64,000 bases of DNA from Falciphora oryzae (Eukaryota > Ascomycota > Sordariomycetes > Magnaporthales > Magnaporthaceae): the NCBI GenBank assembly GCA_000733355.1, contig JNVV01000054.1, forward strand, positions 197,237 to 261,236, read 5' to 3'. Within the stretch, counting starts at the first letter, position 1. Each line of letters starts with the position of its first letter. The position numbers and the translations under genes were made by a program. The notes beneath the pieces were generated by a model, which worked only from the letters and a program-made list of their open reading frames with translations, ran no database searches and had not been told where the DNA came from. Shown here in pieces: positions 1 through 64,000 of this stretch.

Positions 1-712
1 CGCCATCGCGCGGGAAGGGACCCCGGGGGCCGCTGCCCGCTAGCTGGGCCCAAATACGGTTCGGGCGCGACCGCCAAGGCAAACACGATGTAAGCGGATC
101 TAACGTGTGGAGGCATCACCACCATCACAAGTGTGATTTCTTTTTGGTCCGGAACGGCTCGGTCAAGCCGAAGTCCAGTACGTGAAGCACTTCTTCATCG
201 ATACGGCCCGCAATTTCGCCGGCCCCTGGTGGTGGCGGCCGCAGCACGTTGTTCGCGTGTCCCTGTAGTAGCAACACCCCCAGCGCCGGCGGCGCCCCGT
301 TCAAAAGCTTCTTGGGCCTGATTCAGCTGCACAATGGACCGGGCGGCATACCTGGCAGCTCCCGCGACGGGGGTGCGGCTGCGCCCTTCTTGCCACTGGA
401 CCGGGGCGGCGGGCCGGTTATTGAAAGAACACTGCAACCCCCTCGCCTGGCTGTTGACGAAAATCCTCGTTGAAGCGCAGTAGGAGGGGAACTGATTATC
501 CCAAAAGCGGATGTAGCCGCGGTCGGGCTTCCTCTAAAGATGGTGCGAATGAAGAATAATTGAAGATGTATCTGTCTGTAACTATCCCGTAAACGAGTGC
601 AAGTTTATGTAGTTTCGCACGGCAGCCGTGGCCCGGACTAGCCTCACGACGAGATGGCATCGGTAAGAGGTTCGAGATGCCGCGAGGGCGACAGCCTCCG
701 GCGCCCTCGGTG
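1..712. other. No confident gene
   Basis: GC-rich stretch with only short overlapping open frames on both strands. None has a recognisable motif. It lies downstream of the dead SNF2-like gene and may hold its decayed 3' end, but I cannot follow that frame past about 713. Confidence 0.4.
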
Positions 713-2047
713 TCACCACCACAACGGGAATGGAATGACGGTTGTAGGAGATTGCCTGGATAGCCAGCCCAGATGTCTCTGCTGCCACGGCTTCCACGGC
801 GAAGCTTTTCCAGAAGTGCCGACATCGAAAGTTCGCCCCGGTTGGACCAGCGAATCACAGGGGCAATCCCCCTCAGAAAGCATCGCCAAACACGGAGACG
901 CGGCGAACACGGGACCCCTGGCCATCCTTGTTGATGTCTCCAGAACCCTCAGCGGCGTGGTGCCGTCGTCGGATGCGCATTTGCTTTTGTACTTGTGGAA
1001 CTCGTTGAACACGAACAACGATGCATGGAGCTTCTTCTTCTCGCGGTTGAGTTGGCCTAGTCCGTGCGAACTCGCCAACACGACGTCCAGCGACATACCC
1101 TTAACGCCGATCAACGTGTTGTGTTTCATCACGTTGCCTTTCTCGACGAGGCCGTGGTCGTCTCCCGGCTTTGTGTCGTTGTGCGCCACCCAGAGCATCA
1201 AGAGGTCCGCCGTCGCCGCCTGCGAGTCGTCGATCCAGCCTCTCCATGCGCCCACCCACTGCGACGCTAGCCCCGGCGGCACGATCAAGTACGCCGACCT
1301 GCCCGCCCAGTGGTTGGCGATGTAGTACGTGTCGCTGTCCTCCTCGCAGTAGCACGCAAACGACCGCCCGCCCTTGCTCGGGCACTTTCCGCGGGTGCCC
1401 TTGGGCAGGTGGCGATCCGCCCGTCCGCTTCTGCGGTCCTCGTGAATCTCAAGCTGGTTGACCATAATCTGCGCCAGCAGCACGCAAACGAGGATTTTGG
1501 CCACGCTCTTGCTCAGCCCCATCTCGTCGCAATAAACGATAGCTGTGCGGCCGTCATCGTACTTCAACTGCATTAACACGCGCCACGTGTATTCCATCTG
1601 GTATAGGCAAGCCGTGCGCTTAAAACCGCCGAGCTTGATCGAGCCGCGGTCGTCGTCGTCTGTCGCTTCGGCCGCCTCGAAAGTGAGAAGCTCCTCCAGC
1701 GATATGTTGAGAAAAGTGGCTAGGAGCCTTTTAACATCATTCCCGATTTCCCAGTTGTAAAGGCCAATATTGATCTTCTGCTAGAGGCGCTGCAGATTGT
1801 CCGCCTGTCAGCTCGTTGACAACGCCGACGCGGCGTCAGCTTCGTCGCCCTCGTCCGCGTCGTCGCTAATCAGGATCGCCTCATCGCTCGCATCGCCACC
1901 CCGCGTAAGGCTCATGCCGGAGATAGCACCATAGCCCGACTCGCTGTCGTCGTCAGGTATAATCACCTCGGGCCCCGTGCCGCCTTTTTGCGCCCCCGTT
2001 TGGCTCGCCGCCGCGGCTGCGTCGTCGACCTCGCGGATGACTTAGCT
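713..2047 (-). pseudogene. SNF2-family helicase/ATPase N-terminal part, disabled
   Basis: In the minus direction one frame runs from an acidic, Ser/Asp-rich leader through GGFKRTACLYQ (a SNF2 domain entry), then EMGLSKS where EMGLGKT is expected (motif I), LIVPPGLASQW (motif Ia region), FVFNEFHKYKS where DEFH is expected (motif II), and a weak motif III (SPCLAML). The catalytic Gly-Lys-Thr and the Walker B Asp are both altered. TGA (1808-1810) and TAG (1781-1783) interrupt the frame upstream of the domain. SNF2 proteins remodel chromatin or repair DNA using ATP, and this copy could not. The C-terminal helicase lobe is not visible downstream. I am sure of the family and less sure of the boundaries. 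Confidence 0.75.
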
Positions 2048-2269
2048 TTCAGGATTCAGGAGGCTAATGCACGAGTTATTTCCTGCTCCGAAAACCTCGG
2101 GAACACGCTGGACACGTTCCGAAAAGCCATCCCCCAATACACTGTATTGGTTCTGAGGGCTATCGACCCTGTGAAGGTCACGGATGGGTCTTTGGGGAGT
2201 GCTACGCAGAGTCCACCAGGGCTAAGTGGCTGCAACGCCCAGCCGAAAAAAAAGACTGCTGTGATGTAG

Positions 2270-2725
2270 GTTGTCGGGTACAGGAGCTAATCCAAGGGCA
2301 AAAAAGTCGGGATGCTGCTGTGCGAAAAAAGATATGTCGCTCCGAGCGTCGAGGAGTTGGCCAAGTAAGACAGCGCGGCCTTTCTCGAGATATAATAGCG
2401 CGTCATCGAGACGGCCCGACTCGAGGTGGAATGCGCAAAGATCGGCAGCCACTCCAGCGAAGGTTTTGATAATAAACTGCTGTTTGCACGATTGAGCCAC
2501 CGAGTGTTGACTGTTGGTAGCAGCTCGATAATATCCTTCCCGAGCCGAATAGCCGATGATATAACGACAGTGGTGTTTGGGCCTTCAGGAAGCGAGAACG
2601 TCGTCTGCCATCCGGGAAAGTCAAGGGTCGGTGATTCCCTTTTTGCTTCTGGAATCCTCGAGGTTGTAGAGGTCGGGGTACTTAGCGGCGTAGATCGAAG
2701 CCTGCACCATAGCTTTAAAACGGTC
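2270..2725 (-). pseudogene. TPR/CHAT-type protein fragment
   Basis: Minus-strand frames contain KDIIELLPTVNTRWLNRA, then after a frameshift QFIIKTFAGVAADLCAFHL, YLEKGRAVLLGQLLDARSDI and AQQHPDFF. This order matches the TPR region that precedes the CHAT caspase-like protease domain in large fungal TPR-CHAT proteins. The protease part (His/Cys dyad) is not seen downstream, and the N-terminal TPRs are too decayed to place. Two frames are needed, so the gene is broken. The assignment rests on family pattern memory and is moderate. The CHAT link is inference. Confidence 0.5.
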
Positions 2726-2799
2726 AACTTGACTGGACGAATCGGGCGACTGGGCTTTCGACCGCCCCAAATTAGTTCTACCCGCAAACAGGGTTTGAA

Positions 2800-5700
2800 C
2801 GAGTAAACTATTGGATTTAAGTCGGAGTGGACCCGCGTCATGTCTACGCACGACAAGCGAGGGCGCACAATTAGCTGGAAGCATCGGACGGCATATGCGG
2901 TGTCTTCGCAATGGCACGCGGTTTGATCAAAGGCCCAAGGACCAGCTCGCTGCGTTGGGGCACAAATTTGAGATGTAAGGCACGGAACAGTGGAGCCTGT
3001 GGAGGGCAGGCACAATGAGGTCGGCAGCATCCACCATCAGAACCAATGAAAGGATGCTTACTTGCCCACAAACGGAGTTCAGCGAATGGATGAGCGGTCG
3101 GACCAAAGGGAGTGTGTGAATGGAGTGAGTCAGCGGAGATGGCTCTGCATGTCGGCTTCCGGATGGAGCAGGCCCATTTCGAAATGGCTCGATCATAGGA
3201 GCATAAAAAGCATACATGCCCCAGCAGTTAGAGGATTGGAATTCTCGTCCTTCCCACAGCAGCAAGCAAATAGCGACAGGAACGGCAGAGCAGTAAGAAT
3301 AGGTTCAGACCCTCTCTCTCATGCAGTTATTCCTTAGGCTAGGAGCACATATCTGCAACAGCTAGCCAGCGGGATTAACAGAGTGATCAGTCAAGATGAA
3401 CGGAGATGCATTTATTTCAAGCTTGGTGGTAGGCTATGGAGTAATCCGCTTGGTGGTAAGCTGTGAAGTAGTATTCCGCTTTGTCGATGAATATGGGAAC
3501 GGAATCGACAGGTCGCGAGGACTTGGACAGGGTTCGGGACCCCTCGCAGCCCCAGATTTCGTCGACGACCCCATGGACGTGGACGAGCGCGAAGACGTGG
3601 AGATGGCTAATGCTGGCATGTAATCAGAGTTGAAGGTTATGTGCGTTGACGCGCCTCAATTTGTTGGTACAGGCTGTTGTGATGTTGACCTTCGCACGGG
3701 CGAGGTTCTGCTTGGTCATCCTGATTCGAAGCAGGTGATGATGCGCTTTAATGATGTTCATTTGCAGCAGCTTTGTCATGGAGTTATTAAGCAGCTCGGG
3801 AGATGCCACTTAGTGCTGCAGTGACAGATGAAAATAATCATCATTTTATATGGAATATTCGACCTCGGTGTTGGATTGCACTGGCCTGTGCAGGCAATCG
3901 GCAGAGCCCAGAGAGAGTCGGATCCTCCGGTCCCGTGATCAGAGATCACGGGATCCGAGGACCCGCAAGCCCGCGGAGGCTGGGAGCAGGGGAAGGGCCC
4001 TTTGGTGATCTGGATCGTGTATATATAGCCTCCCTTCTGCTCCCTCTCTGGCAGATAGATTCCTTTCCTCTTCGTGCACAATAATAGATCGATCCTCTGA
4101 TATAAAGGATTGTTGTTCACCCTATTTGGAGATCTCCGAGCCCGACAGGAGTACCAACTCCTACCAACACTCGGGTTGTTTTGGCTGCTGGGAAGGCAGG
4201 TGATGTTAAAGGGGGCAAGGTTGAAAATATGCAGATTACGGCGTATGCACAGTTTGCTGGTTTTAAATAGTTTCATTTGTAAATCGGAATAGGAAATTTC
4301 AATTATATAAACGTAATCCAATGCAAAAGTTGTAATAAATACCACAAAAAAAAACGTTTTATCCGAATGATCACCACGTAAATGGCCAAAGCTACGGATT
4401 GGGAAGGGGCAAAGCCCGTGACACCGAAGCGCAGCGCAGGTGTTCAACCACGACATATAGGAGCATGGAATGAGCACCACGAAAAAAGGATGTAGCTTGC
4501 ACCGCCAGACAGTGAGCGAGTGGAACGAGCGGACATAAGCCCCCGAACGGAGTGAGGTGTGTGAGCGGAGCGAGTGCACGGAATGCTGACCGACCAGAGG
4601 GAGACCATGAGCGCAGCGGATGCTCTGAGAAACCGACAGCGCCGGGATCCGATCAGCAAATCCGTTTTCGCCACCGGCTTTCGCTAGGGAGAAGAGGAAT
4701 TCCAGGGCGAGCGCCTCACGGGTGTACTGTGCCCTTTAATGAGCAAGACCTCGGCGTTATCGCCATTCATTAGCAGACAGCTTCAATGCGCGAGGGATTT
4801 GCATAAGGATAAAGTTACGTACGTTGTGAGAGCCGATAGGTAGGTCGTCAGGATTGGTGGTTAGGTGGGTTGTATTAGGAAGAATTGCAGGCACCAGGGC
4901 CGGAGGCCCTGGGCGCAAGATATCTGTGGGTGCCTGGAGGCCAGGTCACGTGGCCGGCCCAGGCCCTCTGTCAGCCATGACATACGTATCCTGACTGACG
5001 TATCGGCCGGGGCGGTATTCTCGATGATGCACTGAGGCGCGTCGTGGACGACGGCCATATAAAGCGGCCTGCCCACATGCGGGCGAACATTGAGATAGGG
5101 CTCGTTCCGAGTGCGCTCCAGACTACGGCCTCCTGTCGGATTCCGGCATGGCAAAGCTGTTGGCGACAGGCTCAACCCTTTCGTTAGACTGGGCCGTTTT
5201 GCTGCCGCAGTTTCCAAACTGCATTAGCACAAGCAAACAAAACAATAAATGCAGCGCTAACTGCTATCTTGAGGGCGTCGTCGGCTGGGATACACAGACA
5301 CCCACTTCATATGTGATTATAGAGCCACAGAGGGTTCACTTCCCCTCCCTGGCAGAGAAACAAAAAGAACGAATACCCAGACAGCAACGCATCTGTGTCG
5401 GTGTGATGAGGTGTGGTATGTGGGTATATCCGTGCTCTGTACGTATGCAGACGTGTCAAGGTGGGTGTGCTGGACGGTCTATTGTTCCCAAATACTCGTT
5501 ATCAAATATTCCGTTTGTCTCTCTAAAGCCACTTCCAATCCTCCAAGCCTCCAGCCTAAAACCATGAGCTCCAACAGCAACTATGTTGAGGGGTGAAGGA
5601 GTGTATCGACATGCCTCGGTCCTCCCTCTGGAACCAGTCCCAATAAGGGCCAGACGAGGTCTTTATACAGACCGAGTTTCGGAGAGGGCACGTAGCTATA

Positions 5701-7340
5701 GAAACTTCTAGATACAAGCGGAGTCGGGTAGACTTGGAAAGGGAGGAATAGAATCTTCCTACAACCTAAAACGGCTCCTTAGTTGGTGGCTACAGCCGGC
5801 AGCAAGGCAAAGGCTGCACATCAAGAGGACAAGGAGTCGTTACCACGCCACCCCCTTAGCAGCGGATGACCTACCAGTAGAAATTAGGCTTGCTCGCCGG
5901 CGCCACCAACGCGTACGACTGTTGCCGCACGTGTGGCAAACTGCTTTCCCTCGACTGCGCGTCTTATGGCATATGTGACCGCCGCTAAAAGGGGCATTTA
6001 GGCACTGGGGCTGGATTATTGGGACTACACAGGCAAAGATAGGGAATATTGGGCATATTATTAAGGTTTGTAGTTAACTCCGGCTGGATTTGTTTCTCAT
6101 TTCCTACCAAAAGGATCAACCCCTGACTAGCCCCCAAGCGCGCCACCATACGCACCAGTTGCATCAACCCCCGTTGGCAACAACAGGCCTATCGATCGAG
6201 CCTGTAACTTCCATCCGATATTCGGGGTTACAAGCGTCCACAGGCCACGTCTGTCATATTGGCTCGACTCAAAGCAAAAGTTCACAAGCGCCCGCGGCTA
6301 CGACGGTTCATCTGATGCAGACCTCCGAGCCCCATTGTTTTCGACCTCCTCCGAACTTGGGCCCCCAGCGGGCTCATACAGACCCTGGTCGGAGCTCCAA
6401 CAAGCACCACCTCATGTATCTGCTAGGTGAAGGGCGTACCATATCCCCCAAGCAATGGCAGCATCATCGGAGACTTAATTGTCTCCTTCCCAATCACAAC
6501 GACTGCCGTGACGACGATGACTAGAATACGTCCAGGAACGGCAAATAGAGCCACTGTCTTGCTCGTCCTCCTTTCGTTTCTAGTTAAGCCAAGCTCTTCG
6601 CTACCCATGGGTCTGCTAAAGCGTATAGCATTAACCCGAAGACGGTGGGCATCCAACGGTCCCCTAAGCCAGTACACGGGCGCGCCAGCCGCCCTTCTGC
6701 CAGAGCTGGAGCTCCTTCTTTATGTGATGGCGCGGCATGCCTTGTTGGGCAGACGCAGCCATATCACGTTTGCACCAAGGTACTAAGCCCAACGTTGGAT
6801 ACAAGTCAGAGAACTTGTATCTTCTCGTCCTTTTGGCCTAGTTGGATTGGGCTTAGCTAGATTAGCCAGAGCCGTGACATCACTGAGGATTATTGCGTTT
6901 ACGACACGGACACAGGATTTTGGGGTTATTTTAAAGAAAGAAAATTTCAGGGCACGTAGGGGCTGGGCAAATGGAGGAGCAGAAAGATGATATTCGGAGT
7001 TGGTTGGTTGATGAAAACGCGCGTGGTATTGACGTCTTCCCGGCTTGCGCCCGTAGGATCATGCACTGGGGGTTCGTGATATACAGGATCTTGGACAAGA
7101 AGCGGCAGCAAAAGGACTCTCAGGGTACACACGGCGACTAGAACAAAAATGGCGCTGAGCTTGGTCGAGTTTGGACGCCAGGTGGCGATCTTCCTGTTCG
7201 ACAAGGGTCTTCTCCTTCTTTCCTTGCGTGCCGATAAAACGCGCGCTGCTGTACGCGAGATGTTACCAGAAGACTGGAGATAGACATCGCAACAGGGTCA
7301 GTTTATTTTGCTGATATCCTGTCCAGGCTAGCGGCTACAT
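2800..7340. other. Gene-poor stretch
   Basis: Many short open frames (for example at 3396-3623 and 6427-6786 on the plus strand) show no recognisable domain. An imperfect inverted repeat lies at 3920-3963. Around 4440-4630 the sequence is rich in repeated gagcg/acgag words, as in decayed LTRs. At 6972-7007 a 36-nt stretch nearly repeats 36087-36122. I support no gene here. Confidence 0.4.
3920..3963. repeat. Imperfect inverted repeat with CCCGTGATC core
   Basis: Two arms of about 20 bp face each other across 3 bp. The innermost 9 bp (CCCGTGATC / GATCACGGG) are perfect and the outer parts nearly so. It may be a relic of a mobile element or a hairpin. No gene is attached to it. Confidence 0.6.
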
Positions 7341-7359
7341 AATGAACAGGCTACCCGTC

Positions 7360-9484
7360 CTAGGCGCCCACCATCCTCTGTCTCGCGTGGGAGTTGTATC
7401 CTTCCTTCGCCAAATCTGCATCCACCTCGCTGTCGGAGTACCACCCGGGCGGCAGCAATCGGCCCCGGATGCGGATGAACTTCCGCAGCAGGCTGGGGTG
7501 GAAGGCGATGCGCTCAAACCATAGTTCCACCTCTGCGTCGAACCGGCACCTGAGCACGAGGCCCAGCAGCGAGAGCGGCAGGCCCACGCCGAAGCATAGG
7601 CCGAGCGCGACCAAAAAGTAGATTAAAACGGCGGTCGTGGCGAGCCAGACGAGCCAGGTGGCCAGGTAGGCCAGGATGGCGCCGACGAAGTAGGGGCTGA
7701 AGATGAAAAAAACGAGGAACACGGCCAGGGCGAACTTAAGCACGGCGCGCGTGCTTAGGCTGTTGAGCCGGTTGGACGCGGCGGCCGACGAGCGCGAGGT
7801 AAAGCGGTTTATAATAACGGCGCACGACTCGAGGCCGACCCAGCGGACGTTAGGCGAGCGCAAGAAAATACGGACGCCGTAGGTGGCGACGAAAACGGCC
7901 GAGAGCGTGGCGGCCTAGGTTGCGATGTTCGGGGGGTCCGACATTAGCTCGTGGACCTGCATGAAAAAAACGGACGTGATGAAGGACAGCGGGATAAAAA
8001 TAAGGCGAACTCGGTCAGCTTATTAACGCCCGACGTTTGTTTGATAACGAACGCGTTCTGCGCTAGCCCGATAAACGTTAGGAGGAGCTGCAGGGTCGAG
8101 TCGATCCGGGCCTGGAACTTATCGACCTCCCCGGCGAAGGTTGCCATTTCGGCGAGGAGGTTTTGGCGTTCCGTTACGAAACCATTCTCGGCACCGCCGT
8201 CTTTATCAACCGACGCCACCGAAAAGAAAGCCGATATCAGGTGGGCTACCCAGTCGCGCAGCTCACGGACCGTATCGCGGGCCCAGGACAGGTCTTTTTG
8301 TATCGTAGTGCCCACGACCTCAACGAGGTGCAGGTGCAGGTCGGTGCCCATGCCGGCGTTGACGTGGTCCAGGCCCAGCCGCATTTCGGCCAGCAGTTGC
8401 CAGAGGTCGTCGAGCGAAAGCTATGCCAGCACAACGGCGGGGAGGAGGGGCGAAGCGGCAGCTCGTTGTCCCTTTGCGCCGTCCGCCGCTTGGCGCAGAA
8501 TGTACCGTAGCACCAGCTCGTCCGTCGGTAAAACGTACTTGCGCGCAAAGTCGCGGTCGCGCGTATACCATTTGGGGTCCTTGTACTTTTTATGCCGCTC
8601 CTCGCGGTACTCGTCTTCGGATAGGTTGCTTTGGTCGGAGCATGAGATTCCGGACGTGTCGTCGCCGTCGTCGTCGTCGTCGGGGCCGCCTTCCTCCATA
8701 ACCTCGACATCAACAGCAATCTTGTCTTTAGCTGGAATAGCGATTTTACCTGCCGCTTTTTTTTCGCCTCCTTTTCGCTTTTTGCTGTAGCCGCCGGCGT
8801 TTCGTAGCCTTCTCTTCGGCCCTACGCTGCTTTTTGGTTAGGGGCAGCGGCGGCGGGTCAAAATACGTTTCTTCGGGATCGGCGGTGCGCCACTACTCCT
8901 CGTCCGTATAAGCTTCGATTTCCATTGGCCGGGGCATAAAGGTTAGCGACGGCGTGAGCTCGCCGGTTTTGACGTTGCGCATAGCACGGGGAGGATCGAG
9001 CACCACCAAAACGACGGGCCTGCCCTCGCCGTCGACACCAGACCAGACGCTGGCGCCCTCGGGAGCCATAACGCGAAGGTCGCGGTTCTGCCAATACTTG
9101 CGGTCCTTGGGCAGGCTGCTAAAGGTGCTATAGGGTCGGTACACGTTGGAGGCCTTAACGCGCGCGGAGCCCTCCTTGCTTCCGGCATCGAGCTTAAGGG
9201 GCTCGCTGCCGCTGCCGGCAAAGGGACCGAGAAACTCCTCGCCCGTCGTTTTCGGCTTGTTCCAGTCCTTGCTATGCTGGGCGGCGTTCCTGGCCTACAT
9301 GCCCTTGTTTGTGATGGATGTGCCAAATTTGTTGAGGGCGACGTCGCGCTCTATAAGGAAACGCCCATCCTCGCCGTCGCCTATCCGCAGCTCCATATCC
9401 TCCTCGTAAAAGCCCTCGTGGCCGAGGTAGTGCATCACCCGCAACCGGCCCCAACGCATGTGCGCCCACCTCGCCGCCGCAGGG

Positions 9485-9518
<34 letters not shown>

Positions 9519-10290
9519 GGCCGCGACGGAAACGGCGGCGCTCGACGTTCCACTCGGTTGGCTGGCCCGGGCCGGGGAAGGCCCGATGGTGGAAGCGGGT
9601 CTCGCGCTGGGCCCAGTTCATCCAAACGGCGTTTTTAACCTTAAGGTTGGCGTCGTTGGCGCAGTAGCTCGAGTTTGTTAGGTGCTCGAACCAAAACTCC
9701 GGGTCGACGTTAAACAGCTGGCCCAGCGCGCTTATCACGAACCGGCTAAGGTCGGTCACGATAACGACCCGTAGTCGGCTGTCGGAGGGCCGGGTGTTGA
9801 GGGCGGCAGCGAGGAGCTCCTTGCTGTTATTGCTTTTTCCTGCGCCGCGGACGCCGCTGTTGCTGTTATTAGCCGCGGTAAAGGTCTCCCGGACGACTTG
9901 GTGCTCCAGGTGGTCGACGACGGTAACGCGGGCGCTCCCCAGCCCCTAGAGGCGCTCGCGGCGGGTAATGTTAAGCCAGCGCGGGTCCCAACAGGCGCGG
10001 CTGTCGAGCTCGTTCATGTACAGCTCCGCCAGGGTCTCGAGCCAGTGGTTAAGGCTAGGCACGCCACCGTCTTCTTCGTCGCCGCTGTCCTGCAGGTCGT
10101 TTACAACAGTATCGCCATCCTTGGTACTACCAAATACAAATCCCCGGATCCAGGGGGCGCTGGCGCTTCATTCGGTCGAGTTGCGCGGCACGCTATACTG
10201 CGAATTCCATCTCTACGACGACGGCCGGTCAAGATCATACCCACGATCTTCTTCGCCGTCGGCAGTGGCCTTTTTCGTAATCTTTGTCAT
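7360..10290 (-). pseudogene. CorA-like membrane protein, full length but disabled
   Basis: Reading from ATG at 10290, one frame gives APWIRGFVFG, LRVVIVTDLSRFVISALG, DPEFWFEHL, a Gln run (CAG/CTG repeat near 9491-9520) and ESVY-like mid regions. After a frameshift near 8760 it gives WYTRDRDFARKYV and LSLDDLWQLLAEM, and after another near 8000 a C-terminal CorA-type segment IFIPLSFITSVFFMQVHEL followed by hydrophobic helices. Fungal CorA-like proteins resemble Mg2+ channels. Here the GMN signature is replaced by FMQ. In-frame stops lie at 10213, 9946, 9295, 8893, 8421 and 7915 (all TAG) and 10168 (TGA). At about 970 codons it is close to family length, so it died by point mutation, not truncation. 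Confidence 0.8.
9491..9520. repeat. CTG/CAG trinucleotide repeat
   Basis: About ten tandem trinucleotides encode a Gln tract in the minus-strand CorA-like pseudogene, in an Arg-rich linker (RRRFRRGRQQQ). Confidence 0.85.
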
Positions 10291-10664
10291 GGTTAATCCT
10301 TGCGACAGCAAACGGTTGGGCAGGAACTATCTCGTGCTTGGACATGGACTCGAATTCCTCGCCGTCGCCTAAATTGAGGGCGAGTTTGATCCAACATTGA
10401 AGAAGACATGCAAATAAAAGCCCAAAATAAAAACAAAAATACCAATCACGATGGATTTAAGGGACTCAAACACCCATCGGTCACTGCCAAAGCGTCGTCA
10501 AATCAAAGGCCCTGATTAAACAGAGTGCGGCTGAACCCTGAAATGGTGCGCGCAGCAAAAAGGAGATTGGTGGCTGCCTAGAATAGGAAGGGTATCGAAG
10601 GCACAGGCGGGACAGAGGTCACAAAAAGAACGGTGGTAAATCGAGCAATTGCGGAGAAAAAGAA

Positions 10665-10735
10665 TGCGTGTGCCCGGACTCGAACCGGGAGCCCATCGAT
10701 GGCAACGATGGATTTTACCCTTAAACCACACACGC
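10665..10735 (-). tRNA. tRNA-Gly (anticodon GCC)
   Basis: On the minus strand a 7-bp acceptor stem GCGTGTG/CACACGC encloses a D arm (GGTTTAAGGGTAAAATC), an anticodon stem CATCG/CGATG with loop TTGCCAT (anticodon GCC), and a T arm CCCGG-TTCGAGT-CCGGG. The discriminator base is A. There is no intron. All three stems pair fully, so the gene looks functional. It reads Gly codons GGC and GGU. It sits between the dead CorA-like gene and the kinase-like gene. Confidence 0.93.
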
Positions 10736-11898
10736 TTGTAATTGATTGACCAATGCTAGTGGGCGACAGTCGAGGGCTCAAGTCTGGAAGGGCCCTGGTG
10801 GACCGCGTGGGAGATCGAGATCCGTGTGGGTAGGCTGCAGACGTCCCCGCCGCGATGGACAGCCCGGCAGTCAAAGATGCCTCTCCCATTCGAGGTGCTT
10901 GACAGGGCTATCCCTTCCTGGGCCATCTGCCAGAGAGCCTTCCTAGCCACCGATTTTCAGGATCAGCACGGGGGTTCCCTGGAGTTGAAGATCAGGCAGG
11001 CTGGGAAAGTACGAGAAAGGCAGCTAAGGTAGAGCGCAGTGAGCGCCTCGCATCGAATGTCACGCTAGCCACCCTCCACCTGCGGCCGCGACACCAAGGC
11101 ACAGGCGCCAAGTGGACCCAGTCCAGACCAAAAGCGAGAAATGGGCAAGATTAGCCTTGATTTTCGCTTCCCCATTCGACCAGGCGCGCGTGGCAGGCCG
11201 GGGGACAAGGTCCGGCGCCAGAACAACGTCATGCTTCCAACTTTTTGTCCATTGCGACACCACTCGGCGCCGCGAGTCGTATGTCTCACCGCGCCATTAA
11301 AGCCAGCCGGCCGTCTGCGCAGAAATGGCAGGCCGTGTGACTCCTCTAGACCCGACGAGCTTGCGTAACTTTTCGGGGCCGCCCCCGCACCCAGGCCTAC
11401 TACCGCGAGGAGATCGTCGGCGCCGGCGACGGCTACACCCGCCGCAGCCGCAGCCGCCGCCACAGCAGCCACCACGGCGGCCACCACCACCACTCGCACT
11501 CGCGCGGCCGCGGCAGCAGGAGCAGGAGCGCCGTGCGCGTCACCTCGACAAACTCGACCTGCCCGCGAATACGTGGGAGAAACAAGCCTTCTTTGTGGGG
11601 GACGACATGATCAGTCCCTAGGTTGAGCTGAGGGCGCGAGGAAATAGAAGAGACAAACAATTGCCTATCAATTCATTGTTCAACCTCAACATTTGCTTGT
11701 GCCTTGAACAATGACCTGCCTTCCCACGATGGACCGTACCGCCTTTTGTCCATTTCTCTGTGCTTCACCATGATCATCTCTTCACACGCATACAAATAGG
11801 GGTCTTCTCGTTCTGCTAACCCGATCGATCCTCGCGCTGCTTCAGCGACAAACCCATTGCGACCGGAAACCCCTAGAAACCCCTTTCGAGTCGCGGCC
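10736..11898. other. Intergenic, no confident gene
   Basis: Short open frames only, several of low-complexity Pro/Arg or Ala/Val composition (11325-11621, 11065-11499) that mirror each other on opposite strands. It includes the promoter and 5' region of the kinase-like gene. Confidence 0.4.
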
Positions 11899-13023
11899 AT
11901 GAGCACCCCAAAGGCTGTCATCGTCCGCTTCAGCGGGCACCCTCGCGTGCAGTTTCAGGTCCTCGGCGACCTGGGAGAAGGTAGGCACCACATGGCCCTC
12001 CGCGTCCGCGCCATCGGAAACAGCCCCAATTTCTTGACCGGAAGAGACCTCGTGCTAAAGTTCGACAAGGAGGAGCGCTTCAACCCCAACTCTCCCCTCC
12101 GGAACGAGGCCGGAAACATCCCCGAGTTCCGGCGCGTCCGGGAAGCGCGCGGAAGGCGGTGCGCAAACGTGGCGCGCATGGCCCTGGACCTGACCGGCGT
12201 GCCCGAGGTCCGCGACCCGGCCACGGGGCAGATGGTGCCCCGCGACCTGCCCTGCACCATCTGGGAGCACTGCAACGTGGGCAACCTGATCGGCCTGATC
12301 GAGACGCCGGGCATGAAGGAGCTGACCGTCCCGGCCGTCGTCGGCGCCAAGGCCATGGCCGACCTCCTGACGGGCATCCACGCCGCGCTCGTGGCGCACC
12401 GCGACGTCGGCTTCTTCCACGGCGACCTCTGCTCTGCCAACGTCTTTGTCGACATTGGCCCGCGCGACGACCTCCCGACGTTCCTGCTGGGCGACTTTTG
12501 CGACGGAAAGGTCTTCCGCTCGGCGCGCGGCGGCCCGGAGCGGCGCGGCGCCGTCTTCGTCGAGGTCGCGCACCTGCGCAATAACGTCTACGCGGACCTG
12601 GCCGGTCTGGCCAGCGTCGGCGAGCGGGGGCTCTGGACGCAGATCCAGAACACGCTCGACGACGTGCTCGACCAGCTCTCTTTGGAGTCGGCAGACGCGA
12701 GCGGCGCAGACGTGGACGAGGTGGTCCGCGAGGCCGTCACCTTCCTGCTCAAGGTGCAGGAGCGGGCCGGCTGGAACCTCGAGCACGAGGCGCGCACGCT
12801 GCCGGGGTGGAGGTCGCCGCTCGACCGCTTCCTCGCCGCCGTCAGGGGCCAGTTCAGGAAGAACACGGGCGCGCCCGTGACGGAGCCGACAGACGATCGG
12901 GCCCGGGCCCAGGCGGGCTTCGTGTTCCGGCTGCCCCGGGGCTACCACGTCGCCGATACCTTCCCAGGCGATCCGGGCCTTGCGAATCCTGCGACCGCCA
13001 GGAAGCCCGCTGGCAGACGGTAA
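11899..13023 (+). CDS. Protein-kinase-like fold protein
   Basis: Intact single exon of 374 aa, taking ATG 11899 (MSTPKAV). An in-frame ATG at 11857 would add 14 residues. Kinase landmarks in order are LGDLGEGRHHMAL (glycine-rich-loop position), DLVLKF (the VAIK lysine), IWEHCNVGNL (hinge), FFHGDLCSANVFVD (catalytic loop HxDLxxxN) and FLLGDFCDGKVF, where DFG is replaced by DFC. Key Lys, Asp, Asn and the second Asp are present, so phosphotransfer is possible, although spacing is unlike standard Ser/Thr kinases. It may be one of the lineage-expanded fungal kinase-like proteins. Strong GC3 bias and no breaks suggest it is expressed. Substrate is unknown. Confidence 0.7.
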   Translation: MSTPKAVIVRFSGHPRVQFQVLGDLGEGRHHMALRVRAIGNSPNFLTGRDLVLKFDKEERFNPNSPLRNEAGNIPEFRRVREARGRRCANVARMALDLTGVPEVRDPATGQMVPRDLPCTIWEHCNVGNLIGLIETPGMKELTVPAVVGAKAMADLLTGIHAALVAHRDVGFFHGDLCSANVFVDIGPRDDLPTFLLGDFCDGKVFRSARGGPERRGAVFVEVAHLRNNVYADLAGLASVGERGLWTQIQNTLDDVLDQLSLESADASGADVDEVVREAVTFLLKVQERAGWNLEHEARTLPGWRSPLDRFLAAVRGQFRKNTGAPVTEPTDDRARAQAGFVFRLPRGYHVADTFPGDPGLANPATARKPAGRR

Positions 13024-13431
13024 GACAGCACGTAAAAGACCTCACGAAGCGTTACCTGGTAAGACAGTATGTAGAAGACCCCTTACGAAGCTCGTTGCCT
13101 TCGCACTTTAGCAATATGATGCACCACCTGGACACTCAAAGGTGAGGCCCCCCACCGTAGGAGCGAATCGCTCCTAGGCGGATTACATCCCTTTCCACAC
13201 AATATAAACCCACTTACACCCAATTGCACCATGAACGCCATATTGATATCGTACATTTTGTTGTAGGCGACTAGAACCTGCGTTCGCTTGGACTGCCCAC
13301 CATCTTCCACCATCAAACAAAATTTCCTATCTCTACATTGTAAAGCTCCAAGTATCGAAGCTAATTAATGATACAGCACAACGAACCTGGCATACAGCCC
13401 AACACAGATCCGTCCACGAACATCGCCCGCC

Positions 13432-14859
13432 TCAGAATACAAACTTGTCATCCTCCGGACCGCCCTGGTCCTCGTCGAGCGCCTCGGCGTACTCGATATC
13501 CAGCGTCGCAAACTTCTCGAGCCTTTCGGCCAGCTCGGGGTCGGTTGAGTTAAGGTCGTCCGTGCCGTTCTGCTGCAGCGATATGTCGAGCATGCTCTTC
13601 CAGGCGCCGCAATAGCTAATAGGGATCAGGTAGTATAGGTGAGAGATGACCGAGGTGATAACGCTATTGCAGTGGCCAACGCGTTTGCATGTGTGATTAG
13701 TGCCCAAGAACAGCAGACAAGGAGAGACGAGAGCCTGGAAAAAGAGAGGTGGATGGACTGACTTTCCCGCATTGCACTCCACGTTGGCAGACCCGAGGCA
13801 CTCGACCACATCGCCGGGCAGGTAGCTCGTCCTGCGCACAAGGCCACCGCTTAGCCAAAGCTCGGGCGGAGTGTGGCGGTAGTTGGGCAGGATGGGCGGC
13901 AGCTGCGGCACCACGTCGTTGAAGTGCGTCACGCGCGCTAGCCTCCCACTTCCCAAGCCATCAAGCCAGCGCACAAAGGCGCCGTCGCCCACCCACGGCG
14001 CGCCGTACGTGAACGTGTCGCCGACCACGCCGCGGCGGCGCAGCGACGCGCCGATCAGCGTCGCCACGGCGCCGCCCAGCGAGTGGCCCGTCACACGCAG
14101 CTCGTGGTTGGGGTACTCGTCCATGGCGTCCTCAACGGCCGCGCGGACGCGGGCCGCGATCTCGTCGTAGGCGTACATGAAGCCAGCGTGGACGTGGCAG
14201 CCGGGGCAGAACTCGCGGTCTACAGGGCGGGCGCGGAAGACGACGTCGGTGATGAAGTTCTGGACGGTGCGCGAGCCGCGGATCGAGACGACGAGGCTCC
14301 TGGTGTCTGGGTCGACGGCGAGGAAGCCTAGGATGTCCGTCACGAAGCCCCTGTTTTTTTTTCGAAGAGTCTGGATCAGAGCCATCCAGGGGGGAGCCCG
14401 GGGCCAAGGACAAAGCAACAGACTTACTGGAATGTGGCCGGGATGGTGGCGTTGCGCCCGGGGCAGACTTCACCCCTGCAAAAGACTGCATCGGCTTTGT
14501 GAGTGACGGACGCTGGCTAACCTCGGGGGTTTTTCTGGCATAGGATAAACGTACCTGGATCGCCGATCTTCTGGTTGGGCGCACAGTAGGCCGCACCGGC
14601 GTATTTGGCGAACAGCAGCAGGTCATCAAACTCCAAGGAGCTGACTTACGCAGCTGAAGGTATTGGGCAGTTTGTGGAACAGGTTAGCAGGAGTCTGAGC
14701 CGAACTTGCGAGCAAATGTGACTTACCTCTGCCGTTCAGCTCTTTGCCGTTCAACTAATGAGCTACCGTCAAGGCGCCATATTCGGCGGCAGGCACAAGC
14801 ACGGCGGAGCGGACGACCCCGAAAGCCAGCGCAGCGAGATATGCGGAGAAAGGTTTCAT
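13432..14859 (-). CDS. Secreted class 3 lipase (five exons)
   Basis: My gene model has exons 14767-14859, 14555-14630, 14428-14485, 13763-14350 and 13432-13663. All junctions are GT-AG and keep frame, giving 348 aa. The N-terminus (MKPFSAYLAALAFGVVRSA) is a signal peptide. VFCRGEVCP supplies a likely disulfide pair. Catalytic residues are visible: the nucleophile in GHSLGG (about residue 166), Asp in THFNDVVPQLP, and His in VISHLYY. Fungal class 3 lipases hydrolyse triacylglycerols outside the cell. The first intron (136 bp) is the least certain; without it a TAG would interrupt the leader. The C-terminal tail (DEDQGGPEDDKFVF) is acidic. Confidence 0.85.
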
Positions 14860-15431
14860 GATACAGAAGGAAGGTAAGGGCTTCAATGGGAATAGAGGAG
14901 AGGATAGCCAGCAAGAACGGTTGCCACGACTCTCCAGCTATCTTGATGGTCTTTTTATACCCGGATTTTCTACCTAGTTTGTGGGAATGTTAGGTGAACC
15001 TATCAACAATCGGAGGAAATTAAACATGGTCATCTCCGGTAGTGTCCCCGGAGGTATCCCGAAGGCCCCTGAACGTCCCTGGAGCCGCATATTCTTTCCA
15101 GCTCGACATTGCTCTCGGAGAGACGCGTCTGACCTGCAAGGCGCACTAGTGATGCTGTAAAAACACAAGTCAAATTGTATGGTTAGTAGCAATATACCCC
15201 CGTCTAGCCTAGGCTATGACATGTACCACCTAGAGATATTGCGACAGTCTATCACGATGGATACAAGCGAGGAGAACTAAAACATGCAATAGAATTCTAG
15301 GCAAGGAAAGAGATACAAGAAGCAAAAAGTGTTGTTTTGGGAGAAGAAAAAACAGAGATACTGAAAAACACGACCAGAAAAAAGAAAAACGCCCGCTAAA
15401 GCCCAGAAGAAGTAACAAAAGAAATCGTGGC

Positions 15432-16019
15432 TCATAGCATGCACCTCATTCCCTCCTTGACACCGACAGCCGAGGGCCTCTTACATCCAATCATGCCGCA
15501 GGCAGCAAGAGCAGGGTCCGCAGCCTCTTCCTCCTCTCCGTGCTCCTCCTCAAGAGGAGCGTCCTCGTCGCTTGCTTCCACCGCACCCTCTTCCTGGACG
15601 TCCCGGCGGCAGGCACCAGGGCCGCAGCAGTAAGGAACGTTTGGGGTCTTGACGTAGCGCGCCTCAATCATGCTGGCGTCCTCATACTGTGCGTCGACCG
15701 CATCCTCCTCCCTCGGGTCCTGCCTCAGTTGGAAATCCTGGAGATAGGCTCTGTGGCCGCTGTTGGGGGAGAAGCCGACGTTTGCCGTCTTGACGTAGCG
15801 CGCCTCGATCATGCTGGCGTCCTCGTCCTGCTGCTGTTGCTGTTGCTCCTGTTGGGCGTCCTGGAGATAGTTGCTGTGGCCGCTTTTGATGGAGTAGCCG
15901 ATGTTTGACGTCTTGACGTAGCGCGCCTCGATCGCTCCCGCTGCCGAGGACCGCACGGGCGCGGCGGCGGCGCGGGCGGCGAGAAGGCCGAAGAGGACTT
16001 GGGCGACGGCGAGCTGCAT
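15432..16019 (-). CDS. Secreted precursor-like protein with three EARYVKT repeats
   Basis: 195 aa from ATG 16019. An upstream in-frame ATG (16124) would place a His run before the signal peptide and is unlikely. Signal peptide MQLAVAQVLFGLLAARAAAA. Then come three repeats starting IEARYVKT at about residues 30, 71 and 108. They continue SNIGYSIKSGH, ANVGFSPNSGH and PNVPYCCGPGACRR, separated by acidic spacers (DEDASM, YEDASM) and a Gln run. The tail is Glu-rich, with CGMIGCKR and a final RCML. Repeated cores behind a signal peptide and acidic spacers resemble fungal Kex2-processed or ribosomal-peptide precursors, but dibasic sites flank only the last segments. No tailoring gene is next to it. 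Function is unknown. Confidence 0.65.
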   Translation of the reverse strand: MQLAVAQVLFGLLAARAAAAPVRSSAAGAIEARYVKTSNIGYSIKSGHSNYLQDAQQEQQQQQQDEDASMIEARYVKTANVGFSPNSGHRAYLQDFQLRQDPREEDAVDAQYEDASMIEARYVKTPNVPYCCGPGACRRDVQEEGAVEASDEDAPLEEEHGEEEEAADPALAACGMIGCKRPSAVGVKEGMRCML

Positions 16020-16419
16020 CTTTGCCGATATATGGGTGGTTTCTTGTGCGTGGGGACGTTGGGCAGGATGATGATGGTGATGGTGGTGATGATGGTGATG
16101 ATGATGAGGATAGGGGAAGGTCAAACTGGTCGGGGGCTTGGCGAAGGATATTTATCTCCATCTGGACTCGGCACGGGGCTCTTGTCGGGGCTTGGCTTTG
16201 CGAGCCGAGCCAATAGACGTACCCATTCCTGCTGCCTTGTCCTATCCCTGTTTCATGGAAAGCGAAGGGTCTTTCTTACAGTTATCGAGTTTTGTCGCGC
16301 ATATCTTTCGCGGTCCTTGGAACTATCTTCGACTTCGTGTAATAGCACAAAAACAATAAGGAAAAGCGTAAAGAAGCAGTCGGCGCCGGCTGGTTGGTTA
16401 AACGCTTCCTGAAGCTTCT

Positions 16420-16462
16420 TGTAACAGGCCTTGGTCCTACTATAGCCAGCTACAGCAGTGTC
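16420..16462 (-). repeat. Family A repeat, terminal fragment at assembly gap
   Basis: Begins TGTAACAGGCC and matches the start of the minus-oriented copy at 48897. It is cut off by the run of N at 16463-16500, so the gap probably lies in this repeat. Confidence 0.75.
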
Positions 16463-16500
16463 NNNNNNNNNNNNNNNNNNNNNNNNNNNNNNNNNNNNNN
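16463..16500. other. Assembly gap (N)
   Basis: Run of N bases. The real length is unknown. Confidence 0.99.
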
Positions 16501-16544
16501 ATCGTCGAGTTGGATGGCCCTCTTTTTTGGGAGAAACGTGGCCT

Positions 16545-18038
16545 TCATGTAATTACAAGTTGACCGCTAACCAGAGGCGGCGGAGGCGCCCTCTCGTTGT
16601 TCTCATCCTTCCCTCCTTCGTACTCGGCACTCTGCAGGTCGTCATCACGAACCCCTATTGCCCCATTATAGGGGTAGATCTCGGGCCCATCGTAGCGTTT
16701 CCGCGTCCATTTGACCGTCCACGTGTACATCCGAGCCCCCAGGTTTTTCATCATTCTCCGAATGAGCTCTTTGCGATATGGACGACCCCGTTTGTAGCAG
16801 ATCCCGCGCTTGCAGCCACAGTGGCAGGCCATGTGGATGATGGACCCGCGCCACGTTATCTTCTCGATCGGGTTGCCGTCGGCAGAGAGGTAGTAGTAGC
16901 CGCCGTTGATGTTGGGATTAAGCGGCAGCTGCCAAACCCGCGCGGCCCACTCCACTATCGCATCCATCTCTTTCCTGCGATATTGGTCGATGTCGAAATC
17001 GATAGTAAGCGTCCTCAGCTCCGGGAGGTTGACGAACTTGCGGCCCCAGGGCCCTTGGAACTCGGCATCGTCCTCCAGTAGCTCGAAGCGCAGACCGGGT
17101 GGCATCCAGGCCGGGCGCCCCGTCGGCGACCCTCCCTGTTTTAGCGCTTGCTCCAGGGTGAAGTCTTTGGAAAGCTCCATGGCTTCCTCCATGTCGCTTT
17201 GCGCGCCGAAAGGGTTGATCACCATCTGTTCCGGCACAAAGCAACCGTCCATCCCAGACTTGGGGATGGTGAAGCGGAGGTGCTGCAGCTTGAGGAACGG
17301 GGGCGGGTGGCGATGTCCAAGCAGGTAGTCGTCGTTCGGGAAGCCCGGGTGGCCGAAGATGCGCGCGCTCCGGAACCTTTGCTCCCACTCGATCCTTTCG
17401 CGTGACCACGAGTCCAAGGCTCTCCCAGCGAAGCCAGGTGGGTACCAGCGCTCTGGGTCGAACTCGATCCCAAACCCGAGGTTGAAAGGGTGCCACGGCC
17501 CCGTCCACCACCACCAGCAGCGCTCAGTCTGGAAGCAGAACGGGCGCGCCTCGACGAAGGCGCGGCGACACGAGGCGAGCAGGCTGATGGAGAGGACGGG
17601 GCGGCCGCGGTAGCCGGGCCGGCACCAAGACAGCTCATCGTCCAGGTAGAAAGTCGTGCCGTTGGGGCCGCGCAATTCGTCGAGGTCGTCGGGAAGGTCT
17701 GAGTCTGCATTGTCGTCGTGGCCGCTCTGTTCGCGGAAGTCGTGATCCCAGTAAGCGTCCAAGTAGTGGATAAGACCGTTATCGGATGGTGTCCAGCCGT
17801 TCTCCCTGCCGTAGATCAAGATAGTAGGTGTCAAGGCATAGCGGAAAATTTCGAGCCGAATTTCCGCCGGGATAGTGCCGTTGAAGAGAGGCGAACCGTT
17901 TTGGGAATCGACCTCCCAGGAGTTGGCAAGCGAGTCGAGAGTGTTGTGCATCGTGCGATTGCTGGGCAGACAACTTAGGTAGTAGGTTGGCTGGATGCGC
18001 CACTGGAGCTGGCCGGAAGCGTTGATAAAATGGAGCAA
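16545..18038 (-). CDS. F-box/DUF7730-like fungal protein
   Basis: Intact 497-aa frame. ATG 17951 (MHNTLDSLAN) is an equally good start. FNGTIPAEIRLEIFRYAL resembles the LPxEIRxxIYxxxL opening of fungal F-box-like/DUF7730 proteins. It is followed by LLASCRRAFVEARPFCF, the usual second conserved block, and late HLRFTIP and LRTLTIDFDID segments. These proteins are usually uncharacterised and may recruit partners to ubiquitin ligases. The Trp-rich run ERCWWWWTGPW and a CHCGCKRGICYKR cluster are unusual. The 3' end lies only about 45 bp from an assembly gap, so the C-terminus should be read with care. Confidence 0.6.
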   Translation of the reverse strand: MLHFINASGQLQWRIQPTYYLSCLPSNRTMHNTLDSLANSWEVDSQNGSPLFNGTIPAEIRLEIFRYALTPTILIYGRENGWTPSDNGLIHYLDAYWDHDFREQSGHDDNADSDLPDDLDELRGPNGTTFYLDDELSWCRPGYRGRPVLSISLLASCRRAFVEARPFCFQTERCWWWWTGPWHPFNLGFGIEFDPERWYPPGFAGRALDSWSRERIEWEQRFRSARIFGHPGFPNDDYLLGHRHPPPFLKLQHLRFTIPKSGMDGCFVPEQMVINPFGAQSDMEEAMELSKDFTLEQALKQGGSPTGRPAWMPPGLRFELLEDDAEFQGPWGRKFVNLPELRTLTIDFDIDQYRRKEMDAIVEWAARVWQLPLNPNINGGYYYLSADGNPIEKITWRGSIIHMACHCGCKRGICYKRGRPYRKELIRRMMKNLGARMYTWTVKWTRKRYDGPEIYPYNGAIGVRDDDLQSAEYEGGKDENNERAPPPPLVSGQLVIT

Positions 18039-18325
18039 ACACGTGCAAATCCCTCTACTCTGGATCGCTCTTCCATTTCGTCAAGTTGGTTCAGCATCAG
18101 TGTTTTATCATTGTGATGCGGGTACGACCGCGTCGATTGTTGGAAGGTAGGGGTGAAGTTTCCATGGATCGTGAAGCCGCGCCGATTTGTGCTGCAGCGC
18201 GCAACGGAGCCGAGCGGAAGACGCGACGACGGAGAAATGACATCACGTCGTTTCCTTTTAAATCCAATCCATTCGAGGAGCGGAATGGAAGCCCCAGGGA
18301 TCTTCTATGCATCTTCCGATACAAA

Positions 18326-18568
18326 ATGTGGCTTAAACCTGGTCCTCTGTCTGCTTTTCGAGCTCCGATAACTGCAGCCAAACTCTCTCGAACATCGAGC
18401 CTCAAATACTCGAGCATCACGAACACGCGCCAACACGCCACAAGACTGACAACTGCAACAAGATCCATATCCACGAGCCCAATTCCAAGAAAGATGTCGG
18501 TCAAAGGTGGAAAAGATGGCGCCTTCCAGCCCGTTAAGTGTTACGACCAGCATGCAGGCACCCCTTGA
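18326..18568 (+). CDS. Small ORF with mitochondrial-type leader, possibly a truncated first exon
   Basis: 80 aa. The first 55 residues lack acidic residues and are rich in Arg, Ser and Thr (for example TRLTTATRSISTSPIPRK), like a mitochondrial presequence. MSVKGGKDGAFQPVKCYDQ follows. I do not recognise the mature part. It stops just before repeat-like DNA at about 18600, so it may be the surviving first exon of a gene cut by that element. Confidence 0.3.
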   Translation: MWLKPGPLSAFRAPITAAKLSRTSSLKYSSITNTRQHATRLTTATRSISTSPIPRKMSVKGGKDGAFQPVKCYDQHAGTP

Positions 18569-18599
18569 AGAGAGGGAAAGGGGGCCACCTCTACCCCGC

Positions 18600-19150
18600 A
18601 CACCCAGGCGAGAAGAACAGGAGCCACGTGACAAGGTCACGTGACCCCGAGTGATCACCTCGATCGCCTGGTGAGCATTCGATCACCTCAGTCACCAAAT
18701 GAGCAAAGTGAGCAAAGCGCTCACCCAGGAAGCGAAGTGATCGAAAACTTTGTAAAAACAGACGATAAGTACATAAAGGGAGGATTTCCTACCGTTCTAA
18801 GATAGTTCTTAACTAAAGCTTCGGCATCAGTCAACCTAAGTTAGCTCCCAAGTAACCTTAGGGCAAGCAATCAGACCGTTACCTTCTAGCACCCAGTTCA
18901 CCCTGAAGCAGGCGCTAGAGTTACTGTCCAGTCCACCCCTGAGGCGCCCTACTTTAGGAGCAGAACCCCTGATTGTAACATTAAGGGCCTGATCGGCCGG
19001 TACAGGTGCCAAGAGACAGGGGGTTTTTATTTTATCTGGACGCGCCTTGCCTTTTTTAGTAGGGGATCCGCAGCCAAATTGGGGCACGACTGTCCGTACC
19101 GGCAAGAACAGGATCACAGGGATTAGAGGGAGGTACCCAACTTGCAGGGA
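18600..19150. mobile_element. LTR-like decayed sequence
   Basis: No gene. Contains CACGTGAC palindromes (18625-18650), repeated gatcacctc words and polypurine/polypyrimidine patches, as seen in LTRs. I could not define termini or a target duplication. Confidence 0.3.
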
Positions 19151-19356
19151 GTTGTTTGAGGCCAAAACTAAGCCAAATTAGTACTAGTTGCCCAGCAAAA
19201 TTGGCTCAAACCCTTGTTCTTGTGCAGGTGCCGTGCCGGCGAGCAAATGGGCGATACGGTAACCTGTGCGTGGCGAAGGCGGGGTTCTTTTGTGCTGAAA
19301 TGACTGCCAGTTTATTAGCAAAACGAAGCTATTCACAACAACGCCATGGAATCTGA

Positions 19357-19641
19357 TGTAACAAGGGGTCAAAGACGGCTTGGAGAAGGATCTCTATATT
19401 GCAGATAATCTTTCTATGGGCTCAAGAGATGCTTGAGGAAGAAGGAATCTTTCATGGAGGACATAGGAGATGGCAGGGTTTATATAAACCACCCTGTGAT
19501 CCGTGCGAAGTATTGAGTATATGATTCACACTGCCCCTCCGGCCTTCGGCCTTTGGGCCTCGGGGCCGTTGGGCACCTATACCGGTTCCCGGACCTTCTG
19601 TGGGGCCGATTAGGTGAGTCCACAGGTTCTTCCGTGTGACA
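19357..19641 (-). mobile_element. Solo LTR, family LTR1 (reverse orientation)
   Basis: About 285 bp, TGTAACAAGGGG...CCGTGTGACA on the plus strand. It is the inverted counterpart of the LTR at 53428-53722 and shares several long blocks with it, such as AGGGTTTATATAAACC (there GGGTCTATATAAACCC). No target duplication is visible (TCTGA versus GTTGG). It abuts the LINE fragment directly, so one side was probably lost by recombination. Confidence 0.75.
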
Positions 19642-20885
19642 GTTGGATACGGCTGGGTAATACACCAAGCCGGCCAACGCAAACTTTCCGGGCACGGCCG
19701 GCTGGCGCATCCGGCGGAAGTTTTCGACGGCGAAGCGGAAGGGGCCCGCATGGGCCTCCGCAAAGCCGTTTGGAACTTCCGCAACTGCACTTTCTACCTG
19801 TGCCTCGATAACACCTCGGCGGCTAATAGCTGCTTAAGTACGGCCCCCGACAGTTCACAAGGGGCCTTTAAGGAGGTCCGTTGCTTTATGGATAAACACC
19901 GGGTCCACGTTCGCTGGTCCCCGGGCCATACGAGAATCCCCGGGAACGAAAAGGCCGATGCCGAAGCAAAGTTGGGATCGGCTGTGCCGATACCCCAGCA
20001 CTCCAAGCCAACGGTGGCCGGAGTAAAGGCTTTAGCCCGGAAATTGGCCCGAAACGCCCGAAACGCATGGTTTAACAATAACCTCCCGGAACGGTACAGG
20101 GCTATAGGCCTCCCGCCGGCACCTCAACACACGCCTAACGCGTTACAACTGCACCGGAAGGTACTGCAACGGCTAATAGCCGCACGCACAGGGCACGGGG
20201 ACTTCGACTTGTACCACCGAAAGTTCCAGCACGAAGACGATAACCCGTGCCGCTGCGGAAGAAACAAGTCCCCCTCCCACCCTGTATATTGCAGGTTGGC
20301 TAGCGCGGCAGAAAACAAGTGGCCTATAGCGGACCCCTCCCCGGCTTTCGATAGGCCCGGGTACTGGAAACGGCTATTGCAAAAGCCTTCCCTTTTTGCC
20401 TCGTTCGCCGAGGTTACTAACTATTACACTATCGCTGGGCGGTAGTAATAGCGTTTAAAAAGCCCGCATACAACCTATTTCCTTTTTCCCTCTGCACTTT
20501 TCACCTTTCCCTTTGTACTATTAGGACCAACAGTAGGCTCGTTGGTCCCCCGTATCTCCAGCCGGGCCCGGGGGTCCCGAGGACCCCCCCGCCCAAACCC
20601 GGCCTCACCCCCTTTCCCGGCACACCCGCCGGCCGACAGCATCACTACCAACAGCAGCGCTTACAGCGCCCAGGCGTTTACTCGCCCTTTTGCCGATTGC
20701 CCGCTCACCAACAAGGAGCGCCGGAATGCGGCCCGAACTCCGTGTGCCTTCGGGTTCAAATCTGTTAGCCCCTCGATAGCAACATGTAGCCTAGTGTCAA
20801 GCTTAGGTAGCGCTAGCACGTCATATGCCCCTTGGGAGGCAGGGACTGGTAGATCCCGACTTTCTGACGTTAAAAAGACTCTCTC
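19642..20885 (+). mobile_element. Tad1-like LINE, 5'-truncated copy 1
   Basis: An open frame at 19636-20445 encodes a retroelement RNase H domain (GYGWVIHQAG, AEVFDGEAEGARMGL, LCLDNTSAAN, VRWSPGHTRIPGNEKADAEAK) and the C-terminal zinc-like PCRCGRNKSPSHPVYC. These features place it at the ORF2 end of a Tad1-type non-LTR retrotransposon. RNase H residues (Asp, Glu, Asp, His/Asp of GHxxxxGNExAD) are present except for the lost first strand. About 440 bp of 3' UTR follow, ending in a TC-rich tail that joins a 5S rRNA fragment. Reverse transcriptase and endonuclease are absent, so it cannot move by itself. Confidence 0.85.
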
Positions 20886-20974
20886 TCTCCCCCAATAGCA
20901 CGGCCCGGATACGCCAAGGCCGAACTAGTACTCAGGTGGGTGACCACTGGGGAATCCTCGGTGTTGTATGTTTT
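20886..20974 (+). pseudogene. 5S rRNA gene, 3' fragment
   Basis: The sequence from about ctcccccaatagcac onward, through GAACTAGTACTCAGGTGGG and TGACCACTGGGGAATCC to GTTGTATG and TTTT, matches the 3' two-thirds of fungal 5S rRNA, including the conserved stem and the Pol III T-run. The 5' third is replaced by the LINE tail. It lacks a complete internal promoter and is dead. Confidence 0.75.
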
Positions 20975-21346
20975 GCCTGCTGTAGCTTTTTTATTTTATT
21001 TTTGCGCCCAGTGGGTGGCGGCATTTATTCCCGTGAGCCAATGACGTGAATGTGAAGAATCAATCGTGGATCAGGAGGAAGCAATCCATCTGGAGATGTG
21101 GCAGACAGGAGCCAAGGGCCAAGTCCTATCAGGATACAGTCCGTGCACTGAACCTCACGCCATGCACAACGGCATAGAACTTAGGTTACAGCCAAGCCGT
21201 TTGCCATAGAAGTTCGTCTGTTGGTGCGGGTATATCAGACGGGTGCATTTGTCGTCACATAAAATCCTCAGCATTCGGCTGAGGAAATATCCTCTCATTT
21301 CCTCTCTCACCCCGCTGGACTTGATCACACGAAACGAAAAATCCAG

Positions 21347-22618
21347 ATGGGAGATTCGGCGACAATGGAAAACCAACCTCACCGCTTGACGCCGGCGGAA
21401 TGCGTCATTTGCAATGCTCTCGCGAAGATCATCGCTCTTCCGCCTAAACGCGATCTTGCTGTCGACGCGCCTTTTAGCGTGCCGGACTGCGGGCGCCATC
21501 AAGTGCTTATTGATATGATCCTACCGTGGCACACGCCCGATCACACCCTTGAGTTCAACAAGAGCGGCGGCGAGCCTTGGTTCCGCCACAGCACCCAGCG
21601 TCCGTGGTTGACTCTTGTCCCTCCTCATCCGCCCCTGCCCGACGGCGGCGGCTCGTGGGGCGTTGGCAGGATTGTGGATGCGAACTGGACCGATCTGGAG
21701 GTCCTGCGCGGATTTTTGGACAACTGCAGGCGCACTCACGGCGTGCTCTGCGAGTCGACCGTGCTCGAGCCTGGCGAGGCCAAGCCCAGGCCGAGGTGGC
21801 TTATCGACGTCACAAAGCAATGTCTCGTCGATGGCGGCGCTGCCGCGGGAGCGTACACGCAGCTCAGCTATGTGCGCGGCAAGCCCAGCACCAAGTACAT
21901 TTGTGCAACCAAGGCCAACGTCGCGGAGCTGCAGACACCAGGCGCGCTCGAGGGCGAGGATGTGCTGCCCAAAACTTGGCGTGACGCAATTCACCTCACC
22001 CGTCTACTCGGAATTCCGAACCTGTGGATCGATTTGCTTTGCGTGGTGCAGGACGATACACCGCACGCGAGGCGCGAGCTCCGGAAGTCGGCGTACATCT
22101 GCAACGGCGCCGAACTGCTGATAGCCGCCATGGACGGGCTCGACGCGCACCACGGGATCCCGGGAATCCAGGAGCTGCCCGGGGCGCAGCCGCGGACACT
22201 TTCTACGCCGCAAAAGCATGTCTACCGTTTCGCCACTCCAGACGGCCTGCACGAATCTGCCGTGGTGGGTTATGAACCACCCCGGACGCAAGCCTGGTTT
22301 CGGCAGCGCCAGGGACCGGGAGGGCCGCGCTGGCGTGCACGGGCGTGGTGCGGTGGAGTCGAATGGGCCGTCTCACGACGGGCCTTGATATTCGACGGTG
22401 GCAGAGCGTGTTGGAGTTGTGAGTCGTTTCCGGATTGGGGCCTGGGTTCCGAGGCCGGTTTTATGCACAAGCAGACATTCTGGGTCGGCGACGTCGCGCA
22501 CATGCGGGAGGACAACGCCCATGTTTGCAGCGAGACGTACGGATGCAGGATGGGCCGGCGGGTCGAGCACGACGTCGCAGACCAGGACGACACCCTGTGG
22601 GAGGATCTTGGCGACGGG

Positions 22619-22695
<77 letters not shown>

Positions 22696-24013
22696 CGACC
22701 CCGAAGATGAAAACTACGACAACGCAGAGGACTTGGTAAAGCCCGACCAGCGGAACTGGCGATACGCGCTTAAAAACGTCTGGCCGCCAGTTCGGCAGTA
22801 CCTGGACGCCGTCGTCGAGCTGAGCCAGCTGTGGACGGCAGACCCAGGAGGCCTGCTCGATGTTGCGGCCGGTGTGGCCACAGCTTTCGGGCGGCGCTTC
22901 GAAGGAGGCTTCGTCGCCGGGCTGCCCGAGACCTGTTTTGACCTGGCCATGCTGTGGCGCATCCCCCACGGGATAGCGCGCTCTGAAAACACCGGTGGCG
23001 ACGGCGACTATGGAGCGCGTCCGAGCTGGTCGTGGGCTGGCTGGAACACGGTCGAGAATGTGAAAGGAGATCGGTACCACTGCGGCCTGATGATAGGCTA
23101 CGAAGCAGAAAGCCTCGACTACATCGTGGCCAAGCGCGAATCCTCTGCCGAAATCGTCCCGACAGTGCCTGACTGGGCCACGGGCGACGACGTCCACCTG
23201 CCGCCGTCGGAACGGCGTCCTTTGCGGCTGCACCGGCGATGGGCCGAGCTCAAGGAGCAATACAGACCCCCTGCTTCCGACGCGGTCCTTCCACAGCCGC
23301 CACTGGGCTGGACGCGCCTGAGGAAGGAGATCGGCTACGGCGCAAAGACGTACAATGCTCCTGCAGGATTCGAGAACTCCCCGTTTGTCTACGCGCACCG
23401 ATCGGTGCCCAACAAGTGGTTTTGGTACCCGATCCCATTTGCTCCGGCGCAGACGATGCCGGCTGGCGACGAGGACGATGACAGCGAGGGAGACACGCCG
23501 GACCTGCGGCCGCGGTTCCTCTTCGGCACAGTGGAGCGCAGCAAGCGGTTTTACCTGCATAGAGCCGTCGCTCTCGAAGGCGATACGTACGACGATCGCC
23601 AATGGCTTGAATGGCTGGTGCGGCATAGGGACTCGGCGGCGTTTCACCTGCTGCGCGACGAGGGCCAGGGCATCGCGGGCTTGCTGGAAGTCCACTGGTC
23701 GGGGCCGCAGGCGCTGCAGGCGAATGAGGATCGGGCCGCTGTCCAGCTGGTGGCGATCTCGCGAGGGAGGGCCAGGCGGACAGCCGAACTCCCTGAGTGC
23801 CTGCACCGCGAAAGCTGGTTCTGGAGTGAACGATCGCCGCTGTGGGAATACTACAACGTGCTGCTGGTGGAGGAGCCTGCCGACGCCGGCCGCTGGATGC
23901 AGGAGGGCCGTCCCTCGCCCATCGTGCTGGAGCGGAGGGGAATTGGAAGAATTTGCAAGGAGCTGTGGGAGGCAGAGGCGACCAGGGAATCGGTTGAGGT
24001 GGTTCTTTCCTGA
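21347..24013 (+). CDS. HET-domain (heterokaryon incompatibility) protein
   Basis: Intact 888-aa frame (ATG 21365 is an alternative). HET motifs lie in the first 260 residues: AYTQLSYVRG (family consensus is LSYVWG, so the Trp is Arg here), LPKTWRDAIHLTRLLGIPNLWIDLLCVVQDD, then ELRKSAYICNGAELLIAA. HET domains are TIR-like effectors of fungal allorecognition cell death. The middle carries about 27 consecutive Asp residues from a GATGAC repeat. The C-terminal half has SRPSWSWAGW-like motifs (here ARPSWSWAGWNTV), usual in HET proteins. A decayed ankyrin-SPRY gene starts about 55 bp downstream on the same strand. A regulator-effector pairing is possible but inferred. Confidence 0.88.
22619..22699 (+). 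repeat. GATGAC hexanucleotide repeat
   Basis: About 13 tandem GATGAC units inside the HET gene. It is in frame and encodes a long Asp run. Unit changes alter length by two residues without breaking the frame. Confidence 0.95.
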
Positions 24014-24071
24014 TTGACGCAGTCGCGGGTCGAGGTGGTTCTTTCCTATTTGACCCAGTGGCGGGCACGTG
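23996..24071 (+). repeat. Two-copy 38-bp direct repeat at the HET 3' end
   Basis: The block gaggtggttctttcct is followed by similar ga(c)gcagt/cccagtggcggg text twice in a row. The first unit holds the HET stop codon (24011-24013). Confidence 0.6.
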
Positions 24072-27000
24072 AGAAGGCTCAACCAATTTCGGTTTGGGGC
24101 ACGCCCATCCATTTACTCTTCTCATGCAACTCATGCATCGAAACCACTGCTCGAAGCGGCGGGGTATGGGTACACAGACGGGTTTGCGCTGCTTCTAGGC
24201 GGAATCGAGAACGCCAATCTCGACGCTGCGATGCCAGAAACAGGCCTTACAGCGCTTCACCTAGCCTCACGGATAGGAAACGCAGAGATTGTGCAGCGCC
24301 TGATCGAAGCAAAGGTGAAACTGAGTGTCGACGACGACAGAAACTACGATGCGCTCCGGTATGCGGCCGAAGCAGGCCTCGCCGATATTGTGAGCACAAT
24401 CATCGAGGCAAACGAGTCGGATCAAACACCAGATGTATCGAGAGCCCCCATGCCACTCTTGATTAACGGCCAGACGAATTTGCTCGATACTCCACTCCAT
24501 CTAGCAGCGTCAAATGGACACCTCCGGGTCGTCAATATCCTTCTTTAAAAGAGACTCGGCGCCTTGCTGGACATAAAGAACACGCACAAGTACACCGCGC
24601 TTCATTGCGCTGCTGAAAGGGGGCTCGAACACATTGCGAAGAGCTTCTCGACGCCAGGGGAGAGAACGAACCCCTGCTGCCGATACAGCCACTCGTTGAG
24701 AACGAAACCGGCACTCCGTCGCCCCTGGACCTTGCAGTTGCGAATCGGCACATGGAAAAGATAAAGACACTGCGGGCCTCGGAGCTTTATACGGGATCTA
24801 AAGAGCTGGCATCCGCGCTGGCCGAGGCATGTGCCAAGGGCTACACCGAGATTGTGCTATATCTTCTGGAGTGGCATAAGGCTTCGTGCCATTCCGACGA
24901 GCCGCTCCGAGGAGAAGATGGAAACACCGCACTCCACCTCGCCGCCCGATAGGGAGATGTGACCATGTTCCACAGAGTCAGGGAGTCCGGCCTGGTTCCG
25001 CTTGATTTTGCCAACAAGAAAGGGCGTAAGCCCATCCATGAAGCCGCGCTATCAGGGGAACTACCGATTTTGCATTCCTTCAAGGACGAAATTGGCCTGG
25101 TTGACTGTATACCGGACGATAGGAACAAAACGCCCCTCCATTTAGCAGCGGAGGCCGGCCACTATGATATCGTGCCCTGGCTGTTGGGGAATTTGGTAGG
25201 AGAGAGAGAGCAAGCCACGGAAGGCGATGGCACGGCGGTGATGCTTGCCGCAGCAAATGGTCACAGGGAGATCGTCTGGCTGCTTCTGGAGTTTGAGTAC
25301 GCCGAAATGACAGGCTCTCTTCTGCACATTGCCGTGAAGCAAGAGTGGAACGACGTGGCGCGGCTGACCATATCCGCTCGAGACGGAGGAGTTTTCAATT
25401 GGGAGAACTGTGGCGAGGACGGTAACACGGCGCTGCACGTCGCTGTCGAGGAGGAGAAGTCAGACTTTATCAAGATTCTTCTCGATGCTGGAGCAGATGC
25501 CACCATCAAAAACAAGCATGGCTGGTCGCCATTCTCCTTGGCTATGAAAGCAAACAACGCCCGCCTGGTACGGGCGCTTCTCGACGGATCGACTAGCATT
25601 CAGGTGGATGAGCGGGATCCAGAGGGTTTGACTCCGCTACTCCGCGCGTGCTTAGGCGCAGCACGCGGTCTAGATGTCATTCACGAGCTCCTCAAGGACA
25701 AGACGCGCAACATCAACCTGGATGCTAAATATCACCACATCGACGAGCGTCCCAAATTCCGAGGCATGAGACCACTACATATTGCTGCTTTGTTGTTGCA
25801 GGACCCATTTCGGTATGGAAACGGCGTTGATACCGACCTTGAGTCCGAAAATTCCTTTTCATGGCTCGAAAACGACGAGGAGAGAGTGACAGACGAGTTG
25901 CTCAAGCTGCTTCTTGAGGCTGGTGCGGACCCGAGTGCGGGGGAGCAGGGATGGCTCCACCCCGCTGTTCCTCGTCGCAGAGACAGGCCACATCGAGGCC
26001 GCGAAAGCCCTAATCGGCAAGGGGGCAAAGGTTGGGGCAAGAAACGATACTGAATCATCGCCGCTACATCGGGCAGCTCAACGAGGCCAGGCAAAGTTCA
26101 TCGAGTTCTTGGTCGAACATGGCGCCGAGGTTGAGGCCACCAAGAGGGTCAATGACCGGAGCAGCATGTGGGGTGTCACTCCACTGGTCATGGCGGTCAT
26201 CAATGGCCAGCTTGCCGCTGTCGAGACACTACTCGACCGCGGAGCAAAGCTTGGCCGCGCCCTGCACCTGGCCATCATCTACACAAAGAAAGAGATCGTC
26301 GATCTCCTTCTAGACAGATATCCCTATCCAGACAGCTTGGACTGCAATTTCGGAACACCGCTATGCCTAGCAGTCGCAGCACGAAATCAGGAGATTCTGG
26401 AGGTTCTCCTGAAAGCACCGGGTCCCGAATCAAGATCCCGCGTTAACGAAGTCAACCACGTCAGCCACACCCCACTAATCGTAGCAAGCTTGGTACAAAG
26501 CAACAGCTTGGCTAAAGTCCTACTGGATGGGGGCGCCGATGTCAACAAACAAGACAGTTCAGGTAGAACGCCACTATGGTACGCGATACAGAGCGGCAAT
26601 CATGAGTTGACCAAGATGCTCTGCGAGGAGCCAACGATCGACATGGTGGCGGGCGGCCCGCGCAACCAGCACCCCCTGTATCTGGCCTACCACCTCGGCA
26701 ACGGCAAAGTGCTTCGCCTCGTCGATAAGGCTACTAAGAAGCTGGCAGAGCCCCAAAAATACGCAGAGCTGTGCGAGTTGGCACTGCACGTGGCCGTGCA
26801 TCACGACACTCGGTCAAAGGATTGTGATTCACTTCCTCGCGTCGGCCGGTTGCTCCGCGTCGAGCACGTCAAGGGGAACGTTGAAGACGATGACGGCTGG
26901 ACACCAATCGACTGCGCCAGGTCCTTTGGCGACGAATCGCTCGTTGAAGAAATCCAGGAGAAAATTAATGAGAACCCATCAGCCCATGGTACTGACAATT

Positions 27001-28037
27001 CAGCATCTACTGATGCCGGCAGCAGTAGTACCCCTTACAAGTTCCCCACCCGCTGGCATACGACAGATAGGCATCCGGCACTCTCCCGAAACCCGGGAAG
27101 CGATAAGGAGAGTATCGTGGAAGTTATCAGTAAGCAATGTAGCCTTTATGGGGCTCATTTGTCATCTTCGCCTCGGCCTTGTTACAGCGCAACTAACAAC
27201 GCACAGTGAACATGGAGATTCCTAGGCTCAGAATTGCCTATAAGACTATAGCTGTTGTCCGAGCAGATCACTGCGTCCCCCCAGGCCAAGACTTTTTCTT
27301 TGAAGTCACCATCGAGAAGGGGTACAAGGCCAGATACTGCCCGTATGTAACTCATCAAACCGCCGGGCTCTCTCTCTGTGACCCTGGATGTACTATGCCT
27401 TAGTCTCCAAAAGAACCAAGACTACTAACACCGTTTCAATGATCAAAGTGCATTTGGAATCGGATTCTGCGATGGGCGCATGCCGATCAATGGAATGTTA
27501 GGTTTGGGCGAAGGCATATCCTGTGGCTACCATGGTGACGATGGGCGTATCTACAGCAAGGGTTTTTCCGACCGCACGCAGCAGACCGAGTCTCGGGAAT
27601 ACGGAGAGGGTGACGTGGTGGGCTGCGGAGTAGACGCCGAAAAGAAGCAGATCTGGTTCACGAATGGCACGAACGATCTTGGTACAGCCCCTCTCCCTCC
27701 CCCCTCCAGCGCCTTGCCCCGGCGGCCTACCACAAGGGAATCCTAACAGTTGAGTAAACCTCCAGGCGCTACGCTCGGGGAGGTGCAAGGAAAGCTGTAT
27801 CCTGCTGTCTTCTTCACCGCCGACGAGGTCGGGCCTCGCATTTCGGCTGTATTCTCGAGCAAGGATGGCGACGACCAGTTCAAGTACCAGTGGAAGACGA
27901 GGAAGACAGCGGCTCCGAAAGAGGACGATCACGAGGCCTCAGAATCCAGGCGTCTTGCAAGGCGACTTGCGTTTATACGAAGAAGGAGACGGCCCAGCCT
28001 GCTTTTCTTTACAGAGGACGGTGACGATGAAGAGTGA
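24069..28037 (+). pseudogene. Ankyrin-repeat protein with C-terminal SPRY domain, disabled
   Basis: Frames join into about 20 ankyrin repeats (TALHLASRIGNAEIVQRLIE, PLHLAAEAGHYDIVPWLL, TALHVAVEEEKSDFIKILLDAGAD and others) followed by a SPRY domain (FFFEVTIEKG, AFGIGFCDGRMP, SCGYHGDDGRIYS, EGDVVGCGVDAEKKQIWFTNG, GKLYPAVFF). Three GT-AG introns in the SPRY part still splice in frame. Breaks are TAA at 24546, a frameshift near 24640, TAG at 24950-24952 (AAR-stop-GDV, where Gln is expected) and a frameshift near 25950. Ankyrin-SPRY proteins serve as binding scaffolds in fungal recognition systems. The position just behind a HET gene fits such a role. Loss seems recent, since domains remain sharp. 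Confidence 0.8.
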
Positions 28038-29530
28038 AAGGATTTGACAGGTGGAGGAGAGTCATAATTTGGGCGCTAGGTCAAAAATCCGGGAAGGCAT
28101 CCATTGTTGTAAACGAAGCATTGATACTCCCGGGGTCCCTCCACGCGGTGTAAGCGGCGCCAGACACGCCAGCCCGAGTGGTTAAGACGTGCGTCGCGGG
28201 CAAGTCCTCGGTCGAGACCTGGGCGGAGCCGGCGCGACGGCGCGGGCCGCGACCGAGATTGTTGTTGGTGGGGAGAAGGGCGGCGCCGGACGCATACCGA
28301 TCCGCGCGCCCATCGGGGGTGGGCGCGTTCGTCGCTGCTAAAGCCATGGTGGAGGAGGTCGCTGCCTACCTAGAGCGGTTCAAGGAGATTTCCGTCAGCA
28401 CGCATAAAAGACGGGAGCAAACACCCGCTTCACGGCCAAAGGGGGCTTCTAGAACATGGAAGGCTGATGATGAACTGATTGGCGGGACCTCCCACGAGCT
28501 TCTTTGTCCGATCGACGCGACCAACGCAAGCCGAGCCGGAGAATACCAAGGGAGCATGCACACGTAGGTCTTCCGCCTGCCAGGACGATCTTGGTGTGCC
28601 GGTGATCAGCCGTCAAGCGTGCTGGGAGACTTTTTCCTTAAATAAACTGCGTGAAGAACGATTTGCGGCAGATCGTGCTAAAACGTGCGCCGAGACACCA
28701 ACAGCCGAAACGGAAACGAGCCCCTGGGAGCCTCGAACGCTTCTGGCCAACGGCGCTGCCGAAACAGAACGGTCATTGCCGTTGGGCAAGGATCACTCTC
28801 CGGGGTTCGTGGCCGGGGAAAACGGCGGGCTTTCTTTTTTCGTCCTCGCATGAATGGCGGCATCCAATCATAGTGAACATTTGCTACAGCCTTTAGGTAA
28901 ACCATCAAGCACGCGAGTCACGCTGGGCTTCTTTGCGCAAGCAAAACATCTTGGCGATGGATTGATCGACGTGGAGGATCACACCGTTGGGAAGAAAAAG
29001 CCAATGGGATGAAAAAAAAAACTTAGAGCAGTAGGCCAGAAAAGGGGGCTCTCCGTGAAAGAGGCAAAAAACAGCGTTGACACATTATGCTAACATGGGC
29101 GGTAGGCGACCTCGACCTGCCTGAATGGAGGCATGCCCCCTGCAACGGTGCAACACGGCGGGGCCCGTCGAGTTTAGAGAGGCAGGGAGTCGAACGGTAC
29201 CTTCAACTCCATAGCGGGCAGCAAACATCTGCGGTATAGGGAGGGAACAATATCTAGTGAGTTTGGATATAAAAACCTCGAGGCACCCGCAGCCAACAAC
29301 GGCAAAAGAACAGTCTCATCATCAGCTTCAACAAACAGCCTTGTTTCCACTTCCTCTCCTTCTAGTTCGCTTCTACATCCTCGGCCGCGCCGACTGTTCA
29401 TTCTCTTTTCGAAGCAGGGCTTCTTCATTTCCTTTTCCAAAATCTCAACTTTCATTCTTTCCTTACAAACGAGATACCCTTAAGGACATTTCCATCGTCC
29501 AAGTCACACACGACCTACCTATCCGCAAAA
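28038..29530. other. Intergenic, no confident gene
   Basis: Short open frames without domains. At about 28162-28230 the text resembles a decayed tRNA-Ser/Leu (see rejected items). The last 250 bp before 29531 are CT/CA-rich, a typical fungal 5' leader for the secreted peptide gene. Confidence 0.4.
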
Positions 29531-29725
29531 ATGCAGTTCTCCATCGCCTGCGTCTTCGGCCTCCTGGCCTGCGCCGTCTCTGCCCTACCTATCGAGTCCC
29601 GCGACGCCGTCGTCGAGGCCCGCGAGCCCAAGATCCTGACCGACTCCAAGGGCAACAAGTTCGACGACAGCATCTTCATCGTCGACGGCAAGCTTGTCGG
29701 CTGCCCCACGGGCGGGTCGTGCTAA
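29531..29725 (+). CDS. Small secreted peptide, 64 aa
   Basis: ATG follows a pyrimidine-rich leader ending CCGCAAAA, a good fungal start context. Signal peptide MQFSIACVFGLLACAVSA is followed by LPIESRDAVVEAREPKILT, which looks like a propeptide, and a short mature part ending CPTGGSC with two Cys. Small size, a signal peptide and a Cys pair fit an effector, peptide signal or antimicrobial peptide. No homologue is recognised. The EAR step before the mature part recalls the EAR junctions of the repeat protein at 15432-16019. GC3-rich coding supports a real gene. Confidence 0.65.
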   Translation: MQFSIACVFGLLACAVSALPIESRDAVVEAREPKILTDSKGNKFDDSIFIVDGKLVGCPTGGSC

Positions 29726-30279
29726 GCGCACTTCCAGCATCATCGCCAACGGAAAACGGTTGTGCTAAAGGGGAGGAGTGCCTGGGCGAAGGAGCAAGAC
29801 GACGCCATGGGCTTGACGCCGATGTTTGTATTTTAGCTCGGCTCAAAGACTACTCGGGATTTATGTACGGACGTATATATACCGCAAAATGGCAAACAGT
29901 TCGCTCCATTCGTGATCAGATGATGACCGTTGTATTTCCAATGCGCGTCGCCGCCAGTGCGTGCAACCGAGTATGCACAGAAACCCGTACTTTGTGAGGA
30001 TAAGCCCAACTTCCAGCCATCCGGGGGATGGGTGGGATGCGGTCGACTCTCCGAGTTCCCACCATGCGCCCCCTGCTCGCCTACAGCCTGGCCGGGAACA
30101 TTAACACCTGAACGCGGAACAGGCGTGCCGGTGCTGACGGCGGTCCCGCTCGGCCAACAGCTCATGGTCACGGTCGGCACCAGCGACGGCCGGGTCGAGG
30201 TGGGGTGGGAGGAGTTTGCATAGAACAACTTCACCAATAAAAAGGAACGAAAGCACACCCAGGAAGCTGTGCTACATAT

Positions 30280-30430
30280 CAGGGAGTCTCTCGGTCCTGG
30301 AGGGCCTCAAAGACGAGCTTAACCAGTTCAGGTACCAATTGAAGACGAAGAAAGCCGAGGCCGCGGAGCAGGACCAGTCCGAGTCCGAGAGCGTCGAGAC
30401 CTCCGTCCGACCTGGCAGCACAGCCCGTCC
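30280..30430 (+). pseudogene. Possible SPRY-gene tail fragment
   Basis: Encodes DELNQFRYQLKTKKAEAAEQ, similar in pattern to the tail of the ankyrin-SPRY pseudogene (GDDQFKYQWKTRKTAAPKED). It may be the C-terminal scrap of a paralogue. The rest of 29726-30430 shows no gene. Weak evidence. Confidence 0.25.
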
Positions 30431-31344
30431 TAAACCTTGCAGAGGTCGAACTCGATCGCCCATCCGCCATGAAGCACGCCCGCAACCTTTCCCTCCTTGA
30501 GAGTAGACCATAGCGCCACCCTAATCTGCGTTCCAGGAGCGGCATCAGGCCTACCCGCGTCTCCCGGGTGCGCATGGAGGCGCAGGACAAAGCTGCTCGG
30601 CCGCCGGACCGTCTTCACGGGCCGCGAGTCCACCGCCCACTCGTAACCATCACCCCCAGCAGCATCCGCACTCTTCTCAACACCCTCCGAACCGAAGACG
30701 CCGTCGTACACGTTTTTCAGCGCCTCGAGCGCGTCCCTGTCCGCCACGAAGACGGTGATGGAAGCGACGCCGACGGCCCCGCACGGGTGCCTGACGTTGA
30801 ACTCGACCTCGCTCGGCACGCGGAGGTTGCGCGGCGTCTTGTCCAGGCACCAGAACGGCGCCTCGCCGGCGTCGAGGCCGAGGCCGAGGCCGTGGTGGTG
30901 TCCCTCCTCCAGCTCCGGCACGGCCACGGCCCACTTCACCTCCATGCCCCCGGGCGTGACCCTGCCACCGGGGACGGGCTCGCCGTACGTCACGCCGGCC
31001 TGGGCATTGCGGACACGGGCTCGGACGTTGTCGAACCTATCGCCGGTGCCTGGAAGGGAAAGCGCCCAGTCGATGGCCCGGTCCTCCGGACGGCGGCCCC
31101 AGCGGTGCGCCTGGCGCTTGGACGGGTCGACGCCGTCGACGAAGGCGATCAGCTCGAGGTAGAAGCCGTCGGCGAGGATGACGAGCTTATTTTCTGTGAC
31201 GCCGCCCGCGTGGGTGCCGCCGTCTATGACGGCGAAGGAGTCGGGGAGCCAGGCTGGGAGGTCGTGCAGCACGCTGGCGGGGATTAGGATGACTAGGTGG
31301 TCGAAGAGTGGCCTTGAGGCTGATTCTTGGGGTGCGTCTGCCAT
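30430..31344 (-). CDS. Glyoxalase-like domain protein
   Basis: Intact 304 aa from ATG 31344 (MADAPQES). A further in-frame ATG ten codons upstream is less likely. FDHLVILIPASVLHDLPAWL, ENKLVILADGFYLELIAFVD and the RAIDWAL block match fungal glyoxalase-3-type domain proteins of the vicinal oxygen chelate fold. His, Glu and similar residues that could bind metal are present (HLV, LELIAF), but the substrate of this group is not established. Single exon, unbroken, high GC3, and probably cytosolic since no signal peptide is seen. The gene sits alone, with decayed DNA on both sides. Confidence 0.85.
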   Translation of the reverse strand: MADAPQESASRPLFDHLVILIPASVLHDLPAWLPDSFAVIDGGTHAGGVTENKLVILADGFYLELIAFVDGVDPSKRQAHRWGRRPEDRAIDWALSLPGTGDRFDNVRARVRNAQAGVTYGEPVPGGRVTPGGMEVKWAVAVPELEEGHHHGLGLGLDAGEAPFWCLDKTPRNLRVPSEVEFNVRHPCGAVGVASITVFVADRDALEALKNVYDGVFGSEGVEKSADAAGGDGYEWAVDSRPVKTVRRPSSFVLRLHAHPGDAGRPDAAPGTQIRVALWSTLKEGKVAGVLHGGWAIEFDLCKV

Positions 31345-32548
31345 TCTGCCAGTGCTATGGTGGGTGATATGCAAGGGTGAGCTGCCGGAATTGGATTAGG
31401 AGAGAATCTTGGTAGCAAAGTCGGCTCGCGAATTGGTGTATCCATCAGGGGAAGCAGGACGATGGTAGAGTTGCGGAGAAATCTCGGGCTGGGCTCGCAG
31501 CGGAGGTAATGTTGCAGATAGAGTTGAGACAAAAGGAGGGGAAGCTGCAGTTCAAGCTACCAGTTGGCAGCCTCTGAGTGTGTGTTGGACCGGAGCTCTC
31601 CACAAGCAACTCCTTTGATCGGGGGTTCGGTTGTCAAGCAGCTGTTACTGCACGCCGCCAAATCCAAGGTTGCCGGCGCCGACCTGCCGCAAATCGTGAT
31701 GCGCATCATGAATGAGGGGTGGGAGGACTTGGCGCTCGCCCGGCCGACCGGCTTGCTCGCTCTAAGCGATGGTTCTAGGTAGCGATTCAGGTTGGAAATC
31801 GCTCGAGGACGGCCTTTCTTTGATGCGCTATTGCTCTTGGAGTGACCAGAAATCGCGGGTTTGGCAAGACAAGCGGGAAGCCTTGCTTCCCACTAAACAG
31901 GTGACAGTTAGGAGTGACGAGCCGCACTACTTGCAGTCGGAAGAACCGGAAACGCCAGAGATGGCGGCCCTCGTAGATATAACATTAGTCGTGCCCGATG
32001 GTTTGGTTGTCGCGGGCAACTTTGGGATGGCAGGTGGAGGAGATGGATGTCTGGGAAGCCATCGTGAACGAAGCATCAATCTTCCAACGTGCGTCTTGGC
32101 AGATACTAGGTACTTCCATATTCCTTATCGTTCTCTTGGTTGGTATCGCCAGCGGCAGTCACGCTCTTTAGCTGAGCCGCGCTGCAAGACCACGATGCCG
32201 TCATTTCCTGAAAGTGCACGCGTCGGTCGGGCACCCCAACCTGCCAGTCATCAGCGCGAACCTAAAAGCGGCCAATCGTGGGTGGTGCCATCCGGGATTC
32301 CCATCACCGGCAGGCCAAGCAGACCTCTAATTGGCCAATCGGTGCTTTGGCCCTCAACTTTGTTACTCCCACCGCCTTCGGTAGCCTCTGAAAACAAAAG
32401 GGGCCAGAAGGTGTTCAACTGTCCACTCGCAGGCAGTTGAGCCCGATCCACGCCCCGAGCGCGGTGGGCAAAATTTGTTGGCGAGCTGCCGTCGCCGGTC
32501 CACTCCTTAGGGCGTGATCGGCCGTAACGATCGTTGCCGCCACGGTCG
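31345..32548. other. No confident gene
   Basis: A 223-codon open frame at 31769-32440 has no recognisable domain and biased composition, so I do not call it. The region leads into the target site of a LINE insertion at 32549. Confidence 0.35.
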
Positions 32549-32564
32549 TTGCAGAGGTACGAGA

Positions 32565-32844
32565 GAGAGAGAGAGTATATTTAACGTCATTATATCGGGA
32601 TCTACCAGTCCCTGCCTCCCAAGGGGCATATGACGTGCTAGCGCTACCTAAGCTTAACACTAGGCTACATGTTGCTATTAAGGCGGCTAGCAGATTAAAC
32701 CCGAAGGCACACGGAAGTCGGGCCGCATTCCGGCGCTCCTTGCTAGTGAGCGGGCGATCGGCGGTAGGGCGTATATATATACGCCGGGGCGTTGTGAAGC
32801 GCTGCGAGTGGTAGTAGTGCTGTCGGCCGGCGGGTGTGCCGGAA
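32565..32844 (-). mobile_element. LINE 3'-end fragment, copy 3, with 16-bp target duplication
   Basis: 280 bp equal to the 3' UTR of the Tad1-like LINE in reverse orientation, beginning on the plus strand with a GA run (the element's TC tail). Flanks are TTGCAGAGGTACGAGA at 32549-32564 and again at 32845-32860, a perfect 16-bp target duplication. Severe 5' truncation, a simple-repeat tail and a long duplication are the signature of target-primed reverse transcription. Confidence 0.93.
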
Positions 32845-33042
32845 TTGCAGAGGTACGAGAATTGCTGCAAGGGGGCCTAAAGTACCGGCCGGTAGGGTTA
32901 CCCCCCGTCAGCAGGGACTGTGTCGGAAGTGGGGCTTTCACCGCTATTTTGGAGGAGGGGCATAGAGATTGTTGTCGGCAAGACACAACGTCGACAAACC
33001 TGCATCCGCACGCCAAAATTAGCACAAATTATCACGGAAAAA

Positions 33043-34281
33043 ATGTCTTCTCAATTTCCCTTTGATACCCAGGCAACGGAAGTCGACGACGTGCTTGCTG
33101 AAGCTATTCCCGACTCCCAAACAGCCTCCCAGCCGCAGATTTTTGGTGTTGAAGAGCCCTCGGATACCCAGCCCAACGAGGGCCCCTCCCGCAAACGAAA
33201 ACGAGCCGGCGAGCCGCGCCGGATAGTATGGACTAGCGAGAAGACCGCCCGGTTGATCAGCTTTTTTCTCGACTGTTACCGTGAGGGCATGTTCAAAAGC
33301 TCGAAAAGAGCCAACTTCAAAGATGCCTGGGAGCGGGTGCTGGCAAGGGCAATCGAGGAGTGGCCTGTCATGAAGCCTCTTCTTTCTACCACAACGATCG
33401 CCAACAAATACGACAACGAGCGGAAGAGGTATATGGTCTGGAAGGCTTGGGTTAGCCTATCGGGCAACACCTCTGATCCGGAGACGGGCGCCTGCGAGGT
33501 TGATAGAGAGGATCCCCGGTGGCAGAGCTTTGCGAGCGTGCACGGGATACGGAAAGTCGGTTGGATCGCCGCCGGCGTGGCGTTGGGGGAGGTGGCCTTG
33601 TATCAGGAGTTGTGGGCGGGAGAGGCGGCAAAAGGAACCATGATCAGCCGGCCTTCTATTGAAAAGGATGATCCTGCTGAAGAACCCACGCCTGTTAATT
33701 GCTTGGATCTTTTCAATGGGCATATTGATTTGGATGGGGAGGGCGAGGGAGGAAGGGAACCGAGCGTCGGGTCCTCGGAAGATACTCCCTGGCGGCCGGT
33801 TACCTCCACGCCCGCACAACGGATACCGCCTAATACTTTGATGCCGCCGCCTTCCGTTAGCGAGCGACTCTCTACCGATCAACTGCACCGGAGGGCAACA
33901 GATCCGGATCTGGTAGCGGCCGCGAGGGAAAACGAGGGCGCTGACGTGTTGCGCGGGAGGAGGCGCCGGGTTTCTGGGTTGCCGGCAAGTAGGTTATCTT
34001 CGCCGGCGAGTAGGGCAACGGGATCATCGTCACCGGCGTTTTCAACAACTGCGGCGGTCCGGATAGCTGATGCTATATTGGCATTAGCGAGGTCGGTTCA
34101 AAGGCCAAACCCAGTGGCGGAGGCAATTAGATCTTTTTCCCAGGCCTACCAGGACCGGCTTGAAGCTTCAGAGTTTATCCGCATCGCCCGTTTGTTGAGA
34201 ACACCGGAAGAGGCAGAACTTTGGGTGGCGTTAGATGAGCGAGGCCAGGAGGCGTATGTAACCGACGCCCGGAGGGTTTAA
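33043..34281 (+). CDS. Myb/SANT-like DNA-binding domain protein
   Basis: 412 aa from ATG 33043 (MSSQFPFDTQ, after AAAAA). The frame is open upstream to 32920. KKRKRAGEPRRIVWTSEK is a basic stretch leading into a Myb/SANT-like domain: RRIVWTSEKTARLISFFLDCY, NFKDAWERVLARAIEEWP, TTIANKYDNERKRYMVWKAW. The rest is Ser/Pro-rich and disordered, with a helical tail. Such Myb-like proteins in fungi are often encoded by DNA transposons, where they bind element ends, but no transposase is adjacent. It lies between two reverse-oriented LINE pieces. Unbroken, so possibly still made. Confidence 0.7.
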   Translation: MSSQFPFDTQATEVDDVLAEAIPDSQTASQPQIFGVEEPSDTQPNEGPSRKRKRAGEPRRIVWTSEKTARLISFFLDCYREGMFKSSKRANFKDAWERVLARAIEEWPVMKPLLSTTTIANKYDNERKRYMVWKAWVSLSGNTSDPETGACEVDREDPRWQSFASVHGIRKVGWIAAGVALGEVALYQELWAGEAAKGTMISRPSIEKDDPAEEPTPVNCLDLFNGHIDLDGEGEGGREPSVGSSEDTPWRPVTSTPAQRIPPNTLMPPPSVSERLSTDQLHRRATDPDLVAAARENEGADVLRGRRRRVSGLPASRLSSPASRATGSSSPAFSTTAAVRIADAILALARSVQRPNPVAEAIRSFSQAYQDRLEASEFIRIARLLRTPEEAELWVALDERGQEAYVTDARRV

Positions 34282-34311
34282 TATCGTTGTTTTTGTGCGT
34301 GGGAGAAGGTG

Positions 34312-34408
34312 TAACACCCCGCACAGAACCATGATCAGCAGCCCTAGGGACCGCCACCGGTGGCCTCAAAGGAGGACTCCGGGTGGTAGCCAGAGGAGCG
34401 CAAGCCCT

Positions 34409-34412
<4 letters not shown>
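34312..34412 (+). repeat. Family A repeat, 5' part (copy 1)
   Basis: Starts TGTAACACCCCGCACAG and follows the family sequence for about 100 bp before the GA run of LINE copy 2 cuts it off. Confidence 0.85.
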
Positions 34413-34461
<49 letters not shown>

Positions 34462-35664
34462 ATTTAACGTCAGTAAGTCGGGATCTACCAGTCCCTGCCT
34501 CCCAAGGGGCATATGACGTGCTAGCGCTACCTAAGCTTGACACAAGGCTACATGTTGCTATCAAGGCGGCTAACAAATTAAACCCATAGGCACACGGAGG
34601 TCGGGCCGCATTCCGGCGCTCCTTGTTGGTGAGCGGGCAATCGGCGGTAGGGCGTATGTATATACGCCGGGGCGTTGTGAAGCGCTGCGTGTGGTAGTGA
34701 TGCGTTCGGCCGGCGGGTGTGCCGGGAAAGGGGTAAGGCCGGGTTTGGGCGGGGAGGTCCTCGGGATCCCCCCTGGGCCCGGCCGGAGGTGCGGGGGACT
34801 AACGAGCCAACTGTTGGTCCTAATAGTACAAAGGAAAAGGGTATAAAGGGTAAGGGAAAGGGTTGTGTTCAGGCTTTAAAGCCCGTTACTATCGCCCGGC
34901 GATAGTATAGTGGTTAGTGGCTTCGACGAACGAAGCAAAGAGGGAGGGCTTTTGGAGAAGCCGTTTCCAATATCCAGGCCTATCGAAGGCCGGGGAGGGG
35001 TCCGCTATCGGCCACTTGTTTTCTGCCGCCCTAGCCAACCTGCAAAATACAGGGTGGGAGGGGGACTTGTTTCTTTCGCAGCGGCACGAGCTATCGTTTT
35101 CATGCTGGAACTTTCGGTGGTACCAGTCGAAATCCCCGTGGCCGGTGCGTGCGGCTATTAGCCGTTGTAACACCCTCCTGTGTAGTTGCAACGCGTTGGG
35201 CGTGTGTTGTGGTGCCGGCGGGAGACCTACAGCCCTGTACCGTTCCGGGAGGTTATTATTAAACCATGCGTTTCGGGCGTTTCGGGCCAATTTCCGGGCC
35301 AAAGCCTTTACTCCGGCCACCGTTGGCTTGGAGTGTTGGGGTATCGGCAAAGCCGATCCCAACTTTGCTTCGGCATCGGCCTCTTCGTTCCCGGGGATTC
35401 CCGTATGGCCCGGGGACCAGCGAACGTGTACCCGGTATTTATCCATAAAGCAATGGACCTCCTTAAAGGCCCCTTGTGAACTGTCGGGGGCCGTACTTAA
35501 GCAGCCGTTAGCCGCCGAAGTGTTATCGAGGCACAGGTAGAAAGTGCAGTTGCGGAAGCTCCCAACGGCTTTGCGGAGGCCCATGCGGGCCCCTTCCGCC
35601 TCGCCGTCGAAAACTTCCGCCGGATGCGCCAGCCGGCCGTGCCCGGAGAGTTTGCGTTGGCCCA
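34413..35664 (-). mobile_element. Tad1-like LINE, 5'-truncated copy 2
   Basis: Reverse-oriented twin of the element at 19642-20885. The open frame 34889-35665 (-) encodes the same RNase H and CRCERNKSPSHPVFC tail with few differences, so both derive from one recent source. The 3' tail is a long GA run on the plus strand (34412-34459). The 5' truncation joins repeat B through a shared CCAACGC. No target duplication is visible. Confidence 0.88.
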
Positions 35665-35965
35665 ACGCGGAGATGGGTTTGGTGGCCGCGGGTCAATTTT
35701 TTGGGAATCCCATACAAAATAATTTTTCGGAAAATCGCTCGCGGCACCGGACCCCCTTAGGGCGGAGAACCCCCGGGATCGATGTCGGAGAGTATATGAG
35801 GGAAGCGATGGTTGGCGCCCCTCAACTGCAATACAAGCCTGTTCCATCCACTAAGCTTGGGCCCCGACAGCGCTATTTTAGCGCTTATCAGGGCGCAAAC
35901 CAACTAACCGTGACCCTGCTAGCCACTGTGACTGCGCTGCAAAGCCCCAACTTTGACCCCGTATA
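35665..35965 (+). repeat. Repeat B, uninterrupted copy
   Basis: About 300 bp also present, in reverse orientation and split in two, at 49484-49609 and 56218-56400. This copy reads CAACTGCAATACAAGCCTG through the point where the other copy is interrupted, so it serves as the empty-site reference for that insertion. Confidence 0.85.
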
Positions 35966-36049
35966 TTAATAATAATATGACGTCCCTTCTTGTATTATTC
36001 CTTCACTCCTCTGGGTAAAAGTGTTTGCACGGAACTCTCCCAACATTTT

Positions 36050-37090
36050 TTCACGTATTTGTCAAAGCAGTCGAGGGCAGAGAAATTGGAGGAGCAGAAA
36101 GATGATATTCGGAGTAGGTTGGAGGCCGGAGGCCTGGCCCTGCAGAGATTTGGGATATCTCTGTGCGGGATCCGCCTTGTGGAGTCTCCTCCTGTAACAG
36201 GCTGTGGCCACCTAGGGGAGTGTCAGGCCTGGGAAGGGGGGTTCTCTCAGGGAGATCTCAGAGGTCCAGCGGTTTAACAGTCGTATTCGTGCAGAGCTCA
36301 ACAAGTCTATGGTGATAAGTAAAAAGCAAAACGATAGCTTGCCCTCCTGACTCCCTTCACAGGGGGTCCCTCGGGCCCTTCTTATACACGGTCCTCCTGC
36401 CGTCCTTCGGATATCGTCGGCACGCCTCCTCCTCCATGGCGTCCGTACGGGGCTGGGTAAGCTCTGTCCCCTTATCAGGATTCGGAGCTTGGATGCGCCT
36501 TGACCGGGCTGAGCATCCGTATCTGCGGAGGCCAGCCGGCATACGTGTCATAAAGGGAAACTCTCTTGATCAGCGCGTCACTCAGGGCTTGCGCTCCCCT
36601 AGCCACCACCCGGAGTCCTCCCCTGAGGCCACCGGTGGCAGTCCCTAGGGCTGCTGATCGTGGTTCTGTGCGGGGTGTTACAGCGGGCAGGGTGCAGCTT
36701 TAGCGCTGCTGGGGGTCGGCGTTACAGGATGTCGGCTAGATAGAGGTCCAATTGCGGGGCTATAACAAGTTTTTGGAGCAGATGATCCCCGTCGTTACGT
36801 CCATAGTGCAGCTGATGGACGCGCGCTAATCGCTGCTGCATGCCTCCAACACGACGCGGCTAACGTACATTGCTCTGGTTTTCGCGCCTTTATCCTGGGT
36901 CGCCAGCATCTTCAGCATAACCGACGAATACCAGATTGGTAAAGAGAAATTTTGGGTATATTTTGCTATTGGTCTGCCGTTCGTCCTAGTTACTTTGCTC
37001 GGGTCTGCCTTGCTGAATAGCAGGGCCAAAATCGCTAAGGCCTTGAGGAGAACTTGGCCGGCGGTGAAGGGGTTTCGGAAAACGATTTGA
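36050..37090 (+). pseudogene. CorA-like protein C-terminal remnant, interrupted by repeat A
   Basis: 36742-37090 encodes IEVQLRGYNKFLEQMIPVV, TSIVQLMDAR-stop-SLLHASNTTRLTYIAL and FAPLSWVASIFSI, then a second hydrophobic segment (FWVYFAIGLPFVLVTLLG) and a basic tail. This is the C-terminal two-helix part of a fungal CorA-like protein. The TAA at about 36827 replaces an expected residue in the NxTRLT approach helix. Upstream, AEKLEEQKDDIRSRLE (36067-36130) may be its coiled-coil part, with the family A copy at 36193-36682 between them. GMN is absent (SIF). Not the same copy as the pseudogene at 7360-10290. Confidence 0.55.
36193..36682 (-). repeat. Family A repeat, complete copy 2
   Basis: 490 bp bounded by TGTAACAGGC and GGTGTTACA. 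No matching flanks. Confidence 0.85.
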
Positions 37091-37406
37091 GGGTATGTAG
37101 TGGTCGGGAGGAGGAAGCTGCGGGGTGTAAGGTTAGCAAGGAGAGTTGGGGCGGTATAGAATACTTATGGTCGCATTCGCTATATCGCGAAGTATCCCGC
37201 CAAACTTTTTTCATGCGCAGGATCGAGATAGCATCGCGAACTGTAAAGGGGGCTGGTTTTTGGGAAACCCAACTGGGTGAAAAAGGGCTATTTTAATCTT
37301 TGTACTATTGTTCCACACGATAATCCCCTTCCTATAAAAACTTTGCGCTACGGTCCGCCCATTCGGCTTTGTAATAAATGCGTAAAAAGACGAAGGGCGA
37401 AGGTTG

Positions 37407-37535
37407 GGGGGGGGGGGGGGGCCGTGGCCATTGCCAAACCGGCAACCACTGTGGACTGCAGCCCTCCTTTGCCGCGGGAGGAGAGCCTTGTGTGTGTGTG
37501 TGTGTATGTATGTATGTGTGTGTATGCTAGGGGAC
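37407..37535. repeat. Poly-G run and TG/TATG microsatellite
   Basis: About 18 G residues near 37407-37424 and a TG/TATG tract near 37487-37528. No coding role seen. Confidence 0.85.
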
Positions 37536-37917
37536 CGACAGCCGCTGCCCGACTTTCTGCCTTGGGTGAAAGCCAGCGCCTCATACATCGACAGTTCAGC
37601 AACGTATGGCGGCCTAAGCGAAAGGCTGTCGTACCTACGTCCGTCGATGGCACCATTCAAACAACATCCCAGGCGTTGCGGCCCAACGGGAAGGCAAGGC
37701 GTACCCCAGAAGGGCTTGGGAAGATGTCGCTGAAATAAAACTGGTGAAATTAACCCTGCAGTACCAAATGGAGCTGTTTCAGCGCGCGTAATAGCAGGAA
37801 AGCAGCGGCAGGATAAAGAAAGGAAAAAGATTGCAACAGCTTGGTTACTTTTTTTCCGAAGGCGTTAAGAGGCTGACGCAGAATGACAATTCATTCTCAT
37901 TCTAGTTGGTTGTGTAA

Positions 37918-37955
37918 TTAGTCAGCACGTCAGCCCAGGCTGACGTGCTGACTAA
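37918..37955. repeat. Perfect 38-bp palindrome
   Basis: Arms of 18 bp (TTAGTCAGCACGTCAGCC and its complement) around CA. The nearby ggctgacgcagaatgac (37871) shares the GGCTGACG word. It could be two fused terminal inverted repeats of a lost DNA transposon. The rest of 37091-38235 shows no gene. Confidence 0.9.
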
Positions 37956-38235
37956 CCGATGCTTGGTGGCATTTATCGATCGATGCTTTGCTCGCTTTGA
38001 GGTCGGACCGAGCGCGTCGCTGCCGCCCCGGCCCCCGCGCATTTAGCGCACACGCATACGAACACGCCATCCCCGTTGCGTAACGTGCAACACTCGACAG
38101 GGCCCGAACAGGGCGTCGGCACCGGTACAGGTGCCCCGACAGATTCGAACGCGCCGCATATAGCATGCGACGGAACCTCCCCTTTCCCCTTCCTTCCTTT
38201 ACCATCCCCCCAGGCCCCCTACGCGCGCCAGCGCC

Positions 38236-38774
38236 TGTAACACCCCGCACAGAACCATGATCAGCAGCCCTAGGGATCGCCACCGGTGGCCTCGGGGGAG
38301 GACTCCGGGTGGTAGCCGGAGGGGCGCAAGCCCTGAAGAACGTGCGGATCAAGAGAGTTCAGATCTATGACGCGCATGCCGGCTGGCCTCCGCAGATACG
38401 GATGCTCAGCCCGGTCAAGGCGCATCCAAGCTCCGAATCCTGATACGGAGACAGAGCTTACCCAGCCCCGTACGGACGCCACGGAGGAAATATGCCGATG
38501 ACAGCCGAAAGATAAGCCCCGACGGACGCCACGGAGGAGGAGGCGTGCCGACAGCAACCGAAGGACGGCCGGAGGGCCAAGGCATAATAAGGGCCCGAGG
38601 GACCTCCTATGAAGGGAGTCTGGAGGGCAAGCTATCGTTTCTTGTTTACTACCACCATAGACTTGTCAAGCCTTGCACGAATACGACTGTTGAACCGCTG
38701 GACCTTTTGAGATCTCCCTGAGAGAACCCCCCTTCCCAGGCCTGACACTCCCCTAGGAGCCAAGACCTGTTACA
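38236..38774 (+). repeat. Family A repeat, complete copy 3
   Basis: 539 bp from TGTAACACCCCGCACAG to CCAAGACCTGTTACA. It carries an internal duplication of the CGGACGCCACGGAGG block. No target duplication (GCGCC / GCTGG). Confidence 0.88.
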
Positions 38775-38829
38775 GCTGGGCGTTAGTAACAAGGCCTAAA
38801 AGCTCGCATATAACTAATCTATTTCCTTA

Positions 38830-38935
38830 NNNNNNNNNNNNNNNNNNNNNNNNNNNNNNNNNNNNNNNNNNNNNNNNNNNNNNNNNNNNNNNNNNNNNNN
38901 NNNNNNNNNNNNNNNNNNNNNNNNNNNNNNNNNNN
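38830..38935. other. Assembly gap (N)
   Basis: Run of N bases, directly before the end of another family A copy. Confidence 0.99.
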
Positions 38936-38967
38936 AGCTTGCTATAGCAGGGCCAGGACCTGTTACA
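38936..38967 (+). repeat. Family A repeat, 3' end (copy 4)
   Basis: GCTATAGCAGGGCCAGGACC followed by TGTTACA, the family terminus, right after the gap. Confidence 0.8.
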
Positions 38968-39088
38968 TTTACGCCCAACCTCTAGTATGGTTCGCGCTTG
39001 TCATAGCTGGACGGAGCTGGAAAGGGCCCACTGTTTGCAAGGCCGCAAGGCGGCCCGTGAAGACAGTGGGGCAGGGTGGCCCCGACCA

Positions 39089-39679
39089 TTATTGCCCAGA
39101 TGAGGGAGTGGGACGCCTGCAGAGAAAACTGTGCAGGGTGTACCAACCCGGCCGTAAAGGCGGCCTTAGAGGTGACGATGAAGGCACAGACGGCATCTTG
39201 GCGCACGGAGCATTTATATCAACGCCATGCCGCCGAAGGAGCCTGATCGTGTCGGTATGGTTTTGCCCGGGGAGTCGCCCAGTTCTCCGGTTCAGATTTC
39301 TAAGTACGAGCTGGGTCGGGGCATCCGAATCGTGCTCAGAATGTCGGGGGCGAATCTCGGTGCTGGCGCCGAATTCGAAAAGGATCCGGACCATGTCCGG
39401 GTTTGCCAGGCTGGCTGCCTGGTTAAGTGGAATCCTCCAAAAATCAACGTTGCGGCTCCCCAGGTCCACGTCGGCGCCGAGCGCGATAAGGGCGATCACC
39501 ATGTCGCTGTGGCCGCCTGCCATGGCGCAATCCAGGGCCGACGTGCTATAAACATTATTGCTGTGGTGCAAAGCATGTTGCGGGTTGAAGCCTGGGCTAT
39601 TGGCAGCGACTGCAAGTTTTTGCAGGTCGCCTGCGGCTGCCGCCCTGGCGAATTCGTCCGCGGGCGTGTACACATCCAT
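39089..39679 (-). CDS. Ankyrin-repeat protein A, 3'-truncated
   Basis: From ATG 39679 (MDVYTPADEFARAAAAGDLQ) the frame encodes two to three ankyrin repeats (SALDCAMAGGHSDMVIALIALGADVD, NQAASLANPDMVRILFEFGA, TDTIRLLRRHGVDINA). Identity to ankyrin gene B ends just after GVDINA, at about 39215, and unrelated sequence follows to the stop. So the 3' half was lost, probably through the repeat-rich DNA below 39000. It faces gene B head to head across about 500 bp, consistent with an inverted duplication. Partner unknown. Confidence 0.6.
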   Translation of the reverse strand: MDVYTPADEFARAAAAGDLQKLAVAANSPGFNPQHALHHSNNVYSTSALDCAMAGGHSDMVIALIALGADVDLGSRNVDFWRIPLNQAASLANPDMVRILFEFGASTEIRPRHSEHDSDAPTQLVLRNLNRRTGRLPGQNHTDTIRLLRRHGVDINAPCAKMPSVPSSSPLRPPLRPGWYTLHSFLCRRPTPSSGQ

Positions 39680-40184
39680 CTTGGCCTGTTGATGACTGGC
39701 AGATGAAAAGCATAAATTCGGTCGTGTGAGGGCGAAAGCGGGAGTCCTTGGTTGGGAATTGCCGCCTGGTTTTTCACCGCCTGTCAATTCGTCACTCAAC
39801 TGTGTCATTAAAAGCAAGGATTCTCAGGTTGTTAGTGGGGCTCCCCAGGCACCAACATGCATATGAGTGTTATGGAGCGGCGGGCCCTGCCAAGGCCCGA
39901 CCTCCATTTGCAATTACGTGACCAACACTTTGGCCCGTGCGCAGCCCGCCCTCCCACAAAGGGGACCCGATCCGTCCCAATTGGGTGCAAGGCACCAAAC
40001 CTACTTTGTACATTATCTTTGGATCGCCAGGTCAACAAAGGCTCTATATCGAAGCCACGTCTCTTTGGTGCCTGCGTTCCGTGACAATAAGTTTAACAAA
40101 ACGCCCACCAACGCACCTTCCGCAATACGCTTCTAATCCTCACCGACTTGGCTCGCCCATCGTCCAAAATACAGCCAAAGCGCG

Positions 40185-41878
40185 ATGGGAAGCCCGGAGA
40201 CTCCCCTGCCTGGAATCTGGGACCCTTCTCCAGACAGCTGCGGCGAATACTACTCGTGGCGAGTATTAGGCTGGGCTGGTCCGGACGATTCAAGCGATGC
40301 CGAGTTCTTCCAAGCGGCGAAGGAAGGCAACCTGGAAAAACTTAGGGCCGCCATCACCCCAGATCTCAAACTTAATCTCCTGTACGGCAACTTCGACCGC
40401 TATTATGGCGAAACGGCCCTGTATGCCGCCGTCCGGGAGAATCACGTTCACATCGTCAAATTCCTTATCGAATTTGGCGCTGATGTTGAGATGAAGCATG
40501 TCGACCACACCTGGAAGTTAAGGCCGCTCCACGAAGCAGCCAAGCAAGCCAACCCGGACATGGTCCGGATACTTTTCGACGCCGGAGCCGACATCCAGGC
40601 CAAATTCGACAATGGTCACTGCGACGACGGCCTCGCGACGTCCCTGGTTTTAAGGCACATGGAGCATTAAAGACGCCCTTTTTTCGAAGGAGGGCAGGTC
40701 GAGCAGAAACACCTCGACACGATCGAACTGCTCCTTAGCCGCGGCATCGATATCAACGCCTGGTGCGGCTCTCTGACCATGAACCTGCTCGAGTTGGCGG
40801 TCGCAGCGGACTCGGTCGACCTCGCCAGGTCGCTGGTCGCCCGCGGCGCAGCTCAAAAGGTGAACCCCTACGACGGGGGAATGTTCAGGAACCGGCTCAT
40901 TTGCGTCGCTGCCGAGCACAACGCGACTCGCACACTGGAGTACCTTATGGGAGAGCTTGGCATTAAAGACCCCGATGTGGAGGGATTGCTTTCTATCGCA
41001 AATGACAGCCGGCCGCACGAGGCGGCTGTGCACATGGCGCGTATGCTGTTTGACGCCGCCATGACCGACCCTGACCGCGACGCCAATTTCCCCAATACGA
41101 AAAGGGTGTGGGAGCAGCTTTGCAAAGCTGCTTGCTTTAATAACCTCCCCTTTGCGCAGTTCCTGCTCGATAGGGGGGTGGACGTTAACGGGTCGGGCAG
41201 TTTCGGAGAGAGCCCGTTGCTTGTGGCCTGCCGGGTGGCCGGGGATGCGGCGCTCCTCAAGCTGCTGCTAGAACGAGGTGCGGATAAAAACTATCGTTTC
41301 CCCAAACAGCGGCACTATGCGAGCGGGAATAATGCTCGTAAGTGGCACTTTTGATAGCAAATTTCCGACTACTGTCCTGCTGCTTTTCCTCCCTAAGGAA
41401 AGCCGCTTGTGCTAACTTATAGCCCACGCCTCCTACCTTTTAAGTCCACCAAACCGCGGAACGAAGGTGGGCCAAAACCGGGGATGGCGAGGTGGTTAGG
41501 TTCCTCCTGCAGTCCGGCGTGGACGTGGAGGCTCGAAACGCTAATGACGAGACCCCGCTGCTTACCCACGCCCGTAAACTGGCGACCAAACGGGGTGATA
41601 TCGCCTACAACGCCGTTCGTCTGGAGTGCTTCAGGCTCCTCGTGGAAGGCTGCCGGAATATCGACGCGGTTGACAGCAAAGGCATGTCGGCGGTGCATCT
41701 GATTGCCTGCAACGCGTATGACGTGCCGACGGCGAAAAAGGCTGTGGACCTCCTGATCCAGAAGGGGGCCGACCCCAACATCCGCGATTATGAGGGTGTA
41801 ACCGGTGCGGTTCGCTTCCGAGCCAAGCTCGGGATTGAGCTTGACCTTGCCACCGTTTTGGGCTGGGTTGTCATTTAG
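40185..41878 (+). pseudogene. Ankyrin-repeat protein B, disabled
   Basis: Encodes AEFFQAAKEGNLEKLRAA, TALYAAVRENHVHIVKFLIE, PLHEAAKQANPDMVRILFDAGAD, a TAA at 40668-40670 (RHMEH-stop-RRPFF), then HLDTIELLLSRGIDINAW, further repeats to LLLERGADKNY, a GT-AG intron (about 41340-41422), and VVRFLLQSGVDVEARNANDETPL. A second TAA lies near 41443. Both stops suit CAA to TAA changes. About 540 codons without them. Closely related to gene A (NPDMVRILF, LVLR, GIDINA). Confidence 0.75.
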
Positions 41879-42552
41879 GACTAGTAGGGTAATCGCCCCG
41901 ACAGCGAGTGAAACATGACGGTAGTGGAAGGTGGATCTCTAAATTGCTATAAAGCTAGTTAAATCTGTTCCATTTCCATATAAACCCTCCGTGCGATGCG
42001 CTAAAAAAAAATCGTCGCTGACTTGGGCAGGAGTAATAACTTTAAAAATGGCCGAGTAGCTGACGAAGCCGATGTCGCCGAAGGGTTGAAAGACCTAATC
42101 GAGTTGGACGCCAAAGATCGGCCCCCGGGGATCGTCTACAGTACCAGAGGCTAGGCCGGTTGGCGCGTCAATTTAAGGCAAAGGGGCTCCCAGAGAGAAA
42201 GTGCTCGAAAGCAGCCCGATGACGGTGAGGAGGGCTATTCGTGTGCCCTTGAGCAGCATGGTGGCGAAGGAACAAGACCTTAATCAGGGCAAGTAGACGG
42301 GGAAAAGATAGGATTTCGAGCAAAGATCGTGCAGTAAAATAGGAGGAAGGAGAAAAAAAGGCTCTTAAGGGACGTAAGGTATAAGCAAAGGACAAAAGTT
42401 AGGATATCGAGGGAAGTATGGCTGTAAAAATGATAAGGCTTGTTATGTTAAGCTGGTGATGGGATTTTGAATCCTCGTTTATAGCGCTAAAGCCCCGAAC
42501 CTCCCTTTTTATAAGCAAACACAAAATAACTTGACCGTACATTGGAGCAAGC
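41879..42552. other. No confident gene
   Basis: Contains a short plus frame ending DVAEGLKDLIELDAKDRPPG (about 42070-42150), perhaps the scrap of another coding region. No domain recognised. The N-terminal half expected for the next gene is not here. Confidence 0.35.
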
Positions 42553-45500
42553 TTGATAGTGATGTCCATCGACGACACCACCGGGAACCACACTGTTGGT
42601 AACCGCCTTAGCAGTCAGCGTATTATCCAAGCTCGGTCGCTCGTGAGTGTGGCTGCCTCCAAGGCCCAGCTGCATTTCCTATATCTCGCCTACAAACCGG
42701 AGCAGACACCTTCAGACTTGGAAAATGTTTACGTATACCTGCAAGACGGTCAAATTGCACATCCACATCGAAAAGACGTCTACCTATCAGGCGACTATCC
42801 GTATGGGCCCGAAGCACTGCTTGGGCCCGAGGGCGACGCGCCGGGCCTTGCAGTTGCATTCCTACACTCAACCTACCTCGAAGATGCCCCGGCCCTTCCA
42901 GGGTCGCAGGACCCATCGTGGACAGAATGGCTGCTAAAATACCTTCAGGTCCGCAAACGTTTGAGAATAATTACCCGCCCGGGTGACCCGCTCCCAGACA
43001 TTTGGAGCTACGTTGCCTTGCACCGACCAGAGAAGCTTCTCGGGCTGCTGGAGCATTCTTGGCAAGACGAAGGAGCTCGGATCCAAAACAACGACGACTT
43101 GCTATCGGCGCTTAAGCATACCCCCGCAAGAAAGCTATGCATACCCAGCTGCAATGTTGACTGCACACTTGACTGCACATGGCTGCCGCTTCCTGCCCTC
43201 CACCAGGAGCGACTCCGCTTCATGGAGGTCTCAGATCCGTTCCCCTTCCTTGACCTGGAGGAGGCGGGCGGCTCAGCAGAACAGCTGACTGCCTAGTGGG
43301 GGTTTCTCGAGCACTGCGGCGTCAGGATTCGGGTTGGCGACGAGATCGACTTCCTCTTCGATGTCCTCGATTGGACTGTTGAGATCTGGGACGACGACCG
43401 TGACGACCTGTGCGAACTAAAAGCCCTAGGGATCTACGCAACGATCGAGGCCAAGCTCCTCGGATTGCAATCTGAAGACCGACGGCGAGCAATCGAGAAG
43501 ACCCGGTAAGCAAAGACATGTCGAATTGCGTTCCTTTCCGCCTACGCCCGCTGACAGTTTTTCCCCAGCGGCTTCATTGACGAAAACACTCTGATAGTCG
43601 TGCCGAGACACGGTGACAAGGGAACGTGCCTTGTTGAGTGTGGCGACTGTCTGTGGGAAGGTCCGCCCGGAATGGCGACGAGATTGGCACTGGAGCGCTC
43701 TTACACACGCCTGTGCGGAGATGACGCTGATAAACGTGATCTCGTTTCCCGTTTCTTCAAGCAGACACTGGCGATTCAAGATGCTTCCTTTGATGATGTT
43801 CTACAGGAACTAGATATTATGCGGGAACTCGACGAGGGTAACGACGAGGAGAACGACGAGGAGAACGACGAGGAGAACGATGAGGAGAACGACGAGGAGA
43901 ACGACGAGACAAACAACGAAAAAAATGACGAGGAAAACGACAAGAACGAGGAGGAGAATAAGGAGGAGGAAAATGACGAAAAAAATTATGGGAACGACAT
44001 GGAAGATTTTGACCACATTTCTGACTTTTATCGTTACTTGAGCAAGCTCGCGACACCCACGGTGGAGATAAGGCAGGTCGACCCCTCCTGAAATCGCTCA
44101 ACCCCGTCTGCAATCTCATAATCTAACAGGGCTTCAGACCTGCGTTCGAATATGAGCGCCGCATCTTCGTCTCGCAGGGCAGCTCCCGTGGCTGGTTCAA
44201 CACGAGCCAGTGCCTATGGTCCAGCACTGCCGACATCCAGGGCAAAGTAACGCTGAATGACCACTACGAGGACCTAAAGGACTTCTTTGTTGAAGTTTGG
44301 GCGTCAGGACGCTTACTGCCCAGATGGTGTACGACGATCTGATGCAGACAGCCACACAGGCCCCAGTTGAGCGGGTGAAAAACACGATCGAATCCTTCAG
44401 CTCGCTCCTTCGGACAGACCCCAGCAGCCGCCTGGACCCTAGGGATCTGCTCCAGGCCGACTTCCTGCCCGTCAGGTACCCAGACGGATCTGTCGTGCTC
44501 AGGTCTGCGGAAGTGGACTTCGCCATCGTCGATCGCGAATATTTGGCCGAGCTGTTCCGTGACCGCATCAGGCTTCTGGACTATAGGCTGGAGGACGTGC
44601 GCCGCCTGACCCCGTTCTTCCAGTGGGCCGGACTAGGGCGTCGATATCTCTCGCGTTGCACGAGGGAGATGACGTCCGTGTCGAGCGAGGCAGCACGGCC
44701 GATCAAGATGCGGAGCCGGAGACTCAAGTTAAAGGCACACGCCATCCTCCGGTGAGTAACCAGTGGCCGAAGCCAGTTCAGCGGGGCGGGGGGACGTGCC
44801 AGGTTAACAGACGTGGCTTCTGCAGTCTTGCCGCCACAAAAGACAGCCCCAGATACCGAGCCGACAAGAATGGGCTGTATCAGCTGCTACGGACCTCCGA
44901 AGTGCTCGAGACGGACAGAATCTCAATAGTGCTCTCGGCGTCTCAAAACGGGCACTCCACCGAGGTGGAGCTGGCCTCGGGCGACGTGCACATCGACGAG
45001 ACCCCCTTAGCGCTCAGGATCTTCGTCCCCTCGAACAGGAGCAGGCAAGAGATATGCTACCACCTGGCCTTGCCGAAGAGTCTCGCCGCCTGGCTCATGC
45101 GAGATCCCACGACCCAGATCCAAGACGCGGTCGAGGAGGCGGCAGTGACGGCGCTTACAGCAGTCCTGAATGCGTCCCCGGCCGAGGACGTTATGGGCTC
45201 CATTCTTGAAGGCTCTGGCGTCGTGCAGGTGCCGCTGGCTAGAGAAACCCTGATAGATGACGAGGATGACGCGGAAACGGAGGCAGAGGCAGAGACAGGG
45301 GATGAAGAAGTGCTTGGAGGATCCGTAGCCGAGTCAAGGCGGCTGATAACTCCAAGCGGACCATCTACGGCTTCGGAATCTCCGGCTTCGGACAGTGACG
45401 AGGGCGTTGACGATTCCTCGACCGCCATCTCCACAAGCGTGGCATCATCTAGAATGATCCGCCGGGACCCCTCGGTTCCGCGACCTGTAGCTATTAGAGC

Positions 45501-46548
45501 CGCACATATCCCATCCGACGAAGACAGAAAGTACGCCAGGATCCTGAACGGGGTCCTGAAGGCGGCGCGAGCGGCCAGTTTCCCGCACAGGGGAGCCTCT
45601 TCTATGGAGGCACTCCGGGACGCGCTGCCTGCGATCGACGACGCGGCCGAGCACGAAGTCTGGAGCAGGTTCTGGTCAAGCTCCAAGCTCGAGCGTGATA
45701 AAAAAGATTGGTGCAGCGGGCGAGCTATACGTAAGCTTTTAGTTTGTCACTAGCCCCTAACAATGAGCATCCAGCTGTGTATCTCTGCAGCATCCAGCCG
45801 TTCCCCCGCCACAAAGGTATTCTTTTTTTTACGGAGGGATAAGACTGACGGGCGCAACGCATAATAACACTGGGTCTTTGAACTGCTGTCCAGGCTGGAG
45901 CCCGCCCTGAGCGGCTGGGGCCGCGACAACTGGAAGAGCAACATGCGCGTGTACGCCGCCCAGCACCTGGACTACGCAGACATGGAGCCCTGGGTCGGCG
46001 CCGAGACGGCAGACATCACCTATGAGGACTCCGAGGGCGACCTGACGGCCCTCCTCGTGGACCGCGGCTACCTGGACGCGGGGCTGTGGCGCGGTGCAAG
46101 GCCGAAGTACTTGATCGAGGTGAAGTCGACGACGGGGCGGCATGATCTCCCCTTCTTCGTGAGCAAGGGGCAGTACCGGATGGTAAACAAAAGGACCTGC
46201 CTTATCCTTTCAAAATTTGGTGATACAAATTCCGTTGACAAGTGCAAACCGCTGACACCGCCTCCCTCCAGATGAAAGATGCCTACGCAAGGACTGACCG
46301 TGGCGAGGTGTACATGATCGCCCGCGTCTTTGGCATTGGGAGAACTCAAACTGGAATGCGCATGTATGTTGATCCGGAGCAGCCGCGGCCGGATCGCTCG
46401 CTGGTCTTTACGACAAACATGTGGTCTGTAGTCCCTAGTCCATCTGTGCAATGGGAGTGCGATTTCACGCCTAAGGACTTGGTTCGCTGTAATCAAACTA
46501 GTTATTCATATCTACTAGTAGCTTTTATTCTTTTACTTTATCGTCGCT
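42553..46548 (+). pseudogene. NO VEIN/sacsin-like protein, C-terminal half, disabled
   Basis: Exons joined by GT-AG introns (43506-43568, 44077-44129, 44752-44825 and later ones) give a long protein. Its hallmark is the C-terminal DUF3883/NO VEIN domain: PKYLIEVKSTTGRHDLPFFVSKGQYRM, then DRGEVYMIARVFGIG and PDRSLVFTTNMWSVVP. WFNTSQCLWSS, YEDLKDFFVEV and RIFVPSNRSRQEICYHLALP are mid-protein blocks of the fungal family. Breaks are TAG 43294-43296 and a one-base deletion near 44297, and the intron phase near 45730-45895 does not close. The N-terminal GHKL ATPase expected for sacsin/NO VEIN proteins is missing upstream. An (NDEE)n tract lies at 43836-43990. Role in fungi is unknown. Confidence 0.75.
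43836..43990 (+). repeat. GACGAGGAGAAC repeat encoding NDEE units
   Basis: Tandem 12-bp units, perfect at first and then diverging, inside the NO VEIN-like frame. It encodes an acidic, disordered linker. Confidence 0.9.
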
Positions 46549-46551
46549 AAA

Positions 46552-47169
46552 TTAAGTTGCCGTTTGACTCCTTATTGCTGCTTGCTCCTTGCCTATGTTC
46601 GCTTGCCCGTCGCTCTGTATCCCTTGCACACCCCCTTCAGGCTCCTGTTCCTGCCTCTGATGCTGCGCCTGTCCCATCCCGGCCCGTGCCCGGCGCTTGC
46701 TACTCCGGCACCGACAGCAACAAAAGCAGCAGGTGGCGATAAGGATAAGAGCTATGGCAGGCGGGATAGATATTAAAACTATCATACCATCCCAGTTCGG
46801 GCCCGACTCCGACCGCTGGCAGATCTCCGTGGGTGGCGGGTCGCTCGGCACCCAGCTCGGTATCCCCAAACCGCCGCTGGTGCAAAGCTGCGGCGGTGGC
46901 GGCGACAGCGTGCTGGCGTCGGTCGCCACCCACATGGTCTGCCACGCCTCGTGCATACGCGGAATGCCGGCGTCAGCGTCAGTCGTCTTCGCCGCTGCTG
47001 CCGCGCCGCTGGTGGTGGGGGAGGATGTGCGCGACGGCGGGACCTGCCAGCACGCCGAGGAAATCTGTCTTTTGAGGGAGCTGGGGGAGTAGTAGAGGGA
47101 GGCCGCCACCCCGCGCCAGCCCAGCGTGAACCCCAGCGCGCAGCACTGCGCCACCGAGATTGTCGCCAT
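46552..47169 (-). CDS. Putative single-pass membrane protein with Cys cluster
   Basis: 205-aa frame. The first 100 residues are Ser/Pro/Thr-rich with CWQVPPS and QLCTSGGLG. A hydrophobic helix (MIVLISIPPAIALILIAT) then ends in CCFCCCRCRSSKRRAR, a palmitoylation-like Cys cluster followed by positive residues. This is the layout of a type I plasma-membrane protein, and a signal peptide is plausible (VAQCCALGFTLGWRGVAASL). No family recognised. It overlaps the end of the preceding pseudogene tail to tail. It could also be fortuitous. Confidence 0.4.
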   Translation of the reverse strand: MATISVAQCCALGFTLGWRGVAASLYYSPSSLKRQISSACWQVPPSRTSSPTTSGAAAAAKTTDADAGIPRMHEAWQTMWVATDASTLSPPPPQLCTSGGLGIPSWVPSDPPPTEICQRSESGPNWDGMIVLISIPPAIALILIATCCFCCCRCRSSKRRARAGMGQAQHQRQEQEPEGGVQGIQSDGQANIGKEQAAIRSQTAT

Positions 47170-47359
47170 GTCGTGCTCGCCGAACCCTGCAGGGCGCTAC
47201 TACTGATGGTGACTGAGGGCCGTTACGCCCGAGGCCGCGGGTGACAATGCTCGATGTGCTCCATATGTCTGCGCATGATGCTGGTTGGACGAAGGGTGTC
47301 TGAGAGCCGGTATGGGTGTCACTAAAGTGGTGGTGCGAAGAGTGTCCTTTCATTGCAGA

Positions 47360-48896
47360 GGCCCGCAGGGCTCTTTGCCCGGTGCCCTAGATATAATGGC
47401 CGGATGTGCTAACTAATTCGACTGGCCAATCAAGTCACACCCCCTAGTGACCATAACACTACACCCCTTTGAGGCCGTTGCATGTGTGCCTCTACCTGTC
47501 CCATTCAGCCCGCAGCTAAGGCAGGGTGCCAATCCTAACAAGCCCATTGATGCAGCACACACACACCTCGGCAGGTGGGCGCTTCCTGGGCATGGGCAAA
47601 AAGGAACATGAAGCGTTCAAGGAGAGGCAGCAAGCCACCAACCGTGATCACCTACCCGCAGGCCGAGTTCCGCCCTCCTGGACTGATTGATTGAGCGGTT
47701 GCCCTTGACTGCCCGACAGCCAGCCCGAACACTGGGGATTCGCGCTTGCCTTTTCCGATGTTAAATACAGAAGCCGCCCTTGGACCCCCTCTCCGTGGTC
47801 CCCATCTGACCGAGCTCGTTGCCTCTCCCCTGGTGCCTCTCATCTTTTACATACGACCTGTGCGGACGACCATTTGATTCTTGGCCTGCCTGTCCGACGG
47901 TAGCTTTTTCCCTCTTGCTCTTACCTAAAATGCTCGGCTCGTAGTGGCGGCCACCAAGCGGTCAGAGTCAGAGCAAAAACAAAGCCCATCCGAACACAAA
48001 CCAAGGCCGCAGCATAGCACACGGAGGAAAGCCAAGGCGAGGACCAGCCGCGCACCCAGACGCAGCAGCATAGCCGTCGTCACGGAACCCGGCCCACGGA
48101 GATTGCAGCCGATGGGCGAGGAGCGGCCACGACCACAGACAGCCCAGCCCAGCCACCGCGGCCTGTCTGCCGCTCAGCAGTGGCACCGACAAGCAGCGCA
48201 CGACACATAAAAAGCCCTGGAGCCCTGGCGGAGCCCGCTTCCCATCGAGCGCATTCGGCGAGCCAGCGAGCCACCCACCCCCATCCGCAACGGTCCAGGT
48301 CACATAGGTCCTGTTTCGGTCGTCATTTGCCAACCCGCATTTGGCTCGAAGCGGCAGCTGAGTGGCTCCCTGCCCTAGTCGGTCCGCGAGGCGAGAGGTC
48401 GAGTCAAGGCCGCTGCACTGCATTTTGCCGACTTACACGCGCAGGCGTTGCCCTTCCATGCCCTGGACAGCCGCACCTCGTTGAGTTGACTGCACGCGCT
48501 CGACGAGTCCGACCGAGCAGCACCCCGTCGGTAGCAGCGCCTCGCGACGGCCGCCGCTGCGCCCACACCCCTCCCGTGCGGGCGTAAGTTGAGTTGACAG
48601 AAGGGGGGAAGATGAAATAAAAATAACAATAAAAATTTGGAAGCACGGCGCCCAGCAGCCGACTGGCGGGATTATCTAATCACGTAAAGCTCGCAGCAGA
48701 CACCCAGCCGATCCGCCGCGCCCCTCTCCTCCGTCACCGCAGCTTGCTTGACCGGCCTGGCGCGACGACAAATTTGGTCGATCTACAGTTCCATCGAGGC
48801 CGACACAATCTGGCTTCTCCTGAAGCCGGCTGTCTTACAAACCAAGCTTAAACCTTAAGGATCCAGAACTAGAAAAAATCTCCACTCAGCCCTTGG
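47360..48896. other. No confident gene
   Basis: Short frames only. GC-rich to 48600, then AT-rich patches. Nothing recognisable. Confidence 0.4.
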
Positions 48897-49397
48897 TGTA
48901 ACAGGTCTCGGCCCTGCTATAGCGAACTACAGCAGTGTCAAGCCTGGAAAGGGGGGGTTCTCTCAGGGAGATCTCAGAGGTCCAGCAGCTTAACAGTCGT
49001 ATTTGTGCAAGGCTCAACAAGTCTATGGTGATGGTAGAAACAGAAACGATAGCTTGCCCTCCAGACTCCCTTCACAAGGGGTCCCTCGGGCCCTTTTTAT
49101 GCCTGGCCGTCCGGCCGTCCTTCGGTTGCCGTCGGCACGCCTCCTCCTCCGTGGCGTCCGTACGGGGCTGGGTATGCTTTGTCCCCTTATCAGGGTTCGG
49201 AGCTTGGGTGCGCCTTGGCCGGGCTGAGCGTCCGTATCTGCGGAGGCTAACCGGCATGCGTGTCATAAAGCTAAACTCTTTTGACCCGCACGTCCTTCAG
49301 GGCTTGCGCCCCTCTGGCCACCGCCCGGAGTCCTCCCCTGAGGCCACCCGTGGCGGTCCCTAAGGCTGCTGGTCATGGTCCTGTGCGGGGTGCTACA
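48897..49397 (-). repeat. Family A repeat, complete copy 5
   Basis: 501 bp from TGTAACAGGTCTCGG to GGGTGCTACA. No target duplication. Confidence 0.85.
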
Positions 49398-49483
49398 GGC
49401 AGGCAAAGTAAACGTTAGCAGTATCCTCACCCACCACTCGGGGTCTACGGGCCTTGTTCGATGGGCCGTATTAAAATAGAAGG

Positions 49484-49609
49484 TCACAGTTGGGGCTTTG
49501 CGGCGCAGTCACAGTGGCTAGCAGGGTCACGTTTAGTTGGTTTAGGCCCTAGCAAGCGCTGAGAGTAGCGCTGTCGGGGCCCCAAGCTTAGTGGGTGAAA
49601 CAGGCTTGT
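49484..49609 (-). repeat. Repeat B, left part of a split copy
   Basis: Matches the reverse complement of 35837-35965, ending in CTTGT (49605-49609), where a TG...CA insertion begins. The copy resumes at 56218. Confidence 0.85.
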
Positions 49610-49729
49610 TGTTATAGCGTGGCGTGCCCTCTCGTGCAGCCTTGCCTCACAGAGGGTACTTGAGCCTCCAATTGAGCCAGAGTCTCGACTTTGGCTTAGT
49701 CGTCCTTTTGGTAGCAAGTGGGTGGAGGC
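49610..49729. mobile_element. 141-bp TG...CA insertion (LTR2), left 120 bp
   Basis: Starts TGTTATAGCGTGG and continues to 49729. The right 21 bp are at 56197-56217, ending CGTGACA. Its 5-bp target duplication is CTTGT (49605-49609 and 56218-56222). The size suggests a short solo LTR, but internal sequence is unknown. The last 9 bp here (GGTGGAGGC) are the target copied by the next insertion. Confidence 0.8.
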
Positions 49730-50018
49730 TAGTCTCAGTGGCTCAGACCAGATGAGGGGCGAAGGTCACACAAGTCACTTTTTCTCCACATCCAGCCACA
49801 TCATTAATTCAGCCAATCACAATCCCCACACAACTTCGCCGCCATCTGGTCTGAGGTCGCATGGTGCGAAAAGTGGCATGCGATTCTGAAATCCCACCCA
49901 GCCTCCAATCTACCAAAATTACCATTCTCCTTTCCTCCACCACATTACGCAATTCGTGCCTACCGGTCTCTATTTAGAATCTGCGCCTACGAAAATCGAA
50001 ATTTTGGGCGTTATCGCC

Positions 50019-53000
50019 ATGTCGTCTCCTTCTTCTCTTTCTTCATTACCGGCTTTCCTTTCCGATCAACCGCCGCAACCGGCTCCTAATGCCACGTTTC
50101 CCACATCGGATCTCACGATCTTGGCAACATCCCCACCTCTCCCACCGGCCGACTCCGACTCCGACTCCGACTCCGACGACGAAGGCGACGACAATGATAC
50201 GCCTTCGAACCTTTTCCCCTACTCAACGCCTCGGCCGGCTGCTTTCGATTCACCTTCAGCGGCGCGTAATTCCCGCCTACAAACAGCTCGCCGTTTAAGG
50301 GCCCCCGCGTCCCTCCAAGAGCCCCGCCACTCCTATCCATCTGACGACGATTCCGACCCCCTAAAAGAGCCCGACTCCCCGACCTATAACCTGGTACAAG
50401 AAACGCTGCAGTTTTGGCGCAGTTTAGAGCCACAATCTTCGTTCCCCAAATTCTTCAAACAATGGGCGTGTCAGCGTCGCACCGATGGCAGACGCAATGG
50501 ACCTCGCCTTTCCCAACTCCGCTCCTGTTTGCAAAACCCCGACGTTCAGCATGCTCTTTCCGAAACTGGCATCCAGATCCTGCTCGACGGCGAAAGCGCG
50601 CCTCCAGATACGTACTACGCCTCTATCCGCCGAGAGCTTGACGCCCTTGCCGCGTTCAGCCCGTTCGACAACTTCGACCCGGCACAATTCAATGAAGGAG
50701 ACGCCCCTTGCACCGCCAAAAACATCTGCGACGTTTCCTGGGTACAAAACCAGCTGTTGCAATGCGACTCCCGCCTTCAAAAACATGCGCCCCTGCTCAA
50801 CCAGTTGCTCACTACTGTCATGGTCAATACCCGAGCCGACTGGGACTCCTATGGCCCCAACCGTCGAACCCCCAAACCTACACCTAAAGGGGCGGCGACC
50901 CCAGGGGGGACAGTTGCCCCAGGTGGGGCGGCGACCCCTGGAATGGCAGCGACCCCTAAAGGGGCAGCGACACCTGGAGGGGCAGCAACACTTAAAGGGG
51001 CGGCAACAACTACAGCCACAAACCTTGGCCCCCGTTATATGATTGCAAGTATTATAGCACACGCGCGGGCGCCTAAAAAAAGCAACTATCTAGGGCGGGT
51101 CCTTAGGATTTATCAGGTAAACAGTGGCGTTCCGCAACGGGTGATAAATGTCCTTTCAAAGTTCGGGGTCAACTCCTCCTACAGGGTCACCAAAAACCAA
51201 ATAACTTCCATGATCGACAGGGCTACAGTACGTCTGCCAACTAAATAATAACCGATTTTATCTCTTGTATTAATATGCCTTCCTCTATAGAAGAATATCC
51301 AGCGTATTGCCCTTAACCCCAGCTTGACATTTGTTTACGACAACTTCAACTTCATGGACCGTGTCCAAGACCTTGGACAGGGCCGCAAAAACGTTATGCG
51401 AAACATCACCACCTGCCTCGCCATCGGGAGCCCCGACATCGTCCGCTATACCCAATCACAATGGCATGCTACAGTGCCGTTCAAGTTGGAGTGGCTCCGA
51501 GGCCCATATATGTTAGCCCCTCCTACTGCGAAACCGATATGCTCCCAATACCTTTTCCGGCATGAGGTGCTGCACCACCTTTTCAAAGGCACACATGCCG
51601 ACAGGTTTCCTGCTTGCCAGTTCCCCAACGTCTCTCGTGTCAACACCCCAAAATCCTATATTATCCAAACCCCAGCCATTATAGAAAGCGAAGGCGAGCT
51701 TAGCGGTGTTCTTCGGGTTCATGAACAACTTTTCCAGGGGATTTTAGGTCTCAAACCCGGCACATTTGACTACAACAACGTCCTTATCCTACTCCATAGC
51801 GACCAAAAAACAACATCCTTTATCAAACATATCCAATCCGCCAACATCGAATGTACTACACCTTTTAACCGCAAGCAATGGCTCCTTCCAATCCCTGCCT
51901 TCTTCCACGTCCAAATCAATTTTATCCACCACGTTTGGAAAAAGTTTTATCCTCTAGTCAAGGCCGATATCCTGGGCTTCGGCCGTGGTCAAAAGATATC
52001 TAGTTCCAAGCCAGAGTTTTACCACGCGCTTCGACTCCTCCAAGACAGCTACCGTACACGCGTCCTTGCCATAAGCATAAGCGTACTCCAAAAGGATGGC
52101 AAACTCCCCAGAGGGCAGGGACTTATCCCATCCGCCGTACAAGAAGCGTTTGCCTCCGCTTCCCCGGAATACATCGAATCCCTCCAAACCAGGGTCGACA
52201 AGGAGACGTTTTCAGCATCTGCCACTGCAGGACGGAACCCCAACACGAACAGTCCCGTCAACATCCCTTTCCGGTCACAAAGTCGGTACCTCCAGGCTAT
52301 ACAGCTGCTCTGGACTGTTAACGAAGCTGTACGACAAGGGGATTTCGGTATCCTCCAACAATACATTCCCCTCCTTGTCTTCTTTTTTTATGGGTGCAAA
52401 GCCAAAAACTACGGTCCAGAAATGCTATATCTAGCTTGGCTCATACATCCAGAAGTCACAAACGAGCCACTCCGCACAGCTATCCTTCGGTCAAGCCTTG
52501 TTCGTTGCACTACGGCTGGCAGTGGATTTAAAGCTATCGATCTCGCCATTAAGCACCTCAACAAGGCGTTCTCTCTCGACATCAAATACAACAAGAACTC
52601 GACCCACGACATCTGGGCTACGTTTAGAGACTGCGCTGCCCTTGGACCTTTGGGAGCAGTAATACGCAAAGCATTAAAATCTGCGTTTGGCCAATATAAT
52701 AATGCCAAACATACCGTAGCGTCTACCAAGCAAAACGTTATGCAATATGCGTGTTTACTTGTCAACAATGGATGGGGCAGCAAATACGACCAGGCGAAGC
52801 AGGATTCCGAGTTCGACGCCCCGGCATTATTCGCAGACGGGATCAAATACATGCACAATGGCAAACTAGAAGCTTTCAACCGCACCATCGTACGGCCCGC
52901 TGATATTTTTTCCCAGCAAGGGCTAGCAGATGCCGAAGAGGGGGTAGCTAACATAATTATCGAGAATCGGGAGGGCGACCGGGGATATTATTCAGGGGGG

Positions 53001-53027
53001 AACGAAGATAATGGAGCAGACGAATAG
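50019..53027 (+). CDS. DUF6589-like protein, intact, candidate transposase
   Basis: Two exons, 50019-51227 and 51291-53027, joined by a 63-bp GTACGT...ATAG intron in phase 0, giving 981 aa. ATG 49956 would add 21 residues. The N-terminal third is Ser/Pro/Asp-rich with a tandem (P/L)KGAATPGG tract (about 50880-51010). From residue ~400: FVYDNFNFMDRVQDL, VMRNITTCLAIG, FKLEWLRGPYMLAPPT, LILLHSDQKTTSFI, WLLPIPAFFHVQINFI and YGCKAKNYGPEMLYLAW, the block pattern of fungal DUF6589 proteins. DNF, HSDQKT and the late AKNYGPE acidic residues could form an RNase H-like DDE core, but this is speculative. No stop or frameshift, in contrast to its neighbour. Confidence 0.8.
50880..51015 (+). repeat. Coding minisatellite (KGAATPGG type)
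   Basis: Seven or so imperfect 15-24-bp units of ggggc(g/a)gc(g/a)ac, in frame, in the linker of the DUF6589-like protein. Confidence 0.8.
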
Positions 53028-53216
53028 GAATTAGGCTAGCCCCTAAATCTATGAGGATTGGGACAAGGTTCGACAGGCCGTGCAGTCGCCTTTTGGACAG
53101 AGGCCCACTAAATACAGCAGTCGCTAGTAAGATCATCGTCTTTTAAATGAAGCCGATGGTTCAGGGTTTCCTGGAGATACCAAAGTACGTTTCCCTTTTG
53201 CGGTTGCCCCTTTAGG

Positions 53217-55888
53217 CTATAAAGCCCCGACGTCGATCTTTTTGCGTCTATTGGTCTGGTATTCGGCGTATGCTGCCATGCCCCTAGCTTTGATAGCTTC
53301 GCATTCTTGTACCAGTAGCTGGCCGTGAGCCTCCAACCAGTGCTGGCATATATCCCCCCCGATAGCCGGTACCCGTCGGCACAGGTCGTAGACATCCCGG
53401 ATAGCTATGCGGGATGTTTTGATGGACTGTCACACGGAAGAACCCGTGGACCTAACTAGTCGGCATCACGAGTCGGCCTTACGGAGGTTCGGAGACCCGC
53501 ATAGGCGGTCAACGGCCCCAAGGCCAAGCGGTGAAGGTTGGAAGGCAGTGTGAATCATGTACTCGATACTTCGCACGGATCACAAAGGGTCTATATAAAC
53601 CCTGCCATCTCCTATGTCTTCCACGAGAGATTCCTTCTTCCTCAAGCATCTCTTGAGCCCATAGAAAGATTATCTGCAATCTAGAGATTCTTTCTCCAAG
53701 CCGTCTTTGACCCCTTGTTACATGGACAGACTGAGTTCTACGGCGATGGCAGGTTCCAGCATCCATTCGCCGGGGAGGTCAAACCATCGGTCGTCGTCAG
53801 GGGCGATGATGTAAGTCGCGAGTTCGGAGGCGAATGACATCAACTCTTTGTAAATAAACCATTCTTTGGTATGCCCATATACGCTTTTATCTTTTTTCGC
53901 AATAGCTGTTACCGGAGGGAGTCGTCCAAGTTCGTGGTGACATGCGTTACAGCAAAGTGTGTGCTGGACGTTAGACAGCTGCACCTCTTGCAGCAAATCG
54001 AGCATCTCCTGCCTAAAGCACCTGGCATTAGCGAATCTAAACATCTCGGGATGTTCGGCCCTCAGCTTCGCGCGCCGGCGCTAATCTTCTTAGGTCCAGT
54101 GGTTGTGTTATTTCCCTGAGAAAATGCCCAGTTCTTCGTTAACTTCGTCGTTCGTAATGGAGGACAAATGTCCCCCGGCCATACTGGATTCCACGTCGAG
54201 AATGGAGAATCGCGCTTATAAATAGTCGGAGCCAAACAACTGTAATTCGTCTGCATCTGTATTTATACCAGATTCTGCCAACTCGAAGCGCAGACTGCTG
54301 GATGAAGCAGGAATATGGGTTTTTTTGGAGCCCCGTTTAGGTTTCGTCTTTTTAAGGACCGCAGTGCCCTGGGTGTCAAAATACCAGTAAGGGGCAAAAA
54401 AATAAGCGGTACCCTGCCCCACATCGGATCGGGACGCCCTGCCGAACCGCTATGACAGATCCGATACGTCCAATGAGATCGGTGCCCTGAATTGCACCAC
54501 GCGCATTACGTCTGGAATATCCATTCCCATACCCAAAGATACGGTAGCTAGGATAATACGGATAGGAGAATCGGTGCGCCTAAACGTGTTATACAAGAGG
54601 CGTTAATCTGTTGGTGGGGTAAGGGAATTGTAAATGCCAATGGTGCGGACTGCAGTAGCCCTATCAACTCCTTAGGAAATAAGGTGCTGGAGGAGAGCAT
54701 GGCGGGCAGCCACGAGCTCAGACCTATTGTCTATGTAAACAATGGTCTTAGGGATGCTTTAAATCAAGTTGTATAGCCGGACGTAGCTTAAAAAAAAAAA
54801 CAAAGGCTGGTAGTCGTTGCTCAGCTTGTTCCTTTCCAAAGCTTGTATAACGATAGATATGTCCGGCCTATCAACAAACGTGCGGATAATTCGGAGTTGA
54901 TGCTCGCCTGGGCCGAGCTGACGGAAGCCGGCATAGGAGAGGACAAAGTCCTCTGCTTCTTCGGTCAATGTAGCAGTGCACCCAAAAAATGGGATGGCCA
55001 TAGGGATCGCGGTTCGGATTAGATGCAGATTAGGGTAGGACGTGCGGAAATCTTTCCACTGATGGACGGTATGGAGCTCGTCGATGGCCAAAAAGGCGAT
55101 GTGCTGGCTGAACTCGGGGTGGCGGAGGAGGGAAAGGAACCGAGAATCTGTAGCTTGCTCAGGGCCGAGGAGAATATGTGTGTATTGCGTCGCTTTTTGG
55201 TGGTTCCAAATGTCTGCGTCCTGCAAGGGGATGTTAATATATCTTTTCCTATGTTTATATTTGGGAAATGGAGTACCTTGCGTGTGGTTTGGTCGATGAG
55301 GATGGGGTTGGCGAAGGGGAAACCTGCAACCACTTCTGCTTGTTCGTCCCCCAACTTGCTAAGCGGGACGATCTGGATAGTAATATGCTTATTCCTAATA
55401 ACAGATACGGCCTGGAACACAATGCTTTTGCCATATCCTGTCTTGGCAATGAGGATTGTATCCCCTAGTTTGTAAACGATACGCCGGATACATTCGATCT
55501 GGTCAGGCTTTGGAATACGCGGTTCCCGATGCGCTGGCGCCCCCTGATTCAAGAGAGACGTAGTGACAGCCTCTAAGAACCGCTTTTGCAATGAGGTATC
55601 CTGTGCGCGTGAAGTATACTCGTACAATTCAGCAATGACCTGGCGGAAAGGCGCATTATCAACCTGCTCATCTGCAAGGTTTTTGCTCTGAGAAATGGCC
55701 GTGAGCAGATAAAACAAATTGTCTGGGCGAGCCAATGGCCAGGAGATCCCCAACTCCAAATTTGGGGCCGCGGACATCATTGATGGTAGATCTGGCATGG
55801 GGGTCGCTGGAGAGGCGATTCCCAAGACCAACGAAAATGCACCTGGGCGGTTAAAAAAAGTGTTTATGATCGAGATGCAAAAAAACAA
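53217..55888 (-). pseudogene. RecQ-like helicase, eight stops and a nested solo LTR
   Basis: Exon 1 (55277-55888) gives IPKPDQIECIRRIVY, ILIAKTGYGKSIVFQA (motif I) and IVPLSKLGDEQ (motif Ia). A 56-bp intron (55221-55276) follows, then HILLGPEQA, FLAIDELHTVHQWKDFR (motif II, DELH), FFGCTATL (motif III), KTIVYIDNRSEL, ILATVSLGMGMDIPDVMRVV (motif V) and RFGRASRSD (motif VI), then a CCNACHHELG Cys/His cluster. Stops are TAA or TAG at 54759, 54672, 54603, 54450, 54216, 54108, 54090 and 54081, all in one frame without indels. The stop at 54450 replaces the motif VI Gln (QRFGR). Removing the LTR plus one target copy restores frame to a stop at 53217. Intact length would be 771 codons. Confidence 0.88.
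53428..53722 (+). mobile_element. Solo LTR, family LTR1, with 5-bp target duplication
   Basis: 295 bp, TGTCACACGGAAG...CCTTGTTACA, flanked by TGGAC at 53423-53427 and 53723-53727. TG...CA ends and a 5-bp duplication are typical of Ty1/Ty3-type LTR elements, and the internal region was lost by LTR-LTR recombination. It interrupts the helicase gene. A TATATAAA box lies near 53594. An inverted relative is at 19357-19641. Confidence 0.95.
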
Positions 55889-56196
55889 AAAACACCATTA
55901 GATGCGGAATCTCGAGCTTACTTCCAACATATGGGTTTGAGATCAGCAAGAGTCGGCTTTCATGAAGATATTTTGGAGTGCTTTTTTTGATATTTTCGTT
56001 TTGTGTGGAGGTTTCCAAGACCAACGGCAGAAAATCACCATGCGGTCTCAGACTCAAACCAAAAAAAGTCTGTGGCCCCACAGTACAAGTGCACGGGCCA
56101 GTGACTTGCGACTGAGCCACTTGGCGAGCCACAACCCACCAGAGGTGGGTTCCCTTTTTGTGGGTTGAGTCGGAGCCACTGAGACTAGGTGGAGGC

Positions 56197-56217
56197 TCCT
56201 ACTGCCGAACCGTGACA
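56197..56217. mobile_element. 141-bp TG...CA insertion (LTR2), right 21 bp
   Basis: Runs TCCTACTGCC to CGTGACA and is followed by the CTTGT target copy (56218-56222). It completes the insertion that began at 49610. Confidence 0.8.
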
Positions 56218-56400
56218 CTTGTATTGCAGTTGGGGGGCGCCAACATTCGCTTCCCTCATATACCCTCCGACATCGATCCCGGGGGTTCTCCGCCCTAAGG
56301 GGGTCCGGTGCCGCGAGCGATTTTCCGAAAAATTATTTTGTATGGGATTTGCAAAAAATTGACCCACGGCCACCAAACCTATCTCCGCGTTGGGCCTCCA
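56218..56400 (-). repeat. Repeat B, right part of the split copy
   Basis: Matches the reverse complement of 35665-35840, from CTTGTATTGCAGTTG to CGCGTTGGG. Confidence 0.85.
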
Positions 56401-56756
56401 AATCTGACTTGTCAATTCTGTGCAGGGTAGATGCGCGGGGTAGGCGAGTCGGGGCGACCTACAACGGCTGACTTGGGTGCTTAGGCATCCTACAGGGGCT
56501 GCAGGGCGCCTTTAGGCTTCCAGTAGGTGCTGTAGATGCTGTAAGCCACCCTTAGGCGCGCTATAAGCCCTGCCCGCTATTCCTTATGCACAACCCCACA
56601 ACAGTACAGGGTAGATAATCCAAGGAGGGTAGTACAGGGTAGGTTGGGCTTATGCACCCAACCTTAGTTAAATACATTAGTTCTTTTAACGCTGCGTATG
56701 AAAGTGCGCTTGGGATTACTCTGGATACCATATCCCTTTAAGTCTGGAGCACCAAC
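56401..56756. other. No gene; repetitive linker
   Basis: Holds locally repeated words such as acagggtag (three times near 56606-56652) and taggc. Probably decayed LTR sequence. No frame worth calling. Confidence 0.4.
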
Positions 56757-57193
56757 TGTGAGAGCCAGTATGGGGGATCTCGAATGGTGGTGAAAAGGTT
56801 TTCTATTCGGAGGGCAGAGGCCGGAGGCCTGGCCTGGCGGGGGGTCCTATGTAAAAAATCTGCCTGGAGGGGTCACATCACGTGACCCCCTCTGGCGGCC
56901 ATGACACCAACCATCCATACATGGCATGGCCCCTGGACTTACGCGTTCTCGCCTAAGCTTTCTTATCAAAAGCGTCAAAACCGACACCACCGCCATCAGG
57001 GCCGATACAGATGCCATTAGGGCAGACACGGCTGTGTAACACCCTGTCATGGCCACCAGAGGGGGTCACGTGATTTGACCCCTCCACACAGATTTCTTAT
57101 CTAGGGCCCCCGCCAGGCCAGGCCTCCGGCCTCTGCCCTCCGAATACACAACCTTTTCACCACCACACAAAGATCCCCCTATTGGCTCTCACA
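56757..57193. mobile_element. Inverted-repeat element with ~150-bp arms
   Basis: The left arm (56757-56906, TGTGAGAGCC...GGCCATGACA) and right arm (about 57045-57193, TGTCATGGCC...GGCTCTCACA) are near-complementary around roughly 140 bp. Either a foldback/MITE-type element or two short solo LTRs inserted head to head. No clear target duplication. The right arm runs into family A copy 6. Confidence 0.7.
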
Positions 57194-57706
57194 CACCCCA
57201 CACCGAACCATGGCCAGCAGCCGTAGGGGACGCCACCGGTGGCCTCAAGGGAGGGCTCCGGGTGGTAGCCGGAGGGGCGCAAGCCCTGACGGATATGCGG
57301 ATCAAAAGAGTTTAGCTCTGCGACACGCATACCGGTTAGCCTCCGCAGATCCGCCCGGCCCGGTTACGGCGCACCCAAGCTCAGAACCCTAAGAAGGGGA
57401 CGAAACACATCCGGCCCCGACGGACGCCACGGAGGAGGAGGCACGCCGACGACAACCGAAGGACGGCCGGAGGGCCAGAGCATAAGGAGGGCCCGAGGGA
57501 CCCCCTGTGAAGGGGGTCGAGAGGGCAAGCTATGGTTCTTTGTTTTTATCTACCCATTACCATAGGCTTGTTGGGCCTTGCACGAATACGGCTGTTGAGC
57601 TGCTGAACCTCTGAGATCTCCCTAAGAGAAACCCCCCCCCCCCTTCCCCCCTTTTCCAGTCCTGACGCTGCTGTAGCCTGCTATAGTAGAGCCAGGACCT
57701 GTTACA
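57194..57706 (+). repeat. Family A repeat, nearly complete copy 6
   Basis: From CCCCACACCGAACC to GAGCCAGGACCTGTTACA. The first bases of the terminus are replaced by the inverted-repeat element. Confidence 0.82.
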
Positions 57707-58813
57707 GTAGCCGAGGAAGCTCGGCGAGCGGCCGCGCGAAGAAGCAAGCACAAGAAGAAGGACTCCTCGTCATCTCCAGCGACGAAGCCTGGCCTTAAAA
57801 ACGCTGTTAAACGGGACCCCCCGAAGCCAAAGCGACCAAAACCCACCTGCTCACGGCATGGATCTAGCAGATTATCTGATGACGCCAGCTCGCGGCAACT
57901 GGTGAAGGCTCGCGAGGAGGTAGTCGAGAAAGCCCGGCGAGCGGCCGAGAGAACTCCGGAAGAGGCCGCGAAATACGACCTCATCGACGAAAAGCCATAG
58001 GGCGCCGGATTCCAACACTTAAGACGCAAGAGCTGGCTCGCGCGGCCGCTGCCCTTCCCACCCCGAGGGAAAGAACACAGCCGCTTGAAGACGACTCTTT
58101 GCTCGAGGCTTAAAACTTCTCAGAAAAGAAATATGGCGGTATCCCGCACGAGAAATGGATGTCCAATTCGAAGCGCGTGAAAGTCCGAGTTGGTCTGCAT
58201 ACCGGCACCCGACCAGCAAGAAAAAAGGTCAATAAGCTGGCTTGGGTGTAACAATGAACCTCGGACTTGCATCGTAATCGCGTCTCGCAACTCTTTAATA
58301 GCACTCCGCAGCAATTAAGCCTCTTACCCCCAGGGGGGCCACGTTCCGCGGTCAAGCGAAGCTTACTGCGCCCCCCGGCATGTATTTTCTATATATGGTA
58401 GCCGGGGGAGATCATTTTTTTTTCCGAGATCCGAGATGGAATCAATTGGATTCGTGATCCCCAGTTTGGATTCGATGCAGCCTAGAGGCAGCTGTGGCTC
58501 CATCTAGGCTCCCGTCAATCCGAGATCTGCGAGTTTACTACGACTCGACCAAAATGGAAACAAAGTGGGAAAATGCTTGTTCTTATGCTTGGTTACTCTT
58601 TTATTTTGGCATCGTGATATTTTCTAAGGGTTCGAAAGATGCGTCGACCATTTATAAAGACGAGCAGAAACGCGCGTCGAAAAGAAGGACTGGAAAAGCA
58701 TCATCAATACATACACACAACAATAACAATCACCATCATAATCACACATCCACATAGCCCCTAAACCAAACAAACAACCCAAATCCTCCGCAAAAACCAC
58801 CAACATCAGCAAA
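57707..58813. other. No confident gene
   Basis: Short frames only. The final 150 bp (CA/AC-rich, ending CATCAGCAAA) form the 5' leader of the next gene. Confidence 0.4.
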
Positions 58814-59218
58814 ATGGTCCAGCTCAAAAGCCTCATCATCCTCCTCCCCCTCCTTTCCGTCGCGGCAGCTCTGCCGACGGGCGAACCTCCCGCCACCAAC
58901 GTCGACGTTGACGTCGCCGCCACCGGACCCGCCGCCCCCACGTTCGACCAGGACGCCCTTGCCCAGCTGCTCGCCGCTGACGAGGCCTCGCCGTCGTCGT
59001 CCGAGTCGGACCTCGAAAGGCGCAACTGGCTCACCAACCTCTTCAAGAAGAAGGACAAGAACAAGCCCATCAACAAGCAGGACATCAGCAAGCCCATCCC
59101 CCCGCCCTCGCCTCCGCCCCCGCCGCCTCCGCCGGCCCCTTTCCACGGGCCCAGCAGCGACTGGAAGAAGCAGGGCCTGGAGAACATCGTTCCCCCGGGC
59201 AAGAAGCCCGGACAGTAA
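58814..59218 (+). CDS. Small secreted proline-rich protein
   Basis: 134 aa, ATG in AAA ATG G context after a CA-rich leader. Signal peptide MVQLKSLIILLPLLSVAAA, then an acidic propeptide-like stretch (NVDVDVAATG, EASPSSSESDLE) ending in a dibasic ERR Kex2-type site. The mature part is highly basic: NWLTNLFKKKDKNKPINKQ, then PIPPPSPPPPPPPPAPF and a C-terminal VPPGKKPGQ. A secreted preproprotein releasing a cationic, Pro-rich peptide is a fair reading. Cell-wall or antimicrobial roles are possible. No family recognised. Single exon, intact. Confidence 0.65.
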   Translation: MVQLKSLIILLPLLSVAAALPTGEPPATNVDVDVAATGPAAPTFDQDALAQLLAADEASPSSSESDLERRNWLTNLFKKKDKNKPINKQDISKPIPPPSPPPPPPPPAPFHGPSSDWKKQGLENIVPPGKKPGQ

Positions 59219-59638
59219 ATGTGCGTGATATTGCTGGGGATCGGGATTTACATCCGATAGAGTGCAGTACGGGCTGTTAACGGATATGTGCAAGGGACGC
59301 GGGGGAGTTTGGCATGATGGAATTTGGTGTTTGGCGTTTATGGCTTCTTTTTACGGGTTTCTCATGGTATCTGGTCTTTTCTGGGCGATCATTGTTTGCG
59401 TAGCGTTGGGTGCGCCCGCACCGATACTCGAATTTTGTTTGCTCCATTTGGTTTACAGGTAGACAGGTAACAAATGCCATTAACTAGTAAAAAAGAAGCA
59501 ATTCAGATCTACCCGAGGTATCTAGGCAAGCTTGACTCTAACCCATCGCCATAGCTGCTCATGAGTAAAAAAAAAAAAAAAAAAAAGAACCGTATTAAAA
59601 TGCTTGGAATCGTCAAGTAAGTGATGGGACGACAACGG
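59219..59638. other. Convergent intergenic region
   Basis: Between the 3' ends of the secreted protein and hexokinase genes. A poly-A run of about 20 lies at 59567-59586. No gene seen. Confidence 0.5.
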
Positions 59639-61141
59639 CTAAATGCCTAACGCCACGGCAGCGGGAACATGGATTCCGGCGCCATTAATGCCTCCGTCGT
59701 GGCATGGCTCCAGGGTTATCCGGACCCGCGTTATGTTCGCCGGGTTGGGGATGGGGTACTCGCGCTCGACGAGCCCATCCGGGAGCTGCTGACAGTGCAG
59801 CAGGTAGTTCTGGAAGTTGGTGATGCATCCTCCAGTGTATCCGACACCGAGCTGCAGCTCGCCGCCCCCGATGGTAGCCAGCTCCGACTTACAAGGTAGA
59901 TTGTTAGAGCATTTGAGCAGCCCCATCGTGGAGGCTGCAATGATGCCGGCTGCCCGAAGCTCTATGGCGCGCGCTATGTGGCACAGCGCCTGGGCCAGGT
60001 CCTCAGTCCAGCGGAATCCGGATCCCGCGGCCTTAGCGGCCAGGAACTCCTCATTGAGCCTACGCACTAGGTCCGACCAGCTGCCGTTCGAAGCCGGTCT
60101 GAAGTGGCTGAGGAATGTCGTGTTTTGAAGCTTAAAACTCCTGAGGAGCTTCTTAGGGAATGTTTTGGGGTCCATACCACACACCGACGTCATGTAGTCG
60201 ATCAACACAAGGCGGCCGAGCTCTCCCAGATAGAGCCCGGCTATCATGTACTCCAGCGGCTGGGATCCAGGCTTCTCGGCGGCGGCGCTGATTTGCTCAT
60301 CCCAGCGGCTTACAAGTCCGTGGGCTCTAAGAGGGCCAGCCGACCCATCGACAGACCACTCCGTGTTTACTGCAATGGTTAGGCCGTTTTTGCTGCTGCC
60401 AGAAACCTGGTCTGGTAGTATCTGCGCCTTCTTGGGGCGCTTGCTCTCCTTCAGGCCGCTGAGACCTATGAATACGGTCGCGTTGCACCCAGTGCCGCAG
60501 ATGAGGCCCATGGCGGGGTGTCGGTGAACTGACGCCGTCCCGTTCCGGTTCCCCTGAGCGGGCGAAGACGACGCGGCGAACTGGTGCATGAACGACAGCA
60601 GCGTGGCAACCGAGTCGTTGGTAATGGCGGCGATACGAATCCTCGGCAGCTCGCCGCGGCTGGTCTCGTAGCCGTCGAGCAAATACCTTCCCAGATCGAG
60701 GCGCGAGGTGATGGCAAACCCCTTGCCCATCTGTCGCAGCATTACCGAATTAAGGGCCTCCTGGTCCATGGGGAAGCTGAAGGTGACGCCCAGGGGCAGT
60801 TCGCGGGCGGCGGCGAAGCCAGGGAGCTGGGCACGTCCCTTGGCGACCACCTCAGCGATGCGGGCGCCGATCCAGGCAAACAGGCCCTCGGCATTCTCGT
60901 TCTTCAGGTGCTCGCCGATGGGCCAGCTGTGCTCGAGGTGCCTGCGCAGGGGAAGCCTTTCCTCGCCGCCGCCGGCGTGATCGGTTTTGCGTACATAGCT
61001 CAGTTCCACAAAGGCAACTCGGAGATTGGTGCCACCACTGGAGAGGGGTTGGTTAGAGACATATGCGACGGGGGAGAGGGAGGAAGGTAAGTTGCAAGGC
61101 ATGTAGTCAGGGCAGGCACTTACATGTCAATGGCGAGGTAT
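59639..61141 (-). CDS. Hexokinase-family sugar kinase, 5' part unresolved
   Basis: The main exon 59639-61037 and a tiny upstream exon 61124-61141 splice to give YLAIDIGGTNLRVAFVEL (phosphate 1 motif). Then follow LGVTFSFPMDQ, the catalytic AAITNDSVATLLSF, LICGTGCNATVFIG (phosphate 2), VNTEWSVDGSAGPL (family NTEWGxF; the Gly is Ser here), YMIAGLYLGELGRLVLID and ELATIGGGELQLG. Hexokinases phosphorylate hexoses with ATP. The divergent NTEW loop and SKRPKKAQIL insert suggest a non-glycolytic or GlcNAc-type member. The first about 100 residues are expected upstream of 61141, but I could not place those exons. Confidence 0.8.
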
Positions 61142-62341
61142 CTATCGAGGGCGCAAAAAGGCAATTAGCGCTCTGGCCTCAGCAGAGAGTAGACCACATC
61201 ACACAGCCAGGCCGTTGACCGGTGCCCAAAAAACGCTACCGTCGTAGCAATGGATTCGATCCTTGCAGCCTCTCCCGTGCGGACCCGCGAGCTTGGGTTG
61301 CCTTGTCGGCGCATCTGGGTGACGCACTCTTTGCGCACCCCTGAAGCGTAACATATGCGCATGCTCCTCCCTCTCTCTCCCGGGGGTCCGCTTAAAAACG
61401 GCAACCCAGACAAGGCTTGGACGCTCGTGCAGGAAACGGCATATGGGGAATGGAAGTAGGTAGGTATTTACTCACGGGCCCGAGGTGCTGGCGTCGACAG
61501 GGTGTGATAATATCGACTCGGAGATGGGCGTGGGCAGGAACTAGTCGTCCGACTCGGCTGCCAGCTTAGGGTTAGGGTTAACCCCCCCTGAGCCAATTCC
61601 AACCAACCAAACCTAGGGCCCGCGGCTTCGGGGTACCCGACGCATTTGAGCATGCCACACGGTGGATAGCGGACCCTGACGGCCCGCCACCGTTAACATT
61701 TTCCTTCGCGGCCCGGCCCGGCTTAGGGTTTGGTCTAGTCCAAAGCAGCTGCGTCCACAACTCCGATCCAACGTAGACGAGGCGGCCAGTATAGGGTCGA
61801 AGAGCGTCAGAACCGAGTCTTTAGCGCTTGTCCAAAGGGGTGACTACAGGGGTCTCTCAAATAGTAGAAAATCTGATGCATAACATTGGCTGGCGAGCGT
61901 GGCCAAGTGATGCTACGGTCGCTGTAGGGCTTTTAAGTACCAGCTGTGGCACATGCCTGGTCCAATCTCTCAGTTGTGGGATATGGACATTAATAAAGCA
62001 TGGAATGGACGGGTTGCAAACACCCTACATGCTCTGGCCAGTATTAGGGCAACCGCCATACGTTTAATGGTAACATTGATAAGGTTACAAAAGGGGAAAG
62101 AGGTCGGTAAGCACGACGAATCGCGAGGCAAATTTCCAGGCAATTCTCCGGTCCAACATTCCCAATTACTCGGGGGAAAAGCCCACAATTCTGTTCACGA
62201 CGAAGGAGGTATGCGGCACAGGAATAAACGGTCCAGTGGCTGCCAATTGGATCCTCCTAATAGCTTCAAACCATGCACCCACATATTATTTAAAGCTCCG
62301 TCACAGAAATGAATTGTAATCAGCCACGGAATTACCTAGCC
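61142..62341. other. No confident gene
   Basis: Upstream of the hexokinase. It should contain that gene's first exons, which I could not identify. A telomere-like tract lies at 61566. Further on, short frames only (61953-62312 has none with a domain). Confidence 0.4.
61566..61584 (+). repeat. Short interstitial telomere-like tract
   Basis: TTAGGGTTAGGGTTAACCC: two and a half fungal telomere units meeting one in the opposite direction. A single extra ttagggtt lies near 61722. Confidence 0.6.
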
Positions 62342-63812
62342 CTACTGCTCTATATCCATATCCCGGCTCACGCCCTTTGCCAGCGTATGGTTTTGTCCCC
62401 CAATTGGGGCCTGGCATTTAGGACACCGGGCGCGCTCCATGGGCATCCCGCACTCGCCGATTGCAAACTGTTTGAGCTTTGTTAGCATAGAATACGGAAG
62501 ACTGAGAAGGAGTGCGCACAGCCAAACATACGGTGTGTCCATTGCGGTACTTGTACCAGTGTCCAGAATGCGTTGCGATGCCGGCCGCGCCGCTGACCAT
62601 GGCGGTTTTAATGGCCGCGATCTCGTCGGCCGTGATTGGCTCATACCGTTCCCGGACATACAGTCGCGAGATCTGCGAGATCTTGATTTGGAGCTCCTTA
62701 GCGCCCTCGAAAGGCACCTCGCATAGGCCAGATGCCGTCTCCAGCAAATCCCGCGCAATTTCGACGTAGTCCTGGGCCGAGGCCGACGAGGACGAAGCCT
62801 CAACGGAGCGACCACGGCGGAAGCCCTCGAAGCTCTTCGCGACGCGCGCATAGGCAACAATGCCCTGAACTTCCATTCTGGGGAGATTCTTTTAGCGGCA
62901 TTCTTCGATGAACACCTTGCACTCGCGCAGAAACAGAGGTGCCTTCTCCAGACATGGGGCTCGATCCAATACCGAGAAGGGATTTCCACGCTTTGATGCC
63001 ACGAAGAAGCCGTCGCCGAGGACAACCTCCTTAAGCTTCAGACGCGCGAGGGTTCCTCCTAGGATGATCTGCTTATCCAGCACCGGGGCCGGCAAGGTTG
63101 AGTCGCCCAAGCTGAGTCTCTCCACCGCGCCGTCGAGGCTTCCGTCTCCGTGTCTAGTGGCGAGACGAACGGCGTCGAGGAGTTTTTTGGTAGGCTGTTG
63201 TTCGGCGCCGACCTTCCGACAAAATTGACCAATGTCCCTCTTTAATTTTTCGGCTTCAAAGTACATGGCTTCGTCACTTACGACCCGCCTCAAAAGCCCT
63301 TGTTCCATGCGGCTGTTCCTTATGGTATCCGCGACATTCCGGATGCGATTCTCGAGTTCGGCCAGCTTCCCGAGACCGTTAACGTGGAACTTGCTCGAGA
63401 TTTCGTCTATAACGGTTTGGTTGATGGCACGGCCATATCTTTTGGTGGCGAACTGTCTGATTGGCTGCTTGCAGTTTGGATAGCAAGGCACCAACAAATT
63501 TTCGAGTGATTTCCGGAGGCTGCTGTAGCATCCCGTTAGGGGGTCGGCGGCGTACATTTCGTTTATCCTTACCGATCCGTCCAAGGACTCGGCGCTGAAG
63601 AAGTGGCCGCAGCCGAGGACGATAATGGGGGTTTCGTTAAGGTTGATGTTTCGGTAGTCCTTTAGCTCGAAGAGGTCGACACGGCCGGCAGCATGCTGGC
63701 CGCAGGCCTAGCGGTATCCCTTAAGGCACGTTTCGCCACATATGCTCGGGCACTGGTGTCCGCACTTCAGAATCTTGCGGCATCTCTCGTCGCATGGGAG
63801 GCGTGTGCAGGG
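62342..63812 (-). pseudogene. NFX1-type ZNFX1-like helicase protein, C-terminal part, disabled
   Basis: From the truncation at 63812: RLPCDERCRKILKCGHQCPS and ICGETCLKGYR (NFX1-type zinc fingers), a TAG (about 63707-63709) and VLGCGHFFSAESLDG. Then come a long helical region with SSFHVNG-type spacers, PITADEIAAIKTAMV, and a C-terminal RZ-type zinc finger split by an intron with a GCTAAC branch point: GHWYKYRNGHT then FAIGECGMPMERARCPKC. The first RZ Cys (normally HWYxC) is Tyr, a G to A change. ZNFX1 proteins are SF1 RNA helicases of RNA-silencing and antiviral pathways. The helicase domain lies beyond the truncation by family A. A frameshift near 62890 also separates the two long frames. Confidence 0.8.
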
Positions 63813-64000
63813 TGTAACACCCCACACAGAAGCATGGCCAGCAGCCGCAGGGGACGCCACCGGTGACCACAAGGGAGGCCTCCGGGTGGTAGCCGGAGGG
63901 GCGCAAGCCCTGACGGATGTGCGGATCAGGAGAGTTTAACTTTGCGACACGCGCGCCGATCAGCCCCCGCAGATCAGCCCGGCCCGGAACCCTAAGAGGG
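63813..64000 (+). repeat. Family A repeat, 5' part (runs off window)
   Basis: TGTAACACCCCACACAG and onward to the window end. It marks the exact breakpoint of the ZNFX1-like pseudogene. Confidence 0.88.

Follow-up and report, generated by a model that had tools for sequence, protein, structure and literature searches.

AcademH, a helicase-encoding lineage of the Academ transposons, was reportedly described by Kojima (2020, Mob DNA 11:15), a work that we know through the papers citing it. In the parts of the published papers that were available, a RecQ helicase was described in Academ by Kapitonov and colleagues (PMC3627910), and 1,568 of 1,938 fungal Academ copies were found to contain recognizable domains, such as PF00270 and recQ_fam, domains that often lead to fungal Academ elements being annotated as genes of the host (PMC6416283). 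The available portions of two further papers state that target site duplications (TSDs) are 9 or 10 bp long in AcademH and 3 or 4 bp in AcademX, a difference suggested to be linked to the helicase or nuclease of these lineages (PMC10045372), and that AcademH occurs at low copy number in Basidiomycota, Ascomycota and Mucoromycota (PMC10799480). RecQ helicases are also found in KolobokH, a Kolobok lineage that, in the accessible part of its description, is present only in fungi and has the helicase downstream of the transposase domain, with one red-algal Kolobok in which the helicase lies on the complementary strand (PMC9587614).

Here we analysed a window of 64,000 nucleotides (the whole stretch of DNA under study), in which a 6,458-bp element at positions 49730-56187 was confirmed overall as a transposon copy with terminal inverted repeats (TIRs) and TSDs. 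The preliminary description of this locus had proposed a different class of element for a TIR/TSD unit carrying a RecQ-type gene, a proposal that finds no support here, since both the RecQ helicase of Academ (PMC3627910, PMC6416283) and the 9-10-bp TSDs of AcademH (PMC10045372) were already published; a TIR/TSD transposon with a RecQ helicase is a known kind. Judging from its sequence features, the copy in the window very probably belongs to a multi-copy AcademH-type family of DNA transposons, whose host is probably an ascomycete.

Structure of the element in the window

The two termini carry an inverted 19-bp TIR with the consensus TAGTCTCAGTGGCTCxGAC, identical at 18 of 19 bases. Its perfect 15-bp core, TAGTCTCAGTGGCTC, is located at 49730-49744 (+) with the complement at 56173-56187, so that the 15-bp perfect TIRs initially reported are present and can be extended, and the perfect 9-bp duplication claimed outside them was likewise found, GGTGGAGGC occurring on both sides with 9/9 matches. 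Between the TIRs there are two genes arranged tail to tail, a DUF6589 gene on the plus strand and a RecQ-type helicase gene on the minus strand (Table 1). This pair and its orientation had been recognized in the preliminary description, which missed that the helicase gene is broken by stops and by a 295-bp insertion.

Table 1. Positions in the window of the features of the element and of its flanking duplications.
Feature	Position	Strand	Basis or remark
Left TSD, 9 bp, GGTGGAGGC	49721..49729		Matches right flank 9/9
Left TIR, TAGTCTCAGTGGCTCAGAC	49730..49748	+	18/19 vs right end
DUF6589 exon 1, 403 aa, N-terminal part	50019..51227	+	Open frame, GTACGT donor
Putative intron, 63 nt, GT...AG	51228..51290	+	Splice signals
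DUF6589 exon 2, 578 aa + stop, RNase H-like DDE transposase core (predicted)	51291..53027	+	Frame, predicted fold
Exon 2 key residues (codons)	D 51339-51341; D 51801-51803; His of AxxH 51906-51908; E 52419-52421	+	
RecQ-family helicase gene, broken	53136..55798	-	TIGR00614; WRN/RECQ5/RecQ chains; translation; tblastn
Helicase exon 1	about 55798-55277	-	
Helicase putative intron	about 55276-55221	-	
Helicase exon 2	from about 55220	-	
Helicase 3' piece	about 53423-53136	-	tblastn with L054 helicase, two separate pieces
Nested LTR-like insertion, 295 bp, TGT...ACA	53428..53722		Not transposon proper
Right TIR	56169..56187	-	Pairs with left TIR
Right TSD copy, 9 bp, GGTGGAGGC	56188..56196		9/9

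The translated two-exon DUF6589 frame comprises 981 aa and is stop-free, and its exon-2 part matched the Pfam family DUF6589 (PF20231) with an E value of 5.4e-53. Within exon 1, positions 50880-51021 consist of seven imperfect direct repeats with 18-base spacing that encode a short Pro/Gly/Ala-rich stretch.

Two pieces of the helicase gene matched the recQ_fam model TIGR00614 (E values of 9.2e-6 and 1.5e-11), and, in a comparison with solved structures, one piece matched chains of WRN, RECQ5, BLM and RecQ, with an E value of 1.3e-7 at best. Its translation includes a P-loop, AKTGYGKS, and a DELH box, followed by a group of cysteines reminiscent of the zinc subdomain of RecQ. Eight in-frame stops were counted on the translation of helicase exon 2. 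The 295-bp insertion, which looks like a solo LTR, is flanked by a 5-bp duplication, TGGAC, at 53423-53427 and 53723-53727, and stretches similar to it are found in the window at 19357-19641 (83%), at L065:3477-3771 (99%) and in L011 and L023 (89%). The gap between the two genes measures 2,089 in the window copy, compared with 1,795 in the C20 copy and 1,810 in the C26 copy, and this excess of about 300 bp fits the size of the insertion. Open helicase frames of 521-597 aa were identified elsewhere, in the C44, C92, C51 and C59 copies. Since the window copy combines an open transposase frame with a broken helicase, its helicase, if one is needed, would need to be supplied by another copy.

Around the element lies a segment of some 140 bp (about 49610-49729 and 56197-56217 of the window) that is missing from further copies of the repeat flanking it, such as the one at about 35659-35971 of the window, and therefore the element, according to this comparison, is nested in another insertion within a repeat. 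When the window flanks were joined with a single copy of the TSD, they matched other repeat copies only outside the segment holding the junction. For the C70 copy (L058:232-503, 7656-7788) an uninterrupted target is provided by the right flank of the window itself, at 56218-56596, where the C70 flanks overlap by 10 bases.

Distribution of the ends and of the gene pair in the genome

Searches of the organism's own genome (50.18 Mb in 123 contigs) revealed 23 occurrences of the exact 15-mer, ten on the plus and 13 on the minus strand, and none of the reversed word, while a 20-bp form of the TIR, allowing at most three mismatches, was found 111 times versus 21 for the reversed control, more often than chance would give. 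We examined 20 TIR-selected loci, 12 picked as inverted pairs and eight as single ends, and an inverted TIR pair was present in 14 of them. Perfect 9-bp duplications border ten of these 14 pairs and an 8/9 duplication borders L065; as read, the duplication is mismatched in three (L058, 4/9; L060, 2/9; L062, 2/9), L058 reaching 8/9 if its left end lost 2 bp. In the control, in which left and right 9-mers from different loci were compared, none of 182 combinations had eight or more matches.

In 13 of the 20 loci, parts of the DUF6589 gene and of the helicase gene were detected, again tail to tail; leaving aside the locus of the window itself, these parts share about 28% to 92% protein identity with the window copy. 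Close copies mostly share about 70-92% protein identity with it and the distant L052 and L055 about 28-65%, and because distant and close copies alike carry the pair, the two genes appear to have been held together through divergence. The co-occurrence of both genes with these termini, which the preliminary description had proposed to look for in related genomes, was seen across the organism's own.

Neither gene was found in the other seven loci (L059, L060, L061, L064, L062, L066 and L069). Within this gene-less set, L061 is a short relative with related ends: at L061:502-2033 there are 1,532 bp with a perfect 9-bp TSD and AGAGGCTC ends. An element of the same kind at L059:502-6510 is enlarged by other sequence, with frames that we read as resembling pogo/Tc1-type transposases. 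L059, L060, L061 and L064, which share DNA with one another (L060 only near the ends), look like non-autonomous relatives. L062 is a 241-bp TIR pair with no matching TSD, and L066 and L069 have no match to either gene.

A domain search independent of the TIRs gave 47 matches to the Pfam DUF6589 model, in 42 places, and 45 matches to the helicase piece, in 41 places. An element-type helicase lies within 10 kb in 34 of the 42 DUF6589 places, in all 34 tail to tail with the DUF6589 sequence. The eight DUF6589 places with no helicase within 10 kb are two on C30, two on C69 and one each on C35, C36, C72 and C93. One of these, C35:62163-89626, contains an open DUF6589 frame of 601 aa, a TIR match of the AGAGGCTC type beyond its 5' end and an inward match about 27 kb away; with no RecQ within 10 kb, it may be a copy without a helicase, an enlarged element or the product of nested insertions. 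Conversely, no DUF6589 place lies within 10 kb of seven of the 41 helicase places; two of these, on C6 and C11, also score above the general RecQ model's cut-off, have open frames and look like host RecQ genes. RecQ matches above the model cut-off and with a similar two-piece layout are also found at C54:188306-189491, directly left of the window, and at C9:118697-119904.

Among the 100 of 111 TIR matches listed, an inward match was found within 4 kb of 27 of the 34 gene pairs (on both sides in eight, on one side in 19), the chance expectation being 0.0044 per side, and none was found for seven. On the helicase side the distance to the TIR, by our count, is 948-1,005 bp in 15 of 17 matched pairs. 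Matches on one side only agree with decay of the other end. DUF6589-RecQ pairs lacking these ends are what the preliminary description had set against its reading, and seven such pairs among the matches listed do count on that side; we attribute them to decay and to the incompleteness of the list rather than take them as a refutation. The pair may be linked in other species as well: in the protein tables, the longest contigs carrying DUF6589 and helicase homologues are equal in size in Annulohypoxylon truncatum (7,473) and in Lasiosphaeria ovina (645,570), which suggests a linkage indirectly.

The 47 DUF6589 matches carry 209 TAA, 72 TAG and 4 TGA stops. RIP changes C to T at CpA and predicts a stop bias of this type, so the stops of the family appear to have a RIP-like bias. 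By base composition the window element (L057) has the highest G+C content among L051-L058 (50.7%, versus 39.1-49.4%) and the lowest TpA/ApT ratio (0.79, versus 0.82-1.12), and is by that measure the least decayed of them.

Predicted fold of the DUF6589 protein

The preliminary description had named DUF6589 as the likely recombinase and suggested inspecting its fold for an RNase H-like DDE/D core. Such a core was predicted by an AlphaFold2 model combined with structural alignment, with the P element, Hermes and ISCth4 as the nearest structures, and the result was reproduced in a repeat (the alignment for the first model excluded P0016). The candidate catalytic residues are conserved among the non-gap sequences of the alignment, the first D in 14 of 14, the second D in 18 of 19 and the E in 20 of 20, together with the His of the AxxH motif in 18 of 18. 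The model of the homologue P0001 shows a helical N-terminal half, predicted with low to middling confidence. Foldseek alone, run on the DUF6589 model, returned no match at E <= 0.001, and the DUF6589 profile had no match up to E 10 among the sequences of solved structures. On the basis of the predicted DDE core and the conserved D, D and E, the DUF6589 protein is most likely the recombinase/transposase of the element.

The DUF6589 model shares with the P element and the hAT transposase Hermes an RNase H-like DDE core in which a large helical insertion precedes the E and an xxxH motif follows the fifth strand, although the sequence identity is 6-9% and the likeness is one of fold only. The TSD of P element and Hermes is 8 bp, unlike the 9 bp observed here, and no hAT or P transposase domain of Pfam was detected in the exon-2 frame (E <= 1) or in the homologues P0001 and P0004 (E <= 10). 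The same scans gave DUF6589 only, with no other Pfam transposase family, and NCBIfam, scanned with the exon-2 protein at a limit of E 1, yielded no family. Within a limited collection of papers, a literature search for DUF6589 found no paper naming the domain and a search for PF20231 found a single, unrelated one on optics; the assignment of DUF6589 to a RecQ-bearing transposon may be new.

Classification of the family and role of the helicase

With AcademH the element shares a helicase in a fungal DNA transposon, of the RecQ type known from fungal Academ, and a DDE-type transposase, and its 9-bp TSD fits the 9 or 10 bp stated for that lineage. Thus the features of AcademH/Academ that we found here are TIRs, a 9-bp TSD, a RecQ helicase and, from the predicted fold, a DDD/E transposase, and it is the agreement in TSD length and helicase that leads us to file the family as AcademH-type, a probable membership judged from published descriptions. 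The telomere-linked RecQ helicases (TLH, Y'-type) also belong to the RecQ family and are repeated in a fungal genome, whereas the genes described here lie inside TIR/TSD units on many contigs, beside a transposase. Helitrons have neither TIR nor TSD, in contrast to the TIRs, 9-bp TSD and RecQ-type helicase of this element.

It is conceivable, though unlikely, that DUF6589 defines a separate, undescribed DDE superfamily with a P/hAT-like fold, which captured RecQ independently of Academ. That Pfam yields only DUF6589, that the limited literature collection does not mention the domain and that the AcademH assignment draws on published descriptions are all in keeping with this alternative, but the element agrees with Academ/AcademH, as described in the available parts of the literature, in its TSD length, in the family of its helicase and in occurring in fungi (PMC10045372, PMC6416283, PMC3627910, PMC10799480). 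Equally improbable, in our estimate, is the broader version in which RecQ is the obligate transposition partner throughout a DUF6589 superfamily. If a superfamily of its own were true, fungal DUF6589 proteins would be its transposases or host genes derived from them.

Kolobok duplicates TTAA, whereas the TSD is 9 bp here and TTAA was found at the junctions of none of the 14 TIR-pair loci. An assignment to KolobokH, in spite of the DDE transposase, the RecQ helicase and the restriction to fungi stated in the accessible text, is further opposed by the helicase being encoded by a gene of its own, opposite in strand to the transposase, a point tempered by the red-algal exception (PMC9587614), and we regard it as very improbable. 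Least credible of all is a MULE-type element that acquired a helicase, which the 9-bp TSD would suit, since no MULE transposase domain was found by Pfam in the exon-2 frame (E <= 1) or in P0001 and P0004 (E <= 10), as the preliminary description had held in calling the proteins not recognisably MULE.

For the AcademH-type family that we favour, we postulate that the DUF6589 protein would bind the ends, cut them and join them to the target with a 9-bp stagger, and that repair of the resulting gaps would generate the duplication of 9 bp. As a neighbour of the transposase that has been kept across diverged copies, the RecQ helicase would be an accessory factor; as a tentative guess, its likeliest task would be the unwinding of DNA at the cut ends or of the strand-transfer product before gap repair, with replication-linked copying or the countering of host silencing as rival roles.

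The anatomy described here, DUF6589 and RecQ genes tail to tail between TAGTCTCAGTGGCTC ends and 9-bp TSDs, tells the element apart from host RecQ genes in fungi. DUF6589, a Pfam family without known function, gains a testable role as a DDE transposase, and the set of copies, some of them with open frames, makes it possible to ask what leads a cut-and-paste transposon to retain a RecQ helicase.
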